64,000 nucleotides of DNA, taken from contig NZ_CP084061.1 in NCBI RefSeq assembly GCF_020215665.1, positions 5,988,501 through 6,052,500 of the forward strand, read 5' to 3'. Of the stretch, positions 1 to 64,000 are shown piece by piece (the stretch's first letter is position 1; each line of letters opens with the position of its first letter). Position numbers and translations under genes: made by a program. This stretch comes from Blautia parvula. Its GTDB lineage: Bacteria; Bacillota; Clostridia; Lachnospirales; Lachnospiraceae. The notes beneath the pieces are model-generated. The model was not told the origin of the DNA and did not search any database. It worked only from the letters and a program-made list of their open reading frames with translations.

Positions 1-1
1 C

Positions 2-262
2 ATCCTGCGGCAGCAGGGCAGATGCACCGTAGTGGAACAGGTGCCTGAAGAAGGAGCGGTGGAAGAGATGCAGAGCAACAGTGGATTCACAGATCTGATA
101 CAGGAGCTTCCGAAGGATTTCCGGATGATTTTTGTCCTGTACTATGGGGAGGGTTTCTGTACCAGAGAGATAGCAGAACTTCTCGACATCAGTGAAAATA
201 CAGTAAAAAGCCGTCTGAGAAGAGGACGGATGAAGTTAAGTGATATCTTACAGCATCAATAA
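2..262 (+). CDS. RNA polymerase sigma factor, sigma-70/ECF family, C-terminal fragment
   Basis: The reading frame is open from the left edge of the window, so only the C-terminal part is present. The stretch LPKDFRMIFVLYYGEGFCTREIAELLDISENTVKSRLRRGR, split here only for description, is a sigma region 4 helix-turn-helix: an F-x-V-L-Y-Y-x-E-G core followed by the recognition helix SENTVKSRLRRGR, which contacts the -35 element. The gene ends 12 nt before a DUF4179 gene with a strong Shine-Dalgarno, so the two are almost certainly one sigma/regulator operon. Its subfamily cannot be judged without region 2. Confidence 0.85.
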   Translation: MLRQQGRCTVVEQVPEEGAVEEMQSNSGFTDLIQELPKDFRMIFVLYYGEGFCTREIAELLDISENTVKSRLRRGRMKLSDILQHQ

Positions 263-274
263 AGGAGGCACACT

Positions 275-1426
275 ATGAATTATACAGAAAATGAAATGAA
301 ACAGATCCTGGAACAGGAAGTAGAGATACCGAAAAAAGTGGATGAACGCCTGCAGGACACTTACAGCCGGATCCGCAGCCAGAACAAGACAAGAACCAAC
401 TATGCCAAAAAGTCCTGGCGCATGATCACGGCAGCAGCGGCAGCCGTAGTCCTCACCCTCACCGTAACCGGCGGCACAGCAGCGGCAGCTTACCTTTCCG
501 AGCACACGGATTTCTTCCAGGGCATGTTCGGAAACACCACAAAATCTTCCCAGGAACACACCCAGATCCTTGCGGACCCGGATAAAGAGGACGGCATGAT
601 GGCTGACCTCCCAGGCAAAGAATACGTTCCGGTAGATGAGGAAAAAGCTGACGCCCTCATAGGCGGCAATATAACCGAGGTGAACATCACCAAAGAGATT
701 GGTGATCACACCCTTACCATAGAGAACATTGTCACAGACGGCAACGGCATGCTCATGTCTATGACCCTGGAAAGACAGGGAGGAGTCACTGCACTGTACG
801 CGGATGACGAGACAAACCGCACAAAAGGTGCCTATTTCTCCCAGGAATCCAACTTCTCCTTCTGTTTTGAAGATCAGGAAGGAAACCCTGCCGGTGAATT
901 CATGTATGTAGACACAGAAAAGAGCACACCTGATAAATACTATATTTATGATTACATGATATGGGGCAGTGCAGAAAACACCTCAAACCAGCCCAGACTG
1001 CACATTTACACCTATCCCGTTACCTTCGGCGAGCTTCAGGAGATGAACGAGACAGACCCGGAAAAGAGAAATCAGATAGAAGTGACAGAAGATTACGTGG
1101 ACCTTCCCCAGTGCGAAACCGTCTCCATGCAGTCCCTGTCCCGGGATGATACCTGGATATGTTCCTATTCCCCCATCTCCATGAACATCAACATGTCCGC
1201 TCAGGCCCCCGAAGAAGAGGCCCAGGACCCGTACTGCATCAAATACATTGAACTCAAATACAAAGACGGCACCAGCTACGTCATCTACGATCAGGACGAA
1301 CTCGACAACACAGGCTACATCTGCGGCGTAGACACCGAATTCCGCCTGACCTACAACCGCATCGTAAACCCGGAAGACATCACCCAGATCCTCATCAACG
1401 ACAACGTTTACGATGTAAACGAATAA
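275..1426 (+). CDS. DUF4179 domain protein, probable membrane-anchored anti-sigma partner
   Basis: 383 aa. The start is preceded by AAAGGAGG at good spacing. A charged cytoplasmic N-terminus (about residues 1-45) leads to one hydrophobic alanine/valine-rich segment at about 47-70, and the rest is predicted outside the membrane. Single-span proteins of this DUF4179 type are commonly encoded directly after ECF-like sigma genes in Lachnospiraceae and are thought to act as anti-sigma or stress-sensing partners. Here the gene follows the sigma fragment by 12 nt, which supports that role. The extracellular ligand or signal cannot be read from the sequence. Codon use in the second half is C-ending rich (ATC, AAC, GAC), unlike later genes. 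Confidence 0.7.
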   Translation: MNYTENEMKQILEQEVEIPKKVDERLQDTYSRIRSQNKTRTNYAKKSWRMITAAAAAVVLTLTVTGGTAAAAYLSEHTDFFQGMFGNTTKSSQEHTQILADPDKEDGMMADLPGKEYVPVDEEKADALIGGNITEVNITKEIGDHTLTIENIVTDGNGMLMSMTLERQGGVTALYADDETNRTKGAYFSQESNFSFCFEDQEGNPAGEFMYVDTEKSTPDKYYIYDYMIWGSAENTSNQPRLHIYTYPVTFGELQEMNETDPEKRNQIEVTEDYVDLPQCETVSMQSLSRDDTWICSYSPISMNINMSAQAPEEEAQDPYCIKYIELKYKDGTSYVIYDQDELDNTGYICGVDTEFRLTYNRIVNPEDITQILINDNVYDVNE

Positions 1427-1463
1427 CCAACAACAATTCAAACTAACCAACAGTTTTATTAAA

Positions 1464-1499
1464 AATGAGCTGTCCCCTATTTCCGGGAGACAGCTCATC
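1464..1499 (+). terminator. Hairpin terminator after DUF4179 gene
   Basis: ATGAGCTGTC at 1465-1474 pairs with GACAGCTCAT at 1489-1498, with extra C/G pairs toward the loop. It lies 38 nt after the DUF4179 stop. The trailing T-run is weak, so termination efficiency is uncertain. Confidence 0.6.
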
Positions 1500-1596
1500 T
1501 TAAATTATATAACCTTCCGCCTGCAATATCATTAACAATGCTCTGTGGGTGTAAATTTCAACAGAATAATAAGAAAAATAACCGCTGCCACTGTCA

Positions 1597-1797
1597 GGGG
1601 AAAGAAAGGGCCGGAGGCCGGGATGCCTCTTTCGTCAGGCGAGGTTAAGCGGAGTGAGTCGAAGATCCACCTGCCCCAGACACTTGGTGAGGAAGTCATT
1701 GCTGACGAACCTAGTGACTGGGAGCAGGTTAGCTGAGACGCACGGAGCCTCGAGCAGGACGAAAGAGGCATCCCGGCCTCCGGCCCTTTCTTTCCCC
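1597..1797 (+). repeat. Long palindromic structured element, copy 1
   Basis: Perfect 40-bp inverted arms at 1597-1636 and 1758-1797 enclose 121 nt. Inside, GATCCA (1664-1669) is followed by a five-base stem strand CCTGC (1670-1674), a core CACTTGGTGAGGA (1681-1693) and GACGAACCTAGTG (1704-1716), then the closing strand GCAGG (1724-1728) and TTAGCT. The same order of motifs with a different but still paired stem occurs at 40543-40717 and 41198-41380. It lies between the convergent DUF4179 and aroE genes, so it could also act as a terminator-like barrier. No coding potential was seen. Confidence 0.8.
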
Positions 1798-1811
1798 GTC
1801 CGCTAAGCCAC

Positions 1812-2678
1812 CTATTTCCCCAGCCGTTCTCTGACTACTTCCATCGGCATCTCCCGCCCCGTCCATATCCGAAAGGCCTCCGCCCCCTGATACAACAACA
1901 TGGCATACCCATTAAACCCCTTACATCCCATCTCCTTCGCCATCCGCAGCAGCTTTGTCTCCCATGGATTATAAACAATATCCCCCACAGCCAGCCCCTC
2001 ATGCAGAAAATCCTTTCCCGGCAGAATACAACCATCTTCATCCGGTGCCATCCCCACAGAAGTGGCATTCACAACCAGCACACTATCCTCAAGACTCCTT
2101 TTCAGCCCATCCTTATCCTCATTATCACAGAGACAAATCACACATCCGGTTTCCTTTTCCAGCCGCCCGATCAAGTCTTTCATCCGAGGCAGAAACCTGC
2201 TCGTCATTCTGGCATACACATCAATTTTCCCTGCCCCGTCAAGCGCCGCCTGTGTACAGATAGCCGTGGCGGCGCCTCCGATACCCATAAGTGTTATATT
2301 CTTTCCTCTTACATCGATTTCCTGCTCCCTCACAGCCCGCATAAATCCGATTCCGTCCGTATTATGCCCGACCAGTTTCCCATCCCTGTTCTCCACAGTA
2401 TTCACAGCTCCGATCAGACCTGCAGCGGGGGACAAGTCATCCAGATAGTCCAATATCTTATTTTTATTGGGCATAGTCAGATTAAATCCCTTTACACCCA
2501 GTGCGCGCAGTCCTTTTACGGCGTCTTTTAAAGTTCCTTCATTTACATCGAAACAAAGATAAACGAAATCAAGCCCCAGAGCCTGAAAGCCTGTATTATG
2601 CATCATAGGTGAAATACTGTGTTTCACCGGGCTTCCAAGCAGTCCGGTAAGCTGTGTTTGTCCCGTAATTGGTATCAT
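1812..2678 (-). CDS. aroE: Shikimate dehydrogenase
   Basis: 288 aa, the usual AroE length. It reduces 3-dehydroshikimate to shikimate with NADPH in the cytoplasm. The N-terminal substrate domain shows GSPVKHSISPMMHN (about 15-28), the catalytic Lys72 in NLTMPNK and Asp108 in the HNTDG motif. The nucleotide-binding loop GIGGAATA follows at about 132-139. RBS AAAGGA precedes the ATG. It is transcribed away from aroD (start 3078), the enzyme for the preceding step, and the 399-nt gap between them holds structured DNA. Confidence 0.95.
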   Translation of the reverse strand: MIPITGQTQLTGLLGSPVKHSISPMMHNTGFQALGLDFVYLCFDVNEGTLKDAVKGLRALGVKGFNLTMPNKNKILDYLDDLSPAAGLIGAVNTVENRDGKLVGHNTDGIGFMRAVREQEIDVRGKNITLMGIGGAATAICTQAALDGAGKIDVYARMTSRFLPRMKDLIGRLEKETGCVICLCDNEDKDGLKRSLEDSVLVVNATSVGMAPDEDGCILPGKDFLHEGLAVGDIVYNPWETKLLRMAKEMGCKGFNGYAMLLYQGAEAFRIWTGREMPMEVVRERLGK

Positions 2679-3077
2679 GATTTTTCATCCTTTCTGAAAC
2701 CTGGCGGCCATCTTTCTGTTACATGAATCTTAACAGTCTTCTGCCTGTCACATGAATCCATGCAGTCCGCCGCCTTTTTTCGCAGGCCGCCACCCGTAAC
2801 GATTCAATAAAACCGAACCATAACCTGCACCTGCATTAATTTAAAGTGTAAAAGGAAACTTTCGTGGTGTCAAGAGAAAAAGTGTGTTATAATAGCGGCA
2901 GTAATTTATCAGTTACTGTTCACACACCACTGTCCCGCCGGGTGTTTTCAGACCAAAAGCATGAAAATCCCGAGGCAGCCAGCGTGATATGGAGCAGAAT
3001 GCTTCATATCCGTGCATCACGAAGCGTGTTGCTGGGCACGCAGTGAACAGTAACATTTACCAGGAGGAAAAAGGAAC
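2679..3077. other. Intergenic region between aroE and aroD with inverted repeat element
   Basis: No gene is seen. A TATAAT box lies at 2888-2893, reading toward aroD. GTTACTGTTCAC (2912-2923) and its exact reverse complement GTGAACAGTAAC (3043-3054) bracket about 120 nt. Inside, 3012-3035 holds a 24-nt hairpin motif (GTGCATCACGAAGCGTGTTG and four more bases) that recurs in covaried form at 58543-58566. GGCGGC (2702-2707) and GCCGCC near 2770 plus a T-run form another weak hairpin on the plus strand. Confidence 0.5.
2912..3054 (+). repeat. Inverted-repeat-bounded element in aroD leader
   Basis: 12-bp perfect terminal inverted repeats (GTTACTGTTCAC / GTGAACAGTAAC) bound 143 nt located between a -10 box and the aroD RBS. 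It would therefore be transcribed as part of the aroD 5' leader. It holds a short hairpin CACG-AAG-CGTG (3018-3028). It could be a small mobile relic or a leader structure; the sequence alone does not decide. Confidence 0.45.
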
Positions 3078-3839
3078 ATGAAAACCGTAGAGATAAAAGG
3101 CATAAAGATCGGGGAGGGAATTCCGAAAATATGTATTCCCCTCACAGGAAAAACAAGAGAAGAAATCATAAAAGAAGTAGAAACAGTGAAAAACATGGAA
3201 CCGGATTTCGTCGAATGGCGCGCAGATTGTTATGAGGAGGGAAAGAACGGCGAAAATAGTTTGGAAATGTTGAAAACCATTCACTGCGTTTTAGACAAGA
3301 TTCCCCTTCTTTTTACCTTCAGAACCGACAAAGAAGGAGGCAGTCAGTCCATTACCTGTGAGGATTATGTAAATCTTCTGGAAAATGCCGCCAAAACCGG
3401 CTTTGTGGACCTGATTGACGTGGAAGCTTTTTTTGATACGGACAGGACAGAATCTCTGATGAAAAGATTGAAAGAATGCGGCGTTTATGTGGCTGCTTCC
3501 AACCATCATTTTGACAGGACACCTTCTATAGAAGAGATGGTAAAACGGATGGAGACCATGGACCATTTCGGGGCAGATATTCTGAAACTGGCTGTTATGC
3601 CAAAAAGTGACGAGGACCTCATGTCTCTTTTGACAGCAACCGTCATGATGAAGCGCAGAACAGAGAAACCGGTCATCACTATGTCCATGGGAAAAACAGG
3701 AGTTTTGAGCCGTCTTTGCGGAGAGGCGTCAGGCTCAGCCGTCACATTTGCGGCGGGCATCAAGGCCTCTGCACCGGGCCAGATCCCGGCGGAAAGGATG
3801 CGCAGAACCCTGCAGCTTCTCCATGAAAGCTTTACATAA
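3078..3839 (+). CDS. aroD: 3-dehydroquinate dehydratase, type I
   Basis: 253 aa, matching class I dehydroquinases, which form a Schiff base with substrate and dehydrate 3-dehydroquinate to 3-dehydroshikimate. EWRAD at 46-50 is the substrate-binding strand. Catalytic His143 sits in SNHHFDRTP and the Schiff-base Lys170 in ADILKLAVMP, the positions known for the E. coli enzyme. A strong AGGAGG lies upstream. The gene stands alone, divergent from aroE; both belong to the shikimate pathway, as does aroF at 50.2 kb. Confidence 0.95.
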   Translation: MKTVEIKGIKIGEGIPKICIPLTGKTREEIIKEVETVKNMEPDFVEWRADCYEEGKNGENSLEMLKTIHCVLDKIPLLFTFRTDKEGGSQSITCEDYVNLLENAAKTGFVDLIDVEAFFDTDRTESLMKRLKECGVYVAASNHHFDRTPSIEEMVKRMETMDHFGADILKLAVMPKSDEDLMSLLTATVMMKRRTEKPVITMSMGKTGVLSRLCGEASGSAVTFAAGIKASAPGQIPAERMRRTLQLLHESFT

Positions 3840-3875
3840 AGAGGATAACATAACAAGAAAAAACGGGACCAAAAC

Positions 3876-3941
3876 TGTCGAAAAGATTTTTGATTCGTCC
3901 AAGCGGTTTTGACAAAATAAACACCCCCTATCACCTATAAT
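3876..3941 (+). promoter_or_regulatory. spoIIG promoter with Spo0A box and long -35/-10 spacer
   Basis: TTGACA at 3909-3914 and TATAAT at 3936-3941 are both perfect sigma-A hexamers but are 21 bp apart. The spoIIG promoter of Bacillus subtilis has the same kind of over-long spacer and needs Spo0A~P. A perfect 0A box, TGTCGAA, lies at 3876-3882, and the -35 itself sits in TTTTGACAAAA, a second 0A-like site. Position directly before spoIIGA supports the call. Confidence 0.8.
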
Positions 3942-4037
3942 GAACATTACTTATTCCAGATAAGTATGCAGCAGAAAACGCACTTAGCGGATTTTCTGCT
4001 GACATGAATGAGTCATACAAGGTTTAGGGGGTGTTTT

Positions 4038-4904
4038 GTGTACTACGAATTTTACATTGACGTTTTTTTCGTAGTCAATCTGGTAATGGATTTTTTGCTG
4101 CTGCGTCTGGTGAACCGAGTGCTGAAGGGGACTGCCACTCCTCTTCGTTCTCTGGCAGGTGCAGTGCTGGGAGCTGCCGGTATCTGTGTGATCACACTGC
4201 TGCCTTTATCGTCCCCCTACATAAGGGTATTGCTTTCACACGGCGTTCTGGGCATCCTCATGGTGTGGGTGGGCTGCTGCTGCAGGTCATGGAGAAAACT
4301 GTTTACAGGGATTTTACTGCTGTACGGTTTTTCCTTTCTCACAGGAGGCATACTTACGGCTCTGCCGGGTGGCACAAAGGAAGGCTTACTTACGTTTTGT
4401 TTCATCACCACAGCCACTTACTGGATTCTCATCTTAGGAATGCGACTCTTGGAATACTTAAAAGGAAAAAGCTCCGCCATTTGCGAAGTTATCATTCGCG
4501 TGGGCGGCAAATCAGTGAAAGTCAAAGGACTGTATGATACTGGCAACAGGCTGCGTGACACACTCACCAGAAAACCGGTGAGCGTTGTGGAATACGGGAG
4601 GTTTGAGGAGCTTCTTGGCGAGGACCAAAAGGCTTCTTTTGAGAGACTTCTAAGCGGAACCGGGAGTACGGAGGACATCTGTGCCCAATCGGTGCTTAAG
4701 TTTCATCCTCATTATATTTCCTATCGCAGCGTGGGGCAGGATAATGGACTAATGCTTGCCGTCACTGTAGATGAACTATATGTATCAGCAGGAGAAGAAG
4801 GCAGTGTGGTAAAACATGCAGTTTTAGGGCTTGCAGGGAACCAGCTTTCCACTGCCGGAAACTTTCAGATAATCGTCAATCCGTGCATTGTGAACGCAGA
4901 ATAG
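4038..4904 (+). CDS. spoIIGA: Sigma-E processing peptidase SpoIIGA
   Basis: 288 aa from a GTG start at 4038 (VYYEFYIDVFF, the family's typical beginning), with GGGGG Shine-Dalgarno a few bases upstream; an ATG at 4008 would add ten atypical residues. Five hydrophobic spans fill the first half (about residues 5-145). The cytoplasmic second half has the aspartic-protease-like YDTGNRLRD motif, with Asp-Thr-Gly as the catalytic triplet. The protein sits in the septal membrane and removes the pro-sequence of SigE after a signal from the forespore. The substrate gene sigE follows by 77 nt. Confidence 0.95.
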   Translation: MYYEFYIDVFFVVNLVMDFLLLRLVNRVLKGTATPLRSLAGAVLGAAGICVITLLPLSSPYIRVLLSHGVLGILMVWVGCCCRSWRKLFTGILLLYGFSFLTGGILTALPGGTKEGLLTFCFITTATYWILILGMRLLEYLKGKSSAICEVIIRVGGKSVKVKGLYDTGNRLRDTLTRKPVSVVEYGRFEELLGEDQKASFERLLSGTGSTEDICAQSVLKFHPHYISYRSVGQDNGLMLAVTVDELYVSAGEEGSVVKHAVLGLAGNQLSTAGNFQIIVNPCIVNAE

Positions 4905-4981
4905 AATGGTATTCTGCATTTCCGGGCACACAGCAGAGCAAAAGTCAGGATTTGCTTTGACAGTTTTAGGGAGGAGCATAA

Positions 4982-5722
4982 ATGAATATGGAAGCAGCAG
5001 CAGAGAGAAAAGTACAGATGCCTGTTTTTTCGGGGTTTTCCAATATTATATTCAGAAGAGGGGAAGAAATTCATTATATCGGAGGAGCAGAGGTCCTTCC
5101 GGCGCCTTTGGACGCAGAAGCAGAGGCGGAAATGATAGGAAAATTACAGACAGAGGACAATGCAGATGCAAAATCACGTCTGATCGAACATAACCTGCGC
5201 CTGGTCGTTTACATTGCCAAGAAATTTGACAACACCGGAGTGGGGGTGGAGGATTTGATCTCCATTGGAACCATTGGCCTGATCAAAGCCATCAATACAT
5301 TCAACCCTACAAAGAAGATCAAGCTGGCAACCTACGCATCCAGATGTATTGAAAATGAGATTCTTATGTATCTCAGGCGCAACAGCAAGACTAAGATGGA
5401 GGTTTCCATTGACGAGCCGCTGAACGTGGACTGGGATGGAAATGAACTGCTTTTATCCGATATTCTGGGGACGGATGAGGATGTGATCTATAGGGGAATC
5501 GAAAGTGAAGTGGAGCGGTCCCTTCTGGGGAAGGCGATCGGCAAGCTGACCAAAAGGGAACAGACCATTGTGCGGCTGCGGTTCGGCATCAATATGCCGG
5601 ATGGCAGGGAAAAGACACAGAAGGAAGTCGCTGACCTTCTTGGAATCTCCCAGTCCTACATATCCAGGCTGGAAAAGCGGATCATGAAGAGACTGAAAAA
5701 AGAGATTGTAAGATACGAATAA
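4982..5722 (+). CDS. sigE: Sporulation sigma factor SigE (pro-sigma-E)
   Basis: 246 aa. An N-terminal pro-sequence (about the first 25-30 residues, including [20 protein letters not shown]) precedes the sigma core, as in pro-sigma-E that SpoIIGA cleaves. Region 2 shows [34 protein letters not shown] in continuous form, and region 4 ends in [21 protein letters not shown]. It directs early mother-cell transcription. RBS GGGAGGAG lies before the ATG. In most Clostridia sigG follows directly; here an accessory ATPase gene follows and sigG is 13 kb away on the other strand. Confidence 0.95.
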
Positions 5723-5805
5723 CACATTACCGGGTTGACTGGGGAACCTCATTAAGGCTATACTTACTAGTGACAACACGAAGAGTTGATAATGAGGTGA
5801 TGAGG

Positions 5806-7473
5806 ATGCAGAAGGCTCTGCCAATCGGAAATGACCAGTTTCGTATAGTAAGAGAAAAAGATTATTATTATATTGACAAAACACTTCTTATAAAAGAATT
5901 TTTAGAGCTGAGGGATACGGCTTCCCTGATCACAAGACCGAGAAGATTCGGGAAAACACTAAATATGACCATGCTCCGGGAATTTTTTGATATCACAAGA
6001 GACAGCAGAGAGATTTTTAAGGGGCTTGCCATTATGGATACAAAATACGCATCCCTTATAAATACGAAACCTGTCATTTATTTTTCCTTTAAAGACTGTA
6101 GCGGTAAGACACAGGATGAGCTGAAGGTGCGTCTCTCGAAGGAAATCCTAAAAGAATATCAGAGGTATGCAGTCATTTTTGAAAGCGGCAGCCAGGATAA
6201 AAGAGATGTGTACGTAAGGATATTCTACAACAATCTTGAAAAACTAATTTCATGTTCCATGTCATTTGCAGAGTTGTCTGCCTATGTGGAAGAACTTATC
6301 AGGGTGGTACATGATCATTATGGAGCTGCTCCGATTTTGCTGATCGATGAATATGACCAGCCGGTTTTATCCAGCTATGAAAATGGATACAGAAAGGAAC
6401 TGGGAGATTTCTTTTCCAGCTTTTACGGGTCTGCCCTGAAGGGAAATGAGTACATGGACCAGGCGCTGCTTACAGGAATCCAGAGAGTGGCAAAAGAGAG
6501 TATATTTTCCAAACTGAATAATATCAGCATCTATACAGTGATAGATGAATGTTATTCTGACAAATTCGGCATCACAAAAAGAGAGGCAGAAAAACTGCTC
6601 TGTGATTTTGGCATGGAACTGTCTGCAGTGGTGAAAGAAAAGTATGATGGATATCGGTTTGGGAGATATGACATTTATAATCCGTGGTCCCTGTTATGCT
6701 ATATCAGGAAGGGCAGGGCTGAGAATTTCTGGGTGAATACCTCCACCAATTATCTGGTAAAAGAGGCTGTGAAAAAGGCAGATGAACGGTTTCGCAGGGA
6801 ATTTGATGAGCTGATCGAAAAGAAAACCGTACGGGTTGGAATTAATTTGGAGACTTCATTTATAGAACTGCAGGATAATTACAGTCTGTGGGGCCTGTTG
6901 GTAAACGCAGGATATGTGACCGTGGAGGATGTGGAGGACGAAAGTTTTATGAAAGTCCGCATTCCGAATGAGGAGGTGTGCGCTGAGTTTCGTAAAATCC
7001 TGGCGGAGCAGGCGAATATTTCCGATATGGACCTGCAGGGAATGTTCCGCTGCCTGCTGGAAAAAGATATGGAGGGATTCCTGAAAATTTATCGGGATAT
7101 TGTCATATCCTGTACCAGCTATTTTGATGCCAGGGAGAATGCCTATCATATGCTGTTTCTGGGAATGTGTATCAGTGTAAGAGGAATCTACGAGGTGAGC
7201 AGTAATCTGGAACAGGGGCATGGACGCAGTGATATTACGCTGAAGGCTCTGGAACCGGGACGTCCGCATATCATTTTGGAATTTAAGCAGGGAAGTGATG
7301 TGGAGACACTGAAAAAATCTGCATTGAAACAAATACTAAAAAAGCAGTATTACAGCGGTCTGACAGGAGAAGTCCTGTGTGTAGGCATTGCACATGACAA
7401 AAAGCAGTGTGCGCTTACGTGGGAATCTATAACTGTCACGGGCAGCGGGCAGGCCGTGAGGGAAAATATTTAG
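5806..7473 (+). CDS. AAA-ATPase-like protein with C-terminal PD-(D/E)XK nuclease-like domain
   Basis: 555 aa from ATG 5806 with GAGGTG upstream; GTG 5770 would add 12 residues. The N-terminal block LPIGNDQFRIVREKDYYYIDKT is typical of the AAA-ATPase_like family. A Walker A variant RPRRFGKT lies near residue 46 and Walker B PILLIDEYDQPV near 180. The C-terminus carries GHGRSDI...IILEFKQ, the acid-x-K core of the PDDEXK_9 nuclease fold. These proteins occur in many copies in gut Firmicutes and Bacteroidetes and are often strain-variable; their function is unknown, with mobile-element or defence roles suggested. It sits exactly where sigG would be expected after sigE. Confidence 0.8.
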   Translation: MQKALPIGNDQFRIVREKDYYYIDKTLLIKEFLELRDTASLITRPRRFGKTLNMTMLREFFDITRDSREIFKGLAIMDTKYASLINTKPVIYFSFKDCSGKTQDELKVRLSKEILKEYQRYAVIFESGSQDKRDVYVRIFYNNLEKLISCSMSFAELSAYVEELIRVVHDHYGAAPILLIDEYDQPVLSSYENGYRKELGDFFSSFYGSALKGNEYMDQALLTGIQRVAKESIFSKLNNISIYTVIDECYSDKFGITKREAEKLLCDFGMELSAVVKEKYDGYRFGRYDIYNPWSLLCYIRKGRAENFWVNTSTNYLVKEAVKKADERFRREFDELIEKKTVRVGINLETSFIELQDNYSLWGLLVNAGYVTVEDVEDESFMKVRIPNEEVCAEFRKILAEQANISDMDLQGMFRCLLEKDMEGFLKIYRDIVISCTSYFDARENAYHMLFLGMCISVRGIYEVSSNLEQGHGRSDITLKALEPGRPHIILEFKQGSDVETLKKSALKQILKKQYYSGLTGEVLCVGIAHDKKQCALTWESITVTGSGQAVRENI

Positions 7474-7491
7474 GGGATAAATTTTAAAATA

Positions 7492-7567
7492 TAAAACAGC
7501 CGTCTGGTAACACGGGGAGACATATCCAATGGGATCTGCAGCTTCCGGTTATGGGACGGCTGTTTTA
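7492..7567. terminator. Bidirectional hairpin between AAA-ATPase and IclR genes
   Basis: TAAAACAGCCGTC (7492-7504) and GACGGCTGTTTTA (7555-7567) form a 13-bp stem around a 50-nt loop. A/T runs flank both sides, and it lies between the convergent genes ending at 7473 and 7650. Confidence 0.65.
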
Positions 7568-7649
7568 TTTGCGTTCATTTTTAATGCGTTTTTCTGCAAT
7601 CATATATACTGCTGTTCATCAAAATCATATATTTAACGATTCTGCTGAA

Positions 7650-8405
7650 TTACATATTCTGCTGTATCTCCTGTTTTTCTTTCAAAATGATCTCTGCGAG
7701 CTGGGCAATCCGTTCATCGGACATTCTGGCAGCAGGGGCGGAGATGGAAAAGGCGTAGCGGGCATGTCCTTTATAATCAGGGAGACTCACCGCGATACAG
7801 CGCACGCCAAGCTCATTTTCCTCATCGTCCAGAGCATAGCCTTTTTTTCTTACTTCCTCTATTTTTTCCTGAAAACGGGAATACTCCGTAATTGTATGAG
7901 GGGTCAGGCGCTCAATACTGCTTGCATCCCAGAAACGGCGTATCTGTTCCTCGTCCATATCAGCAGCCATGGCTTTTCCAACACCGGAGCAGTAAAGGGG
8001 AATTCGGTTGCCTACCTTGGATACCATGCGGACAGAATTCTGGTAGGATTCTTCTTTATAGATATATACAGCTTCCGCGCCGTCAAGCTGGACAAAATGC
8101 ACGGTTTCCCCTGTCTTTTCGGAGAGCTTTTTCAGATGAGGGCGCACAACCTCCAAAATGTCCATACGGCTTAACAGACGGTTGGAGAGGCTTAATAATT
8201 TCAGGGACAAGTCATATTTCTGTGTGTCCGTATCCTGTTTTACATATCCCATATAGATAAGGGAGCAGAGCAGACGGTGCACTGTGCTTTTGTTGAGCGC
8301 AAGCTGCCGGCTTAAGTCTGCCAGCGCAATGGGGCCGTCAGATGCCAGGGTTTCCAGGACGAGAAACAGCCTGTCAGCCACCTGGATGGGATTCTTTTCT
8401 TCCAT
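7650..8405 (-). CDS. IclR-family transcriptional regulator, KdgR-like
   Basis: 251 aa from ATG 8405 (MEEKNPIQVADR), with GCAGGA upstream; a further in-frame ATG at 8435 has no clear RBS. The winged helix-turn-helix is at about 25-75 (IALADLSRQLALNKSTVHRLL), followed by the IclR effector domain with GETVHFVQLDGAEAVYIYKEE and a C-terminal DEENELGVRCIAVSL segment. It is divergent from eda-kdgK, and a palindrome with GAAAC-N3-GTTTC half-sites lies between them. It is therefore likely a repressor responding to 2-keto-3-deoxygluconate or a similar sugar acid; the ligand is inferred. Confidence 0.85.
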   Translation of the reverse strand: MEEKNPIQVADRLFLVLETLASDGPIALADLSRQLALNKSTVHRLLCSLIYMGYVKQDTDTQKYDLSLKLLSLSNRLLSRMDILEVVRPHLKKLSEKTGETVHFVQLDGAEAVYIYKEESYQNSVRMVSKVGNRIPLYCSGVGKAMAADMDEEQIRRFWDASSIERLTPHTITEYSRFQEKIEEVRKKGYALDDEENELGVRCIAVSLPDYKGHARYAFSISAPAARMSDERIAQLAEIILKEKQEIQQNM

Positions 8406-8505
8406 AATATATTCCTGCCTTTGGTTATTTTTCACGAATAGGCTTTGGCGTTATTGTAACACTTTCCCATTCAGGAAACAACCGGAATTTTTTTTCATTT
8501 TACTC

Positions 8506-8533
8506 TTGACAATCTGAGCGAGAAGAGTATAAT
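8506..8533 (+). promoter_or_regulatory. Sigma-A promoter of eda operon
   Basis: TTGACA at 8506-8511 and TATAAT at 8528-8533 with a 16-bp spacer, reading toward eda. Confidence 0.75.
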
Positions 8534-8547
8534 TCAAGATAAAGATA

Positions 8548-8578
8548 CCACAATACGAAACGGAGTTTCATAATGTGG
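8548..8578 (+). promoter_or_regulatory. Probable IclR/KdgR operator upstream of eda
   Basis: A 31-bp near-palindrome (12 of 15 pairs match) with inner half-sites GAAAC and GTTTC and outer CCACA/TGTGG. The GAAAC...GTTTC core is the one known from KdgR sites in enterobacteria. It starts 14 bp after the -10 box, so bound repressor would block transcription start or escape. Confidence 0.7.
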
Positions 8579-8659
8579 AATAAACAAACACGAATAGGCA
8601 AACACAGCAAGGCCCATAAAACGAAAAATCAATCAATCATTCATTTCAAGGAGGAAGTT

Positions 8660-9295
8660 ATGAACGCAATCTTAGAACAGCTTTCAAAATTCGGTGTTGT
8701 ACCGGTAGTCGTATTAAACGAGGTCAAAGATGCAGAGCCGCTGGCAAAAGCATTATGTGAGGGAGGACTTCCCTGTGCGGAGGTAACATTCCGTACCGCA
8801 GCAGCCGAGGAATCTATCCGCACCATGACAGAGAAATTCCCGGAGATGCTGGTAGGTGCCGGTACAGTCCTGACCACAGAGCAGGTGGACCGCGCAGTTG
8901 CAGCAGGCGCCAAATTCATTGTAAGCCCGGGATTTGATCCGGAGATCGTGGACTACTGCCTGAATAAAGATATTCTGGTTCTGCCCGGATGCGTAACTCC
9001 TTCTGAAGTGGCACAGGGCGTGAAACGCGGCCTGAAAGTTCTGAAATTCTTCCCGGCTGAGCAGTACGGCGGAGTATCCACGATCAAAGCTATGGCAGCA
9101 GCCTATGTGGGAATCAAATTCATGCCTACTGGCGGCATCAATCCTAAGAATGTAAAAGATTACCTGACCTGCGACAAAATCTTCGCATGCGGCGGAAGCT
9201 GGATGGTAAAAGGTGATCTGATTGCAGCAGGAGAGTTTGACAAGATTAAATCCCTGACCGAGGAAGCCGTTGCCCTGGTAAAGGAAGTAAGATAA
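8660..9295 (+). CDS. eda: 2-dehydro-3-deoxy-phosphogluconate aldolase (KDPG/KHG aldolase)
   Basis: 211 aa from ATG 8660 after AAGGAGG. It is a class I aldolase that splits 2-keto-3-deoxy-6-phosphogluconate to pyruvate and glyceraldehyde-3-phosphate. Glu41 in CAEVTFRT and the Schiff-base Lys129 in VLKFFPAE are the expected catalytic residues, and the phosphate-binding end MPTGGINPKN is intact. It is followed by kdgK in the same direction, 73 nt apart, giving the last two steps of uronate or ketogluconate breakdown. Confidence 0.95.
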   Translation: MNAILEQLSKFGVVPVVVLNEVKDAEPLAKALCEGGLPCAEVTFRTAAAEESIRTMTEKFPEMLVGAGTVLTTEQVDRAVAAGAKFIVSPGFDPEIVDYCLNKDILVLPGCVTPSEVAQGVKRGLKVLKFFPAEQYGGVSTIKAMAAAYVGIKFMPTGGINPKNVKDYLTCDKIFACGGSWMVKGDLIAAGEFDKIKSLTEEAVALVKEVR

Positions 9296-9368
9296 ATACA
9301 GGAGATATGTAACTGTCCATTACCCTTACAGTTACGGAAATATATTATTTCAAAGGAGAATTAAAAAA

Positions 9369-10394
9369 ATGGCAAAAAGAGTGATCACATTTGGTGAAAT
9401 CATGTTAAGACTGGCTCCGGAAGGATACTATCGTTTTGTACAGGCAGATACTTTCGGCGCAACATACGGCGGAGGAGAGGCTAACGTAGCTGTTTCCCTT
9501 GCTAACTACGGATTCGACGCAGCATTTGTTACAAAGCTGCCAAAACATGAAATCGGACAGGCTGCTATCAATTCTTTAAGAAAATATGGTGTAGATACAA
9601 CGGAAATCGCACGCGGCGGCGACCGTGTGGGAATTTATTTCCTTGAAAAAGGTGCATCCCAGAGACCCTCTAAGGTTATTTATGACCGTGCTGGCTCCTC
9701 TATCGCTACAGCAAAATCCTCTGACTTCGATTGGAAGCACATTTTCGACGGCGCTGACTGGTTCCATTTTACAGGAATCACACCGGCCTTAAATGATGAA
9801 GTAGCAGCCATCTGTCTGGAAGCCTGCAAAGCAGCCAAAGATGCAGGCCTGACCATCTCCTGTGACTTAAACTACAGAAATAAACTGTGGTCCAAGGAAA
9901 AAGCAGGACAGGTTATGGGTGAGATCTGCAAATATGTGGATGTCTGCATCGCAAACGAAGAGGATGCAGCCGATGTATTCGGCATCAAAGCAGCCAACAC
10001 AGATGTTACTACAGGTACTGTAAACCACGAGGGATACAAAGATGTTGCAAAACAGCTTGCTGACCGTTTTGGATTCTCAAAGGTTGCCATTACACTGAGA
10101 GAGTCCCTGTCTGCAAATGACAATAACTGGTCCGCTATGTTATATGACGGAAATGATTACTTCTTCAGCAAAAAATACAAAATGCACATCGTTGACCGTG
10201 TAGGCGGCGGTGACAGCTTTGGCGGCGGATTGATCTGTGCATGCTTAAACGGCTATGACGCACAGGCCACCATCGAGTTCGCAGTGGCAGCTTCCTGCCT
10301 GAAGCACTCGATCGAAGGTGACTTCAACATGGTTTCTATGGATGAGGTTTCCAAACTTGCAGGCGGAGACGGTTCAGGACGTGTGCAGAGATAA
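9369..10394 (+). CDS. kdgK: 2-dehydro-3-deoxygluconokinase (PfkB family)
   Basis: 341 aa. It phosphorylates 2-keto-3-deoxygluconate to KDPG, the substrate of the preceding Eda. The PfkB N-terminal glycine motif YGGGEANVAVSLANYG is at about 37-52, and the C-terminal ATP/anion-hole motif DRVGGGDSFGGG with its catalytic Asp is at about 276-287. The context (IclR-eda-kdgK) makes KDG the most likely substrate. AAAGGAG lies before the ATG. Confidence 0.9.
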   Translation: MAKRVITFGEIMLRLAPEGYYRFVQADTFGATYGGGEANVAVSLANYGFDAAFVTKLPKHEIGQAAINSLRKYGVDTTEIARGGDRVGIYFLEKGASQRPSKVIYDRAGSSIATAKSSDFDWKHIFDGADWFHFTGITPALNDEVAAICLEACKAAKDAGLTISCDLNYRNKLWSKEKAGQVMGEICKYVDVCIANEEDAADVFGIKAANTDVTTGTVNHEGYKDVAKQLADRFGFSKVAITLRESLSANDNNWSAMLYDGNDYFFSKKYKMHIVDRVGGGDSFGGGLICACLNGYDAQATIEFAVAASCLKHSIEGDFNMVSMDEVSKLAGGDGSGRVQR

Positions 10395-10452
10395 GGACAG
10401 AATAAATAGTTATAAATGATAGCCCTTTTGCCATGGGTGAACATTTAAATAA

Positions 10453-10483
10453 AAATGGGATGTTGTGAAAACAGCATCCCATT
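10453..10483 (+). terminator. Hairpin terminator after kdgK
   Basis: AATGGGATGTTGT (from 10454) pairs with ACAGCATCCCATT (to 10483), giving a 12- to 13-bp stem with a small loop and a short T-rich tail. It separates kdgK from the next kinase gene. Confidence 0.65.
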
Positions 10484-10590
10484 GTTTATAACAGCAGATC
10501 ATTTGGAAAGTATTCTCTGCTGAAACAGATTGGATGGGACAGCAGATTTATGGTTAGTGATAGATTAAGAGAATCAAGGAGGGTTTTAAG

Positions 10591-11613
10591 ATGAAAAAAG
10601 ATTTTGATTTGCTTTCATTAGGAGAGATTTTACTGAGGCTGTCACCGCCGGATAATGAGAGAATCGTGCGCGGTGAGACATTTCAGAAGCAGGTGGGCGG
10701 CGCTGAGTTAAATGTGGTGTCAGGTGCGTCTCTTCTGGGCCTCAGGACAGGAATCATATCCAAGCTGCCGGATAATGCTCTGGGTGTTTATGCCAAGAAC
10801 AGGGTTCGTTTCTGCGGAGTCAGTGATGACTATCTGGTGTATGACGAGGAGCCGGATGCAAGGCTGGGTATCTATTATTATGAAAACGGAGCATATCCCA
10901 GGAAACCAAGTGTGGTTTATGACAGGCGGCATGCGTCTTTCTGTAAGATTGGGGTGGAAGAGCTGCCGCAGGAGATGTTTGCAAGCACCAGGTGTTTCCA
11001 TACCAGCGGGATCACACTGGCGTTGTCGGAGAATACCAGGAATACGGCAGTGGAGATGATCAGGAAGTTTAAGGAGAATGGGGCGATTATTTCTTTTGAT
11101 GTGAATTTTAGGGGAAATCTCTGGACCGGGGCGGAGGCGAAAGAATGTATTGAGAAGATTCTGCCCTATGTGGATGTTTTCTTCTGTTCTGAGGATACGG
11201 CAAGGCTGACATTTTTGAAAGATGGGGATGTGAAGTCTATGATGAAGAGTTTTACGGAGGAATATCCGATTTCTATTGTGGCTTCTACACAGAGGATTGT
11301 GCATAGTCCTAAGGTGCATACGTTTGGGTCTGTGATCTATAATGCCAAGGAAGACAGGTACTATGAGGAGGAGCCATATCGGGATATTGAGGTTGTGGAC
11401 AGGATTGGGAGCGGGGATGCTTATATTTCCGGGGCGCTTTATGGGCTGCTGGCACATGAGTTTGACTGTCAGAAGGCGCTTCAGTATGGGAATGCGACCA
11501 GTTCTGTGAAGAATACGATTCCGGGGGATCTGCCTTCTTGTGATTTGAAGGAGATTGATCGGATTATTCGGAATCATATGGGGATGGGGGCGCAGGTGGA
11601 AATGGAACGATGA
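10591..11613 (+). CDS. Second PfkB-family sugar kinase, KdgK-like
   Basis: 340 aa, with a strong AAGGAGGG before the ATG. PfkB motifs are visible: VGGAELNVVSGASLLGL near 35-51 and DRIGSGDAYISGAL near 270-283, with the catalytic Asp in GSGD. It resembles the upstream kdgK in length and in the FDVNFRGNLW / CDLNYRNKLW segments, so it may use KDG or a related keto-sugar acid. The sequence alone does not fix the substrate. A terminator and about 200 nt lie between the two, so it may be expressed separately. Confidence 0.75.
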   Translation: MKKDFDLLSLGEILLRLSPPDNERIVRGETFQKQVGGAELNVVSGASLLGLRTGIISKLPDNALGVYAKNRVRFCGVSDDYLVYDEEPDARLGIYYYENGAYPRKPSVVYDRRHASFCKIGVEELPQEMFASTRCFHTSGITLALSENTRNTAVEMIRKFKENGAIISFDVNFRGNLWTGAEAKECIEKILPYVDVFFCSEDTARLTFLKDGDVKSMMKSFTEEYPISIVASTQRIVHSPKVHTFGSVIYNAKEDRYYEEEPYRDIEVVDRIGSGDAYISGALYGLLAHEFDCQKALQYGNATSSVKNTIPGDLPSCDLKEIDRIIRNHMGMGAQVEMER

Positions 11614-11666
11614 TGTAGGGACGTATAAAAGGAGACACAAAACGAAAGATGGTCGAAGGGGGACGC

Positions 11667-11955
11667 CCAAAGGGGAAGACCGGCAGGGGCAGCAGGCCCG
11701 CAGGGGGTTCTCCGGCTGATGCCTTCGTCGGCTAGTCTTGCTAAGAAAAAAATGAAGCCCCGGACAAGGCACCGGGCAGAACCGCAGTCCAGCCTTTATG
11801 GCTGAACTGCTCAACTGCCCTGAAATTTCGGATAGTAACCGAAATTTCTCCTTGTCCGGGGCTTCATTTTTTCCTAAGCAAGTCTACGCCTCCTACGGAA
11901 CACCAGCCGGAGAACCCCCTGCGGGCCTGCTGCCCCTGCCGGTCTTCCCCTTTGG
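11667..11955 (+). repeat. Nested giant palindrome with perfect 52-bp arms
   Basis: Arms at 11667-11718 and 11904-11955 are exact reverse complements over 52 bp. Inside, a second stem pairs GAAGCCCCGGACAAGG (11754-11769) with its complement near 11849-11866. A third stem (GGGCAG...CTGCCC) holds a small hairpin around TTTAT, and GAAATTTCGG / CCGAAATTTC forms a side hairpin at 11822-11848. The whole 289 nt can fold as one branched rod. It lacks the CACTTRGTG core of the other palindromic elements, so it is a separate type. It lies between the PfkB gene and ylmC; no ORF is supported. Confidence 0.8.
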
Positions 11956-11963
11956 CCTGAGAG

Positions 11964-12061
11964 CGTCGTTCGGGAGGAAAAGAGAGAACGTCGCTTGGAA
12001 GAAAAAGAGAGAACATCGTTCGGAAGGAAAAGAGAGAGCGTTATTCGGGAGAAAAAGGTGG
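11964..12061 (+). repeat. 25-bp tandem repeat, about four units
   Basis: Units start at 11964, 11989, 12014 and 12039. The common core is TTCGG-GG-AAAAGAGAGA with one to five differences per unit. The array begins 9 bp after the giant palindrome. The 25-bp period is not a multiple of three, and no reading frame with an RBS is evident. Confidence 0.8.
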
Positions 12062-12118
12062 AAATTGGACGGGGTGGGGGGCATAGGATAGGTAATAAGG
12101 GTGAATTTTGGTGGGATT

Positions 12119-12373
12119 ATGCGGGTTTGTGATTTGAGGCAGAAGGAAGTTATTAATATCTGTACTTGTAAGAGTCTGGGGTGTCCTCTGGATGTGGAGT
12201 TTGATCCTAAGACGGGGTGTCTGACGGCGATCATTGTGCCGGTGCCGGGGAAGCTTTGCGGGTTGTTTGGGCCGGCAAGTGAGTATGTGATTCCCTGGCA
12301 GTGTATCAGGCAGATTGGGGAGGATATCATTCTGGTGGAGATCAAGGAGGATAAGTTTCTAAAGAAAGAATAA
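12119..12373 (+). CDS. YlmC/YmxH family sporulation protein (PRC-barrel)
   Basis: 84 aa from ATG 12119 (MRVCDLRQKEVINICT), with GGTGG just upstream; the GTG at 12101 has no room for an RBS. A single PRC-barrel-like fold includes LGCPLDVEFDP and VIPWQCIRQIGEDIILVE. In Clostridia this gene commonly sits next to sigG; here sigG is 6.5 kb away on the opposite strand. Its molecular function in sporulation is not known. Confidence 0.85.
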   Translation: MRVCDLRQKEVINICTCKSLGCPLDVEFDPKTGCLTAIIVPVPGKLCGLFGPASEYVIPWQCIRQIGEDIILVEIKEDKFLKKE

Positions 12374-12395
12374 GAATTTACGCGGAGGTGGTTCC

Positions 12396-12424
12396 TTGAC
12401 ACGCTTTTTCTGTTGAAGTATGAT
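12396..12424 (+). promoter_or_regulatory. Sigma-A promoter before GtrII-like gene
   Basis: TTGACA at 12396-12401 and TATGAT at 12419-12424, spacer 17 bp, start codon 28 bp downstream. Confidence 0.7.
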
Positions 12425-12451
12425 AGAGGGCAGTAATAAGGAGGGGAACCA

Positions 12452-13984
12452 ATGAAGGGATTTTTGGTGAAGTATAAGAGAGCGTTTCTGTTCTCACTGG
12501 TGTTTTCTCTTGTTTGTTTTGGGTTTATGCTGACGCATTTTACCATAACGATCGATGAGGAAACTTGGATTCTGGCAAATCAGCCGTCGCTTTTGTGGCT
12601 TTTGCAGGGGAGATTTTCAGTCTGGCTGTTTGATCTGGTTTTTACAAGGGAAGGGAATTTTGCTCCGTTTCTCTGGGATTTCCTTTCGGTGGTGTGCTGG
12701 CATTTTTCAGGGGTTGTATTTGCCTATGCGCTGCTGGGTAAGGAAAAGGTCAAAGAGTGGCAGATGTTTTTCTTTACGGCCTATTATGCGTCACTGCCGT
12801 TTGTGGTGGGAGAGATTCTTTCTTTTTCCATGTTCAATCTGCAGGTGTGTACAGCAATGGTGGCTGTGGCTTTTGGGTTTGTGTACAGTATCCGGTTTGT
12901 GGAGGGCAGGGGGAAAAAGGATGCAGGTCTTGCATTTTTGCTGCTGCTGTACAGTTTTGCTATTTATCAGGCATTGATCTGTGTGTATGTGACAGGGGTG
13001 GTGGCTTATTGTCTTCTAAAATTTGTGAAGAGGGAAGAGAAGGGGCTGCTGCGGTTTATTGTGACCTGTGCGGTGCTCTGCGCTGCGGCTGCTGCGGTAT
13101 ATTATGGGATTGATATGATCATCTGGCATTTTTCAGGGACTGCCGGGTATCTGGAGGAGAATTATATCGGCTGGTTCAGTGAGAACTGGAAGGCAATGTT
13201 CGCGGCTTCCGTTCTCAATGTGGGCAGGGTCTCTTTTTCCATTCCCTATGAGGGAGAATATATTTACGGCGGAGAGGTGATCCGCTGTGTGACAGTGCTC
13301 TTTGTAATCTATGCTGTCTGGCTGTTTTTTAGGCGCAGAGGGGCAAAGGATAAGCTTGGGGTATTTTTCTATACGGCTGCTCTTTGTATTGCACCCTTTG
13401 TTATGTATCTGCTTTTGGCAACCTACAAGACCCATGGCAGGATGCTTCTGGCAATTCCCCTGGCGGGTGCTGTGCAGATTTATCTTATATTCAGTGCGAT
13501 CAGGAGAAATGTGGTAAAGAAGGCCATGATCGTGCTTGTGTCTTATCTGCTGTTTCTGAACGCGAGGAATATGAATATGATCTATTATTATGGAAGTATT
13601 GCCTATCAGAGGGATGTGACCACAGCGTCCCAGCTCATGTATGACATCCAGAGAGCTGGCATGGACTACCATGCAAAGCCCATAGCTTTTGTGGGGATGG
13701 TACAGCCGGACGAGCTGCCTGTTCAGAAGTCGGATACACTGGGCGGCTCCATTTTCGCCTGGGATGAGGGAAATGTATCCAGAATGAAGGATTTTCTCCG
13801 AACACAGGGGTACGCAGTGACAGCGGCATCTGCAGAGATGATCGGAAGAGCCGCAGCGGAGGCGGAATCCATGACCTCATGGCCGCAGGAGGGCAGTATC
13901 CGGGAAGTGGATGATATGATCATTGTAAAATTCTCACAGCCCACGGAAAAATGGTACAATGTAAATAATGTAGTGACAGAATAA
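12452..13984 (+). CDS. Multi-span membrane protein, probable GtrII-type glucosyltransferase
   Basis: 510 aa with about ten hydrophobic segments spread over residues 10-370 and a soluble C-terminal tail. After the first span the sequence TITIDEETWILANQPSLLWLLQGR resembles the start of GtrII/GT-C type transferases, with acidic residues in the first extracellular loop. Such proteins transfer sugars from a lipid carrier to surface glycans. The gene has its own promoter and terminator and no glycan-synthesis neighbours, so the acceptor is unknown. The family call is by pattern only. Confidence 0.6.
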   Translation: MKGFLVKYKRAFLFSLVFSLVCFGFMLTHFTITIDEETWILANQPSLLWLLQGRFSVWLFDLVFTREGNFAPFLWDFLSVVCWHFSGVVFAYALLGKEKVKEWQMFFFTAYYASLPFVVGEILSFSMFNLQVCTAMVAVAFGFVYSIRFVEGRGKKDAGLAFLLLLYSFAIYQALICVYVTGVVAYCLLKFVKREEKGLLRFIVTCAVLCAAAAAVYYGIDMIIWHFSGTAGYLEENYIGWFSENWKAMFAASVLNVGRVSFSIPYEGEYIYGGEVIRCVTVLFVIYAVWLFFRRRGAKDKLGVFFYTAALCIAPFVMYLLLATYKTHGRMLLAIPLAGAVQIYLIFSAIRRNVVKKAMIVLVSYLLFLNARNMNMIYYYGSIAYQRDVTTASQLMYDIQRAGMDYHAKPIAFVGMVQPDELPVQKSDTLGGSIFAWDEGNVSRMKDFLRTQGYAVTAASAEMIGRAAAEAESMTSWPQEGSIREVDDMIIVKFSQPTEKWYNVNNVVTE

Positions 13985-13989
13985 TGCGG

Positions 13990-14033
13990 ATGACCGCAGT
14001 GTGAAGAACAAACGCACTGCGGTCATTTTTTTC
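13990..14033 (+). terminator. Rho-independent terminator after GtrII-like gene
   Basis: ATGACCGCAGTG (13990-14001) and CACTGCGGTCAT (14015-14026) form a perfect 12-bp stem followed by seven T. Confidence 0.9.
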
Positions 14034-14053
14034 GGAAATGAATAAAAAACAAA

Positions 14054-14073
14054 TTGTATTGAAGTGCATACAA
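14054..14073 (+). promoter_or_regulatory. Inverted repeat, probable operator for arabinofuranosidase gene
   Basis: TTGTAT-N8-ATACAA, 48 bp before the abfA start. The TTGTA/TACAA half-sites recall GntR/LacI-type arabinose regulator sites (AraR uses TTGTACGTACAA), but no such regulator is encoded nearby. Confidence 0.45.
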
Positions 14074-14120
14074 GTGATACTCTATAGGTAAGAACTTTAT
14101 GAGGAAAAGGAGCATTCAGG

Positions 14121-15623
14121 ATGACAAAACTGGTGATTAACCCAAAGGTAAAGAAGAGTAAAATACATAAGGAGATTTACGGACATTTCTCTGAACATCT
14201 GGGAAGATGTATCTATGAGGGGCTGTATGTGGGAGAGGATTCCCCGATTCCAAATGTGAACGGTATGCGGACGGATGTAGTGGAAGCCCTGAAGGAAATG
14301 AAGATTCCGGTGCTGCGCTGGCCGGGGGGATGTTTTGCGGATGAGTATCACTGGAAGGACGGAATCGGGCCGAAAGAGAGCAGGAAGAAAATTATCAATA
14401 CCCACTGGGGTGGTGTTGTGGAGGACAACAGCTTTGGAACCCATGAGTTTTTTGAACTGTGCCGCCAGCTTGGCTGTGAGGCCTATGTAAACGGAAATGT
14501 GGGGAGCGGAACTGTGCAGGAAATGTCAGAGTGGGTGGAGTATATGACCTTTGACGGTGTTTCTCCCATGGCAGACCTGAGAAAAGAAAACGGACATGAG
14601 GAGTCCTGGGACGTGGCGTTCTTCGGTGTGGGAAATGAAAACTGGGGCTGCGGCGGAAATATGACGCCGGAGTATTACGGCAATGAATACCGCCGTTATC
14701 AGACCTATGTGAGAGATTATAAGGCGGATAAAAAGATATACAAAATTGCCTGCGGAGCAAATGTGGATGATTATGAGTGGACAGAGGGTGTGATGCATAC
14801 CTGTTTCCGCCACAGCCAGCCTTTCCAGCACGGATTTATGGATGGCCTTTCCCTGCATTATTACACGCACCCGGAGGGATGGGACATTAAGGGAAGTGCC
14901 ACGGATTTTGATGATAAGGTCTGGTACAAAACTCTGAGCAAAACACTTTATATGGAAGAGCTGATCAACCGTCACGGTGCCATTATGGACAAGTATGACC
15001 CGGAGAAGAAGATCGGAATGATCGTGGATGAGTGGGGGACCTGGTTTACCGTGGAGCCCGGCACAAATCCGGGATTTCTTTACCAGCAGAACACCATGAG
15101 GGATGCACTGGTGGCAGGCATCAATCTGAATATTTTCAACAAACACAGTGACCGTGTCCATATGGCAAATCTGGCCCAGCTTGTGAATGTTCTCCAGTCT
15201 GTGATCCTGACAGAAGGGGAGAAGATGCTGCTGACACCGACCTACCATGTATTTCACATGTATAAATACCATCAGGATGCGGATCTTCTGGAAAGCCGTA
15301 TCGACACAAAGACCATAGGAGCGGAGGCGGAGTATCAGGTGCCGAACCTGACAGAGTCCGTATCAGTGGATGCGGAGGGAGTGATGCATATAACAATCAC
15401 AAACCTTTCCCTGGATGAGGATTACGATGTGGATGCACTGATCCTGGAAAAACCTGTGACAGAGGTTAGAGGAGAGATCCTGGCGGAAGAGATGCATGCC
15501 ATGAATACTTTTGAGGAGCCGGAAACTGTTAAGGTGAAAGAGTTTAGAGATGTGAAGATCACGGACAAAGGAATTGCGTTTACCATACCTGCGTGCAGCG
15601 TGCTGCATCTGGCAGTAAAATAA
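14121..15623 (+). CDS. abfA: Alpha-N-arabinofuranosidase, GH51
   Basis: 500 aa, typical for GH51 intracellular enzymes; no signal peptide is seen. It releases terminal alpha-L-arabinose from arabino-oligosaccharides. The (beta/alpha)8 barrel carries the acid/base Glu173 in [11 protein letters not shown] and the nucleophile Glu304 in [22 protein letters not shown] near 65-78 is a family-conserved substrate loop, and a C-terminal beta-domain covers about 400-500. It stands alone between two terminators with an inverted repeat upstream. Confidence 0.93.
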
Positions 15624-15630
15624 GAGAAAA

Positions 15631-15662
15631 ACAGGGCGTTTTCCATGGGGAAAGCGCCCTGT
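15631..15662. terminator. Terminator between abfA and uppP
   Basis: ACAGGGCG and CGCCCTGT form a stem extended by TTTTCC/GGGGAAA, lying between the convergent genes abfA and uppP. Confidence 0.75.
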
Positions 15663-15667
15663 CTGCG

Positions 15668-16495
15668 TCATCCCAGGAAGGCAAAATAGAGGATGACGAT
15701 CATGCCGAGTATGATACGGTAGACACCGAATATTTTAAAGTCATGTTTTCTGATGTAACCCAGAAGCATGCGGATGGCAAAAATGGATACGACAAAGGAG
15801 ACAAAGGTTCCGATTAGCAGGAGAATCCATTCTTCCCCGGAAAACATGCCTGTTTTCAGGAAATATTTCAGCAGCTTCAGACCGCTGGCGCCGGCCATGA
15901 CCGGTATGGCAAGAAAGAAGGAAAATTCACTGGCTACATAACGGGAGCAGCCCAGAATGACAGCGCCCAGGATGGTTGCGCCGCTTCTGGAAGTTCCGGG
16001 AATTGCCGCCAGCACCTGGAAACAGCCGATGAAAAAGGCTGCCTGATAGGTAAGTGCCTCCAGAGAATCCATTGTCGGCTGTTTTTTTCTGCTCTCAATG
16101 ACAAGAAAGGCAATACCGTACAGGATCAGGGTTGCAGCGATTATGTATACACTGGACAGATAGTCCTCCAGAACCGTATCAAGGGGCAGTCCCGCAATCA
16201 CGATGGGAATACATCCCACAGCCACCTTTTTCCACAGTGTGTAGGTCTCCTGTTTTTCAGCGGCGCTTTTCTTTGGAGAAAGGGGGTTCAGCTTGTGGAA
16301 AAACAGGACCAGAACAGCCAGTATGGAGCCGAACTGGATCACTACTTTGAAGACTTCAAAAAATTCCGGTGTGGAGGTCATGGGCCAGATATTGTCAAAC
16401 AAGATCAAATGCCCCGTGCTGCTGATGGGCAACCATTCTGTGATACCCTGTATGATACCGAGAATGACCGCCTTTAAGATTTCAATAAAATCCAT
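15668..16495 (-). CDS. uppP: Undecaprenyl-diphosphate phosphatase
   Basis: 275 aa with about eight membrane segments. It dephosphorylates C55-PP to C55-P at the membrane for peptidoglycan and other wall polymers and can give bacitracin resistance. The two family motifs are present: GITEWLPISSTGH (Glu20 and His29) and PGTSRSG near 170. It lies 42 nt after thrS in the same direction, so read-through from the thrS T-box is possible. RBS AAAGGAAAAG. Confidence 0.93.
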   Translation of the reverse strand: MDFIEILKAVILGIIQGITEWLPISSTGHLILFDNIWPMTSTPEFFEVFKVVIQFGSILAVLVLFFHKLNPLSPKKSAAEKQETYTLWKKVAVGCIPIVIAGLPLDTVLEDYLSSVYIIAATLILYGIAFLVIESRKKQPTMDSLEALTYQAAFFIGCFQVLAAIPGTSRSGATILGAVILGCSRYVASEFSFFLAIPVMAGASGLKLLKYFLKTGMFSGEEWILLLIGTFVSFVVSIFAIRMLLGYIRKHDFKIFGVYRIILGMIVILYFAFLG

Positions 16496-16537
16496 GAATA
16501 CTTTTCCTTTCTGTGATGCCCGTCGTGAGTCGTGAGA

Positions 16538-18499
16538 TTACTGGTTGTTTGGTGTTTCGATGCGGCGGATTTCCTTTGTGCGGATTTCCTTGCAGAGAGC
16601 ATCAATGAAATCATCCAGGGATTTCTGGCCTTCATCACCAAGGAAACGGCTTCTGACTGCCACTTTTCCTTCTGCTTCTTCCTTTTCTCCCACAACGATC
16701 ATGTAAGGAACTTTTGCGAGCCTTGCCTCACGGATCTTGTAGCCAATCTTTTCGGAACGCTCGTCTATGGTGCAGAGGATACCGTTTTTCTTTAACTCGC
16801 TTTCTACTCTGACCGCGTAATCCTGGTATTTTTCAGAGATGGGAAGGATACGGACCTGTTCAGGGCAGAGCCAGGTGGGGAACATGCCGGCATATTTTTC
16901 AATGAGCCATGCCAGAGTCCTCTCATAGCAGCCGATGGAGGTTCTGTGGATAATGTACGGGCGGACTTTTTCTCCGTTCTGGTCAATATAGTACATGTCA
17001 AACTGTTCAGCCAGCAGTGCATCCCACTGTATGGTGATCATGGTATCCTCTTTGCCGTATACATTTTTGGCGTTGATATCTACCTTGGGGCCGTAGAAGG
17101 CGGCTTCTCCCACATCCTCCACAAAAGGAACATCCAGTTCCACTAAAATGCTGCGGATATGCTGTTCCGTCTGTTCCCATACCTCGGCATCGCCGATATA
17201 CTTTTCTGTATTTTCCGGGTCCCATTTGGATAAATGATAAGTCACATCATCCTGAAGTCCCAGTGTGGTCAGACATTTCTTGGCAAGAGCCAGACAGCCT
17301 TTGAATTCTTCCACCATCTGATCCGGACGGACGATCAGGTGGCCTTCCGAAATGGTGAATTGGCGGACACGTGTCAGGCCGTGCATTTCCCCGGAATCCT
17401 CATTTCGGAACAGTGTAGAGGTTTCGCTGTAGCGAAGAGGCAGGTCGCGGTAGGAGCGCTGTCTGGATTTATATACATAATACTGGAAGGGGCAGGTCAT
17501 GGGACGCAGAGCAAACACTTCTTTGTCCGTCTCCTCATCTCCCAGAACAAACATGCCGTCCTTGTAGTGGTCCCAGTGACCGGATATCTTGTATAAGTCA
17601 CTTTTGGCCATGAGGGGTGTCTTGGTACGGATATAGCCCCAATTGTTGTCCTCCTCATCCTCGATCCATCTCTGGAGTGTCTGGATGATCTTAGCGCCTT
17701 TTGGCATCAGCAGGGGAAGGCCCTGTCCGATCACATCAACGGTGGTGAATAATTCCATTTCACGTCCAAGCTTGTTGTGGTCACGTTTTTTGATCTCTTC
17801 CAAGTGCTGGAGATATTCGTTCAGCTCATCCTTTGTGGAAAAGGCGCTGCCGTATATTCTCTGCAGCATGGGTTTGCTGGAATCCCCTCTCCAGTAAGCA
17901 CCTGAGGAGGAAGTCAGTTTAAACGCTTTGATGCCTTTTGTGTTCATAAGATGAGGTCCTGCGCACAGATCAACGAAATCTCCTTGTGAGTAGAAGGAAA
18001 TCTCAGCATCTGCGGGAAGGTCTGTGATCAGTTCCACTTTGTAGGGTTCTTCTTTTTCTGTCATGAGGCGGATGGCCTCCTCTCTTGGGAGAGTGAAGCG
18101 TTCAAGTTTGTTTCCTTTCTTGATGATCCGTTTCATCTCTTTTTCCAGTTGGTCAAGGTCCTCTCTGGAAAATGGTTCTGCCTCAAAGTCATAGTAGAAG
18201 CCGGTGTCGATTGCCGGCCCGATTGCCAGTTTGGCATTGGGAAACAGATGTCTGACAGCTTCAGCCAGTACATGAGAGCAGGTATGGCGGACAACACGAA
18301 GTCCTTCCGAATCTCTGGCTGTGAGAATGTTCAGGCTGCAGTCCTTGTGGATGACAGTTCTTAAATCCACGATCTGACCGTCCACCTGGCCTGCGCAGGC
18401 AGCCCGTGCCAGTCCTTCGCTTATGTCAAAGGCAATGTCAATGACTGATTTGGACTCCGTATATTCTTTTACGGAGCCGTCTTTTAATGTGATCTTCAT
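16538..18499 (-). CDS. thrS: Threonyl-tRNA synthetase
   Basis: 653 aa from ATG 18499 (MKITLKDGSVKEY), because GGAGG lies 8 nt upstream; the ATG at 18514 overlaps that RBS. Domains in order are an N-terminal TGS domain (1-60), the editing domain with HTCSHVLAEAVRHLF and the SAD motif (YDFEAEPFSREDL), the class II catalytic core with ALRPMTCPFQYYVYKS (zinc Cys) and RVRQFTISEGHL, then the anticodon-binding domain (about 540-640). It is controlled by the T-box leader upstream. Confidence 0.96.
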   Translation of the reverse strand: MKITLKDGSVKEYTESKSVIDIAFDISEGLARAACAGQVDGQIVDLRTVIHKDCSLNILTARDSEGLRVVRHTCSHVLAEAVRHLFPNAKLAIGPAIDTGFYYDFEAEPFSREDLDQLEKEMKRIIKKGNKLERFTLPREEAIRLMTEKEEPYKVELITDLPADAEISFYSQGDFVDLCAGPHLMNTKGIKAFKLTSSSGAYWRGDSSKPMLQRIYGSAFSTKDELNEYLQHLEEIKKRDHNKLGREMELFTTVDVIGQGLPLLMPKGAKIIQTLQRWIEDEEDNNWGYIRTKTPLMAKSDLYKISGHWDHYKDGMFVLGDEETDKEVFALRPMTCPFQYYVYKSRQRSYRDLPLRYSETSTLFRNEDSGEMHGLTRVRQFTISEGHLIVRPDQMVEEFKGCLALAKKCLTTLGLQDDVTYHLSKWDPENTEKYIGDAEVWEQTEQHIRSILVELDVPFVEDVGEAAFYGPKVDINAKNVYGKEDTMITIQWDALLAEQFDMYYIDQNGEKVRPYIIHRTSIGCYERTLAWLIEKYAGMFPTWLCPEQVRILPISEKYQDYAVRVESELKKNGILCTIDERSEKIGYKIREARLAKVPYMIVVGEKEEAEGKVAVRSRFLGDEGQKSLDDFIDALCKEIRTKEIRRIETPNNQ

Positions 18500-18529
18500 T
18501 CTTTTTTCCTCCATGAGTAATTGATTAAA

Positions 18530-18765
18530 ATAAAAAAACCCTGAACAATCCTAAGACTGTTCAGGGACGATAAACAAGATACCGCGGTTCCACCCTTTTT
18601 GCAAATACCACTCATTCAGACGATAACGGTGTCGGCCGGACTTTATTAAAGCCGCTCCAGGGTGGTCTTCAAATGTTTCCCCATAGAATGCTCACACCGT
18701 ATGCATTCCTCTCTGCATGGATAGACATTTTACTCTTCCTGTCTACGCGTTGGTTCATATGGCAG
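18530..18765 (-). promoter_or_regulatory. T-box riboswitch upstream of thrS (tRNA-Thr sensing)
   Basis: The minus strand contains the T-box sequence GGTGGAACCGCGGTA (plus-strand 18581-18595), which base-pairs with uncharged tRNA acceptor ends. It is followed by a terminator hairpin at 18539-18566 with a run of T on the minus strand. Further upstream, a stem I-like segment carries the AGTA S-turn (AGGAAGAGTA near 18735). The start of the leader is approximate; the Thr specifier codon was not located with confidence. Confidence 0.9.
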
Positions 18766-18866
18766 AATGCAGCGGCAGACCTGTTGAAAGGCTGCGGATA
18801 CATTCTGAATTGGTGTTTAGCATATCATCTATGGGCGTGAATGTCAAGTCAGGAGCGTGAGGATTT

Positions 18867-19646
18867 TCAGGGACGGAGATAGTTTTTCATGTTTTTCAGC
18901 GCGTGCTTTTCCAGACGGCTGACCTGAGCCTGGGAGATGCCGATTTCCCGGGCAACCTCCATCTGGGTTTTTCCTTCGTAGAAACGCATTTCGATAATGT
19001 GTTTTTCCCTGTCATCCAGGCGTTTCATGGCCTCCTTCAGGGACAGATCCTCAATCCAGTTTTCCTCTCTGTTCTTTTTATCACTGATCTGATCCATAAC
19101 ATACAGGGTATCCCCGCCCTCTGTGTATACAGGTTCGTAGAGGCTGACCGGGCTTTGGATGGCATCCAGGGCATAGACAATGTCTTCTTTTTCAATGCCA
19201 ATCTCCTCGGCAATCTCATTGATGGTAGGCTCTTTGAGATTTTTCTTGACGTAATTTTCTTTGGCATAGATGGCTTTGTACGCTGTATCCCGGAGAGAAC
19301 GGCTGACCCGGATAGAGTTGTTGTCGCGCAGATACCTGCGGATCTCACCGATGATCATGGGAACCGCATAAGTAGAAAATTTCACGTTCAGTGTCGTGTC
19401 GAAATTGTCAATGGCCTTCATCAGCCCAATGCAGCCAATCTGGAAGAGATCATCTACATTTTCGTTGCTGGCGGAGAAGCGTTTGATGATACTGAGCACC
19501 AGCCTCAAATTTCCCTTGATATATAATTCTCTGGCTTCCGTATCTCCCTTTTTGATCCGCTCGAACAGAATGTCTTTCTCTTCATTGGTAAGTACAGGGA
19601 GTTTGGAAGTGTTCACACCGCATATTTCAACTTTATTAAGTGCCAT
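18867..19646 (-). CDS. sigG: Forespore sigma factor SigG
   Basis: 259 aa from ATG 19646 (MALNKVEICGVNTSKLPVLTNEE), with AGGAGG 8 nt upstream; this N-terminus is nearly diagnostic of SigG, whose Bacillus version has 260 aa. A longer frame to 19694 lacks an RBS. Region 2 includes NLRLVLSIIKRF and DDLFQIGCIGLMKAIDNFDT, and region 4 ends in EVAREIGISQAQVSRLEKHALK. It drives late forespore genes. Usually adjacent to sigE, here it is inverted and 13 kb away. Confidence 0.95.
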   Translation of the reverse strand: MALNKVEICGVNTSKLPVLTNEEKDILFERIKKGDTEARELYIKGNLRLVLSIIKRFSASNENVDDLFQIGCIGLMKAIDNFDTTLNVKFSTYAVPMIIGEIRRYLRDNNSIRVSRSLRDTAYKAIYAKENYVKKNLKEPTINEIAEEIGIEKEDIVYALDAIQSPVSLYEPVYTEGGDTLYVMDQISDKKNREENWIEDLSLKEAMKRLDDREKHIIEMRFYEGKTQMEVAREIGISQAQVSRLEKHALKNMKNYLRP

Positions 19647-19770
19647 TGCAAGAATCCTCCTGGAAATTTTAATGTCTAGTAAAATGATTCTCACCTGGTG
19701 CGGACAATATACGACAACCTGGAAAATTTAATAAAGTTTTAGCCCTTGACAATTCAGAAAAACAGATATA

Positions 19771-19815
19771 AAAACCCCTTGTTTTCAACAAAATTGTTTG
19801 GAAAACAAGGGGTTT
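19771..19815 (-). terminator. Terminator after Gfo/Idh oxidoreductase gene
   Basis: Read on the minus strand, AAACCCCTTGTTTTCC pairs with GAAAACAAGGGGTTT and is followed by T-rich sequence. It lies 10 nt after the oxidoreductase stop. Confidence 0.85.
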
Positions 19816-19824
19816 GGGTTATGG

Positions 19825-21000
19825 TTAAAGCTGTTCAAACCGGGGAATGGTAATCACTTCCCCGCCTTTCATGGCGGATTCATGTGCACAGATTCCGGTG
19901 CCGGTCCAGTAGGCGCCCATGATATCATCGATGGCGGGTTTTCGGTCTTCCAGGATGGAACGGACGAATTCATGTACCAGGTGGGGGTGAGAACCACCGT
20001 GTCCGCCGCCTTGCTTAAAAGAGAGGTGTGTATTTTCATTGTTGTAAACCGTATTGGTGGTGAAGGATGCAATCTCATCAGGTAGAAGGTGAGCATAATC
20101 AGGTATCCTGACCCGTTCCTCCAGAATTTCTCCGCCTCTGCTGGATTCTTCTTTTTCTTCATTCAGGATATCCACTTTCTGCAGTGCTCCTGTTCTGGTG
20201 TAGATGACAGGATCTTCCTCTGCAAGCTGCTGCCACTCAAAGCTTTTATTCTCCCCATATACACGGAAACACTCAGAATAACTTCTGGCAACTCCGTATA
20301 AAAAGCGCTCCATCTCAATTGTGATATCACTGTCCTGAAGGGTGATAAAGGCTGCTTCAAAAGCGTAAGGGCATCCATACGGTTCTTCCAGTTCGCGGCG
20401 GACTTTACCTGAACCTCTGGCGTATACTTTTTCCGGCAGATGTCCCGCAAGCATCAGACACGGTGCAACCGCATGGGTGGGATGCATAAGGGGAGGAAAA
20501 CCTTTCCAGTAATCAGGCCAGCCTTCCATATCCTGATAGTGGGCGCATGTCATGTACTGCAGACGACCAAGTTCCCCTTTCTCATACAGTTCTTTCAGAT
20601 AGAGAAATTCCCTCTGGAAGATGGTGGTTTCCATGAACATATAATTCTTGCCTGCGGCCTTTCTTGCGGCAATAACCTGTTTTAATTCCTCCAGGCTCAT
20701 GCCCATGGGGATTGTGCAGCCGCAGTGTTTTCCTGCATTCAGCACCCGTACAGAAAACGGTGCGTGTGTGGAAGGCGGCGTCACCAGATGGACGGCATCG
20801 ATCTCGGGTATATCCAGTACATCCTGCAAGTCAGTGAAGCACTGGCTTTGGGGGATGCTGTACCGTTCTCTGGCAAGGTCCAGAAGTTTTTGATTTTTGT
20901 CTACAACATAGACCTTATCCACATCGGGATGCCTGCAGTAGATGGCAACGAATTCCAGTCCAAAGCTCAGCCCAACCAGGGCTACATTTAATTTTTTCAT
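19825..21000 (-). CDS. Gfo/Idh/MocA family oxidoreductase
   Basis: 391 aa from ATG 21000, with GGAGG upstream. The N-terminal Rossmann fold begins MKKLNVALVGLSFGLEFVAIY, with a GLxFG loop in place of the usual GxGxxG. HLVTPPSTHAPFSVRVLNAGKHCGCTIPMGMS carries the family's substrate-cleft residues (normally EKP; here the Lys position reads IPM). It is a likely NAD(P)-dependent sugar or inositol dehydrogenase or related enzyme; the substrate cannot be fixed. It is divergent from the sugar ABC transporter at 21365, so it may act on the imported sugar. Confidence 0.8.
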   Translation of the reverse strand: MKKLNVALVGLSFGLEFVAIYCRHPDVDKVYVVDKNQKLLDLARERYSIPQSQCFTDLQDVLDIPEIDAVHLVTPPSTHAPFSVRVLNAGKHCGCTIPMGMSLEELKQVIAARKAAGKNYMFMETTIFQREFLYLKELYEKGELGRLQYMTCAHYQDMEGWPDYWKGFPPLMHPTHAVAPCLMLAGHLPEKVYARGSGKVRRELEEPYGCPYAFEAAFITLQDSDITIEMERFLYGVARSYSECFRVYGENKSFEWQQLAEEDPVIYTRTGALQKVDILNEEKEESSRGGEILEERVRIPDYAHLLPDEIASFTTNTVYNNENTHLSFKQGGGHGGSHPHLVHEFVRSILEDRKPAIDDIMGAYWTGTGICAHESAMKGGEVITIPRFEQL

Positions 21001-21364
21001 ATTCAAAGTCCTCCTTTTCTTCTGTACATAAGATTTTAGTCCAGATACACGTATCAGGGAATGAAGATAACTTTTGAATCAGAGCGAAATAATCGAAAAA
21101 ACAGACAGGTTTTTTTGCGGATCAGTACATATTTTATTTTTAAGCCGTAAAAAACTTAAAAATACAACAGGTGGAAAAAAGATAAGGAATTTGAAAATTT
21201 TTTAAGAAGGAACGGTAAAAAGTCAAATAATATATTTATTCTAAAAATAACAGGGATATGTTTTAATGTGTTTATAGCAATTCCGAAACAGCCGGCGTTT
21301 TGAAAATGCAAAGAAGGGTACAGTAAACCGTTAAAAAATTGTAAGGAAAAGAAGGTATGAAGGT
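21001..21364. other. AT-rich divergent intergenic region
   Basis: 364 nt between the oxidoreductase gene and the sugar-binding protein gene. It must hold both promoters, but no good sigma-A hexamer pair or palindrome was found by eye. No ORF is supported. Confidence 0.5.
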
Positions 21365-22696
21365 ATGAAAAGAAAAAAAGTGACAGCCGTACTGATGGCG
21401 GCAGCAATGATATTAGGGACCACAGCGTGCGGTAGTTCCGACAGTGGTCAGGAGAACAAGAAAGAAGAAAGCACCGAGAATGAAAAAAAGGAAGACAGCC
21501 GGGAGAACAGTGATAAGGGAGATTCTGCAGAGATTACACTTCTTATGACAAATGACTGGGTTGATGAATCCACGGACCTTGGCGGGGAGTTTACAAAGAC
21601 TATCAGGTATTATGAGGAGGAACATCCCGGTACAAAAATCACGCTGCAGGGAGCTTCCCAGCAGGATATTAAGGAATCTTTTCAGACAGCGGCCCTGGCA
21701 GGCGGCGGTGCAGATATTGTGATTATGGATAATTCAGGACATGCCATTGATTTGGCGGCAATGGGTCTTCTATATCCTTTGAGTGAACTGGCCACGCCGG
21801 AGGATCTGGTTTCCCAGTATCAGGAAGGGCCGCTGAATTCCGGTAAGTTCCAGGGAGAATATTACTCGGTTCCCTGGTACATGGACTGCTGCGGTCTGTA
21901 CTATAACAAGGAACGTCTGGATGAACTGGGACTCTCAGTTCCCACAAACTGGGAAGAGCTTTCCGATGCCCTTGAAAAAGTGAAGGAGGCCGGATACGGC
22001 GGAATCATCACCTATCAGAGTGCATATGCGTTTTATTCCTTCTTCTATCAGAATGAATGCCCGGTCATTGATACCAGCGGTGAGACACCATCTGTGGTGA
22101 TCGATAATGAACAGGGGAAAGAAGCCTGGGACTATATCTGCAGCATGATTGAAAACGGAGGGCTGGTAGAATCATTTAAAGAGGCCACAACATGGGATAA
22201 GGTTTATGAAAGCTTTGCCAATGGAGAGGCCACCTTCCTTCTGGGCGGGGACTGGTGTGCAAACGGTGTTGACGGCATCAATCCTGATCTGGATTATGGG
22301 ATCACCACCATGGTGGAAGGAAAGACACAGGCAACCGTACTGGGAGGCTGGACCTGGAATATCAACGCTAACAGTAAGAACCCGGAATTGGCATATGATC
22401 TGATCCAGTACATCAATTCCGAAAAAGGAGATCCGATTCTGGCAGTCCAGGGAAAGATTTCCGCACGTAAGGATTTTGATTATGCAAAAGCGCTGGAGGG
22501 AAAAGAACGCCTGAAGGTATTTACAGATGAGTTCCCATATACCTGTGCCCGTCCGGCTGTTATCAATGAAAAGGCCATCGACGAACTGATCACCAATGCA
22601 ATCCTGGAGGTGGATTACGGAAAGGCAACAGCAGAGGAAGCGCTTAAGTCCCTGACGCAGAAATTAAACGAGAACATTGCATCTAACTATAAGTAG
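21365..22696 (+). CDS. Sugar ABC transporter substrate-binding lipoprotein (family 1)
   Basis: 443 aa. The lipoprotein signal MKRKKVTAVLMAAAMILGTTAC ends in a lipobox with the modified Cys at 22, followed by a Ser/Glu/Lys-rich linker. The mature part is a bacterial extracellular solute-binding domain type 1 (YLMTND-like start LLMTNDWVDE, WYMDCCGLYYNKERLDELGL, GGWTWNINANSKNPELAYDLIQYI). It binds a carbohydrate outside the cell for the two permeases that follow. The sugar is unknown. Confidence 0.9.
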   Translation: MKRKKVTAVLMAAAMILGTTACGSSDSGQENKKEESTENEKKEDSRENSDKGDSAEITLLMTNDWVDESTDLGGEFTKTIRYYEEEHPGTKITLQGASQQDIKESFQTAALAGGGADIVIMDNSGHAIDLAAMGLLYPLSELATPEDLVSQYQEGPLNSGKFQGEYYSVPWYMDCCGLYYNKERLDELGLSVPTNWEELSDALEKVKEAGYGGIITYQSAYAFYSFFYQNECPVIDTSGETPSVVIDNEQGKEAWDYICSMIENGGLVESFKEATTWDKVYESFANGEATFLLGGDWCANGVDGINPDLDYGITTMVEGKTQATVLGGWTWNINANSKNPELAYDLIQYINSEKGDPILAVQGKISARKDFDYAKALEGKERLKVFTDEFPYTCARPAVINEKAIDELITNAILEVDYGKATAEEALKSLTQKLNENIASNYK

Positions 22697-22761
22697 ACAA
22701 GAAAGCGGGTTATCGTCTCTCCGGCGCAGCCGGGGAGAGCTGCCCGTCCTGAGGTGGGATT

Positions 22762-23670
22762 ATGGGAAGAAAACAAAAAAGGGCGGGACTGGAACTGAAG
22801 AAAAACTGGCCTGGGTATCTGCTTCTGGCACCGGCAGTTGCGGCAGTCCTGACCCTCTCAATCTATCCGCTGTTCCGCGGTATTTATCTTAGTTTTGTCA
22901 ATTACAATCTGGTTCGTCCAAAGGACAGTATCTTCAATACCTTTGCAGGACTGGAAAATTATAAGAATATATTTGCCAACAAGATTTTTCTGCAGTCTAT
23001 CGGAAATACAGTAAAATGGACACTGGTGAATCTTGTGATACAGCTTGTGGCAGCCATGCTGCTGGCGCTGGCACTGAATATGAAACTGAAAGGAAGGTCT
23101 GTATACCGCACTTTGATTCTGGTGCCCTGGGCTGTTCCGCACGCGATCGCGGCAATGACATTTACCTTTTTATATAATGCAAATGTGGGAATCATCAACA
23201 TACTTGCCGTAAAGTTAGGAGCTATCACGGAATCCATCTCCTGGCTTGGAAATATCGGCTCTGCCTTCTGGTGTGTGGTTCTTGTGGCAATCTGGAAGGG
23301 GATTCCGTTTCAGATGATATTTATTCTGGCTGCGCTGCAGGGCATTCCCGGTGATGTATATGAGAGCGCTGAAATTGACGGGGCCAGCCGTTTCCAATGC
23401 TTTTGGAGAATCACGCTGCCTATCATCAAGGAACCGCTGGCAATAGCCACAATCCTGAATCTTATAGGTATTGTGTCCTGCTTTAACACCATCTGGCTGA
23501 TGACCGGCGGCGGCCCCCTGTACAGTACGGAGATACTTTACACCTTTGCCTACCGTGAGGCCTTCATCAACCATAACTTCGGTACAGCAGCGGCGGCGTC
23601 TGTGATCTTATTTATTTTCATGGCAGTATTTTCCGGGATATATCTGCGCATGGTAAGTGAGAAAGAGTAG
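22762..23670 (+). CDS. Sugar ABC transporter permease, MalF type
   Basis: 302 aa with six membrane segments. The EAA motif for contact with the ATPase is visible as YESAEIDGASRFQCFWRITLPIIKEPL near 203-229. It pairs with the second permease 11 nt downstream. No ATPase gene is present in the cluster, as is usual for CUT1 systems of Firmicutes that share an MsmX/UgpC-type ATPase. Confidence 0.92.
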   Translation: MGRKQKRAGLELKKNWPGYLLLAPAVAAVLTLSIYPLFRGIYLSFVNYNLVRPKDSIFNTFAGLENYKNIFANKIFLQSIGNTVKWTLVNLVIQLVAAMLLALALNMKLKGRSVYRTLILVPWAVPHAIAAMTFTFLYNANVGIINILAVKLGAITESISWLGNIGSAFWCVVLVAIWKGIPFQMIFILAALQGIPGDVYESAEIDGASRFQCFWRITLPIIKEPLAIATILNLIGIVSCFNTIWLMTGGGPLYSTEILYTFAYREAFINHNFGTAAAASVILFIFMAVFSGIYLRMVSEKE

Positions 23671-23681
23671 AGGAGGGGCAA

Positions 23682-24521
23682 ATGCTGAATAAAAAACAGA
23701 AAAAGAATATCAGAATGGCAGGTGCTTATATCTTTACAGTTCTGATGGTATTTATTGCTGTGGCGCCGTTTGTGTACGTTGTGCTGACAGCGCTGAAAAC
23801 ACAGGAGCAGATATATGATCCAAAGCAGATTATTCCTACATATGTGACATTTGAAAATTTCCGCCATGTGATTTTTGAATCAAATTTTGTCAGATATTTT
23901 ATGAACAGTATATTTATTACGGCAGTGACAACGGTTATTTGTATGGTATTGTCTGTCATGGCTGCATATGGGCTGACAAGGTACCGCATTTTGGGCGCCG
24001 GGAAAATCAAGATGGCAGTACTGATGACGAGAATGTTTCCGGGAATCCTGCTGTGTATACCGTATTATATTATCATGAAACATTTTCAGCTCATTGACAG
24101 TTATGTGGGGCTGATACTGATGTACTGTTCCTTTACTCTTCCTTTTGCCATCTGGAATACCTGTGCATTTTTTTCCACGATTCCGTGGGAACTGGAGGAG
24201 TCAGCCATGATCGACGGATGCAGCAGATTACGTTCCTTTTTCTCCGTTATCTTTTACGTGGCAAAACCGGGACTGTTTGTGACAGCGCTTTTCTGTTTCA
24301 TGTCATCCTGGGATGAATATATGTATGCATCCATTTTCATCAATACAACACTAAAAAAGACCATTCAGGTGGGAATGCAGGATTTTATCGGACAATACTC
24401 TGTGGACTGGGGATTATTGATGTCAGCAGTGGTTATCAGCCTTGTTCCCATATTGCTGTTCTTCGCATTAGTGCAGAAGAACCTTGTGGAAGGACTGTCT
24501 GCCGGAGCTGTGAAGGGGTAG
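23682..24521 (+). CDS. Sugar ABC transporter permease, MalG type
   Basis: 279 aa with six membrane segments and a strong GAGGAGGGG before the ATG. Its EAA loop reads ELEESAMIDGCSRLRSFFSVIFYVAKPGL, with the EES-AMIDG core. It is the partner of the MalF-type permease directly upstream. The signalling genes downstream have their own promoter. Confidence 0.92.
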   Translation: MLNKKQKKNIRMAGAYIFTVLMVFIAVAPFVYVVLTALKTQEQIYDPKQIIPTYVTFENFRHVIFESNFVRYFMNSIFITAVTTVICMVLSVMAAYGLTRYRILGAGKIKMAVLMTRMFPGILLCIPYYIIMKHFQLIDSYVGLILMYCSFTLPFAIWNTCAFFSTIPWELEESAMIDGCSRLRSFFSVIFYVAKPGLFVTALFCFMSSWDEYMYASIFINTTLKKTIQVGMQDFIGQYSVDWGLLMSAVVISLVPILLFFALVQKNLVEGLSAGAVKG

Positions 24522-24652
24522 CTTTAAGGGTTGGCGCACAAAATGTGCGGCAGCCCTGTTTTGCTGAGTAGGAATTGCGGAGAACGCCATATAGCTCAGA
24601 CAAGCTTCGCGATGGGCCGGACTGGAAAGTAATGGGAACACAAGGCGAAAAG

Positions 24653-24680
24653 TTGACAAAAAGATTTAAGATATTAGAAT
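24653..24680 (+). promoter_or_regulatory. Sigma-A promoter of sensor kinase operon
   Basis: TTGACA at 24653-24658 and TAGAAT at 24675-24680 with a 16-bp spacer, 26 bp before the start codon. Confidence 0.7.
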
Positions 24681-24706
24681 GAAGGATAAAAGAGGGCGGA
24701 TACCGT

Positions 24707-26551
24707 ATGGAGAGGGAAAGAAGCAGACATTTCAGTCTGAAAAACAAAAGTATCAGGACACAGCTCATTGTGTACATGGGGTGTTTTGTGGTCCTGCCGT
24801 TGTGTCTGGCACTTATGTTTCTGAACATTTATTTACAGAGGGTTACAACAGAAAATATGACCAGTTATGATTCAACACTTCTGTCTCAGATCAAAGCAAA
24901 CGGAGATCAGATGATTGAAGTGACCAACTACTCTACCAGTATGATGATGACCAGCAAAAGTGTATTGGAGAATCTGCGCACGATGGCTCGTTCCGGGGAC
25001 AGTTATGATCTGTATCGGGCTAAGACGGAGCTGTCAGCAAGGCTGTCCGAGATGGAAAGCTCAGTTCTGAATGCAGTGGGGGGCAAAATTGCCATTTTGA
25101 CAAACTCCGGATATCTGATCGGTGCACACAATCTGAGCCGTACTTCCGTAGATTATGAAGGACAGGACTGGTATCAGCAGATTGTATCCAATGGACGAAA
25201 AACCACTTTCTGCACAGAACTGCAGGATTTTTTTGCAGAGATGACCACATATCCTATACGGGAATACCGCTATCTCTACATCGGCAGAAGTGTGTTGGAT
25301 TATTCCGGCGAGAAGCTGGGGGTTCTTCTCATTCAGCTCTCCGGTACAAAAATATGGGGGAAATTCACGCAGGCCATGGTGCCCCTGGACGAGGGGACTT
25401 TTTATATTTTTGACGGCAGCAGGGAAATGCAGATGGAATATAATGGGGAAAAAGATGGGCTGGTGCAGTTACTCATAAAAGAGGAACCTGTGTGGAGGAA
25501 AGAAGCTGATACCATTATCCAGGGAGTTTTGAAAAATGGTTATAAGTACATGGCAGTTTCTATGGAGCACGGCGGGAATACTTTGGTGTACGCCGTTCCG
25601 GGCAGGGTCTATCTGGAGGGAAATCTTAGGATTTCCAGAAATATTCTCGGAATGGTTCTGCTTTTAATTGCCGCCACCATAATCACCATGATTTATTTTT
25701 CCAGGAAACTGTCAAGGCCACTTACGAATCTGGTGGAGAATCTGGAAAACTCTGAGAACGGAATCCTGAAGATTCAGGAGCCGGAACAGTCATTTCTGGA
25801 AATACATAAATTTATTGCAAGCTACAACAGGGCGGGACTGAGGATAGAAGAACTGATTGAAAAGGTGAAGACAGAAAGCCATCTGAAAGAGAAGGCTCAT
25901 TATGAGATGTTGATGTCGCAGATCTCTCCGCATTTTATATTCAACACCGTGAATTCTATCCGAATCATGGCCAGGGAGGAGCAGGATGTGAGGACCTCCC
26001 GTGCATTGGAATCCCTGGGGGAGATCCTGCACGGTGTCTATGACAACAGAAACGGCATGACAACAGTGGGACAGGAGACAGCGCTTTTAGAGGCCTATGT
26101 GGATATTATGAAATTCAGATTCGGAAATTCTTTTCAGTATTATAATGTGATCCCCACGGATTTATATTTCTATGAGATCCCTGCATTTACCATGCAGCCT
26201 ATTGTGGAAAATGCTATTCTGCACGGCGTAAAAGATGTGACGGCGGGGCAGATCATTGTCTCAGCAGTGGAATATGAGCATGATTTTCTGATTTCCATAT
26301 TTAACAACGGAAATTCTGCAGATAAGGATATGGTGGAGGAGATGCTGAAAAGTCCGCACAGGAATCAAAGGACATTTACCGGTATGGGGCTTTACAATGT
26401 GAACTCCCGTTTAAAAATGCTGTACGGGGACAATTATGGGCTGATATTCAATGAACAGGTAAAAGCGGGATTTGAAATATGGATTCGGATTCCAAAGAAA
26501 ACGGAATTTCAGGCACATTCACGGGCAGAAAGGAAAGGGTATGAAGAATAA
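24707..26551 (+). CDS. YesM-type sensor histidine kinase
   Basis: 614 aa. Two membrane spans (about 18-40 and 305-325) flank a large extracellular sensor domain. A HAMP-like linker follows, then the His_kinase motif HYEMLMSQISPHFIFNTVNSI, whose second His (in SPHFIFN) is the phosphorylated residue in this family. The HATPase_c domain has the N box PIVENAILHGV and the G box TGMGLYNVNSRL. Such kinases beside CUT1 transporters sense sugars, often through the binding protein. It overlaps the response regulator gene by 11 nt. Confidence 0.92.
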   Translation: MERERSRHFSLKNKSIRTQLIVYMGCFVVLPLCLALMFLNIYLQRVTTENMTSYDSTLLSQIKANGDQMIEVTNYSTSMMMTSKSVLENLRTMARSGDSYDLYRAKTELSARLSEMESSVLNAVGGKIAILTNSGYLIGAHNLSRTSVDYEGQDWYQQIVSNGRKTTFCTELQDFFAEMTTYPIREYRYLYIGRSVLDYSGEKLGVLLIQLSGTKIWGKFTQAMVPLDEGTFYIFDGSREMQMEYNGEKDGLVQLLIKEEPVWRKEADTIIQGVLKNGYKYMAVSMEHGGNTLVYAVPGRVYLEGNLRISRNILGMVLLLIAATIITMIYFSRKLSRPLTNLVENLENSENGILKIQEPEQSFLEIHKFIASYNRAGLRIEELIEKVKTESHLKEKAHYEMLMSQISPHFIFNTVNSIRIMAREEQDVRTSRALESLGEILHGVYDNRNGMTTVGQETALLEAYVDIMKFRFGNSFQYYNVIPTDLYFYEIPAFTMQPIVENAILHGVKDVTAGQIIVSAVEYEHDFLISIFNNGNSADKDMVEEMLKSPHRNQRTFTGMGLYNVNSRLKMLYGDNYGLIFNEQVKAGFEIWIRIPKKTEFQAHSRAERKGYEE

Positions 26552-28037
26552 GGTATTGATCATAGAAGATGAGATATTGGCCAGAGTCGGCCTGCATCAG
26601 CTCCTTGATTGGGAGGCTCTTGGATTTATTCTGCTGGAGGATGCAAAGGATGGACAGGAAGCAATCCAATCCATAGAAAATAATCATCCGGACATTCTGC
26701 TTCTTGACCTGAATATACCGAAAGTGAACGGACTGCAGATTCTGGAATATTTAAATAAAAATAATCTGGACTGTAAAGTTATTGTTATAAGCTGTAATGA
26801 AGAATTTGAGATGGTAAAAGAGGCTATGAAGCTGGGGGCATATGATTATCTGCGGAAACTGAATCTCTCTTCCCAGGAGCTGAAGGAAATTCTTTTGAAA
26901 TGCAGGGCAGAAAAGCAGCCGTTTTTCCGTGTCCGGGAAATACGGTATGAGGAGATTATCAGCCACACAGGAAAAGACATCTTTCAGGATGTGGGGACTT
27001 ACCGGACGCTTCTGTGTATTCTGCCCCATAAAGAAAAACAGGATGGGATATTTTCTGTTACCGAGCAGTGCAGAGCGTGGTTTCAGAAGCGCGGGCAGGA
27101 ATATCTGCAGATTCACAAAGGGGCGCAGTGCTGTTATTTTGTGTTTGACAGCCGGTTTCCGGGAGAATTTTATGAGGAGCTTTACCAGATATTGATGCAG
27201 CGCTGTCTGATAAAGTTATATTTGGGAATCTATGAGGGTGTCATGAAGGAAGAGACGGACATTAACCGGGCCATTGCCCTTGCAGAGCAGATTCAGATGA
27301 TGAGCTATTATGATGAAGAGCAGAGAATACATTATTTTACAGAAAAAATACCGGCGAAAGAACATAGTCCAAATAGAATGACGCATATGCAGGCAGAGCT
27401 GAAGAAGGCGGTAAGTGAATTGGACAGGGAGGAGATAAAAAAGACTATAACACATATTTTCACGGCTGTATATGAAGAACGGTATATAAATATGAATGTG
27501 CTGCGGCGTATTTTTATGGATATGCTTGGGGTATTCTCTATGACTGCCCAGGGATTAAACGGGGCTATTGAGGAAATTGAAGTGCGCGGTGATAATTGTC
27601 ATTATCAGTCACTGATGATGAGCAGCAGTTTGTCAGAAATAGAAAAATGGTTTTTGAAATTTACAGATGCTTTTTATGAGCGGTTTTTGATTGATTATAA
27701 ATGCAGCCGTTCTGAGATTCTCTGCAGTGTTTTTCGTTATATTGATACGCATCTGCGGACACAGATACATCAGTCAGAAGCAGCCAGAGAAATCGGTGTT
27801 TCCAGTGCCTATCTGAGTACAGTATTTAAAAAGGAGATGGGGCAGAATTTTATTGAATATGTGAATATGAGGAAGGTGGAGCTGGCAAAGGAAATGTTGG
27901 AGAAGGGTTATCTCGTATATGAAATTTCTGACGTATTGGGATTTGAGAACTGTACATATTTTTCAAAAGTGTTCAAAAAATATACGGAAATGTCGCCGGA
28001 TACGTTCAGGAAAGAGAGAGGAAATAAAAAGTTGTAA
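26541..28037 (+). CDS. YesN-type response regulator, AraC-family
   Basis: 498 aa from ATG 26541 (MKNKVLIIEDE), with AAAGG upstream and overlapping the kinase stop. The receiver domain (1-120) has acidic residues Glu9/Asp10 and phospho-acceptor Asp56 in ILLLDLNIP; the usual conserved Lys is in YLRKL. A long middle region (about 125-390) of no clear family follows. The C-terminal AraC double HTH (about 398-495) includes EAAREIGVSSAYLSTVFKKEMG and ISDVLGFENCTYFSKVFKKYTEMSPDTFRKE. It probably activates the transporter upstream. Confidence 0.92.
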   Translation: MKNKVLIIEDEILARVGLHQLLDWEALGFILLEDAKDGQEAIQSIENNHPDILLLDLNIPKVNGLQILEYLNKNNLDCKVIVISCNEEFEMVKEAMKLGAYDYLRKLNLSSQELKEILLKCRAEKQPFFRVREIRYEEIISHTGKDIFQDVGTYRTLLCILPHKEKQDGIFSVTEQCRAWFQKRGQEYLQIHKGAQCCYFVFDSRFPGEFYEELYQILMQRCLIKLYLGIYEGVMKEETDINRAIALAEQIQMMSYYDEEQRIHYFTEKIPAKEHSPNRMTHMQAELKKAVSELDREEIKKTITHIFTAVYEERYINMNVLRRIFMDMLGVFSMTAQGLNGAIEEIEVRGDNCHYQSLMMSSSLSEIEKWFLKFTDAFYERFLIDYKCSRSEILCSVFRYIDTHLRTQIHQSEAAREIGVSSAYLSTVFKKEMGQNFIEYVNMRKVELAKEMLEKGYLVYEISDVLGFENCTYFSKVFKKYTEMSPDTFRKERGNKKL

Positions 28038-28150
28038 ATGACAATATATAGATTGCAAATGCAAAATGAATATGATATCATAAAAATTGAGGAACAACCG
28101 TGTGAAAGGGTGGCTTGACCTTCATTCTATAGAGAATGGAGGTGGTGCAC

Positions 28151-28240
28151 ATGAAGAACAAATTCAGTTTTAATGATCTGATGCAGTTCGGAATTTTTCT
28201 GATCGCACTACTGACTTTCATTTACTTGATGAGTCATTAG
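28151..28240 (+). CDS. Putative holin-like toxin, type I toxin-antitoxin, 29 aa
   Basis: 29 codons: MKNKFSFNDLMQFGIFLIAL then LTFIYLMSH, with GGAGGTGG 7-12 nt before the ATG. One hydrophobic helix (residues 10-26) with a basic N-terminus matches the Hol_Tox class of small membrane toxins of Firmicutes, which are silenced by an overlapping antisense RNA. It is set inside an inverted repeat and followed by a hairpin at 28249-28292. Protein-level recognition is from pattern memory; the antisense RNA has not been mapped. Confidence 0.7.
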   Translation: MKNKFSFNDLMQFGIFLIALLTFIYLMSH

Positions 28241-28246
28241 TTTACA

Positions 28247-28292
28247 TAGAAAAACCACCCTTAAACTTTGACGAGCGGGGGTGGATTTTCTA
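28247..28292. terminator. Hairpin after holin-like toxin, possibly bidirectional
   Basis: AGAAAAACCACCC pairs with GGGTGGATTTTCT around a loop containing CTTTGACGAG. A/T-rich tails on both strands would allow ending of toxin mRNA and of an antisense RNA. Confidence 0.6.
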
Positions 28293-28329
28293 CTTTTGCA
28301 TAGGTCAAACCACTTTGGACGGTTGTTCC

Positions 28330-28765
28330 TTTTCTATTTACAATATATCATATTAGCAGGTGAAATTCAATAGGTTTTGAAAATCTAATTCATGAATAAA
28401 ACGATTAAATAATTTGTTTATATCAAGATATAGATTGCAAATATAAATATAGGTATACAAAACAGACCACAGACAAGCATAAATAATAAGCAGTCATGTC
28501 CTGTCAATGAATGCATGGATCAATACAGGAAGTTTGCAGTAAACAGTATTGCTAGGGGTAAAAATACAAGAATGTATTATAAGATTTGTGTAAAGTGTCT
28601 TAGAACGGCGGGTGGGTCAAATATGCAAAATCGCAAAAGGGAATATAGAACTATGATTTAAGATTAAAAACGGAAAACCCGTTGATAAATTTAAAATGAG
28701 GTGATATACTACAATTATCTGAAAAAATATAAACACCAAAATCGTGTATAAATTTGGAGGTAATT
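28330..28765. other. AT-rich gene-free stretch before AAA15 ATPase gene
   Basis: 436 nt, clearly richer in A/T than neighbours. No ORF with an RBS was found. GGTGATATACT near 28702-28712 could include a -10 box for the ATPase operon. Base composition suggests acquired DNA. Confidence 0.5.
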
Positions 28766-29920
28766 ATGAAGCTTCTTCGTATTACAGCGGAAGGATTACC
28801 GCTTTTTAAGGAAAAATTGGATTTGAGCTTTTATGCACAGCAGAGAGTTGTAGAAGAACATAAGAACATTTTGTGTCCATTATTTTCAAATATTTATTTG
28901 AATTCTGCAAATGGATTCATTGGTATTAATGCCTCAGGAAAGACTTCTGTACTGAAGGTGATTTTGCTTGTATTGGAAATGATCAATAATGAACCAATCA
29001 ACCACATTGAGACCAGAGATATTTTGGGGGATGCACAAGAAGTTAAATTGAATTCGTATTTCTTTTCGAGAAAGACTAAAGAGATTTGTCGATTGGAAAC
29101 GATTATTACGTCTCGTAAGAGCAAGTCGGAAGGGGCAAGTTACAGTATTGTTTCAGAGTCTTTATGGACAAAGAATGTAGATGAGGTAACTACCCGTAAA
29201 GCAATGTTAGATTTTGATGGAAGAGAGCCGGCAATAATCAGAAGTGGTCAGGAGGCATTTTTATCTGATGATGTAAGTATAATGATTGCCAAAAATAAAA
29301 AGACAAAGGAACATGTGCGTATTGTCAATCTCTTGAAATATACGAATGTGAATGTGCTTCCGTTCTCGGAAGATATACCTGCAGAGGTTATCACGTTCCT
29401 AGATCCAACAATTGAGAGCCTGCATTTTGATGAAAAGGACCAAAAGCCCTTAATCCATCTGAAATTTAAGGGAAAAGAAGAAATCCTGTTTCATAACCCT
29501 GTAGAATTGAACAACTACCTTTCCTCTGGTACTGTAAAAGGAATGATAACTTTTACCTTGGCTCAGGAAGTACTGCAAAACGGTGGATATATTGTTGTAG
29601 ATGAAATTGAGAATCATTTTAACAAAGAAATTGTTACAACGCTGATGCGTTTCTTTATGGATAGCAAGCTGAATAAGAATGGTGGTACACTTGTTTTTTC
29701 TACACATTATCCGGAACTACTGGATGAATATGATCGCAATGACAGCATATTTATTACCAGAAATCGCAATGGTATTACGGTAGAGAATTTATCTAATATA
29801 CTGAAACGAAATGATATCAAGAAGAGTGATGCATACCAGAGCGGTTTCCTTGAAGGTACAACTCCAACATATGAGGCTTATATGCAGCTAAAGAAAAGTA
29901 TAGCAGCAGCCCTTATATAG
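28766..29920 (+). CDS. AAA15/OLD-like ATPase, candidate antiphage system component A
   Basis: 384 aa from ATG 28766 after GGAGG. Walker A is GINASGKT at 53-60. An ABC-like signature region YLSSGTVKGM lies near 250, Walker B YIVVDEIENHF near 276 and a switch His in FSTHYPELL near 310. This is the AAA_21/AAA15 layout of SMC/OLD-like ATPases found in abortive-infection systems (RloA, AbiL, PARIS AriA). It is coupled 9 nt to a small TOPRIM-like gene. The low GC and isolation between housekeeping genes fit horizontal gain. The role is inferred from architecture only. Confidence 0.8.
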   Translation: MKLLRITAEGLPLFKEKLDLSFYAQQRVVEEHKNILCPLFSNIYLNSANGFIGINASGKTSVLKVILLVLEMINNEPINHIETRDILGDAQEVKLNSYFFSRKTKEICRLETIITSRKSKSEGASYSIVSESLWTKNVDEVTTRKAMLDFDGREPAIIRSGQEAFLSDDVSIMIAKNKKTKEHVRIVNLLKYTNVNVLPFSEDIPAEVITFLDPTIESLHFDEKDQKPLIHLKFKGKEEILFHNPVELNNYLSSGTVKGMITFTLAQEVLQNGGYIVVDEIENHFNKEIVTTLMRFFMDSKLNKNGGTLVFSTHYPELLDEYDRNDSIFITRNRNGITVENLSNILKRNDIKKSDAYQSGFLEGTTPTYEAYMQLKKSIAAALI

Positions 29921-29929
29921 GAGGTGCCT

Positions 29930-30448
29930 ATGGAATTAGCAGAATATAAGGCGTGTATCTGTGAGGGTTCAGCTGAAAATGCAATCATGGATATACTCTT
30001 GGATCATGAACTTTTAATCTTTTCCAGAGAAGAGATGATTGAAGAGGAAGTGATCCGTTGCAGAGAAGGCAAGAAGTTTGAGGAAAAGTACTTGAGAAAA
30101 GGATTTATGAATAAGATTTCTGTTATAAGGATTCTTGACTCAAGGCGTGAAAACTTTAAGCTTAGTAAGGCATATGCCAATAAGGTGGATGTCATAAATG
30201 TGATTACGGCTCCGGAAATTGAAATGCTAATCATTTTTAATGAGGATAAGTACAAGGAATTTAAGAAATCCGGGAAGAAACCAAGTGGTTTTTGTAAAGA
30301 AGATTTGAAGATGGCAGAGGTAAAGTCCTATGATTTTGTGAAGGATTACTTCAGCAATCCGACAGTTCTTGTGGCAGCTATAAAAAAGTATCATGAATTG
30401 TCGAAAGTTCAAAAGGGTGAATATACTTTATTGGACTTGTTGCGATAG
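29930..30448 (+). CDS. TOPRIM-like / RloB-like small protein, candidate effector B
   Basis: 172 aa from ATG 29930 with GGAGG directly after the ATPase stop. The start YKACICEGSAENAIMDIL (EG-x2-E) resembles the glutamate motif of TOPRIM nucleases such as RloB and OLD partners. RILDSRRENF may be the second acidic motif, and ITAPEIEMLIIF resembles the FE-x-WLL-x-HF strand of RloB. The usual DxD is not clear, so the fold is a hypothesis. Paired with an AAA15 ATPase it resembles AbiL/RloAB or PARIS-type modules. Confidence 0.5.
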   Translation: MELAEYKACICEGSAENAIMDILLDHELLIFSREEMIEEEVIRCREGKKFEEKYLRKGFMNKISVIRILDSRRENFKLSKAYANKVDVINVITAPEIEMLIIFNEDKYKEFKKSGKKPSGFCKEDLKMAEVKSYDFVKDYFSNPTVLVAAIKKYHELSKVQKGEYTLLDLLR

Positions 30449-30464
30449 TAATAATCAAAATGTT

Positions 30465-30498
30465 GAAAGGCGCTTGCAGAGGTGCAGGCGCTTTTCTT
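30465..30498 (+). terminator. Terminator after the ATPase/TOPRIM pair
   Basis: AAGGCGCTTGCA pairs with TGCAGGCGCTT around a short loop and is followed by TTTTCTT, 17-50 nt after the stop. Confidence 0.8.
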
Positions 30499-30527
30499 AT
30501 GCTAAAAATCAGGAAGGAGGGATCCCG

Positions 30528-30635
30528 ATGGCAGTAAGCATCAAAGAGCCGGTTCCGGCAAAGGGAATGCCCGATTGCCCGGAATGGATTTTAAAGGAGT
30601 TACAGATTGTTTCCGAACATCCCCCTATGCTATAA
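30528..30635 (+). CDS. Small hypothetical protein, 35 aa
   Basis: ATG 30528 is preceded by AAGGAGGG at ideal spacing. The product begins MAVSIKEPVPAKGMPDCPEW and ends ILKELQIVSEHPPML; it is soluble, with no membrane segment. It begins 30 nt after the terminator hairpin. The strong RBS argues for translation; no family is recognised. It could be a remnant N-terminus of a larger gene. Confidence 0.45.
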   Translation: MAVSIKEPVPAKGMPDCPEWILKELQIVSEHPPML

Positions 30636-30714
30636 TCTATTTGTAAGACATTATACAGTAAGACTAAGGTAACTGACAACGATGTTTGTAATAAACAGGC
30701 AGGGGGGAAAAAAT

Positions 30715-31224
30715 ATGGAAAAAAATTGTATATCTAAAATAAAAAACGAACCAAAGATCAAGAATAAACTCATCCAGGCTGTCAGAGGACAGCTTGAACA
30801 GCGTGCGGCGTGGCTGTATCTTCTTTGTGATGAAGCCGGAAAAAGAGGGCTTGACTGGGAAGATTTCGGAAGCGCGGCAATCCGCCGCTGTGGCCTGGGG
30901 CAGGGGGCGGAGTTAGTAAAACAAGGAGGGACCAATAGTCTGAGAGGTCTCAGAAAACAGTTATTTACAAAACCTGCCCAGTGGGTATTTGAAATGAAGA
31001 TCAGAAAAAGCACTGACAAAGAGCTGGCCATTGATTTTCATTACTGTCCGTTAGTAAAAGCCTGGCAGAAAGCCGGCTGTACAGACGAAGAAATATCGAA
31101 ACTCTGTGACATAGCCATGTGCGGCGACCACGGCATTGGAGAGGCTTACGGCGGCCGTCTGAAACTTCTGAGATCCATAGCCAAAGGTGATGATGTATGC
31201 CGTTTATATTATCATAAAAAGTAA
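30715..31224 (+). CDS. L-2-amino-thiazoline-4-carboxylic acid hydrolase-like protein
   Basis: 169 aa from ATG 30715 with GGGGGAAAA upstream (an upstream ATG at 30682 lacks an RBS). The C-terminal half has the spaced pattern FHYCPLVKAWQKAG, then EISKLCDIAMCGDHGI, with conserved Cys, Asp and His residues of the ATC-hydrolase domain family (PF14196). Members are widespread in Firmicutes; few have proven activity in thiazoline-to-cysteine conversion, so the true substrate here is unknown. Confidence 0.7.
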   Translation: MEKNCISKIKNEPKIKNKLIQAVRGQLEQRAAWLYLLCDEAGKRGLDWEDFGSAAIRRCGLGQGAELVKQGGTNSLRGLRKQLFTKPAQWVFEMKIRKSTDKELAIDFHYCPLVKAWQKAGCTDEEISKLCDIAMCGDHGIGEAYGGRLKLLRSIAKGDDVCRLYYHKK

Positions 31225-31308
31225 TACCTGTGACGGTTCACAGTCCTGCCTTGGGGCAGCAAGGTGAACCGCAGTCATGCCGCACCGTATCAAACATAAG
31301 GAGAATAC

Positions 31309-32268
31309 ATGAATATTGTCAATTTTACACGTGAACATATTGCAAACGCAAAGAAACTTGCCCTGTCATGCTACCAAGAGGAGCAGAACAGGGTACCGGA
31401 TCTTCCGGGTGCCAAGGAACTAACCGACTTAACATATTTTGCTGACAACGGCCTGGGAGCAGCAGCATACGAAGGCAATACGATGACAGGCTTTCTGTGC
31501 TGTACAGAACCGTTTGACCATGCGTTTGGATCAACAGATGCCAAAGGGATATTCTCTCCTATGGGCACTCATGCAGCAGTGAGGCAGAACAGAGCAGACA
31601 TATACGCTGCCATGTACCGGTTTGCCGCACGGAAATGGGTCAGAGCCGGTGCGGTCAGCCACGGCATCTGCTTATATGCTCACGATGAAACGGCGCAGCA
31701 GCAGTTTTTTCGCTATGGTTTTGGCATGCGGTGTATCGATGCTGTCCGAACCATGGAGCCGATAACCTGTATCCGAAATGAAAACTATGAAATCGAGGAG
31801 CTTACCCCGGAAACAATTTCTCTGGCGTATCCGCTGGAACTTATGCTGATGCGTCACTATTACAGCAGCCCGTTTTTCATGAACCGTGCCGCAGCGGCAC
31901 AGGAAGACTTCTGCAGCACATTTACAGCAGAAGAAGAACGATGTTTTATATCCAGGTATAAAGGTCAGCCATGCGCATACCTGAAAATTTCCCAGTCCGG
32001 TGAAACCTGTATTACCGAAATTCCGGAGTATCTGCACATAACAGCAGCATACTGCCTTTCGGAACACCGGGGCAAAGGCGTATTTCAGAACCTTCTTAAT
32101 TATGCGGTTGATTTATTAAAAAAAGAAGGCTATGCGTATCTGGGTGTAGACTATGAGAGTCTTAACCCGACCGCATATGCCTTCTGGCAGAAATATTTTT
32201 CAGCGTATACCCACGGTCTTGTCCGTCGTATTGATGAACATATTCTGCAGGTATCAGAGCGTATCTAA
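31309..32268 (+). CDS. GNAT-family N-acetyltransferase, two-domain
   Basis: 319 aa. The C-terminal third has a clear GNAT core: AAYCLSEHRGKGVFQNLLNYAVDLLKKEGYAYLGVDYESLNPTAYAFWQKYF in sequence, with the acetyl-CoA loop HRGKGV (R/Q-x-x-G-x-G/A) and the ESLNPTAYAFW end. The N-terminal half contains a second, weaker GNAT-like unit (AAVRQNRADIYAAMYRFAARKWVRAG). Substrate unknown. RBS AAGGAG. Confidence 0.8.
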   Translation: MNIVNFTREHIANAKKLALSCYQEEQNRVPDLPGAKELTDLTYFADNGLGAAAYEGNTMTGFLCCTEPFDHAFGSTDAKGIFSPMGTHAAVRQNRADIYAAMYRFAARKWVRAGAVSHGICLYAHDETAQQQFFRYGFGMRCIDAVRTMEPITCIRNENYEIEELTPETISLAYPLELMLMRHYYSSPFFMNRAAAAQEDFCSTFTAEEERCFISRYKGQPCAYLKISQSGETCITEIPEYLHITAAYCLSEHRGKGVFQNLLNYAVDLLKKEGYAYLGVDYESLNPTAYAFWQKYFSAYTHGLVRRIDEHILQVSERI

Positions 32269-32310
32269 GCTCTTTATGTAGTAATCGGACTGAAAAGCGC
32301 AGATCCGGGG

Positions 32311-33342
32311 TTATCCAAGATATCCTTTCAGCAGTAAAAAGGTATTTTTCATTCCCTCCACGTGGCTTCTCTCATATCCATGGGAAGCGTACACGCCTGC
32401 GCCGATCAGTCCATGCCGCACGTCATATCCCGCGGTCAGCGCCACATCCGCATCTGACCCGTAATGGGGATACACATCCACCGCATAAGCAAGTCCCATA
32501 TCCCGGGCGGTCTTCACTAAAGATGTAACCAGGTCATAGTGATAAGGCCCCCTGCTGTCCTTGGCACAGATGGATACCTGCCGTTCCGTACAGCTAAGGC
32601 TGTTGCCGACACATCCCATATCTACGGAGATCACATCCTTTACCCCATCCGGGACAGAAGCGGCCCCGCCGTGGCCAACTTCCTCAAAGACGGTCATGTG
32701 CTGATAGACCCTGTTTTTCAGGGAGACATTTTCATCTTTTACATATTTTGCGTAGCCCAGCAAAATGGCAGCGCTGAGTTTGTCATCCAGAAAACGGCTC
32801 TTGATATATCCTGATTTTGTTATCACAGTCCTGGGTTCAAAACATACATAATCCCCTGTAGAAATACCAAGCGCAGCCACGGACTCTTTATCGGTGACCG
32901 GTTCGTCCAGCACAATTTCCACAGTATCGAATGATCTTCCGGTCTTGTCATATTCCCCGTTTACATGAATGGAAGCATTGACAAGCTGACAGGTGCCCTC
33001 ATAAATGCCGTCAAAGCGTGTGACGATCCGGCAGTTTTCCGCTTCCGCGTTATTAGCATTCATACCGCCGATGGGTGTAATCTTCAGCCGTCCGTTTTCC
33101 TTGATCTCAGAGACCATGGCCCCAAGCGTGTCCACATGTGCCTCCAGGAGAACACCGTGTTTTACGTCGCCGCTTTCCAGATCCACCAGCACACCGCCCT
33201 TGACGGTTTTCTGCGGATGGTATCCCAGCCGTTCATACTCTGCCATCAGGTAATTGGCAGCCTTTTGGGTGTATCCGGAGGGACTGTCAATTGCCAGCAG
33301 ATTTTTCATTTGCTCCAGAATATAATCCAGATATTTGTCCAT
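32311..33342 (-). CDS. M42 family metallopeptidase (aminopeptidase/deblocking type)
   Basis: 343 aa. It is a cytoplasmic di-metal aminopeptidase of the FrvX/glutamyl-aminopeptidase group. Metal ligands are visible: LLEAHVDTLGAMVSE (His/Asp), FLDDKLSAA (Asp), and FEEVGHGGA with the general-base Glu. Residues YGSDADVAL and GVYASHGYERSHVEG complete the site. Its start lies 56 nt inside the 3' end of the upstream transporter gene, an unusually long overlap. Confidence 0.92.
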   Translation of the reverse strand: MDKYLDYILEQMKNLLAIDSPSGYTQKAANYLMAEYERLGYHPQKTVKGGVLVDLESGDVKHGVLLEAHVDTLGAMVSEIKENGRLKITPIGGMNANNAEAENCRIVTRFDGIYEGTCQLVNASIHVNGEYDKTGRSFDTVEIVLDEPVTDKESVAALGISTGDYVCFEPRTVITKSGYIKSRFLDDKLSAAILLGYAKYVKDENVSLKNRVYQHMTVFEEVGHGGAASVPDGVKDVISVDMGCVGNSLSCTERQVSICAKDSRGPYHYDLVTSLVKTARDMGLAYAVDVYPHYGSDADVALTAGYDVRHGLIGAGVYASHGYERSHVEGMKNTFLLLKGYLG

Positions 33343-34069
33343 AATGATATCCCTTTTCTTTTTTTGTCACATTTCCATCCTTTTTATGTTTTATCCGCCG
33401 GGCCATATATACAAATGGTGTATCAAGCAGACTGGTAAATACAAAAATCACATAACTGGATACACAGATGCGCAGAAGCACCGGAAACTGATACATGCCC
33501 CAAAACGCGCCAAAAGTATACAGAACAGTATTTAAAAGCTGTGACACCAATGTGGAACCATTGTTGCGGAGCCATAAAAATCCCTCTGCGTTTCCAAAAC
33601 GTTTTGTTGTAAATGCCCACCATTTATGGTAAGCCCAGACATCAAATTTCTGAGAGACCGCATAGACCAGCAGACTTGCAAACAGCAGGCGCGGCGTATT
33701 GGAAAATATGGTATGGAACGCAGGACTTGCCCAGTCACTGGCAGAGGGGGTGTATAAAAGCCACATCTGGGAGATCAATATAAAACAGCAGGAAGTACAG
33801 ATTCCCAGATTGACCGCCTTCTGGGCCTGCTTCTTGCCGCCAATCTCACTGATGATGTCCGTTACAAGAAAAGACGAGGCAAAGAGCACGTTTCCAAGCG
33901 TCTGCTCCATGCCGAAAGCACGCACCATGAGCAAGACCTCAATATTGGCTGTGATAGTACAAAAAACAGTCCATCCATACAGACCGGAAATATCAAAAAA
34001 GTAATACGCCAGCAGTACAAAACTATAAATCAGTACCAGGGATAAAATCAATAAAATCTCATTGCTCAT
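33287..34069 (-). CDS. Queuosine precursor transporter, YhhQ/VUT family
   Basis: 260 aa from ATG 34069 with AGGTG upstream and overlapping the preceding stop by 11 nt. It has about six membrane segments. VUT-1 family hallmarks include SFLVTDIISEIGGKKQAQKAVNLG (D-x-x-SE-x-GGK) near 85-108 and FLWLRNNGSTLVSQLLNTVLYTFGAFWG. YhhQ proteins import queuosine precursors such as preQ0, preQ1 or queuine. It is the second gene of an operon behind a preQ1-like riboswitch, after a radical-SAM gene. The C-terminal 18 residues overlap the M42 gene. Confidence 0.9.
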   Translation of the reverse strand: MSNEILLILSLVLIYSFVLLAYYFFDISGLYGWTVFCTITANIEVLLMVRAFGMEQTLGNVLFASSFLVTDIISEIGGKKQAQKAVNLGICTSCCFILISQMWLLYTPSASDWASPAFHTIFSNTPRLLFASLLVYAVSQKFDVWAYHKWWAFTTKRFGNAEGFLWLRNNGSTLVSQLLNTVLYTFGAFWGMYQFPVLLRICVSSYVIFVFTSLLDTPFVYMARRIKHKKDGNVTKKEKGYHYGQISGLYSGANEKSAGN

Positions 34070-34790
34070 ACTTGTCACCTACCCCGAATTCCGTATTTTC
34101 CATTAAGATATCCACCCGGTCATTTCCTATATAAACAGGATAGAGATTTTCGGCAAAAAGCCGGATCACATCCCGGTCCGGTTTCATTTTCGTGGAATTT
34201 TCTACCATAATATTGATACAGACCCTCTCAAACAAAGACAGGCCGGTCTCAATATCTTTTTTCATGGAATTGAGCGTCTGACCTGTCAGCCCGAACAAAA
34301 GACACACCTCATCCGCATACTTTGCAATCTCCTGTGGTGATTCGGCAGTAATGCCCTTTTTGAGCACTTTTTCGCGAAAATCAAAATCAAAGGTTTCCAC
34401 TCCCATTTTAATCTTCAGGCGGATACCCTTCTCAGCAAAAAAGTCCCGTGCCTTTGGAATCTCATCCTTGTGCATCCAGTGACACTCAAAATGCAGTTCA
34501 TGGATTTCTTTTTCCTCGCAGACACTGCGTATCCGTTCCAGAGTCTTTTTATCCAGGTCACAAAAACTTCCCGAATTGATCACTTCCAGTTTCTTAAAAC
34601 ATCCTGTGACTTTTGCAAGCTCCCTTTCGTTTAAAAGGAAATTGGCCTTCTCATCCCTGGAAAAATCCAGATGATAGTCACAGAAGGAGCAGCGGCGCCA
34701 TTTGCACCCGTTTCCCCGAAGGAGTAAAATCTCCCTGGGATTTTTTTCCCGTATCACACTGTAACGGTTACTTGGTTCTTGAATACTCAT
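34059..34790 (-). CDS. Radical-SAM protein, probable queuosine-salvage enzyme (QueL-like)
   Basis: 243 aa. The cluster motif reads CKWRRCSFC (C-x4-C-x2-C), one residue longer than the common C-x3-C-x2-C. The domain keeps INSGSF, FECHWM and KMGVETFDFDFREKVLKKGI motifs of the radical-SAM barrel. It is followed by YhhQ in the same operon and preceded by a preQ1-I-like riboswitch. In Clostridioides difficile a radical-SAM queuine lyase (QueL) converts salvaged queuine to preQ1, so this is the best functional guess. The QueL identity is inferred, not shown. Confidence 0.65.
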   Translation of the reverse strand: MSIQEPSNRYSVIREKNPREILLLRGNGCKWRRCSFCDYHLDFSRDEKANFLLNERELAKVTGCFKKLEVINSGSFCDLDKKTLERIRSVCEEKEIHELHFECHWMHKDEIPKARDFFAEKGIRLKIKMGVETFDFDFREKVLKKGITAESPQEIAKYADEVCLLFGLTGQTLNSMKKDIETGLSLFERVCINIMVENSTKMKPDRDVIRLFAENLYPVYIGNDRVDILMENTEFGVGDKYEQ

Positions 34791-34795
34791 TTTTT

Positions 34796-34839
34796 CCTCC
34801 TTAGTTTTATTTATAGACAGGATGGTTACGAACTGTCTT
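34796..34839 (-). promoter_or_regulatory. preQ1-I-like riboswitch controlling radical-SAM/yhhQ operon
   Basis: On the minus strand, AGACAG and CTGTCT form P1 around the 12-nt loop TTCGTAACCATC. An A-rich tail ATAAATAAAACTAAGG follows and contains the start of the GGAGG Shine-Dalgarno. This is the compact H-type pseudoknot plan of preQ1-I, close to the Thermoanaerobacter version with GTAACC in the loop. Overlap with the RBS implies translational control. Confidence 0.75.
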
Positions 34840-34840
34840 T

Positions 34841-34868
34841 GGCAGTTCAGCTTATCTGAACTGTTGCC
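34841..34868. other. Hairpin upstream of the preQ1 riboswitch
   Basis: GGCAGTTCAG and CTGAACTGTTGCC form a stem with loop CTTAT (one bulge) in the 5' leader of the minus-strand operon. Its role is unknown; it may insulate the riboswitch from nrdR transcription. Confidence 0.5.
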
Positions 34869-34907
34869 ATTCTAGCAGAAAACATACAAAAATACAAGTG
34901 AAAATCA

Positions 34908-34937
34908 TTGACGTAAGACGTCCATATGTACTATACT
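34908..34937 (+). promoter_or_regulatory. Sigma-A promoter of nrdR
   Basis: TTGACG at 34908-34913 and TATACT at 34932-34937, 18-bp spacer, 48 bp before the nrdR start. Confidence 0.65.
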
Positions 34938-34984
34938 TACCCATAGGTAACTTTACATAACATAAGTTCAAGGAGGACCTTTAC

Positions 34985-35434
34985 ATGAAATGTCCATTTT
35001 GCAATCAAGACAACACCCGCGTCATAGATTCCAGACCGGTTCCAGATAATAATTCCATCCGAAGGAGAAGACAGTGTGACGAGTGCGGCAAGCGCTTTAC
35101 CACTTACGAGAAAATAGAGACGATCCCACTGGTTGTTATCAAAAAAGACCAGAGCCGCGAACAATACGACCGCACCAAGATCCAGGACGGCATCATGCGT
35201 GCCTGCTACAAACGCCCCATCTCCGTAGAGCAGATTGAAAAAATCATAGATGAGATCGAAACCGAGATCTTCAACAAAGAAGACCGCGAAATCCCCAGCA
35301 CCGAAATCGGCGAAATCGTCATGGACAAACTAAAAGACCTTGACGCCGTAACCTACGTCCGCTTCGCCTCCGTCTATCGTGAGTTCAAAGACGTAAACAC
35401 CTTCATGGACGAATTGAAAAAAATCCTGAATTGA
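34985..35434 (+). CDS. nrdR: Transcriptional repressor NrdR
   Basis: 149 aa, the standard size. The N-terminal zinc ribbon has Cys3/Cys6 in MKCPFCNQ and a second pair in CDECGKRFTTYE. The C-terminal ATP-cone domain (about 46-140) begins PLVVIKKDQSREQYDR. It represses ribonucleotide reductase genes when dATP is bound. No nrd genes are in the window. AGGAGG precedes the ATG. Confidence 0.96.
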   Translation: MKCPFCNQDNTRVIDSRPVPDNNSIRRRRQCDECGKRFTTYEKIETIPLVVIKKDQSREQYDRTKIQDGIMRACYKRPISVEQIEKIIDEIETEIFNKEDREIPSTEIGEIVMDKLKDLDAVTYVRFASVYREFKDVNTFMDELKKILN

Positions 35435-35570
35435 TAGGTTTCGTGGAGCGGCGGGCAGATCCAGCCTTGGCCATGTCTCCAAAATAATACTTGCAATCCC
35501 CCCACCATTCCGCTACAATAACCATGACAATTAAATAATGAGGGAACTTTAAATGTTTAAAGGAGAAACC

Positions 35571-37142
35571 ATGAAAAGAGCAAGATTAATACCAACACTT
35601 CTCTTTGCACTTACCCTGACTATTGTACTCGGCGGCTGCCAAGACAAAAAGGAAAGCGGTAAAGAGTCCAAAAACAACGAAAGTTCCACAGAAACAAAAG
35701 CGGAACCAACCATGGGAGGTTCCATTGTAGTAGGAATTCCTCAGGATATTGAGGATAGTCTTGACCCACACAAATCGGTAGCGGCAGGAACAAAAGAAGT
35801 CCTATTCAACATTTATGAAGGCTTAGTAAAGCCTGATGAAAAAGGCAATTACATCGATGCAGTAGCCCAGTCGCACACCATTTCAGAGGACGGCAAGACT
35901 TACACCTTTACACTTCGTGAGGGCGTAAAATTCCACAATGGAGCGGACGTTACCGTAGACGATGTGAAATATTCGATCGAGCGATGCGCCGGTATCACGG
36001 AAGGAACAGAACCGTTGATAGCGGCGTTTTCTAATGTGGAAAACGTCGAAACTCCCGATGACAAAACCATTGTCATTAATTTAAAAGAAGCTGACACAGA
36101 ATTTCTGGCCTACCTCATTGTGGCTGTCATTCCAAAAGATGCCCAGGATCTGGCAACCAACCCTGTGGGCACAGGTCCCTTTATGTATGCATCCCGGTCT
36201 CCCCAGGAGAATATTAAGATCAAAAAATTCGCAGACTACTGGGATACGGAAAACCAGGCATATCTGGATGAGGTCACCTTCAAGGTGGTAAGTGACAGCA
36301 ATGCTATTGTGACCGGATTAAAGGGCGGCTCTCTGGATATGGTAGCACGCATTGATTCCAACCAGTCTGCCCAGCTTAAAGGTGAGGATTTTACCATCTA
36401 TGAAGGCGGTATGAATCTGGTGCAGGCATTATACCTGAACAATGGAGAGGCACCCTTTGACAACGTAAAAGTACGTCAGGCACTCTGCTATGCAGTGAAC
36501 CGCCAGGATGTGCTTGATATGATTGCGGACGGAAAGGGAACCATAATCGGCAGCAGCATGTTCCCTGCATTTGACAAATACTACATGCCGGAGCTGGCAG
36601 ACAAATATCCGCAGGATGCAGGTAAAGCCAAAGCCCTGCTTGCGGAAGCCGGATACCCGGACGGATTTGACATGACGATCACAGTACCATCCAACTATCA
36701 GCAGCATGTGGACACTGCCCAGATACTGGTGGAGCAGTTAAAACAGATTGGTGTCAATGCCAAGATCCAGCTTGTGGAATGGGACAGCTGGCTCAGCGAT
36801 GTTTACGGCGACAGGAAATTCCAGTCTACAGTAGTCGGTGTGGACGCAGCTTATTTAAGCGGCCGTGCTCTGCTGGAGCGTTTTACCTCTGATTCTTCTA
36901 AAAATTTCATTAACTTTCATAATGAAGAGTATGATAAACTCTATCAGCAGGTAAAGAAAAGCACAGACGATAAAGAACAGACAGAACTCTACAAGAAGAT
37001 GGAAACCATTCTTGCAGATGACGCGGCAAATGTCTACATTCAGGATATGGCTTCAGAGGTTGCTCTCAGAAAGTCATACAGTGGTTTTGAATTCTATCCG
37101 CTGTACGTTCTGGATCTGGCAAAAATCTACAAAGTAAAATAA
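35571..37142 (+). CDS. Peptide ABC transporter substrate-binding lipoprotein (family 5)
   Basis: 523 aa from ATG 35571 after AGGAGA. The lipoprotein signal ends in VLGGC (Cys at about 23). The SBP_bac_5 domain shows GLVKPDEKGNYIDAVAQSHTISEDGKTYTFTLREGVKFHNG in sequence and VRQALCYAVNRQDVL later. It heads a complete DppBCDF-type operon, so it binds oligopeptides, nickel chelates or similar ligands. Confidence 0.92.
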   Translation: MKRARLIPTLLFALTLTIVLGGCQDKKESGKESKNNESSTETKAEPTMGGSIVVGIPQDIEDSLDPHKSVAAGTKEVLFNIYEGLVKPDEKGNYIDAVAQSHTISEDGKTYTFTLREGVKFHNGADVTVDDVKYSIERCAGITEGTEPLIAAFSNVENVETPDDKTIVINLKEADTEFLAYLIVAVIPKDAQDLATNPVGTGPFMYASRSPQENIKIKKFADYWDTENQAYLDEVTFKVVSDSNAIVTGLKGGSLDMVARIDSNQSAQLKGEDFTIYEGGMNLVQALYLNNGEAPFDNVKVRQALCYAVNRQDVLDMIADGKGTIIGSSMFPAFDKYYMPELADKYPQDAGKAKALLAEAGYPDGFDMTITVPSNYQQHVDTAQILVEQLKQIGVNAKIQLVEWDSWLSDVYGDRKFQSTVVGVDAAYLSGRALLERFTSDSSKNFINFHNEEYDKLYQQVKKSTDDKEQTELYKKMETILADDAANVYIQDMASEVALRKSYSGFEFYPLYVLDLAKIYKVK

Positions 37143-37193
37143 AGCCCGGCCGGATGTACCGGGGAAACATACACGGAAAAGGAGAAAGACAGA

Positions 37194-38138
37194 ATGAAAT
37201 ATATTGTGAAAAAAACAGGAACTCTCATTATAACATTGTTAATTGTCTCTTTTCTGTCCTTTATGGCTTTTTCCGTGATCCCCGGTGATGCGGCAAAATC
37301 AAAACTGGGAACAGAGGCCACAAAGGAACAGGTAGAGGCACTGCAGCATGAGATGGGCCTGGATAAACCGGTTCTGGTCCGCTACGGCCTGTGGCTGAAA
37401 GATTTTGTAACAGGAGATATGGGTGAGTCCTACAGTTATTCCATGCCGGTGCAGGAGATGATCGCGGATAAAATACCTGTCAATCTTACCATGGTACTCA
37501 TGGGATTTTTTATCATCCTGCTGTTTTCCATACCTCTCGGCATTTTTACTGCCAGCCATGAGGGCGGGATGCTTGACCGTTTTCTCATGACCTGTAATCA
37601 GGTGGTCATGTCGGTTCCCGGTTTTTTTCTGGGTATTTTGATCACATATGTATTCGGACTGGTGCTTAAATGGTTCACACCTGGAGCCTATGTCTCCCCA
37701 TCCGAAAATTTTGGCGGATTTTTAGCCTACCTCATAGCGCCCAGCATAGCCATCGCTCTTCCAAAAAGCGCAATGGCGGTGAAAATGCTGCGCAGTTCCG
37801 TGATCACCCAGCTTCACATGGATTATGTGCGCACTGCTTTCAGCCGCGGAAACAGGACAGGGCGTGTCCTCGGCAGGCATGTGCTGAAAAATGCACTGAT
37901 TCCGGTGCTCACGTTCTGGGCTATGACCATTGCGGATATTATGGCAAACAGCATTATTCTGGAGCAGGTGTTTACCATTCCCGGCATGGGCAGCCTGCTG
38001 ATCACCTCCATTTCCAACAGGGATTATCCTGTCGTCCAGGGAATCATTGTGCTGATTGCAGCAATGGTGGTGCTCATCAATTTTACGGTTGACATTTTAT
38101 ACGGAAAAATAGACCCGCGGATACGCATGGATGCTTAG
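37194..38138 (+). CDS. Peptide ABC transporter permease, DppB type
   Basis: 314 aa with six membrane segments. The DppB N-terminus YIVKKTGTLIITLLIVSFLSF and the EAA-like loop MDYVRTAFSRGNRTGRVLGRHVLKNALIPVL are present. It is 51 nt after the binding protein gene and 15 nt before the second permease. Confidence 0.93.
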   Translation: MKYIVKKTGTLIITLLIVSFLSFMAFSVIPGDAAKSKLGTEATKEQVEALQHEMGLDKPVLVRYGLWLKDFVTGDMGESYSYSMPVQEMIADKIPVNLTMVLMGFFIILLFSIPLGIFTASHEGGMLDRFLMTCNQVVMSVPGFFLGILITYVFGLVLKWFTPGAYVSPSENFGGFLAYLIAPSIAIALPKSAMAVKMLRSSVITQLHMDYVRTAFSRGNRTGRVLGRHVLKNALIPVLTFWAMTIADIMANSIILEQVFTIPGMGSLLITSISNRDYPVVQGIIVLIAAMVVLINFTVDILYGKIDPRIRMDA

Positions 38139-38153
38139 ACAGGAGGAGAGAAG

Positions 38154-38966
38154 ATGAGAAAAGACAGAAAAAACAAGTCGGGCAATCTGATCATCGGTGC
38201 CTCTCTGGCAGGATTCATGCTGTTATTTCTGCTGATTGGCCTTTTGTACACGCCTTATGATCCTGACGCCATGAGCGGCGGCGCTAAATTCGCGGCACCT
38301 TCCCTGGCGCACTTATTTGGATGCGATCAGTTTGGGCGTGATATTTTAAGCCGTGTCATGAAAGGAACAGGCACCACCTTTTTTGTGGGCGCGGCGACCG
38401 TTATGATCGGGGGCGGAATCGGCCTTTTGGTGGGGGCGTTTACCGGATATTTTGGTGGATGGCTGGATGAGATCCTTATGCGTTTTAATGATGCGGTTGT
38501 CTCTTTTCCAAGTATTTTGCTGGCCCTGGTATTCATCAGTATCTTAGGACCTGGAAAATACAATGTGATCCTGGCCCTTGGTGTTGTGTTCATTCCCAGC
38601 TTTGCCAGGATGACGAGAAGTGAATTTATATCCCAGAGGGAAATGGATTATGTGAAAAGTGCAAGGCTTATGGGAGCTTCTCATCTGCGGATCATGTTTA
38701 TACACATCCTTCCCAATACCCTGCCAACTGTTCTGGCCACGGCTGCCATTGGATTTAACAACGCGGTGCTGGCTGAGGCGGGTATGAGTTATCTGGGAAT
38801 CGGTGTGCAGCCTCCGGATGCCAGTCTTGGAAGAATGCTGTCTGAGTCCCAGGCATATCTGGCGACAGCGCCCTGGTGCGCTCTTTTTCCCGGGGTGGCG
38901 GTTATCCTCCTGGCACTGGGATTTTCCCTGTTAAGTGACGGGCTGCAGAAGAAAGGCGGGAAGTAA
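38154..38966 (+). CDS. Peptide ABC transporter permease, DppC type
   Basis: 270 aa. Family marks are HLFGCDQFGRDILSRVMKGTGTTFFVG near 50-76, the EAA loop REMDYVKSARLMGASHLRIMFIHILPN, and the AGMSYLGIGVQPPDASLGRMLSES end. Partner of DppB; the ATPases follow at once. Confidence 0.94.
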   Translation: MRKDRKNKSGNLIIGASLAGFMLLFLLIGLLYTPYDPDAMSGGAKFAAPSLAHLFGCDQFGRDILSRVMKGTGTTFFVGAATVMIGGGIGLLVGAFTGYFGGWLDEILMRFNDAVVSFPSILLALVFISILGPGKYNVILALGVVFIPSFARMTRSEFISQREMDYVKSARLMGASHLRIMFIHILPNTLPTVLATAAIGFNNAVLAEAGMSYLGIGVQPPDASLGRMLSESQAYLATAPWCALFPGVAVILLALGFSLLSDGLQKKGGK

Positions 38967-38967
38967 T

Positions 38968-39801
38968 ATGGCATTACTGGAAATAAAAAATCTGGCAATT
39001 GAATTTCATGATACCGTACCGCCCACAAAAATTGTGGAGAACATTTCTTTTTCCATGGAGGAAGGGGAAATACTGGGAATCGTAGGGGAATCCGGTTCAG
39101 GCAAAACGCAGACGGCCCTTTCTGTCATGGGTCTTTTGGGCGAACATGCCAAAATGCCCAGAGGAGAGATTTTGTTTCAGGGCAGAGATATTCTGAAGAT
39201 GCAAAAAGAAGAGTTGTGGAAAATACGGGGCAGAGAGATCGGCATTATCTTCCAGGAACCCATGACATCCCTGAATCCGGTCATGACAATCGGAGAGCAG
39301 GTGGAGGAAGCCATGCGGATTCACAGCCATTTCAGTGCCCGGGAACGAAAAGAAAAGGCACTTCAGATGATGAAAAACGTGGAGCTTCCCAATCCGGAGC
39401 TTCTGTATGACAAATATCCCCATCAGCTCTCAGGCGGCATGCGTCAGCGTGTCATGATCGCGGCAGCTCTTGTGATGGGGCCCAAGCTTCTGATTGCGGA
39501 TGAGCCCACCACAGCACTGGATGTGACCATACAGGCCCAGATCTTAAAGCTCCTTCAGAAAATCAACAGGGAACAGGGAACCGCAATTCTCTTTATCTCC
39601 CATGACCTGGGTGTTATCCGTCATCTATGCAGCCGTGTTATTGTCATGAACCGGGGAAAAGCTGTGGAACAGGGAAGTGTGCAGGAGATATTTGAGCATC
39701 CTTCCATGGAATATACAAAAAAACTCCTGGCAGCCATACCAACCAGAAGAACTTCTCTCAGAAGGCGGTCAGCAGCAAAACAGGAAAGGGGCGGGGCATA
39801 A
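38968..39801 (+). CDS. Peptide ABC transporter ATP-binding protein, DppD type
   Basis: 277 aa from ATG 38968. Walker [11 protein letters not shown]-loop [12 protein letters not shown], signature LSGGMRQR, Walker [13 protein letters not shown] and the switch His in ISHDLGVI are intact. The oligopeptide-type C-terminal extension is short. Its stop overlaps the next ATG by one base (TAATG). Confidence 0.95.
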
Positions 39802-40523
39802 TGGAACCTGTACTGGAAGTAAAACACGTAAGTGCATCTTACCGTGAAGGCAAAAAAGAACAGCAGGTGCTGAAGGACATTGATTTTACGGTCCATAAAA
39901 ACGAGATCCTGGGTCTGGTCGGAGAGAGCGGATGCGGAAAAACCACACTCTCCAAAGCAATCCTGGGATTTGTAAAAGTGCAGGATGGTGAGATCATACA
40001 TCACACCCGGAATCCCCAGATGATCTTCCAGGACCCCTATTCCTCCCTCAACCCTTCAAAACGTGTGGCATGGATCCTGGAGGAGCCGCTGCGCATGCAG
40101 AAAATACCAAAAGAGGAGCGGCGCAGGAAAGTCCTTGCCATGGCAGAAAAGACAGGGCTTTCCAAAGAACACCTGAAACGCCGTCCCCGGGAATTATCCG
40201 GCGGCCAGCGGCAGAGAGTGAGTATCGCGGTTTCTCTTCTCCAGGGATCACAGTTCATCATTGCGGATGAGCCGGTGTCAGCCCTGGATGTTACCATTCA
40301 GCGGCAGATCATGGAACTGATCATAAAACTACAGGAAGAGATGAAGTTTTCCGTTCTTTTCATCTCTCATGATCTGAATGTGATCTATCAGATGTGTGAC
40401 AGGGTTATGGTGATGAGAGATGGCAAGATTGTGGAAGAAGGGAATGTGGAGGAGGTATTTGCCAGTCCGAAGGCTGATTATACAAAGGAGCTGATGGCGG
40501 CAACATTGGATGTGGAGGTATAA
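39801..40523 (+). CDS. Peptide ABC transporter ATP-binding protein, DppF type
   Basis: 240 aa. Walker [11 protein letters not shown]-loop [12 protein letters not shown], signature LSGGQRQR, Walker [13 protein letters not shown] and His in ISHDLNVI. It is shorter than many DppF proteins, lacking most of the C-terminal extension. It closes the five-gene transporter operon; a palindromic element starts 20 nt later. Confidence 0.95.
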
Positions 40524-40542
40524 CGGCATTTGGCGGACGCCG

Positions 40543-40717
40543 GGTCTGGTCATAAGCTTCCCTGTACGGACGGGAGCAGAGAACTTCCGAGCTAACACGC
40601 AACCCGCACTAAGTTCATCGCCTTAGGGCTCTTCACTAAGTGCTTGCTAGCGTGTGGATCTCGTAAGATTCTCTAAGCGCTCCTAAACGCCCGTACAGGG
40701 AAGCTTATGACCAGGCC
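40543..40717 (-). repeat. Long palindromic structured element, copy 2
   Basis: Arms 40543-40572 and 40688-40717 match at 28 of 30 positions. The central 46 nt (about 40604-40649) are identical, in reverse, to the core at 41198-41380. On the minus strand the order is GATCCA, stem CACGC (reads GCGTG at 40650-40654 on plus), CACTTAGTGAAGA, GATGAACTTAGTG, closing stem GCGTG, TTAGCT. Compared with the other copies, the stem bases differ but stay paired. Confidence 0.85.
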
Positions 40718-41197
40718 CGCCTGTTTTTCAATATGGGAATATACCTCCAGAATAACTGTGCCACGAAATAGATTATAAACTGCATGAAAAAGAAATTTCC
40801 TGTATTTACCTATAAGTTCAATAGAAATATCAGGGCTATATGTAATAATAAAGAGGTTTTGACAAGAATCATAATAATTTACCCATAATTTTTGTCTTAA
40901 GTAAAAAAATCATATGCAATATCTGGAATTACATTTTAAAAGTCTCTTATATTTACCTATAATTTCTTAAATGATAAACTCATTTATTTGTAGCAGCTTA
41001 AATTCGCCATTAAAATGATTCCGAATTTACATACCATATCATATCGAAATACCAAACTTATATGAAGTCATAAAAAAGAATGAGCATTATTCTGTCCTGT
41101 TATCAGGAATTTATCCGGCAGGATCTCCAATGCAGTTCGCAACATTTTTCGTGTTCCAATTATTTCCCACTTATCAACTGTTCCACATACAAAGTCA

Positions 41198-41380
41198 GCC
41201 GAACCTGGCCGCAGGCTTCCCCGCACGGGCGTTTAGGAGCGTCCAGAGAAGCTTACAAGATCCATGCGTTAGCAAGCACTTAGTGAAGAGCCCTAAGGCG
41301 ATGAACTTAGTGCGGCTTACGCATTAGCTTGTAAGTTCTCTGCTCCCGTCCGTGCGGGGAAGCCTGCGGCCAGGTTCGGC
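41198..41380 (+). repeat. Long palindromic structured element, copy 3
   Basis: Arms 41198-41231 and 41347-41380 match at 33 of 34 positions. Inside: GATCCA (41259-41264), stem TGCGT (41265-41269), core CACTTAGTGAAGA (41277-41289) and GATGAACTTAGTG (41300-41312), closing stem ACGCA (41319-41323), TTAGCT (41324-41329). Further outer stems CTTACAAG/CTTGTAAG, AGAGAA/TTCTCT and GGAGC/GCTCC are all paired. Confidence 0.85.
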
Positions 41381-41564
41381 GTCCGGGTATATATCCCTTC
41401 TAACCGGCAGTCAACACAGCACTATTTACCATATAAAAAGCATCATGCCGCTTGCGTTTTCCACGGCGAAGTGATAAAATTTTCAACAATAACATCTGCA
41501 GTGCAATATAACATAAATCACGATCCCACAGGAATAGAATGGGAAAAGCGGAGAGGAGAATAAC

Positions 41565-42785
41565 ATGAGAACTTTTGATAAATCTTCAAAATTAGACAAC
41601 GTCTGCTATGATGTCCGGGGACCGGTGCTGGATGAGGCCAACCGGATGCAGGAGAGCGGCATTGATGTGCTGAAATTAAACATAGGAAATCCGGCACCCT
41701 TTGGTTTCAAAGCACCGGAGGAAGTGATACTGGATATGATCTACACACTCCGGGACTCTCAGGGATATTCAGATTCCCATGGGATATTTGCTGCCAGAAA
41801 AGCGATCATGCAGTACTGTCAGATCAAGAACATAAAAGACGTGGCCCTGGAAGACATCTATACAGGGAATGGTGTCAGCGAGCTTATCAACATGGTGACT
41901 CAGGGGCTTATTGATGACGGGGATGAGATTCTGGTACCTTCCCCGGATTACCCGCTGTGGACCGGCTGTGTGACGCTGGCAGGAGGAAAGGCTGTGCATT
42001 ATATCTGTGATGAACAGGCAGACTGGTATCCGGATATTGAGGATATGCGCAGCAAGATTACGGATAAGACAAAAGCCATTGTGATCATCAATCCAAACAA
42101 TCCGACGGGAGCTGTCTATCCCAAGGAAGTGCTGGAGGAGATCGCTGCGCTGGCAAGAGAGCATGATCTGATGATTTTCTCTGATGAAATCTATGACCGC
42201 CTGACCATGGACGGGGTGGTGCATCATTCCATCGCTGCCCTGGCACCGGACGTGTTCTGTGTTACCATGAACGGCCTTTCAAAATCCCACATGGTGGCCG
42301 GATTCCGCTGCGGCTGGATGGTCTTAAGCGGGCCGAAAGAGAGGGCAAAGGGATATATCGAAGGGCTGAATATGCTGTCCAACATGCGTCTCTGCTCCAA
42401 TGTTCCGGCACAGTCCATTGTACAGACAGCCCTGGGCGGTTTTCAGAGTGTACAGGAATACCTGCAGCCGGGAGGGCGCATCTATGAGCAGAGGGAATAT
42501 ATTTACAAGGCAGTCAATGATATTCCCGGTCTGTCGGCTGTGAAGCCAAAAGCGGCTTTCTATATTTTTCCGAAAATAGATACAAAGCGTTTTCATATTT
42601 TGGATGATGAGAAGTTTGTCCTGGACTTTTTGAAAGAGAAGAAGGTGCTTCTGACTCATGGAAAAGGATTTAACTGGGGAGAGCCGGATCATTTCCGTAT
42701 TGTGTATCTGCCGAATCTGGAACAACTGAAAAGTGCAGCCAATAAACTGGCTGATTTCCTGGACGGTTATCATCAGAAACTCTGA
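41565..42785 (+). CDS. Pyridoxal-phosphate aminotransferase, AlaA-like
   Basis: 406 aa, class I/II fold. The start RGPVLDEANRMQESGIDVLKLNIGNPAPFGF resembles AlaA (glutamate-pyruvate aminotransferase). PLP contacts are NPNNPTGAVYP, FSDEIYDR, and the Schiff-base Lys in NGLSKSHMVAGFRCGWM. It is likely to make alanine from pyruvate with glutamate; other keto acids are possible. A DMT transporter gene follows by 14 nt, perhaps exporting an amino acid. Confidence 0.88.
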   Translation: MRTFDKSSKLDNVCYDVRGPVLDEANRMQESGIDVLKLNIGNPAPFGFKAPEEVILDMIYTLRDSQGYSDSHGIFAARKAIMQYCQIKNIKDVALEDIYTGNGVSELINMVTQGLIDDGDEILVPSPDYPLWTGCVTLAGGKAVHYICDEQADWYPDIEDMRSKITDKTKAIVIINPNNPTGAVYPKEVLEEIAALAREHDLMIFSDEIYDRLTMDGVVHHSIAALAPDVFCVTMNGLSKSHMVAGFRCGWMVLSGPKERAKGYIEGLNMLSNMRLCSNVPAQSIVQTALGGFQSVQEYLQPGGRIYEQREYIYKAVNDIPGLSAVKPKAAFYIFPKIDTKRFHILDDEKFVLDFLKEKKVLLTHGKGFNWGEPDHFRIVYLPNLEQLKSAANKLADFLDGYHQKL

Positions 42786-42799
42786 AAGAGGCAGATAGA

Positions 42800-43687
42800 A
42801 TGAAACAGAGACAAAAGGGAATTCTCTGCATTCTCATGGCAGCCTTCTGTTTTGCGCTGATGAACACCTTTGTGCGTCTGTCAGGGGACCTGCCGTCTGT
42901 GCAGAAGAGTTTTTTCAGGAATCTGGTGGCAGCAGCCTTTGCAGGTTCCATACTGATAAAAAATAAAGCCTGGTATTCAGGAAAAAAAGGAAATATGAAA
43001 TATCTGCTGTGCCGTGCGGTTTTCGGCACAGCAGGTATTTTATGTAATTTTTACGCGGTGGATCATCTGGTGCTGGCAGATGCCTCCATGCTCAATAAGA
43101 TGTCCCCGTTTTTTGCCATAATCTTCAGTCTGTTCCTGCTGAAAGAAAAACCGAATAAACTGCAGGTGGGAGCTGTGATCCTGGCCTTTGCGGGAAGTCT
43201 TATGATCGTTAAGCCTACGGGGACGGGAATGAGCTTTCTGCCTGCCCTTATTGGACTTGCAGGGGGAATGGCGGCAGGGTTGGCTTATACTATGGTGCGC
43301 GTGCTGGGAGGCAGGGGAGAGAAAGGGCCGTTTATTGTGTTTTTCTTTTCCTGTTTTTCCTGTCTGGTGACGCTTCCGTATCTGCTTTTCTTCTACCATC
43401 CCATGAGCCATATGCAGCTTTTGTATCTGCTTCTGGCGGGAGCAGCGGCGGCAGGGGGGCAGTTTTCCATTACAGCCGCTTATTGTTTTGCGCCTGCCAA
43501 GGAGATTTCGGTTTATGATTATTCTCAGGTTATTTTTTCGGCAGTTCTGGGCTTTATCCTGTTTTCACAGGTGCCGGACGTGCTCAGTATCCTGGGATAT
43601 TTGATCATCTGTGCCATGGCAGTCTGGATGTATCTGTATAATACGGGAAAGCTGGGAAACGCAGGGGCTATGGGCCGTTCCCGGTGA
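42800..43687 (+). CDS. DMT-superfamily (EamA) transporter
   Basis: 295 aa with ten hydrophobic segments arranged as two EamA repeats. The first repeat has MAAFCFALMNTFVRLSG and NFYAVDHLVLADASMLNKMSPFFAIIFS; the second ends at about residue 280. Substrates of EamA proteins vary (amino acids, metabolites). Its position directly after an aminotransferase gene suggests an amino acid or related compound. Confidence 0.88.
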   Translation: MKQRQKGILCILMAAFCFALMNTFVRLSGDLPSVQKSFFRNLVAAAFAGSILIKNKAWYSGKKGNMKYLLCRAVFGTAGILCNFYAVDHLVLADASMLNKMSPFFAIIFSLFLLKEKPNKLQVGAVILAFAGSLMIVKPTGTGMSFLPALIGLAGGMAAGLAYTMVRVLGGRGEKGPFIVFFFSCFSCLVTLPYLLFFYHPMSHMQLLYLLLAGAAAAGGQFSITAAYCFAPAKEISVYDYSQVIFSAVLGFILFSQVPDVLSILGYLIICAMAVWMYLYNTGKLGNAGAMGRSR

Positions 43688-43705
43688 AAGGAAGTGTAGG
43701 AAAGA

Positions 43706-45094
43706 ATGCAATGGATAAAAAAACTGCATGAGGCACATAATGAGGAGCATGATTTTTCCCGGGGCAGTATCCCCGGGAATATTTTAAGACTTTCTCTGCC
43801 GCTTATGGTGGGGCAGTTCATCAACGTGCTCTATAGTATTGTAGACCGAATGTACATAGGACGAATCCCGGGGGCGGATTCCTCGGCGCTGACCGGTGTG
43901 GGGGTTTCCTTTCCGATCATTACGGTTGTCATGGCATTTGCCTTTCTGATCGGAACCGGCGGGCCGCCGCTCTGCTCCATTGCGAGAGGAAAACAGGAGG
44001 ATGACAAAGCGGAAGTGATCATGGGCAACGCGTTTGCCCTGGTGGTCATTGCCGGTATCCTTATTATTATTCTGGGGCTTGCGGTAAAACGGCCTCTTCT
44101 ATATGCGCTGGGCGCAAGTGAGGCTACTTTCCCATATGCGGACGATTACATCAGTATATATCTGCTGGGCAGTGTATTTGTCATGATCAGTATGGGGATG
44201 AATGGATTTATCAACTGTCAGGGATTTGCCAGGATCGGTATGCTGACCGTGCTGATCGGCGCTGTGATCAATATTGTGCTGGACCCTGTGTTCATTTTTT
44301 TATTCCACATGGGCGTGCGCGGGGCGGCAATCGCCACGGTCATCTCCCAGGCGGTGTCAGCTCTGTGGATCGTTCGTTTCCTGACCGGACCAAGGACACT
44401 TCTTCGTCTCAGGGCAGGATGTATGAGACTGAAATTGTCCTATGTAAAGGACATTCTGGCTCTTGGGCTGTCCGGCTTTATCATGCAGGCTACCAACTGT
44501 ATGGTGCAGATTGTCTGCAATGTCACCCTGCAGAATTTTGGCGGGGATATCTATGTTGGAGTTATGACCATTATCAATTCCGTGAGGGAGGTCTTAAGCG
44601 TCCCGGTCAATGGATTTACCCAGGGGGCCCAGCCCGTAATAGGCTTTAATTACGGCGCGGGAAAATACAGCCGGGTGAAGCAGGGAATCAAATTCATGTC
44701 CGTGATCTGTATCGGCTATACCACGGTGGTCTGGATCCTCACCATGCTGGTGCCCGGCGCCTTTATTGCTATTTTCAATGGAAGCGGGGAGCTGATGGAG
44801 GCAGGTGTCCATGCCATGAGGATTTATTTCTTTGGATTCTGCTTCATGTCCCTGCAGTTTTCCGGTCAGACTGTCTTTACCGGGCTTGGAAAGGCAAAGC
44901 AGGCAATCTTCTTTTCCCTGCTCAGGAAGGCAGTGATCGTGGTGCCCCTCACCCTCATTCTGCCCCACGTGGCAGACCTTGGGGTGAACGGTGTATTTTT
45001 AGCGGAACCCATCTCTAATTTTATCGGCGGTACTGCCTGTTTTGTTACTATGCTGTGTATTATGTGGCCTGCGCTTTCCAGAGAAAAAGCATGA
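43706..45094 (+). CDS. MATE family efflux transporter
   Basis: 462 aa with twelve membrane segments. MATE hallmarks are LSLPLMVGQFINVLYSIVDRMYIGRIPG near 30-57 and the second-half repeat ALGLSGFIMQATNCMVQIVCNVTLQNFGG. Such proteins expel cationic compounds using Na+ or H+. It starts 18 nt after the DMT transporter stop. A terminator follows, before the MarR gene. Confidence 0.92.
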   Translation: MQWIKKLHEAHNEEHDFSRGSIPGNILRLSLPLMVGQFINVLYSIVDRMYIGRIPGADSSALTGVGVSFPIITVVMAFAFLIGTGGPPLCSIARGKQEDDKAEVIMGNAFALVVIAGILIIILGLAVKRPLLYALGASEATFPYADDYISIYLLGSVFVMISMGMNGFINCQGFARIGMLTVLIGAVINIVLDPVFIFLFHMGVRGAAIATVISQAVSALWIVRFLTGPRTLLRLRAGCMRLKLSYVKDILALGLSGFIMQATNCMVQIVCNVTLQNFGGDIYVGVMTIINSVREVLSVPVNGFTQGAQPVIGFNYGAGKYSRVKQGIKFMSVICIGYTTVVWILTMLVPGAFIAIFNGSGELMEAGVHAMRIYFFGFCFMSLQFSGQTVFTGLGKAKQAIFFSLLRKAVIVVPLTLILPHVADLGVNGVFLAEPISNFIGGTACFVTMLCIMWPALSREKA

Positions 45095-45120
45095 CGAAGA
45101 AAAGAGTGGCATTTACAAAA

Positions 45121-45167
45121 GTGCATCGTGCGATTGACGAAAAAGTCATCCGCACGGTGCCTTTTTT
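45121..45167 (+). terminator. Rho-independent terminator after MATE gene
   Basis: GTGCATCGTGCG and CGCACGGTGC pair, with an inner GAC/GTC stem, followed by six T. Confidence 0.85.
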
Positions 45168-45200
45168 CGGCTTTTTTTAATTCTCCGGTGTAACAAAAAG

Positions 45201-45309
45201 ATTAGCCGGCTAATAAAATAAGATAAAGAAATTATAAAAAAAGGATAAAATATAAAGCTTTATATTGAAAAATGATAAATGTTGGGATAAACTAAGTTAG
45301 TCGACTAAC
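45201..45309 (+). promoter_or_regulatory. Two palindromic operators before marR
   Basis: ATTAGCCGGCTAAT (45201-45214) and GTTAGTCGACTAAC (45296-45309) are both perfect 14-bp palindromes with TTAG-N4-CTAA cores, centred 95 bp apart. The second ends a few bases before the MarR gene. They are probable binding sites for the MarR protein, giving autoregulation and perhaps DNA looping. Confidence 0.75.
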
Positions 45310-45332
45310 TAATGAGAAGGGAGGCGGAAGAA

Positions 45333-45767
45333 ATGATGTGTGGTAATGAAGACAGCCTGCAGAGTCTGTTTATAAAAACAACCCATATGTATTTTGGCAG
45401 GGCCTATGAGGCGCTGCGGGAGATGGATGTGCATCCCAGGCAGGTGCCGATGCTTCATCTGCTGGGAAAAAAAGAAGGATTGAGCCAGCGGCAGATTTCG
45501 GAGGAGATGAAGATAAAACCTCCGACTGTGGCAGTCTCCATTAAAAGGATGGAGAAGTCAGGGCTTATTATCCGCAGGGCGGATGAGAAGGACCAGCGCA
45601 TGAGCCGCATTTATCTCAGCCCCAAGGGACGTGAACTCAATGAAAATGTTCAGAAAATGGTGGAAGACAGCGAAAATGCCATTTTCCGCGGCTTTTCAGA
45701 GAGCGAGATTTGTCTTATGAAACGGTTTTTCAAGCAGATGATCGAGAATCTGGAACAAACCAAATAA
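45333..45767 (+). CDS. MarR-family transcriptional regulator
   Basis: 144 aa from ATG 45333, with GGAGGCGG upstream; ATG 45312 is in frame but lies against the operator without an RBS. The winged HTH is at about 43-105: GLSQRQISEEMKIKPPTVAVSIKRMEKSGLI, wing RRADEKDQRMSRIYLSPKG. It precedes two ABC exporter genes by 18 nt and probably represses them until a drug or toxic ligand binds. Confidence 0.92.
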   Translation: MMCGNEDSLQSLFIKTTHMYFGRAYEALREMDVHPRQVPMLHLLGKKEGLSQRQISEEMKIKPPTVAVSIKRMEKSGLIIRRADEKDQRMSRIYLSPKGRELNENVQKMVEDSENAIFRGFSESEICLMKRFFKQMIENLEQTK

Positions 45768-45785
45768 ACTAAAAGGAGTGACACC

Positions 45786-47951
45786 ATGATAAAAATGTTT
45801 CATTACATGAAAGAGCGCTGGTACTATATTGTGCTGATCATTGCTCTTTTATTCCTTCAGGCGAATTGTGACCTGGCTCTGCCGGATTACACATCTAAGA
45901 TCGTCAACATAGGTATCCAGCAGAAGGGAATTGAGGACGGCGTTCCGGAAAAAATCCGGGAGGAGTCCATGGATAAACTCTTTCTGTTCATGGAAGAGAA
46001 AGATGTGGAGACAGTCAAAGATGCCTATACCTTAAAAGGTGATATTTACGAATTAAAAGAAATTGACGCAGATAAGAGAGAAAAGCTGAACAGCATTTTC
46101 GGTATGCCCATGATGGCTGTGGAAGGTCTGGAAGAGGGCGGGGACCAGGTAAAGCAGATCAGGGAAAAAATGCAGCTTCCCGAGGATGCGGACCTGTTCC
46201 AGGTATTTTCGCAGATGCCGAAAGAACAGCTTCTGAAAATGATGGATGCCATGACCTCAGGTATGAAAGATATGCCGGATTCCATTGTGACACAGGCGGC
46301 TGTACAGTATGTAGAACTGGAGTACGAAGGCCAGGGAATCGATGTGGACCAGATGCAGATCCGCTACATTCTGATGTCAGGCCTTAAAATGCTGGGGCTG
46401 GCGCTTGTCATAATGATAGCTGCCATTTCCGTTACATTTTTGTCAGCCAGGGTGGCGGCAATACTGGGACGGAATTTGAGAAACGGTGTGTACCGCAAGG
46501 TCATATCCTTTTCCGGTGAGGAGCTGAATCATTTCTCCACAGCTTCTCTGATCACCAGAAGTACAAACGATATACAGCAGGTGCAGCAGGTGTTTGCTAT
46601 GATATTCAGGATCGTACTCTATGCGCCGATCTTGGGCATCGGCGGTGTGTTAAAGGTACTGCAGACAGACGCATCCATGACCTGGATCCTCGGTGTGGCA
46701 GTAGCGGCGATCATGGTTCTGGTGGGGCTGCTCTTTAAGATCGCTATGCCAAAGTTTACAAAACTGCAGTATCTGATCGATGAGCTGAACCTGGTTTCCA
46801 GGGAAATCCTGACAGGTATTCCGGTTATCCGGGCCTTCAGCCGTGAGAAACACGAGGAGGAGCGTTTTGAAAAGGCCAATGACAGGCTTACGAAGACAAA
46901 CCTGTTTGTCAATCGCTGTATGACATTTATGATGCCTGCCATGATGCTTATTATGAACGGTATCACCATTCTCATTGTCTATAACGGAGCCCATGCGGTG
47001 GACAACGGAACCATGCAGGTGGGAAATATGATGGCGTTTATGCAGTATGCCATGCAGATCATCATGTCATTCCTGATGATCACCATGATGTCCATTATGC
47101 TGCCAAGGGCAAGCGTTGCGGCAAAACGTATCAATGAGGTGATGGACACCAAGGTTTCCATCCTGGACGGCGATGCAGGAGCACTGCCGGACAAAGGGGC
47201 AAAAGGTGAGGTGCGTTTCGAGCATGTGGGATTCTCATATCCGGGTGCTGATGAGGAGACGCTTACTGATATTGATTTTTCAGCCCATAAGGGGGAAACA
47301 GTGGCATTTATCGGAAGTACAGGAAGCGGCAAGAGTACGCTGGTGAACCTCATACCGCGATTCTTTGACGTGACATCAGGCCGGATTCTGGTGGATGGCG
47401 TGGATGTGCGTGATATGAAACTCACAGAGCTGCGTGACCGCATCGGTTATGTGCCGCAGAAGGGTGTGCTCTTCTCAGGTACCATTGATTCCAACATCCG
47501 CTACGGAAAAGAGGATGCTTCGGAAGCAGAGGTTCAGCGTGCAGCAGAAGTGGCTCAGGCTTGGGATTTCATACAGGAAAAAGAGGAGAAGATGGAATCA
47601 GAGATCGCCCAGGGCGGTACCAATGTATCCGGCGGACAGAAACAGCGTCTCTCCATTGCCAGGGCCATTGCCAAACGGCCGGAGATTTACATTTTTGACG
47701 ACAGTTTTTCTGCCCTTGACTATAAGACAGATGTGGTGCTTCGACGCGCACTGAAGAAAGAGACAAAAGATGCCACGACTCTCATCGTTGCACAGCGTAT
47801 CAGTACCATTTTACATGCAGACCGGATCCTCGTTCTGGATGAGGGACGCGTGGTCGGTCAGGGAACCCATAAAGAGCTTTTGAAATCCTGTGAGGTATAT
47901 CGTCAGATTGCCATGTCACAGCTGTCGGAGGAGGAATTGGCTAATGAGTAA
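45786..47951 (+). CDS. Heterodimeric ABC exporter, subunit 1 (permease-ATPase)
   Basis: 721 aa. The transmembrane domain carries an extra extracellular insert of about 150 residues (35-190) rich in Met and acidic residues, after the first span. The ATPase has Walker A GSTGSGKST, signature NVSGGQKQR and Walker B IYIFDDSFSALD. The residue after Walker B is Asp instead of the catalytic Glu, which marks the degenerate half-site of heterodimeric exporters such as TM287/288. Its stop overlaps the partner gene by 8 nt. Confidence 0.93.
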   Translation: MIKMFHYMKERWYYIVLIIALLFLQANCDLALPDYTSKIVNIGIQQKGIEDGVPEKIREESMDKLFLFMEEKDVETVKDAYTLKGDIYELKEIDADKREKLNSIFGMPMMAVEGLEEGGDQVKQIREKMQLPEDADLFQVFSQMPKEQLLKMMDAMTSGMKDMPDSIVTQAAVQYVELEYEGQGIDVDQMQIRYILMSGLKMLGLALVIMIAAISVTFLSARVAAILGRNLRNGVYRKVISFSGEELNHFSTASLITRSTNDIQQVQQVFAMIFRIVLYAPILGIGGVLKVLQTDASMTWILGVAVAAIMVLVGLLFKIAMPKFTKLQYLIDELNLVSREILTGIPVIRAFSREKHEEERFEKANDRLTKTNLFVNRCMTFMMPAMMLIMNGITILIVYNGAHAVDNGTMQVGNMMAFMQYAMQIIMSFLMITMMSIMLPRASVAAKRINEVMDTKVSILDGDAGALPDKGAKGEVRFEHVGFSYPGADEETLTDIDFSAHKGETVAFIGSTGSGKSTLVNLIPRFFDVTSGRILVDGVDVRDMKLTELRDRIGYVPQKGVLFSGTIDSNIRYGKEDASEAEVQRAAEVAQAWDFIQEKEEKMESEIAQGGTNVSGGQKQRLSIARAIAKRPEIYIFDDSFSALDYKTDVVLRRALKKETKDATTLIVAQRISTILHADRILVLDEGRVVGQGTHKELLKSCEVYRQIAMSQLSEEELANE

Positions 47952-49788
47952 TACTGCGAGAAGACCGAGAGGGCCGATGGGTGGTCACGGAAAAGGAATG
48001 CCGGGCGAGAAGGCAAAAGATTTTAAAGGCGCCATGAAACGCCTGGTGAAATACATGGAGCGGTATAAGTTCCGCCTGATGCTGATGATCCTGTTTGCTG
48101 TGGGCGGTACGGTATTTAATATTGTGGGGCCGAAGATTTTAGGAAAGGCTACCACGGAACTGTTTAACGGACTGGTGTCCAAGATAAACGGCGGCAGCGG
48201 AATTAATTTCGATAAAATTGTCCAGATCCTTTTGGGATGTCTCTGCCTGTACCTGGTAAGTGCCCTGTTGTCCTTTATCCAGGGATTTATTATGACGGGA
48301 ATCTCAAATGATGTAACTTATAACCTGAGAAAAGATATTTCCGAGAAGATCAACAGAATTCCCATGAAATATTTTGAGAGCAGGACCCACGGAGAGATCC
48401 TTTCCAGGATCACCAACGATGTGGATACCCTGCAGATGGGTATCAACCAGAGCGTGACCCAGCTCATCACGTCCTGCACCACCTTGGTCGGTGTGCTGGT
48501 GATGATGCTGAGCATCAATGTGTGGATGACGCTGGCAGCCCTGCTGATCCTGCCTGTTTCCATGGCGATCATCAGCAAGGTCATGAAACATTCACAGAAA
48601 TATTTCCAGGCGCAGCAGAAGTACCTGGGTGAAGTAAACGGGCAGGTGGAGGAGATCTACAGCGGACATAACGTTGTGAAAGCCTTCAACAAAGAGGAAT
48701 CCGTGATCAATGAATTTGAGAAGACCAATGAGAAGCTGTACAGCTCTGCATGGCGCTCCCAGTTTTTCTCCGGCATGATGATGCCTATCATGCAGTTTGT
48801 GGGAAATCTGGGATATGTGATGGTTGCCCTTTTGGGCGGATTCATGGTTATTAAGAACAGGATTGAAGTGGGCGATGTGCAGGCATTTTTCCAGTACATC
48901 AGAAACTTTACCCAGCCCATCCAGCAGATTGCCCAGGTGACGAATATGCTGCAGTCTTCAGCCGCCGCATCCGAGAGGGTCTTTGAATTTCTGGATGTCC
49001 CGGAGGAAGAGCAGATTGTGGAAAACCCTGCAGATGTAAGCCATATTGACGGCAATGTGGAAATCTGCCACACTTCCTTTGGATATGATCCGAACAAAAT
49101 CATTATCCATGATTTCTCCGCATCTGTAAAAGCGGGGCAGAAGGTGGCAATCGTCGGCCCGACAGGTGCCGGCAAGACGACCATGATCAAACTGCTGATG
49201 CGGTTCTACGACGTCAATTCCGGTGAGATCCTGATCGACGGCCATAATATCAAAGACTTTAACAGAAGTGAACTGCGGGAACTGTTCGGCATGGTGCTGC
49301 AGGATACCTGGCTGTTCCACGGAACGATCATGGAAAATATCCGTTACGGCAGGCTGGACGCCACGGATGAGGAGGTTATCGCTGCGGCGAAAGCGGCGCA
49401 TGCCCACCACTTCATCATGTCACAGCCCGGCGGCTACCAGATGGTGCTGAATGAGGAGACAAACAACATTTCCCAGGGACAGAAGCAGCTTCTGACCATA
49501 GCAAGGGCAATTCTGGCGGACAACCGGATACTGATCCTGGATGAGGCTACATCCTCTGTGGATACCAGGACAGAGGAGCGTATACAGAAGGCTATGGATA
49601 ACCTGATGAAGGGCAGAACCAGCTTTGTGATCGCGCACCGGCTTTCTACCATACGTGACGCGGATTTGATCCTTGTGATGAAAGACGGAGATATCATTGA
49701 GCAGGGAACCCATGAATCGCTGCTGGCAGCAGACGGATTTTATGCGAATCTGTACAACAGCCAGTTTGAGAGAGCTGAGGCAATGTAA
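47944..49788 (+). CDS. Heterodimeric ABC exporter, subunit 2 (permease-ATPase)
   Basis: 614 aa from ATG 47944, overlapping the previous stop. Six membrane spans lie at about 38-340. The ATPase has Walker A GPTGAGKTT, Walker B LILDEATSSVD with the canonical Glu, and an altered signature NISQGQKQ (normally SGGQ). With subunit 1's Asp, this forms one degenerate and one active ATP site. The MarR gene upstream suggests multidrug or peptide export. Confidence 0.93.
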   Translation: MSNTARRPRGPMGGHGKGMPGEKAKDFKGAMKRLVKYMERYKFRLMLMILFAVGGTVFNIVGPKILGKATTELFNGLVSKINGGSGINFDKIVQILLGCLCLYLVSALLSFIQGFIMTGISNDVTYNLRKDISEKINRIPMKYFESRTHGEILSRITNDVDTLQMGINQSVTQLITSCTTLVGVLVMMLSINVWMTLAALLILPVSMAIISKVMKHSQKYFQAQQKYLGEVNGQVEEIYSGHNVVKAFNKEESVINEFEKTNEKLYSSAWRSQFFSGMMMPIMQFVGNLGYVMVALLGGFMVIKNRIEVGDVQAFFQYIRNFTQPIQQIAQVTNMLQSSAAASERVFEFLDVPEEEQIVENPADVSHIDGNVEICHTSFGYDPNKIIIHDFSASVKAGQKVAIVGPTGAGKTTMIKLLMRFYDVNSGEILIDGHNIKDFNRSELRELFGMVLQDTWLFHGTIMENIRYGRLDATDEEVIAAAKAAHAHHFIMSQPGGYQMVLNEETNNISQGQKQLLTIARAILADNRILILDEATSSVDTRTEERIQKAMDNLMKGRTSFVIAHRLSTIRDADLILVMKDGDIIEQGTHESLLAADGFYANLYNSQFERAEAM

Positions 49789-49827
49789 AACGCTGATTTT
49801 TATGAGCGGTCCCGGCGGTGGGAGGAC

Positions 49828-49875
49828 TCCTGGCAGGAACGGAAAGAGCCGTTCCCTGCCAGGGGTTCTTTTATT
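49828..49875 (+). terminator. Terminator after ABC exporter operon
   Basis: CTCCTGGCAGGAACGG pairs with CCGTTCCCTGCCAGG, followed by TTCTTTTATTTT. Confidence 0.88.
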
Positions 49876-49941
49876 TTCGGGCTGCGCTTGCAATTTAAAC
49901 CGTTACACTTTAAATTGATAAAATAATCTGATATAAAATGA

Positions 49942-49970
49942 TTGACAAAGCAGCCGCCGGGTAGTATTAT
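49942..49970 (+). promoter_or_regulatory. Sigma-A promoter of aroF leader
   Basis: TTGACA at 49942-49947 and TATTAT at 49965-49970, exact 17-bp spacer, 33 bp before the leader peptide start. Confidence 0.8.
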
Positions 49971-50002
49971 TGGGAATAACAAAGTGAGATAGAGGTTTTA
50001 TT

Positions 50003-50107
50003 ATGACAGCAGAAATGAACGTTTGGACAAAAGCATATTATTTTGGCTTTCTGGGTTATTTTTATAACGCAGGTTCATTTTGCTACGGTAAAACATCTGT
50101 TTCATAA
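50003..50107 (+). CDS. Aromatic-rich leader peptide of aroF attenuator, 34 aa
   Basis: 34 codons after GAGG: MTAEMNVWTKAYYFGFLGYF then YNAGSFCYGKTSVS. One Trp, five Tyr and four Phe make ten aromatic residues, most between codons 8 and 28. The ORF is followed by mutually exclusive antiterminator and terminator hairpins and then the DAHP synthase gene, so it fits a ribosome-stalling sensor of charged aromatic tRNAs. It is too short for ordinary gene finders. Confidence 0.82.
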   Translation: MTAEMNVWTKAYYFGFLGYFYNAGSFCYGKTSVS

Positions 50108-50161
50108 AGTCTTTTAAAATATTGAAAGATAGTGGAATCAGACCGGTGTTTGCGCGTAGCA
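50081..50161 (+). promoter_or_regulatory. Antiterminator of the aroF attenuator
   Basis: TGCTACGGTAAAAC (50081-50094) can pair with GTTTGCGCGTAGCA (50148-50161) at 11 of 14 positions, including seven in a row. The downstream strand covers part of the terminator's left arm and loop, so the two structures exclude each other. A ribosome stalled at codons 12-21 leaves 50081-50094 free; one that reaches the stop codon at 50105 covers it. Confidence 0.7.
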
Positions 50162-50175
50162 GACATCGGTTTTTT
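50142..50175 (+). terminator. Attenuator terminator before aroF
   Basis: ACCGGTGTTTGC (50142-50153) and GCAGACATCGGT (50159-50170) form a 12-bp stem with two G-U pairs and a 5-nt loop, then six T. It lies 72 nt before the aroF start. Confidence 0.85.
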
Positions 50176-50246
50176 GTGTTCATTGGGAAATGATTTTCCG
50201 GAACAGGAGTCAGATATCTGAAGAGAAGAAATGGAGGAAATGCATT

Positions 50247-51257
50247 ATGATCATTGTACTGAAAAAGGGCGCGGACGAGAGAAAGGTGGAGGAGCTGAAG
50301 AAAAACCTCCTTGACAGAGGACTGAAGCTTCACATGTCCGAAGGGCTGGATACCACACTGATCGGCCTGATCGGTGATACCACAGAACTGCAGGAGGACC
50401 AGTTTCAGGCGCTGGAAGTGGTGGAGTCGGTAAAAAGAATTAAGGAGCCGTACAAGAAAGCCAACAGAAGCATGCACCCGGATGACACGGTGATCGATGT
50501 GTGCGGAAGAAAGATTGGCAGCGGGAATTTCCAGGTCATTGCAGGGCCGTGTTCTGTGGAAACCAGGGAGCAGATGATCGAGGTGGCCGAGGATGTAAAA
50601 AAATCAGGTGCAGGACTCTTAAGAGGCGGCGCATTTAAGCCCAGAACCTCCCCCTACTCTTTCCAGGGACTGGGAGACGAGGGATTGAGGCTGCTTTTAG
50701 AAGCCAAGAAACAGACCGGACTTCCCATTGTCACGGAGATCATGCGTCTGGGCCATCTGGAATTATTTGAGGATGTGGATGTGATCCAGGTCGGCACCAG
50801 AAATATGCAGAACTTTGAGCTTCTGAAAGAGCTCGGAAAGTTGAAAAAGCCCATTCTCCTCAAACGCGGCATGGCGAATACCCTGGATGAACTGCTCATG
50901 AGCGCAGAATATATTATGGCAGGAGGCAATGAGAATGTGATTCTCTGTGAGAGAGGTATCCGCACATTCGAGACTTCCATGAGGAATACCCTGGATATTT
51001 CCGCGATTCCCATGCTGAAGAAAAAGACGCATCTGCCGGTCATCATAGACCCAAGCCATGCGGCGGGAATCCGTTTCATGGTAGAGCCCCTTACCATGGC
51101 AGCGATTGCGGCGGGAGCCGACGGCGTCATGATCGAAGTACACAATAATCCGGAAAAAGCGCTGTGTGACGGTATGCAGTCTTTGACACCAGCCATGTTT
51201 GACGATATAATGCAGAAAGTGAAGAAGACAACAGAATTTTTTGGAAAGGTAATGTAA
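50247..51257 (+). CDS. aroF: 3-deoxy-7-phosphoheptulonate synthase (DAHP synthase, type I-beta)
   Basis: 336 aa from ATG 50247 after GGAGGA. The N-terminal ferredoxin-like regulatory domain (MIIVLKKGADERKVEELKK, about 1-70) is as in Thermotoga DAHP synthase and mediates feedback by Tyr/Phe. The barrel has VIAGPCSVETREQM, LLRGGAFKPRTSPYSFQG, and metal/substrate motifs VIIDPSHAAGIR. It catalyses the first step of the shikimate pathway. It is controlled by the leader-peptide attenuator and followed by topB after 4 nt. Confidence 0.95.
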   Translation: MIIVLKKGADERKVEELKKNLLDRGLKLHMSEGLDTTLIGLIGDTTELQEDQFQALEVVESVKRIKEPYKKANRSMHPDDTVIDVCGRKIGSGNFQVIAGPCSVETREQMIEVAEDVKKSGAGLLRGGAFKPRTSPYSFQGLGDEGLRLLLEAKKQTGLPIVTEIMRLGHLELFEDVDVIQVGTRNMQNFELLKELGKLKKPILLKRGMANTLDELLMSAEYIMAGGNENVILCERGIRTFETSMRNTLDISAIPMLKKKTHLPVIIDPSHAAGIRFMVEPLTMAAIAAGADGVMIEVHNNPEKALCDGMQSLTPAMFDDIMQKVKKTTEFFGKVM

Positions 51258-51261
51258 TTTC

Positions 51262-53469
51262 ATGAAATCATTAGTTTTAGCAGAAAAACCGTCCGTCGCC
51301 CGGGATATTGCCAGGGTGCTGAAATGCGGAAAAAAGTTAAACGGCACTATGGAGGGTGACAAATACATTGTGACCTGGGCCCTGGGCCACCTGGTCACTT
51401 TAGACGACCCGGAAGGCTATGACAAAAAGTACAGGGAGTGGAAAATGGAGCATCTCCCCATGATTCCAAAGAAAATGGAGCTTGTGGTGATCAAACAGAC
51501 AGCCAAACAGTACAATGCAGTGAAAACACAGCTTTACAGAAACGACGTGGGAGAGATCATCATTGCCACCGATGCGGGGCGTGAGGGCGAGCTGGTTGCC
51601 AGATGGATCCTGGAAAAAGCAAACTGCCGAAAACCCATCAAACGTCTGTGGATATCCTCTGTCACAGACAAGGCGATCCGTGACGGCTTTGCCCATTTAA
51701 GAGACGGCAGGGACTACAATAATCTGTACGCAGCAGCAGTTTCCCGTGCGGAGGCTGACTGGCTGGTGGGAATCAATGCCACAAGAGCCCTGACCTGCAA
51801 ATACAATGCCCAGCTTTCCTGCGGACGTGTCCAGACGCCGACCCTTGCCATGATAGCAAAACGCGAGGAGGAGATCAGAAACTTCAAACCCGTGGATTAC
51901 TACGGCATGACTGTACTTGCCGGAGGCGTTCATTTTACCTGGCAGGACAAAAAGAGCGGTTCCTGCCGTTCCTTCCAGCAGGAGAAGATGGAAACCCTGT
52001 TAAAACAGGTCAAGGCAGGCTCCCTTACCATAGAATCCGTAGACAAGACTGCAAAAAAGACCTTTGCGCCGGGCCTTTACGATCTGACTGAGCTTCAGAG
52101 AGATGCAAATAAAAAATTCGGCCTCTCCGCAAAAGAGACTCTGAACATTATGCAGCGCCTGTATGAGAACCACAAAGTCCTCACGTATCCGAGAACAGAT
52201 TCCCGCTACATCGGAAGCGACGTGGTCGGAACCCTGAAAGAAAGGCTGAAAGCCTGTGCAGTAGGTCCCTACCGCAAACTTGCGGGCAGCCTCTCCATGA
52301 AACCCATAAAAGCCAGCAAATCCTTTGTGGATGACAAAAAGGTAAGCGACCATCATGCCATCATCCCCACAGAACAATTTGTCCAGTTAGATCACATGAC
52401 AAACGAGGAGCGCAAAATCTATGACCTGGTGGTGCGCCGTTTTCTAAGTGTACTCATGCCGCCTTTTGAATACGAGCAGACAACCGTGAAAGCCCAGGCC
52501 GCAGGGGAGTGTTTTCTCGCAAAAGGCAAAATAGTAAAAAGTCCGGGCTGGAAAGAAGCCTATGAAAGCGGCTGGTCCGATGAGGATGACGAGGAGGAAT
52601 ACACGGGAAGCCAGGAACCGTCCCTGAAAGACCAAACTCTCCCAACCGTGAAAAAAGGTGACACCTTCCCAGCATCCAAAGCGGAGCTGACCACAGGAAA
52701 AACAAAACCCCCGGCTCATTTCAACGAGGCAACCCTGCTCTCCGCCATGGAAAATCCCATTAAGTTCATGGAAAGCCATGACGCCAAAGCAGCCAAAACA
52801 CTGGGCGAGACAGGCGGCCTTGGAACCGTTGCCACCCGTGCGGATATCATTGATAAACTTTTCAACACCTTCCTGATGGAAAAACGAGGCAAAGACATAT
52901 ACATCACCTCCAAAGCAAAACAGCTTCTGGAGCTGGTACCTGAGGACCTGAAAAAACCGGAGCTGACAGCAGACTGGGAGATGAAACTTTCCAGGATCGC
53001 AGACGGCAGGCTGAAAAAAGACGCCTTCCTCTCCGACATCAAAGACTATACCCAGGACATCATCCGGGAGATCAAGACAGGAGACGGCACCTTCCGCCAT
53101 GATAACCTGACCAACACCAAATGTCCTGTCTGCGGCAAACGCATGCTCTCCGTAAACGGCAAAAACAGCAGACTCCTGGTCTGCCAGGACCGTGAATGCG
53201 GCCACCGTGAAACCATTTCCCGTACCACCAATGCCCGCTGCCCCAAATGCCACAAACGCATGGAGCTCTATGTAAAAGGCAAGGAGGAGACCTTTATCTG
53301 CCCCTGCGGCTACAAAGAAAAACTCTCCTCCTTCCAATCACGCCGTGAAAAAGAAGGCGCCGGCGTCTCCAAAAAAGATGTCCAGAAATACCTCACCAAG
53401 CAAAAAAAAGAAGCCTCCGAACCCCTAAACAACGCCTTCGCCGATGCCTTCGCCAAACTAAAACTATAA
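51262..53469 (+). CDS. topB: DNA topoisomerase III (type IA)
   Basis: 735 aa. The TOPRIM domain has Glu8 in LAEKPSVARDIA and the acidic motif ATDAGREGE near 102-110. The catalytic Tyr309 is in LTYPRTDSRY. The domain order is TOPRIM, then IA cleavage domain (about 150-600), then two zinc-ribbon-like units with CPVCGKRM...CQDRECG and CPKCHKRM...CPCG in the C-terminus. It relaxes and decatenates DNA. It starts 4 nt after aroF and may share its transcript and hence its attenuation. Confidence 0.95.
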   Translation: MKSLVLAEKPSVARDIARVLKCGKKLNGTMEGDKYIVTWALGHLVTLDDPEGYDKKYREWKMEHLPMIPKKMELVVIKQTAKQYNAVKTQLYRNDVGEIIIATDAGREGELVARWILEKANCRKPIKRLWISSVTDKAIRDGFAHLRDGRDYNNLYAAAVSRAEADWLVGINATRALTCKYNAQLSCGRVQTPTLAMIAKREEEIRNFKPVDYYGMTVLAGGVHFTWQDKKSGSCRSFQQEKMETLLKQVKAGSLTIESVDKTAKKTFAPGLYDLTELQRDANKKFGLSAKETLNIMQRLYENHKVLTYPRTDSRYIGSDVVGTLKERLKACAVGPYRKLAGSLSMKPIKASKSFVDDKKVSDHHAIIPTEQFVQLDHMTNEERKIYDLVVRRFLSVLMPPFEYEQTTVKAQAAGECFLAKGKIVKSPGWKEAYESGWSDEDDEEEYTGSQEPSLKDQTLPTVKKGDTFPASKAELTTGKTKPPAHFNEATLLSAMENPIKFMESHDAKAAKTLGETGGLGTVATRADIIDKLFNTFLMEKRGKDIYITSKAKQLLELVPEDLKKPELTADWEMKLSRIADGRLKKDAFLSDIKDYTQDIIREIKTGDGTFRHDNLTNTKCPVCGKRMLSVNGKNSRLLVCQDRECGHRETISRTTNARCPKCHKRMELYVKGKEETFICPCGYKEKLSSFQSRREKEGAGVSKKDVQKYLTKQKKEASEPLNNAFADAFAKLKL

Positions 53470-53479
53470 TCATACAACC

Positions 53480-53521
53480 GGCGGTATCCCCTGCCTGCAA
53501 ACAAGCAGCCGGGATACCGCC
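53480..53521. terminator. Terminator between topB and arsR genes
   Basis: GGCGGTATCCC (53480-53490) and GGGATACCGCC (53511-53521) form a perfect 11-bp stem with an inner CTGC/GCAG pair, between convergent genes. Confidence 0.75.
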
Positions 53522-53616
53522 AGTTTCATATAGTTACTCATTTATATTCCCACTTTTCCACAGCTCCCGCCAACAGCAGCCTTCACCAATATCCGCCCTC
53601 GCAGTCAGATACACCC

Positions 53617-53970
53617 CTACTCCTGCACATGCTCCAACCCCTGACTAAGTATAGTCTCCACATGCGCATCCGCCAAAGAATAATAAACCGTCTTCCCCTC
53701 CCTCCGGAATTTTACCAGCTTAATCTGCTTCAACACCCGAAGCTGATGCGAAATCGCACTCTGCGTCATATTCAGCACCGAAGCAATATCACAGACACAC
53801 AATTCCCCGGCCGACAAAGCATACAAAATCCGAATCCTGGTAGGATCCCCGAAAACCTTGAACAGATCCGCCAGCCCATACAATGTAGTCTCGTCCGGTA
53901 TTACTTTTTTTTGTATATGATCATGCTTATGCACGCAATCACACACATCTACAGTTTCATCCATTTTCAT
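53617..53970 (-). CDS. ArsR/SmtB-family metal-sensing repressor
   Basis: 117 aa. The Cys/His-rich N-terminus (VCDCVHKHDH) and ELCVCDIA in helix alpha3 form the CadC/ArsR-type metal site. The winged HTH is SVLNMTQSAISHQLRVLKQIKLVKFRREGKTVYYSL. It is likely to sense Cd, Pb, Zn or a similar metal. No efflux pump gene is adjacent; a 19-bp palindrome lies 20 bp upstream, so it probably controls itself or distant targets. Confidence 0.88.
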   Translation of the reverse strand: MKMDETVDVCDCVHKHDHIQKKVIPDETTLYGLADLFKVFGDPTRIRILYALSAGELCVCDIASVLNMTQSAISHQLRVLKQIKLVKFRREGKTVYYSLADAHVETILSQGLEHVQE

Positions 53971-53989
53971 AAGCGAACCATTCCTTTCA

Positions 53990-54008
53990 TTCCTTTAGTT
54001 TAAAGGAA
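53990..54008 (-). promoter_or_regulatory. Palindromic operator of arsR gene
   Basis: TTCCTTTA-GTT-TAAAGGAA, 8-bp perfect arms, 20 bp before the repressor start and in the gap to citrate synthase. Confidence 0.65.
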
Positions 54009-54179
54009 AAAATCCTTTTCTGCAAGTATACAATGCAAAAACATAGTTATGCCGGAACAGTTACTGTCTGATAAATTTATAGAATGTTTAGAAAAATTTT
54101 TCTTGTTACGGACCTTTTCTTATGGTAAAATATCGTTATGCTAAAGCGATGAAGATAAAAGAACAAGGGGGAATCTAAA

Positions 54180-55538
54180 ATGGGATTTAATATGAAAGTA
54201 ACACCTGAAATCGAAGCCCTTACAAAGATTTGCGAGGATCACAGCAAGATGGATGTGTCCCTCTATGCGAAGTATGATGTAAAGCGAGGCCTGCGTGATA
54301 TCAACGGAAAAGGCGTTCTTGCCGGACTGACACAGATATCCAATATAGTCTCCAGCAAAGAAGAGGATGGAAAATCAGTTCCCTGCGAAGGTGAGCTGTA
54401 CTACAGAGGAATCAACATTGAAGAATTGACTAAAGGATTTCTCCAGGAGAAACGCTTTGGATTTGAAGAAGCTACATACCTGCTGTTATTCGGAACACTG
54501 CCGACACAGCAGCAGTTAGATGATTTCTGCAAGATACTGGGCGACCAGAGATGTCTGCCACGGAATTTTGTCCGTGATGTTATCATGAAAGCTCCCAGCA
54601 GGGACATGATGAATACCCTTTCAAGGAGTGTTCTAACCTTATATTCCTACGATACGAACCCGGAGGACATATCACTTCCCAATGTACTCCGTCAATGCAT
54701 CAATCTTATCAGTATTTTCCCGATGCTGTCCGTTTACGGATATCAGGCGCACCGCCATTATAACCAGAACAAGAGTTTATATATACATCATCCGAAAAAG
54801 GAACTGTCCACAGCAGAGAACATTCTTTTAATGCTGCGTCCGGATAAGAAGTATACGCCGTTTGAAGCAACCATTCTGGATTTGGCCCTGGTGCTGCATA
54901 TGGAGCACGGCGGCGGTAATAACTCTACCTTTACCACGCATGTGGTTTCCTCCTCGGGAACAGATACCTATTCTGCCATTGCGGCGGCTCTCGGTTCCTT
55001 AAAAGGTCCGAAACACGGCGGAGCCAACATTAAAGTTGTACGCATGTTTGACGATATGAAGAAGCATGTAAAGGACTGGAAGGACGAGGAAGAGGTTTCC
55101 GAATACCTCAGAAAACTGCTCCATAAAGAAGCCTTTGACAAGAGAGGTCTGATTTATGGAATGGGTCATGCGGTATATTCCATATCAGATCCGCGTGCCC
55201 AGATTTTCAAGAAGTTTGTAAAACAGCTTGCAGAAGAAAAGGGAAGACAAAAAGATTACCAGCTTTACGAGATGGTAGAGCGTCTGGCACCTCAGATCAT
55301 CGGACAGGAGCGTCATATCTACAAAGGTGTCAGTGCCAATGTGGACTTCTACAGCGGATTTGTTTACAGCATGCTGGAGCTTCCGCTTGAATTATATACA
55401 CCGATGTTTGCCATTGCCAGGATCGTGGGATGGAGTGCGCACCGCATGGAAGAGCTGATCAACACAGACAAGATCATTCGTCCGGCCTATAAAAATGTAC
55501 TGGAGACACAGCAGTATACAGTCCTGACAGAAAGATAA
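54180..55538 (+). CDS. gltA: Citrate synthase / 2-methylcitrate synthase
   Basis: 452 aa, long for bacterial citrate synthases but usual for this clostridial type, which has an extended N-terminus. Active-site His residues are in LVLHMEHGGGNNSTFT and KGPKHGGAN, with the GMGHAVY helix also present. It condenses oxaloacetate and acetyl-CoA; in such anaerobes it feeds glutamate synthesis through a partial TCA route. No aconitase or isocitrate dehydrogenase gene is in the window. Confidence 0.92.
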   Translation: MGFNMKVTPEIEALTKICEDHSKMDVSLYAKYDVKRGLRDINGKGVLAGLTQISNIVSSKEEDGKSVPCEGELYYRGINIEELTKGFLQEKRFGFEEATYLLLFGTLPTQQQLDDFCKILGDQRCLPRNFVRDVIMKAPSRDMMNTLSRSVLTLYSYDTNPEDISLPNVLRQCINLISIFPMLSVYGYQAHRHYNQNKSLYIHHPKKELSTAENILLMLRPDKKYTPFEATILDLALVLHMEHGGGNNSTFTTHVVSSSGTDTYSAIAAALGSLKGPKHGGANIKVVRMFDDMKKHVKDWKDEEEVSEYLRKLLHKEAFDKRGLIYGMGHAVYSISDPRAQIFKKFVKQLAEEKGRQKDYQLYEMVERLAPQIIGQERHIYKGVSANVDFYSGFVYSMLELPLELYTPMFAIARIVGWSAHRMEELINTDKIIRPAYKNVLETQQYTVLTER

Positions 55539-55893
55539 CTGAAAAGTGACAGTTCAGACAGGTCTGCAGATTTACTGCGCTGCCTGCCTCAGGATTTTAT
55601 ATCTTCGGTTTAAAAACACCTGGCGGGACAGAGAAGCGCGAACAACGGCACAGTCGGGCAAAACGAACTTGAAATAATACAAAAAGAATTGACAAACACC
55701 CGGGAAAACTGTTACCATCACGGTATACTATATGCGGCACATTTGCTGTGCCTTCAGGTACGGGGTGCCATCTATGGCATGCCACAGTATCTAAAAAGTA
55801 TGCCGTGAAGAATACAAGAATTTTTGGATGCGCGGCAGGGTATAATAAGCCATGCCGCGTTTTATTTTGCTTACAGATGGGAGAGAATCGACA
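55539..55893 (+). other. Structured leader or small RNA region before yqeG-like gene
   Basis: 355 nt without an ORF. It includes a TTGACA at 55689-55694 and TATACT at 55724-55729 (spacing too long for one promoter). A self-complementary stretch TGCCAT-CT-ATGGCA is near 55768-55781, ACGGTATAC and GTATGCCGT are complementary, and a terminator-like hairpin lies at 55831-55868 just before the gene. It may be an attenuated leader or an independent small RNA; no known riboswitch class was recognised. Confidence 0.45.
55831..55868 (+). terminator. Hairpin terminator just upstream of yqeG-like gene
   Basis: CGCGGCA (55831-55837) and TGCCGCG (55853-55859) with a purine-rich loop, then TTTTATTTT. It lies 26 nt before the start codon. 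Confidence 0.7.
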
Positions 55894-56406
55894 ATGTTTC
55901 GCACTTTTTTTCCGGATGAATATCTGGATTCCACATATGTCATAGACTTTGAAAAATTATATGCGCAGGGATACAGGGGTCTGATCTTCGACATTGACAA
56001 TACCCTGGTGCCTCACGGGGAGCCTGCAGATGAACGGGCAAAGGCGCTTTTTGTACGGCTTAAAGAGATTGGATTTCAGTGCTGCCTGCTGTCAAATAAC
56101 CAGTATGAAAGAGTTTCTTCTTTTAACAGGGATGTACAGGTACATTTTATTGAGAATGCGCATAAGCCATCCCGGAAGAATTACAGAAGGGCTATGGAGC
56201 TGATGGGAACAGATCTGCAGACCACGGTGTTTATCGGTGACCAGCTTTTTACGGATGTGTACGGTGCAAAGAGAACAGGGATGCACAATATTCTTGTGAA
56301 ACCGATTCATCCCAAAGAGGAGATTCAGATAGTTTTAAAGCGGAAATTGGAAAAAATCGTCCTTTATTTTTACAGGAAAGACCAAAGAAAGCGAAAAAAC
56401 AGTTGA
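55894..56406 (+). CDS. YqeG-family HAD phosphatase
   Basis: 170 aa from ATG 55894 with GGGAG upstream. The HAD nucleophile motif is GLIFDIDNTLVPHG (Asp33, Asp35), motif II is LLSNNQ, and motif III KPSRKNYRRAM with VFIGDQLFTDVYGAKRTG. YqeG in Bacillus is encoded with ribosome-assembly genes and belongs to subfamily IIIA. The substrate is unknown. It lies 85 nt before efp. Confidence 0.9.
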   Translation: MFRTFFPDEYLDSTYVIDFEKLYAQGYRGLIFDIDNTLVPHGEPADERAKALFVRLKEIGFQCCLLSNNQYERVSSFNRDVQVHFIENAHKPSRKNYRRAMELMGTDLQTTVFIGDQLFTDVYGAKRTGMHNILVKPIHPKEEIQIVLKRKLEKIVLYFYRKDQRKRKNS

Positions 56407-56491
56407 AAAATCGGATGAGGTATTATACAATGGAGTACAGTGGAAAAAGAGATGCTTTTCCAATGGAAGAATTTAAGGAGGAATATTCATT

Positions 56492-57049
56492 ATGATATCA
56501 GCAGGAGATTTTAAAAATGGTCTCACTCTGGAAATTGATGGCAATGTAGTGCAGATTATGGAATTCCAGCACGTAAAACCTGGAAAGGGTGCTGCTTTCG
56601 TAAGAACAAAATTAAAAAATGTTATCAACGGCGGAGTTGTAGAGAAGACATTCAGACCTACTGAGAAATTCCCGCAGGCACGTATTGACCGTGTGGACAT
56701 GCAGTATTTATACAATGATGGTGATTTATATTACTTTATGAACAATGAGACATATGACCAGATTGCCATTGACAATCAGACTGTAGGCGATGCTCTGAAG
56801 TTCGTAAAAGAGAACGAGACGGTAAAGGTATGTTCCTACAACGGAAATGTTTTCGCTATCGAAGCTCCGTTATTTGTAGAACTGGATATCACCGATACAG
56901 AACCTGGATTCAAAGGAGATACTGCTCAGGGAGCTACCAAACCGGCTACTGTTGAGACTGGCGCAGTTGTGTATGTTCCTTTATTTGTAGACCAGGGTGA
57001 TAAGATCAAGATTGATACAAGAACGGGAGAATACCTGTCCAGAGTATAA
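56492..57049 (+). CDS. efp: Translation elongation factor P
   Basis: 185 aa, full length. The KOW-like domain 1 has [17 protein letters not shown] with the conserved tip Lys32, followed by two OB domains. EF-P relieves ribosome stalling at polyproline. AAGGAGG lies before the start. No EpmA/B, YmfI or other Lys-modification genes are nearby. Confidence 0.97.
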
Positions 57050-57064
57050 TGCTTCTGGTAAAAG

Positions 57065-57097
57065 AAAAGCCTGGAAACCTGGATTTCCGGGCTTTTA
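57065..57097. terminator. Terminator between efp and ImmA-like gene
   Basis: AAAAGCCTGGAAA and TTTCCGGGCTTTT pair with loop CCTGGA, and A/T runs flank both sides. Confidence 0.85.
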
Positions 57098-57109
57098 TCA
57101 TGTCTGAAA

Positions 57110-57802
57110 TTATTCTGTCAAACTGTTTTGAAATTCATACAGCCGGCAGTCCTCTCCCTGTACCAGATAGTCATCCAAATGATTCTCCTGCAGAAAGGAG
57201 AGCTTCTGCTCGTACTGCTTCATCTGCTGCTTTTGTCTGCGCTGCTGCCTGCGCAGACGGCGGAGGAAACTCCGGTGGAAGTCGTTAAGCGGAAATAACC
57301 AGTCATCCAGCTCCCGGTCTGCTTTTAACGTGCATCTCTGCTCCCAGGTGTTATATTCCTGTACCGCTTTGTTGGAGGCCGCATAGGAAAGCCCGAACCG
57401 CAGGTGGATGTCCTCTGCATTTTTGCAGCCATAATGGCGGATCGCAACCCTGGGAGCCAGTATATTACCGGAAAAACAGTCTGCAATTTCCTCGTTTTCC
57501 GGATCTTCACCGGTGTGTTCAAAGACACAGTGTGCCAGTTCGTGCATGAGAGAGAAACGTATACGGCCCAAAACCGCTTTTTCATTGTAAGCGATGATGC
57601 GGTTTCTCTGGTCACAGAAAGCATCGTTGGAGGCAGTGACGCAGAGTGTGTAGATCTCAGGATTTAATTCTTTCAATCTTGAATATGTAATCGTCCTGAA
57701 TTCATAATGCCTCAGGATATCAAGGCAGGGAATGGGGAAATCTTTAATGCCGCACTCCCTGTAGACTTTCAGAATCATATCTGCTATAAAAATATACTCC
57801 AA
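57110..57802 (-). CDS. ImmA/IrrE-family metallopeptidase
   Basis: 230 aa. The zinc site is LMHELAHCVFEHTG (HELAH), with a third acidic ligand in NEEIADCFSGNILAPR. A coiled, Gln/Arg-rich segment (RRLRRQQRRQKQQMKQYEQK) lies near the C-terminus. Such proteases cleave a partner XRE repressor to relieve repression of mobile or stress genes. The partner HTH gene starts 17 nt upstream. Confidence 0.9.
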   Translation of the reverse strand: MEYIFIADMILKVYRECGIKDFPIPCLDILRHYEFRTITYSRLKELNPEIYTLCVTASNDAFCDQRNRIIAYNEKAVLGRIRFSLMHELAHCVFEHTGEDPENEEIADCFSGNILAPRVAIRHYGCKNAEDIHLRFGLSYAASNKAVQEYNTWEQRCTLKADRELDDWLFPLNDFHRSFLRRLRRQQRRQKQQMKQYEQKLSFLQENHLDDYLVQGEDCRLYEFQNSLTE

Positions 57803-57819
57803 AATAAATCGCTCCGAAA

Positions 57820-58140
57820 TTACTCATCTATTTCGGACAACAGTTGTATCAGGCGAAGTTTCTGTTCTTTTGACATTTTTTTTCCGTTTCTGGCTATGAG
57901 AAGCTCCACGTCGTCGTATGTGGGGACGGGTTTCTCCGGCTCTCTGCTCACATCATCAAAATCATCCAGGGTAAGTCCAAGAACCCGGGCGATGGCTTTC
58001 AGGGTTTCCAGTTTAGGATCTCTGGTCACGCCGCTTAATATTTTGTCAAGCGTTCCTTTCGGAACACCGGATTTCTCAGAAAGCTCTGCAGTAGTCATTC
58101 CCAGCCTCTTTTTGTATTCTTCGATTTTTTCAAGACCCAT
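57820..58140 (-). CDS. XRE-family helix-turn-helix regulator
   Basis: 106 aa. The HTH is at about 8-62: KKRLGMTTAELSEKSGVPKGTLDKILSGVTRDPKLETLKAIARVLGLTLDDF. It is followed by a short acidic C-terminus. It is coupled to the ImmA-like protease, as in ImmR/ImmA modules of integrative elements, though no integrase is seen here. Palindromic CCGTTAACGG sites lie upstream. Confidence 0.88.
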   Translation of the reverse strand: MGLEKIEEYKKRLGMTTAELSEKSGVPKGTLDKILSGVTRDPKLETLKAIARVLGLTLDDFDDVSREPEKPVPTYDDVELLIARNGKKMSKEQKLRLIQLLSEIDE

Positions 58141-58255
58141 TTCAGTATCCTCCTGTTACTGAAAGTTTACAGCCGCCAGCGGAAAAAATCAACAAAAATC
58201 AACTTGAGAATAGATAATAAATACTACTTGACGGAAAAAAATGGAAGAAAAATAA

Positions 58256-58307
58256 TTGACTATAGTAATTAACGGTGATATTATATAAAAGTAATAACCG
58301 TTAACGG
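58256..58307 (+). promoter_or_regulatory. Promoter with CGTTAA operators, probable XRE target
   Basis: TTGACT (58256-58261) and TATTAT (58279-58284) with 17-bp spacing form a plus-strand promoter. TTAACGGT lies within its spacer (58269-58276), and the perfect palindrome CCGTTAACGG is at 58298-58307. Confidence 0.65.
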
Positions 58308-58542
58308 AAATAAATGCCAAATACAAACGTATGTTCGATAAAATGAGTATACTTTATTATCTCAGCAATGTCAATAAGGATTGGAGGAAGAATATAAAAA
58401 TACTGCATAAACCGTTACATATTACAGGCTATAGTTCCGGGAGATGTTTTCTAAAGATGGATGCTGCGCGATGCGAAGCAAGATACCCGCCAGCAGGCAT
58501 CAAAAAGCTATTTATTGTTTTGGTACTCTAAAGGACAGAACT

Positions 58543-58566
58543 GTGCATCGCGAAGCGCGTTACTGG
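58543..58566 (+). repeat. Second copy of the GTGCATC-hairpin motif
   Basis: 24 nt matching 3012-3035 at 20 positions. The stem CGCG-AAG-CGCG here corresponds to CACG-AAG-CGTG there, a paired base change that keeps the hairpin. Confidence 0.55.
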
Positions 58567-58698
58567 TAACAAAGTGGACAAAAGCCATAAGCTTTATAAA
58601 AGGAGGGTCGGATACACGGTCCGGCAGTATGGGTAAAACAGGAAAAGATTTTTGAAACTACACAGATACGGCAAAGAATTTGAGAAGGAATAGGAGAG

Positions 58699-58941
58699 AT
58701 GACGGTTTTGGAATATTTAAAAAATATTGGTGTGGATAAGCAGCAAATGGGCATTAAGATCCATGACCTGCCAAACTACATAGAACACCCTGTATGGGAC
58801 AGCAGAACGGAACAGTGGCTGATCATCAAATCTGTTGTATACGAGCGCGATACCGCGAAAGTTTACGCCACAGACGGAAGCTGCCGTGAAGTACCGGTAG
58901 GGATGGAGGATACCTGGCTTTGGAGGACAGAGGGGCAGTGA
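58699..58941 (+). CDS. Hypothetical protein, 80 aa
   Basis: Starts MTVLEYLKNIGVDKQQMGIK after GGAGAG and ends EDTWLWRTEGQ. It is a soluble, mixed-charge protein without recognised motifs. The opening looks like a short helical segment and the rest beta-rich with several Trp. It sits between the XRE control region and the DUF5688 gene, both typical of variable regions. No function is proposed. Confidence 0.6.
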   Translation: MTVLEYLKNIGVDKQQMGIKIHDLPNYIEHPVWDSRTEQWLIIKSVVYERDTAKVYATDGSCREVPVGMEDTWLWRTEGQ

Positions 58942-59255
58942 CTGCCCCTGTCTCCGGGGTTAAAAGAATGAGAGATTCAAAAAAGAAATATTATCGTAAA
59001 ATGTACTTGAAATATCCCTTGCATTCCTGTATAATAATATTTACATTTTTACAATGTATAACAGTCAAATATCTATCAGCATTCTTGCACATTCGTGCAG
59101 TGTTTTCCAATTACAGCAAAAAGAATATTTACGGACTGTCAATGGAAACCATATGTCCATTTGCAGCCCTTAAATATAGGACAGTATTTTTACTGTCTGA
59201 GATCCTATACGGCAAAATTCCGGTAGGCAGTAAAAAAAGAAAGAGAGGTTCACAG
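58942..59255. other. AT-rich gap before the DUF5688 gene
   Basis: 314 nt. The reading frame of the next gene is open through it, but it is hydrophobic, AT-rich and lacks an RBS, so it is taken as non-coding. GTATAATAATAT near 59029-59040 could hold a -10 box. Confidence 0.5.
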
Positions 59256-60146
59256 ATGGACTACAACACATTTACACAGGAGATACTCAGCAGCCTGAAA
59301 AAAGAAGCGGGGGAACAGAGGGTCACACTTCACAGGATTGAGAAAAACAACGGGAAGATTCTGGATGCTGTCACGATTATGGAGAGCGGTGCCCATATTG
59401 CGCCTACCATATATCTGGCTGATTTCTATGATTTCTTCAGACATGGAATGTCTCTGGAGGAAGTGACGCTTAAGATCCTGGAGCTCAACGCAGAAAGGCA
59501 GGTGGAGGAGGAAGAGTTTCAAAATGCCGGGTTTGAAGATTACAAAAGAGCCAGAAGCCATATCTGCTACAAACTGATCAATTTTGAGATGAACCGAAAA
59601 CTTTTGAACAATGTCCCTTATATTCCGTATCTTGACCTGGCTGTGGTGTTTTATTACCGGTTGGATGAGGAGATTTTAAACGGAGCAAATTTTCTGGTAC
59701 ATAACTGTCATCTGGAAACCTGGGGGGTCAAGCTGAAGGAAATATATGAGGATGCACATAAAAATACCAGCCGCAGACTGCCCTTTACGTTTCAGGGGAT
59801 GGAGGAGCTGATCCGGGAGATGTCCGGGGAGGATGATTTTCTGTCCCTTGGTTTTCAGAAGCGGGAGCCGATGTATATCCTTACCAATGAAGAAAAGTAT
59901 TTCGGCGCCGCGGTGCTTTTGTATCCCCATGTACTTTCCCATATCAGCAGACTTCTGCACTGCAATTACTTTGTGCTGCCCAGCAGCATTCATGAATGTA
60001 TTCTTGTGCCCGATTCCGGGCAGTTTTCCAAAAAGGAGCTGGAGACTATGGTCAGAGAGGTCAATGAGACCCAGGTGGTGGACGAGGAGGTTCTGTCCCA
60101 TAATGTATACTATTATGACAGGAAAAAGGATGCACTAATCCTGTAA
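59256..60146 (+). CDS. DUF5688 family protein
   Basis: 296 aa from ATG 59256 (MDYNTFTQEILSSLKKEAGE), with GAGAGG upstream. Family marks include the early strand AHIAPTIYLADFYDFFRHGMSLEEVTLKILEL and a late block LLHCNYFVLPSSIHECILVPD. DUF5688 proteins are abundant in Lachnospiraceae and have no known function; several copies per genome are common. The protein is soluble, with no catalytic motif visible. Confidence 0.8.
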   Translation: MDYNTFTQEILSSLKKEAGEQRVTLHRIEKNNGKILDAVTIMESGAHIAPTIYLADFYDFFRHGMSLEEVTLKILELNAERQVEEEEFQNAGFEDYKRARSHICYKLINFEMNRKLLNNVPYIPYLDLAVVFYYRLDEEILNGANFLVHNCHLETWGVKLKEIYEDAHKNTSRRLPFTFQGMEELIREMSGEDDFLSLGFQKREPMYILTNEEKYFGAAVLLYPHVLSHISRLLHCNYFVLPSSIHECILVPDSGQFSKKELETMVREVNETQVVDEEVLSHNVYYYDRKKDALIL

Positions 60147-60271
60147 AAGTGGGGGATAGCCGCCGAAATCTGCCGGTTTTCGGCGGCGCATGCCCAAATT
60201 TCTGCGTAAGGCTTTACAATTTCAAAAATATGTGGTAATATACTAAGGATGTCATTTCTAGGAAGACATAT

Positions 60272-60344
60272 GCACTCGTAGCTCAGGGGATAGAGCAGTG
60301 GTTTCCGGTACCACGTGTCGGGGGTTCGAATCCCTCCGGGTGTG
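60272..60344 (+). tRNA. tRNA-Arg (anticodon CCG)
   Basis: 73 nt. The acceptor stem GCACTCG/CGGGTGT has two G-U pairs. The D arm is GCTCAGGGGATAGAGC, the anticodon stem GTGGT/ACCAC with loop TTCCGGT (CCG), and the T arm GGGGG-TTCGAAT-CCCTC. The CCA end is not encoded. It decodes CGG, a rare Arg codon. Confidence 0.95.
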
Positions 60345-60411
60345 TTTGGTGCTTTGGGGAAAAGCATTGGAATAAGGGAATGAAGGGTAACAGTCTTGAA
60401 GGAGGACAAGG

Positions 60412-61332
60412 ATGTTAGACAATTTCAGAGAATGGCTTTCAGACAATCTGAGGTATATTCTTCTGGGTCTGGCTATTTTGGTCGTTCTGGTGGTTCTGTT
60501 TTTCGGCATTAGAGCCCTGACGGGCGGTTCTTCAAAAGAAGAAAAGAAGCCGGACGCACAGACAGAGCAGCAGAAAGGGTCTGACGATACCAAGAAGTCG
60601 AAAGATTCTGATGCTGATGCAAAAGCACAGGACGAGAAAAAAGAGGATGAAAACTCTTTGGAGAAAAATGCATACCCTGAAGTAAATTCTTTGATTGATG
60701 CATTTTATACAGCCTGGGGAGAGAAAAATGTTGACCGTATGAAAGAACTTGCGGACAGCTTTGATGCCACAGACGAAGCAAAAGTATTAAATGCCACTTA
60801 TATTGAAAGTTACAGCAATATCAATGTATATACGAAAAAAGGTCTCACAGATGACAGCTATGTAGTATTTGTTTCCTATGACCTGAAGTTTACCGATGTA
60901 AATACACCGGCTCCGGGGCTGGCACAGCTTTATGTGGTAAAAAAGGATGACAAATACATGATCCATAATGACAAGAATGATACGGAGGTCAATGAATACA
61001 TTGACAAGACCAATCAGGATGAGGATGTCAAGAAGCTGATCAGTGAGGTGGAGACCAACCTGAACAAGGCGATGGAGTCAGATGCTGATTTGAAAGCTTT
61101 TGAAGAACAGCTTGGACAGGAAACCAGTATGGCTTCTATGGCGGACAACGGCTCTGAACTGACAACTCAGGATGTCTGTAATATGCGTTCCGAGGCAGGA
61201 ACAGACGGAGATATTCTCCAGGAACTGCAGGCCGGAACAAAAGTGACCAAGGTTGACAATGCAGACGGTAATTGGATCAAAGTAGAATACAATGGACAGA
61301 CCGGATACATTTTCGGAGATTTGTTACAGTAA
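60412..61332 (+). CDS. Membrane-anchored SH3-domain protein
   Basis: 306 aa. It has one membrane helix (about 15-35), then a long Lys/Glu/Asp-rich linker (40-85), a middle domain with NTF2/DUF-like pattern (SLIDAFYTAWGEKNVDRMKEL), and a bacterial SH3 domain at the C-terminus (CNMRSEAGTDGDILQEL...GNWIKVEYNGQTGYIFGDLLQ). SH3b domains bind cell-wall peptides or ligands, so a wall-associated role is likely. It follows the tRNA gene and has GAAGGAGG before the ATG. Confidence 0.85.
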   Translation: MLDNFREWLSDNLRYILLGLAILVVLVVLFFGIRALTGGSSKEEKKPDAQTEQQKGSDDTKKSKDSDADAKAQDEKKEDENSLEKNAYPEVNSLIDAFYTAWGEKNVDRMKELADSFDATDEAKVLNATYIESYSNINVYTKKGLTDDSYVVFVSYDLKFTDVNTPAPGLAQLYVVKKDDKYMIHNDKNDTEVNEYIDKTNQDEDVKKLISEVETNLNKAMESDADLKAFEEQLGQETSMASMADNGSELTTQDVCNMRSEAGTDGDILQELQAGTKVTKVDNADGNWIKVEYNGQTGYIFGDLLQ

Positions 61333-61336
61333 AATA

Positions 61337-61376
61337 AAACTGGTGTACAGTGAAATTCATCACTGTACACCAGTTT
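61337..61376. terminator. Bidirectional terminator, SH3 gene and deacetylase gene
   Basis: AAACTGGTGTACAGTGA (61337-61353) and TCACTGTACACCAGTTT (61360-61376) form a 17-bp perfect stem with T-runs on both strands. Confidence 0.93.
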
Positions 61377-61383
61377 TTTCAGT

Positions 61384-63012
61384 TTATCTGATAGCGCCGT
61401 ATGCAATGCCGTCTCCAAGGGATATTCCTTTGGCGGCTGCCAGTTCACTGACAGTTACCATCTGGAAGCCTTTGGCTTTCAGCGCCGGTACGATCATATC
61501 CACCGCGTCTGCCGTAGGGCCGTGAATATCATGCATAAGAATCACATCTCCGTCCTTGGCGGCCATGACTGCGTCATAAGTGCTCTGTGCATTTCGAGTT
61601 TCCCAGTCCAGCGTATCTACAGACCAAAGAATCATAGGAAGCCCTACATTGGCCTTAGTAGTAGAGTTATAAGCGCCGTAAGGCGGGCGTACTAAGGTAG
61701 CTCCGTGTCCTACGATCGCTGCAATTTTGCTGTTGGTGGATTCCACCTCATTCTGTACGCCGGAGGCATCCAGGGAATCCAGGCTTGTGTGGTCATAAGT
61801 GTGGTTGGCCAGTTCGCATCCCATACTGTCCATTTTTCTGACTGCGTCCGGATAACTGGGGACATTTTGGCCGAGCATGAAGAACGTTGCTTTTGCTCCG
61901 TTTGCCTGCAGTGTGTCCAGAATCCGATCTGTGTATTTTCCGGGACCGTCGTCAAAAGTCAGGGCAACCATAGGGCCGGAACCCGCAGCGGCAGTCTTTG
62001 CCGCTGCTTTGCTGTCCCAGACACCATTGTCTTTCAGGAAATAAGCCTTGCCGTCAACCGTGATCCATCCGGTAGCCATACTGCCGTCTTTGTTCAGATA
62101 GTACCAGTCTTTTCCAATCTGGAGCCATCCGGTCTTGGCAGTACCGTCACTCTTCAGGTAGTACCATTTTCCGTCATCTTTGATCCAGCCTTTTCCTGCC
62201 AGAGTACCGTCATCTTTCAGATAATACCTCTTGCCGTCCACAGTTACCCATCCGGTCTGAGGCTTGCCGTCATCACCCAGGTAATACTTTTTGCCGTCTT
62301 TTTCTTCCCAGGAGTTGGTGACCATTTTGCCCTCGCTGTCCAGTAAGAAATTCGTGCCGTCAGAGGTGATCCAGCCAATCATCATGGCGCCGTCCTCATC
62401 ACGGAAGTAATACCAGGAATCCTCGATTTCCTTCCACCCGGTACTTATGGTTCCGCTGCTGTCCAGATAATAGCGGTTGCCGTCACGCTCCACCCATCCG
62501 GAGGCCATGGAACCGTCATCCTGCAGATAATAGCTCTTACCATCCACGTCTATCCATCCGGTAGCCATGGTTCCGTCATCCTTCAGATAGTACCACTTTT
62601 CGTCATTTTTGACCCAGCCCGTTGTGGGAACTCCGCTTTCATCCAGATAATACCAGGATTCACCTTCCGGCTGTACCCAGCCGGATGCGGGAGTGCCGTT
62701 TTCCTTCAGGTAATACCGCTTACCCTTGTCGGTAACCCATCCGGTTTTTACATACCCTTCATCATCGAAATAGTAGCGGGTTCCGCCCACTTCACGCCAG
62801 GTGTTCTTGATAACAACACCGTCGTGGTAGACGAATTTCCTGCCGGAGTCATTATAGACCCAGTGGTCTTCCTTCATGGCTTCCTTCTTGTTGCTGTAGG
62901 TATCCATGCTGGTCTTGACCGCAGAAAAAATATACTTAGGCACAAAAATCAGCACGGCACCCAGAATACAGGTCAGCAGAAGGATGCCCGCGGTTTTCTT
63001 TTTGTTTTTCAT
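61384..63012 (-). CDS. Polysaccharide deacetylase with cell-wall-binding repeats
   Basis: 542 aa from ATG 63012 (MKNKKKTAGILLL), with AAGGGG upstream; an N-terminal signal/anchor helix is at about 9-28. About fourteen repeats of roughly 20 residues with the pattern GW-x-x-DG-x-YYL cover residues 50-345, like choline- or glucan-binding modules. The C-terminal NodB domain has TFDDGP, the metal ligands in HTYDH, RPPYG and the late LMHDIHG. It probably deacetylates peptidoglycan or another wall glycan at the surface. Confidence 0.92.
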   Translation of the reverse strand: MKNKKKTAGILLLTCILGAVLIFVPKYIFSAVKTSMDTYSNKKEAMKEDHWVYNDSGRKFVYHDGVVIKNTWREVGGTRYYFDDEGYVKTGWVTDKGKRYYLKENGTPASGWVQPEGESWYYLDESGVPTTGWVKNDEKWYYLKDDGTMATGWIDVDGKSYYLQDDGSMASGWVERDGNRYYLDSSGTISTGWKEIEDSWYYFRDEDGAMMIGWITSDGTNFLLDSEGKMVTNSWEEKDGKKYYLGDDGKPQTGWVTVDGKRYYLKDDGTLAGKGWIKDDGKWYYLKSDGTAKTGWLQIGKDWYYLNKDGSMATGWITVDGKAYFLKDNGVWDSKAAAKTAAAGSGPMVALTFDDGPGKYTDRILDTLQANGAKATFFMLGQNVPSYPDAVRKMDSMGCELANHTYDHTSLDSLDASGVQNEVESTNSKIAAIVGHGATLVRPPYGAYNSTTKANVGLPMILWSVDTLDWETRNAQSTYDAVMAAKDGDVILMHDIHGPTADAVDMIVPALKAKGFQMVTVSELAAAKGISLGDGIAYGAIR

Positions 63013-63241
63013 TACATTAACCCCTTTGTAATTGATATGTCCGGTCATATCTGACCGGGCACATTCATAAGTACACGTTATCATTATACTATCGCAGTGG
63101 AAGGATTGGCAAGGCGCAAACCGAAAAAATGTCGAAATAACTGCTTAAGATATCTTAAAGGCATGGGAAAGCGAGCGCTTTACTTGCGGGCAGAACTTGT
63201 GATATACTCTTTATCATAATACGTAAAGGAGCGCACAAAAC

Positions 63242-63979
63242 ATGCGTTTAAATAAATATCTGAGTGACGCCGGCGTCTGTTCCAGGCGGGAAGCGGACCG
63301 TCTTGTGCAGGACGGTAAAGTTACGGTGGACGGGAAAACGGCTGTTCTCGGCATGCAGATCGAGGAGGGACAGGAGATTTGGGTGAACGGAAAAGAGGTT
63401 CGCCGTGAAGAAAAAAAGGTCCTTCTTCTCTTTCACAAGCCAAGAGGAATTGAATGTACAGCCAATCCAAAAATAAAAAATAATGTAATCTCTTATATAG
63501 ATTACCCAATTCGGATATATTATATAGGCAGGCTTGATAAAGATTCAGAAGGACTTCTGCTTCTGACGAACCAGGGTGAACTGGTCAATAAAATGATGCG
63601 GGCCGGCAATTGTCATGAGAAAGAGTATCTGGTGACTGTGGATAAGCCTGTGACAGATGATTTCATCAGAAAAATGTCATGCGGTGTCCCGATTTTGGGA
63701 ACGGTGACGAGAAAATGCCATGTGGAAAAGACAGGTGAAAAGTCATTCTGCATTATACTGACCCAGGGTCTGAACCGTCAGATCCGGCGGATGTGTGAAT
63801 ATCTGGGATATAGAGTAAAACGTCTGAAACGGGTTCGCGTCATGAACCTGGAGCTGGGCAGCCTGCCGGCAGGACAGTACCGGGAGGCTACAAAAAAGGA
63901 ACTGGAGGAGCTGAAAAGTCTCATCCGGGATTCTTCGGAGACAACTGTCATAAGGAAAAATGAACGGAGGAAAAGGTAA
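63242..63979 (+). CDS. rluF: 23S rRNA pseudouridine synthase, RluF-like (RsuA family)
   Basis: 245 aa. The N-terminal S4 RNA-binding domain is MRLNKYLSDAGVCSRREADRLVQDG (1-60). The catalytic Asp is in YYIGRLDKDSEGLLLLTN near 95-112. The end LNRQIRRMCEYLGYRVKRLKRVRVMNLEL is typical of the RluF branch. It modifies one uridine in 23S rRNA (position 2604 in E. coli numbering for RluF). AAAGGAG precedes the ATG. The exact target is inferred. Confidence 0.88.
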   Translation: MRLNKYLSDAGVCSRREADRLVQDGKVTVDGKTAVLGMQIEEGQEIWVNGKEVRREEKKVLLLFHKPRGIECTANPKIKNNVISYIDYPIRIYYIGRLDKDSEGLLLLTNQGELVNKMMRAGNCHEKEYLVTVDKPVTDDFIRKMSCGVPILGTVTRKCHVEKTGEKSFCIILTQGLNRQIRRMCEYLGYRVKRLKRVRVMNLELGSLPAGQYREATKKELEELKSLIRDSSETTVIRKNERRKR

Positions 63980-63980
63980 C

Positions 63981-64000
63981 ATGGACAAGACAGCGAGGAT
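63981..64000 (+). CDS. Start of a following gene (truncated by window edge)
   Basis: ATG 63981 is preceded by GGAGG (63966-63970) and begins MDKTAR. It is 1 nt after the pseudouridine synthase stop, so it is probably in the same operon. Too short to identify. Confidence 0.5.

Follow-up and report, generated by a model that had tools for sequence, protein, structure and literature searches.

A REP-like family of long-hairpin repeats with a conserved apical module on copy-specific stalks

Skipping-rope RNA is a long hairpin with conserved positions, and CGTC-tagged REPs, a class of short palindromic repeats, have the order CGTC-hairpin-CCA. In the main text of a REP survey (PMC3733652), CGTC-tagged REPs are described as intergenic palindromes that end in an unpaired CGTC on one side and in a CCA-like tail on the other, with stems of 8–9 bp and loops of 4–5 nt. 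The same text describes their dimers as mostly having the tags outside, with heterodimers common in some families, and the repeats themselves as old, patchy and with no dedicated transposase found (PMC3733652). Template switching is able to maintain stems (PMC8794818). Here we describe hairpin elements in a 64-kb window, the whole stretch of DNA analysed, which belong to a new long-hairpin REP-like repeat family without an Rfam match, dispersed through intergenic regions of some gut bacteria; no earlier description of the family was found in the literature searched.

Anatomy, copy number and arrangement of the elements

Three hairpin elements lie in the window, at 1597–1797 (+), 40539–40721 (−) and 41198–41380 (+). 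All three had been placed by a sequence-only reading and were confirmed, with the limits of copy 2 corrected by eye to approximately 40539–40721. An exact search for the motif CACTTRGTGARGA-N-GAYGAACYTAGTG gave 3 matches in the window vs 0 in 100 shuffles, and each copy folds into a single long hairpin (z = −14.3, −12.4 and −16.5 for copies 1, 2 and 3, respectively, against dinucleotide shuffles). Direct reading agreed with the stems reported earlier around the core (CCTGC/GCAGG, CACGC/GCGTG and TGCGT/ACGCA), with the outer stems (CGAG/CTCG versus CAAG/CTTG) and with the 46 core bases that copies 2 and 3 have in common. In addition, all three copies have common ends that had not been listed, CA before the palindrome and GTCC after it.

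Copy 1 starts with a 5' leader ending in CA (1573–1596, +), which is loosely conserved among copies and whose left limit is approximate. It is followed by a class A hairpin of 201 nt (1597–1797, +, defined by fold z and arm alignment), in which the conserved apical module (1665–1732, +) runs from ATCCA at 1665–1669 to TTAG at 1729–1732 and is hit by both covariance models described below, and by the 3' tail GTCC (1798–1801, +, from position counts over 60 copies). Copy 2 is a class B hairpin on the minus strand with its 5' end at 40721 (40539–40721, from the fold, with the boundary set by eye at the CA and GTCC ends); model hits place its apical module at 40592–40659 (−), with ATCCA at 40655–40659 and TTAG at 40592–40595, and its 3' tail GTCC was read directly at 40535–40538 (−). 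A spacer of 476 bp (40722–41197) separates copy 2 from copy 3, leader to leader. Copy 3 is a class B hairpin of 183 nt (41198–41380, +, by fold z) with an apical module at 41260–41327 (+), in which model hits and the motif search located ATCCA at 41260–41264, GAAGA at 41285–41289, GATGA at 41300–41304 and TTAG at 41324–41327; its 3' tail GTCC lies at 41381–41384 (+, direct reading). The pair of copies 2 and 3 is also found at the orthologous loci of two related genomes (G008 and G009), where the spacer is shorter. The Rfam gathering matches of the window were a T-box leader at 18560–18754 (−) and a tRNA at 60272–60344 (+), and nothing else.

The unit consists of CA, a hairpin of 180–220 nt and GTCC, and from the outside in it is composed of CA, stalk, a 5'-side bulged region, the AUCCA/UUAG loop, a middle stem and the apex, with the GTCC tail on the 3' side. 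At the tip the internal loops are near-invariant and the middle stem varies by class. The apex of classes A and B has GARGA opposite GAYGA, in which the middle R-Y pair covaries (A-U in 40 and G-C in 13 of 53 sequences), and class C has a shorter loop than these two. A set of 34 diverse sequences showed no variation in AUCCA, in CUU, in three of the four UUAG bases and at some further positions, and the unpaired loops are kept across genera. Arms were measured in the 60 of 63 copies that had sufficient flank, giving 3364 Watson-Crick, 67 G-U and 13 A-C cells, as well as 138 other mismatches and 617 gaps that fall partly in conserved loops. Outside the apical module there are 43–76 Watson-Crick pairs per copy, about 45–65 in most, and pairing of the stalk is close to perfect. 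Both ends are well defined over these copies (last two leader positions, C in 57/60 and A in 56/60, with A at −7 in 48/60; tail, G in 56, T in 55, C in 56 and C in 57), and the flanks of the sense strand are G-poor (0.12–0.15 in the 150 nt to either side).

A covariance model of the core built from 53 sequences (R1) matched 32 positions in the window genome (G000), 33 in G008, including one weak relic (E 7.6e-4), and 14 in G009; 17 further genomes of this genus had no match at E 0.001. A second model (R2) added L030, a partner copy in the window genome, and L044, L045, L047 and L052 in G008, bringing the totals to 33 in G000, 36 plus the weak relic in G008 and 14 in G009; over 300 kb of sampled G000 sequence R2 returned only an already known copy. 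The wider family has matches in at least 8 of 396 other sampled genomes, a lower bound given the strict filters and the 10 candidates scored per genome; the match in G113 is weak, and a match in G344 looks like chance. An exact pattern search over a species collection, whose coverage near the window genome may be incomplete, gave 19 stretches in four MAGs, namely 13 in 'Clostridia bacterium INTA.CYC.029', 3 in Candidatus Paralachnospira sangeri, 2 in an uncultured Lachnospiraceae bacterium and 1 in Candidatus Pelethocola (Pelethocola is placed in Lachnospiraceae and Paralachnospira in Clostridia incertae sedis).

At 12 of the 13 loci with close pairs, less than 1.5 kb apart, the two units have their leaders facing each other. 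Six of these are in G000 (447, 2377, 3024, 5253, 5829 and 6029 kb), five are in G008 at positions unpaired in G000 (1051, 1163, 1415, 3512 and 4557 kb, of which the 3512 pair is also present in G009) and one is in a MAG (L095); at the thirteenth locus, L090, an element stands in tandem with a decayed copy.

Some other structures were seen in or beside elements. A hairpin of 119 nt at G000:4684677 (L034) has the same CAG and CGTCC ends and 43 perfect pairs without the apical module. A different hairpin of ~160 bp lies within the 3' half of a G008 element (L052, 2139–2300), with weaker matches in L117, L057 and L185. Tandem repeats occur between or beside some elements (L187, 730–1260; L007, 1690–2630; flanks of L028/L132, L012, L136 and L059), and by eye a few of them duplicate the GTCC tail together with its flank, as if the hairpin provoked slippage. 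In L072 (G310, contig 66) an element lies between direct repeats containing ATCCAGTTCAGATAACTGGCAG.

Stalk divergence, covariation and the favoured strand

Stalks were compared over the 35 outermost nucleotides of the 5' arm in the 32 G000 copies found by R1 (496 pairs). Their mean identity was 0.51 vs 0.47 for shuffled arms, and in 443 of the 496 pairs identity did not exceed the shuffled 95th percentile; for the core of the same copies the mean was 0.71. Among the 53 pairs whose cores were at least 0.90 identical, stalks were within the shuffled range in 26 and outside it in 27, the class B copies with their similar stalks being an example of the latter. In the core alignment of 53 sequences, 94.9% of 1060 cells were paired vs 27.6–41.1% with a slid partner, 239 cells had double changes, and none of 500 shuffles came up to the real alignment in pairing, in double changes or in covariation score; further pair types were no more numerous than in shuffles (385/500). 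The earlier view of the elements as a family with a conserved core and covarying stems was thus borne out over these 53 sequences. Core helix 3 was paired in 424 of 424 cells with no G-U, which is unusual for an RNA helix.

Imperfect pairs were distributed unequally between the strands. G-U exceeded A-C by 39 to 7 in G000 (by copy 20 to 1 with 11 ties, sign p 2e-5) and by 46 to 6 in G008 (22 to 0 with 9 ties), and weakly in G009 (9 to 4; by copy 7 to 2), although the copies are related and the counts are not independent. When pairs 28 or more bases away from the loop were counted alone, the ratios, resting on fewer mismatches, were 17 to 3, 17 to 4 and 2 to 3 in G000, G008 and G009, respectively, and changes between orthologs led to G-U in 32 cases vs A-C in 14 (p 0.011). 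Since a symmetric cruciform would give equality, the excess of G-U indicates that the hairpin of one strand matters.

For the ortholog comparison, 77 of the 79 model hits in the three genomes were used, leaving out the relic G008:5711727 and G008:3573931, and flank matching gave 32 pairs, taken pairwise among three genomes so that pairs share genomes and events are not independent. With gaps scored as differences, identity was 0.94 in the core, 0.86 in the arms and 0.63 in the 60-base flanks; core exceeded arms in 28 and arms exceeded flanks in 31 of the 32 pairs (the flank value of 0.00 for G000:5866807/G008:4557061 is meaningless because of an insertion inside the element). Changed arm pairs were compensated in 146 cases and led in 32 to G-U, in 14 to A-C and in 39 to other mismatches. 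The compensated changes comprised 85 transitions and 61 transversions (42% transversions) and the uncompensated ones 46 and 39 (Fisher p 0.58). As the two spectra are the same, and transversions cannot pass through G-U, these values support copying of one arm from the other as a template. The 26 pair cells in which both partners were lost also count for such copying, whereas the 71 cells gapped on one side alone count against it. Double changes were not clustered (18 vs 15.2 expected, reached in 468/2000 permutations), so multi-base template switches were not seen directly, in contrast to uncompensated changes, which were clustered (13 vs 6.3 expected, reached in 7/2000 permutations). Hairpins that have the same ends and lack the core contain 43 (L034) and 16 (L125) consecutive perfect pairs. 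Taken together, arm-to-arm template copying probably helps keep the stalk paired. In two comparisons of orthologous units the arms were more alike than the core (L028 vs L132, arms 95% and core 81% identical; L027 vs L059, 93% and 87%), where the apex was largely replaced and its changes were mostly paired; we favour conversion between copies, for which no donor was found.

Compensatory changes are commonly counted as the strongest evidence for RNA structure, and the sequence-only reading had taken the pattern to mean selection on a fold. As worded, this did not hold up, because template switching between arms also gives compensated changes; with compensation that looks templated, stalk covariation is weak evidence of selection. 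Selection on the fold is better argued from the unpaired loops, which arm copying would erase, and from a core identity well above that of the flanks, and these two are stronger evidence than the stalk covariation. At ortholog loci known from related species, the family provides dozens of long stems whose compensation looks partly mutational, with conserved unpaired loops as the mark of selection, and it could serve to test directly how perfect stems are kept.

Mobility, working form and alternative explanations

No target-site duplication, the criterion for a MITE, was detected in the flanks (left-right score, own 6.3 vs cross 6.16; 4/60 above the cross 95th percentile). Searched as the sole enzyme family, Y1_Tnp was absent from G008 and G009, while G000 had a single partial match containing a stop, and mobilisation by a resident HUH/RAYT Y1 transposase was therefore rejected. 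Among sites without an intact copy there was no clean empty site: four are deletion relics keeping one or both ends (L125, L126, L128 and L129), L130 holds a fragment, and at L127, L131, L133, L134, L135 and L138 the junction is too diverged to define. In G009, the site that corresponds to one G000 element (L033/L135) has another short palindromic insertion in the region upstream of the gene. Spread by phage, plasmid or virus was rejected as well, with no match in plasmids (copy 3), phages (copy 1) or viral contigs (exact pattern). As far as the three genomes show, the repeats appear to be old and not to move in this clade, and their copy number points to past mobility.

The explanation to which we give slightly better than even chances is that the elements are old REP-like long-hairpin interspersed repeats, in which the sense-strand hairpin has a function and the stalk is kept mainly by arm copying. 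An apical module on a copy-specific stalk, fixed ends, leader-to-leader units and orthologs in three species are the observed part of this explanation. The sense-strand hairpin would be the working form, probably as RNA, and its internal loops may be read by a protein; the stalk would act as a spacer, with complementarity of its arms maintained mainly through template copying from one to the other and partly through selection. Some enzyme would have spread the units in the past, and present losses would occur by internal deletion. Between the two forms RNA is more likely than single-stranded DNA, with the transcript putative.

A structured non-coding RNA family of many dispersed genes, acting in trans or in an RNA-protein particle, is a possible reading that we regard with reserve. 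The conserved loops and covariation, the asymmetry of G-U over A-C, and the common ends with a loosely common leader would all fit it, as would the longer gene-free stretch on the leader side (median 269.5 nt vs 77 nt on the tail side, 58 each); however, a crude scan found no promoter excess upstream of the leader (sense 7.14 vs antisense 7.34), no recurrent neighbour gene was noticed, core helix 3 lacks G-U, and copy number and pairing resemble interspersed repeats. Neighbouring genes, taken from simple ORF calls with orthologs included, had mixed orientations (−− 20, ++ 14, +− 12, −+ 10; n = 56), which together with the null promoter scan weakens an RNA role. That gene orientation matters little agrees with a single-stranded DNA hairpin moved or used by an enzyme reading one strand (HUH, recombinase-like or other), as do the fixed ends, the asymmetry between strands and leader-to-leader pairs like those of REP dimers. 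This reading is rather unlikely, since two of the three carriers have no Y1_Tnp, no empty sites were found, and the replication-strand bias estimated from skew and dnaA is weak (of 78 related copies, 47 have the sense strand as the lagging and 31 as the leading strand).

Gene distances speak for a cis-acting terminator or mRNA-stabilising hairpin: the tail was nearer a gene than the leader in 49/56, a gene lay within 100 nt of the 3' tail in 38/58 and of the leader in 6/58, and by eye several copies show hairpin-CTG(G)TTTT on their opposite strand. On the other hand, orientations are mixed, with divergent genes flanking 10/56 copies, and by eye a terminator-like hairpin of the gene's own separates some neighbours from the element, so we consider such a role unlikely. 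That the palindromes are neutral and dead, kept perfect through replication template switching alone, would explain both the equal spectra of compensated and uncompensated changes and the perfect core-less hairpins L034 and L125, but is very improbable given unpaired loops conserved across genera and a core far more conserved than the flanks. A coding sequence, suggested by an ORF (1545–1736) that crosses copy 1 and by 29/36 class A-like cores being without a stop in that frame, has almost no probability left: the other 7/36 have an in-frame stop, class B has one as well (TAG in ACTTAGTGA, by eye), and coding is thereby refuted as a general reading. Returning to the REP-like long-hairpin repeats, we tentatively suggest a wider step, that they may represent a new class of one-strand hairpins with an invariant tip read by a protein and stalks kept perfect by arm copying, either structured RNAs or single-stranded DNA mobile elements with an enzyme of their own; if so, two copies could have the tip in common and nothing of the stalk sequence.

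Comparison with known systems

Skipping-rope RNA, which had been proposed as a candidate, resembles the present elements in being a long hairpin with conserved positions, but its model was unmatched: its own Rfam model (RF02924) had hits over the gathering cut-off in 0/3 genomes, and 0/12 weak hits lay on an element. HEARO, also suggested, was covered within scans of all Rfam, where the elements gave no hit above any family's cut-off. Rfam 15 E-value scans of the three copies and 13 related loci gave sub-threshold hits on elements, mostly to eukaryotic miRNA, snoRNA and lncRNA families. As for the REP/RAYT class, the leader-to-leader pairs resemble REP dimers in their layout, and RAYT (Y1_Tnp) was missing from G008 and G009.

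Both end motifs of CGTC REPs flank the present hairpin, but compared with the usual order, CGTC-hairpin-CCA, the ends seem swapped here, where one strand reads CA-hairpin-(C)GTCC. Like those REPs, the present elements are old and patchily distributed. Their dimers have the tags outside at 12/13 loci, the arrangement that the main text of PMC3733652 gives as the most common. The difference is in size, with a stalk of 43–76 Watson-Crick pairs and a conserved apical module of ~70 nt here vs the stems of 8–9 bp described there (PMC3733652). Since they fail the size criteria, the elements are not classed as CGTC REPs despite the REP-dimer layout. GTAG REPs and REPINs with RAYT share inverted hairpin pairs and long persistence (PMC3733652, PMC8049555), but the present elements have no GTAG tag at their ends and two of the carrier genomes have no Y1_Tnp. 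ERIC, YPAL and bcr1 are similar in being about 100–170 bp, in having tens of copies and in being able to fold, and are set apart in that parts of their descriptions do not mention copy-specific arms on an invariant tip (PMC2229807, PMC2267715). The main text of the REP survey PMC3733652 contains none of Clostrid-, Firmicutes, Lachnospir- and Blautia, and Lachnospiraceae are not named there or in that of PMC12306157. Of these comparisons REP is the useful one, and the family would add a Lachnospiraceae branch to the REP-like repeats.
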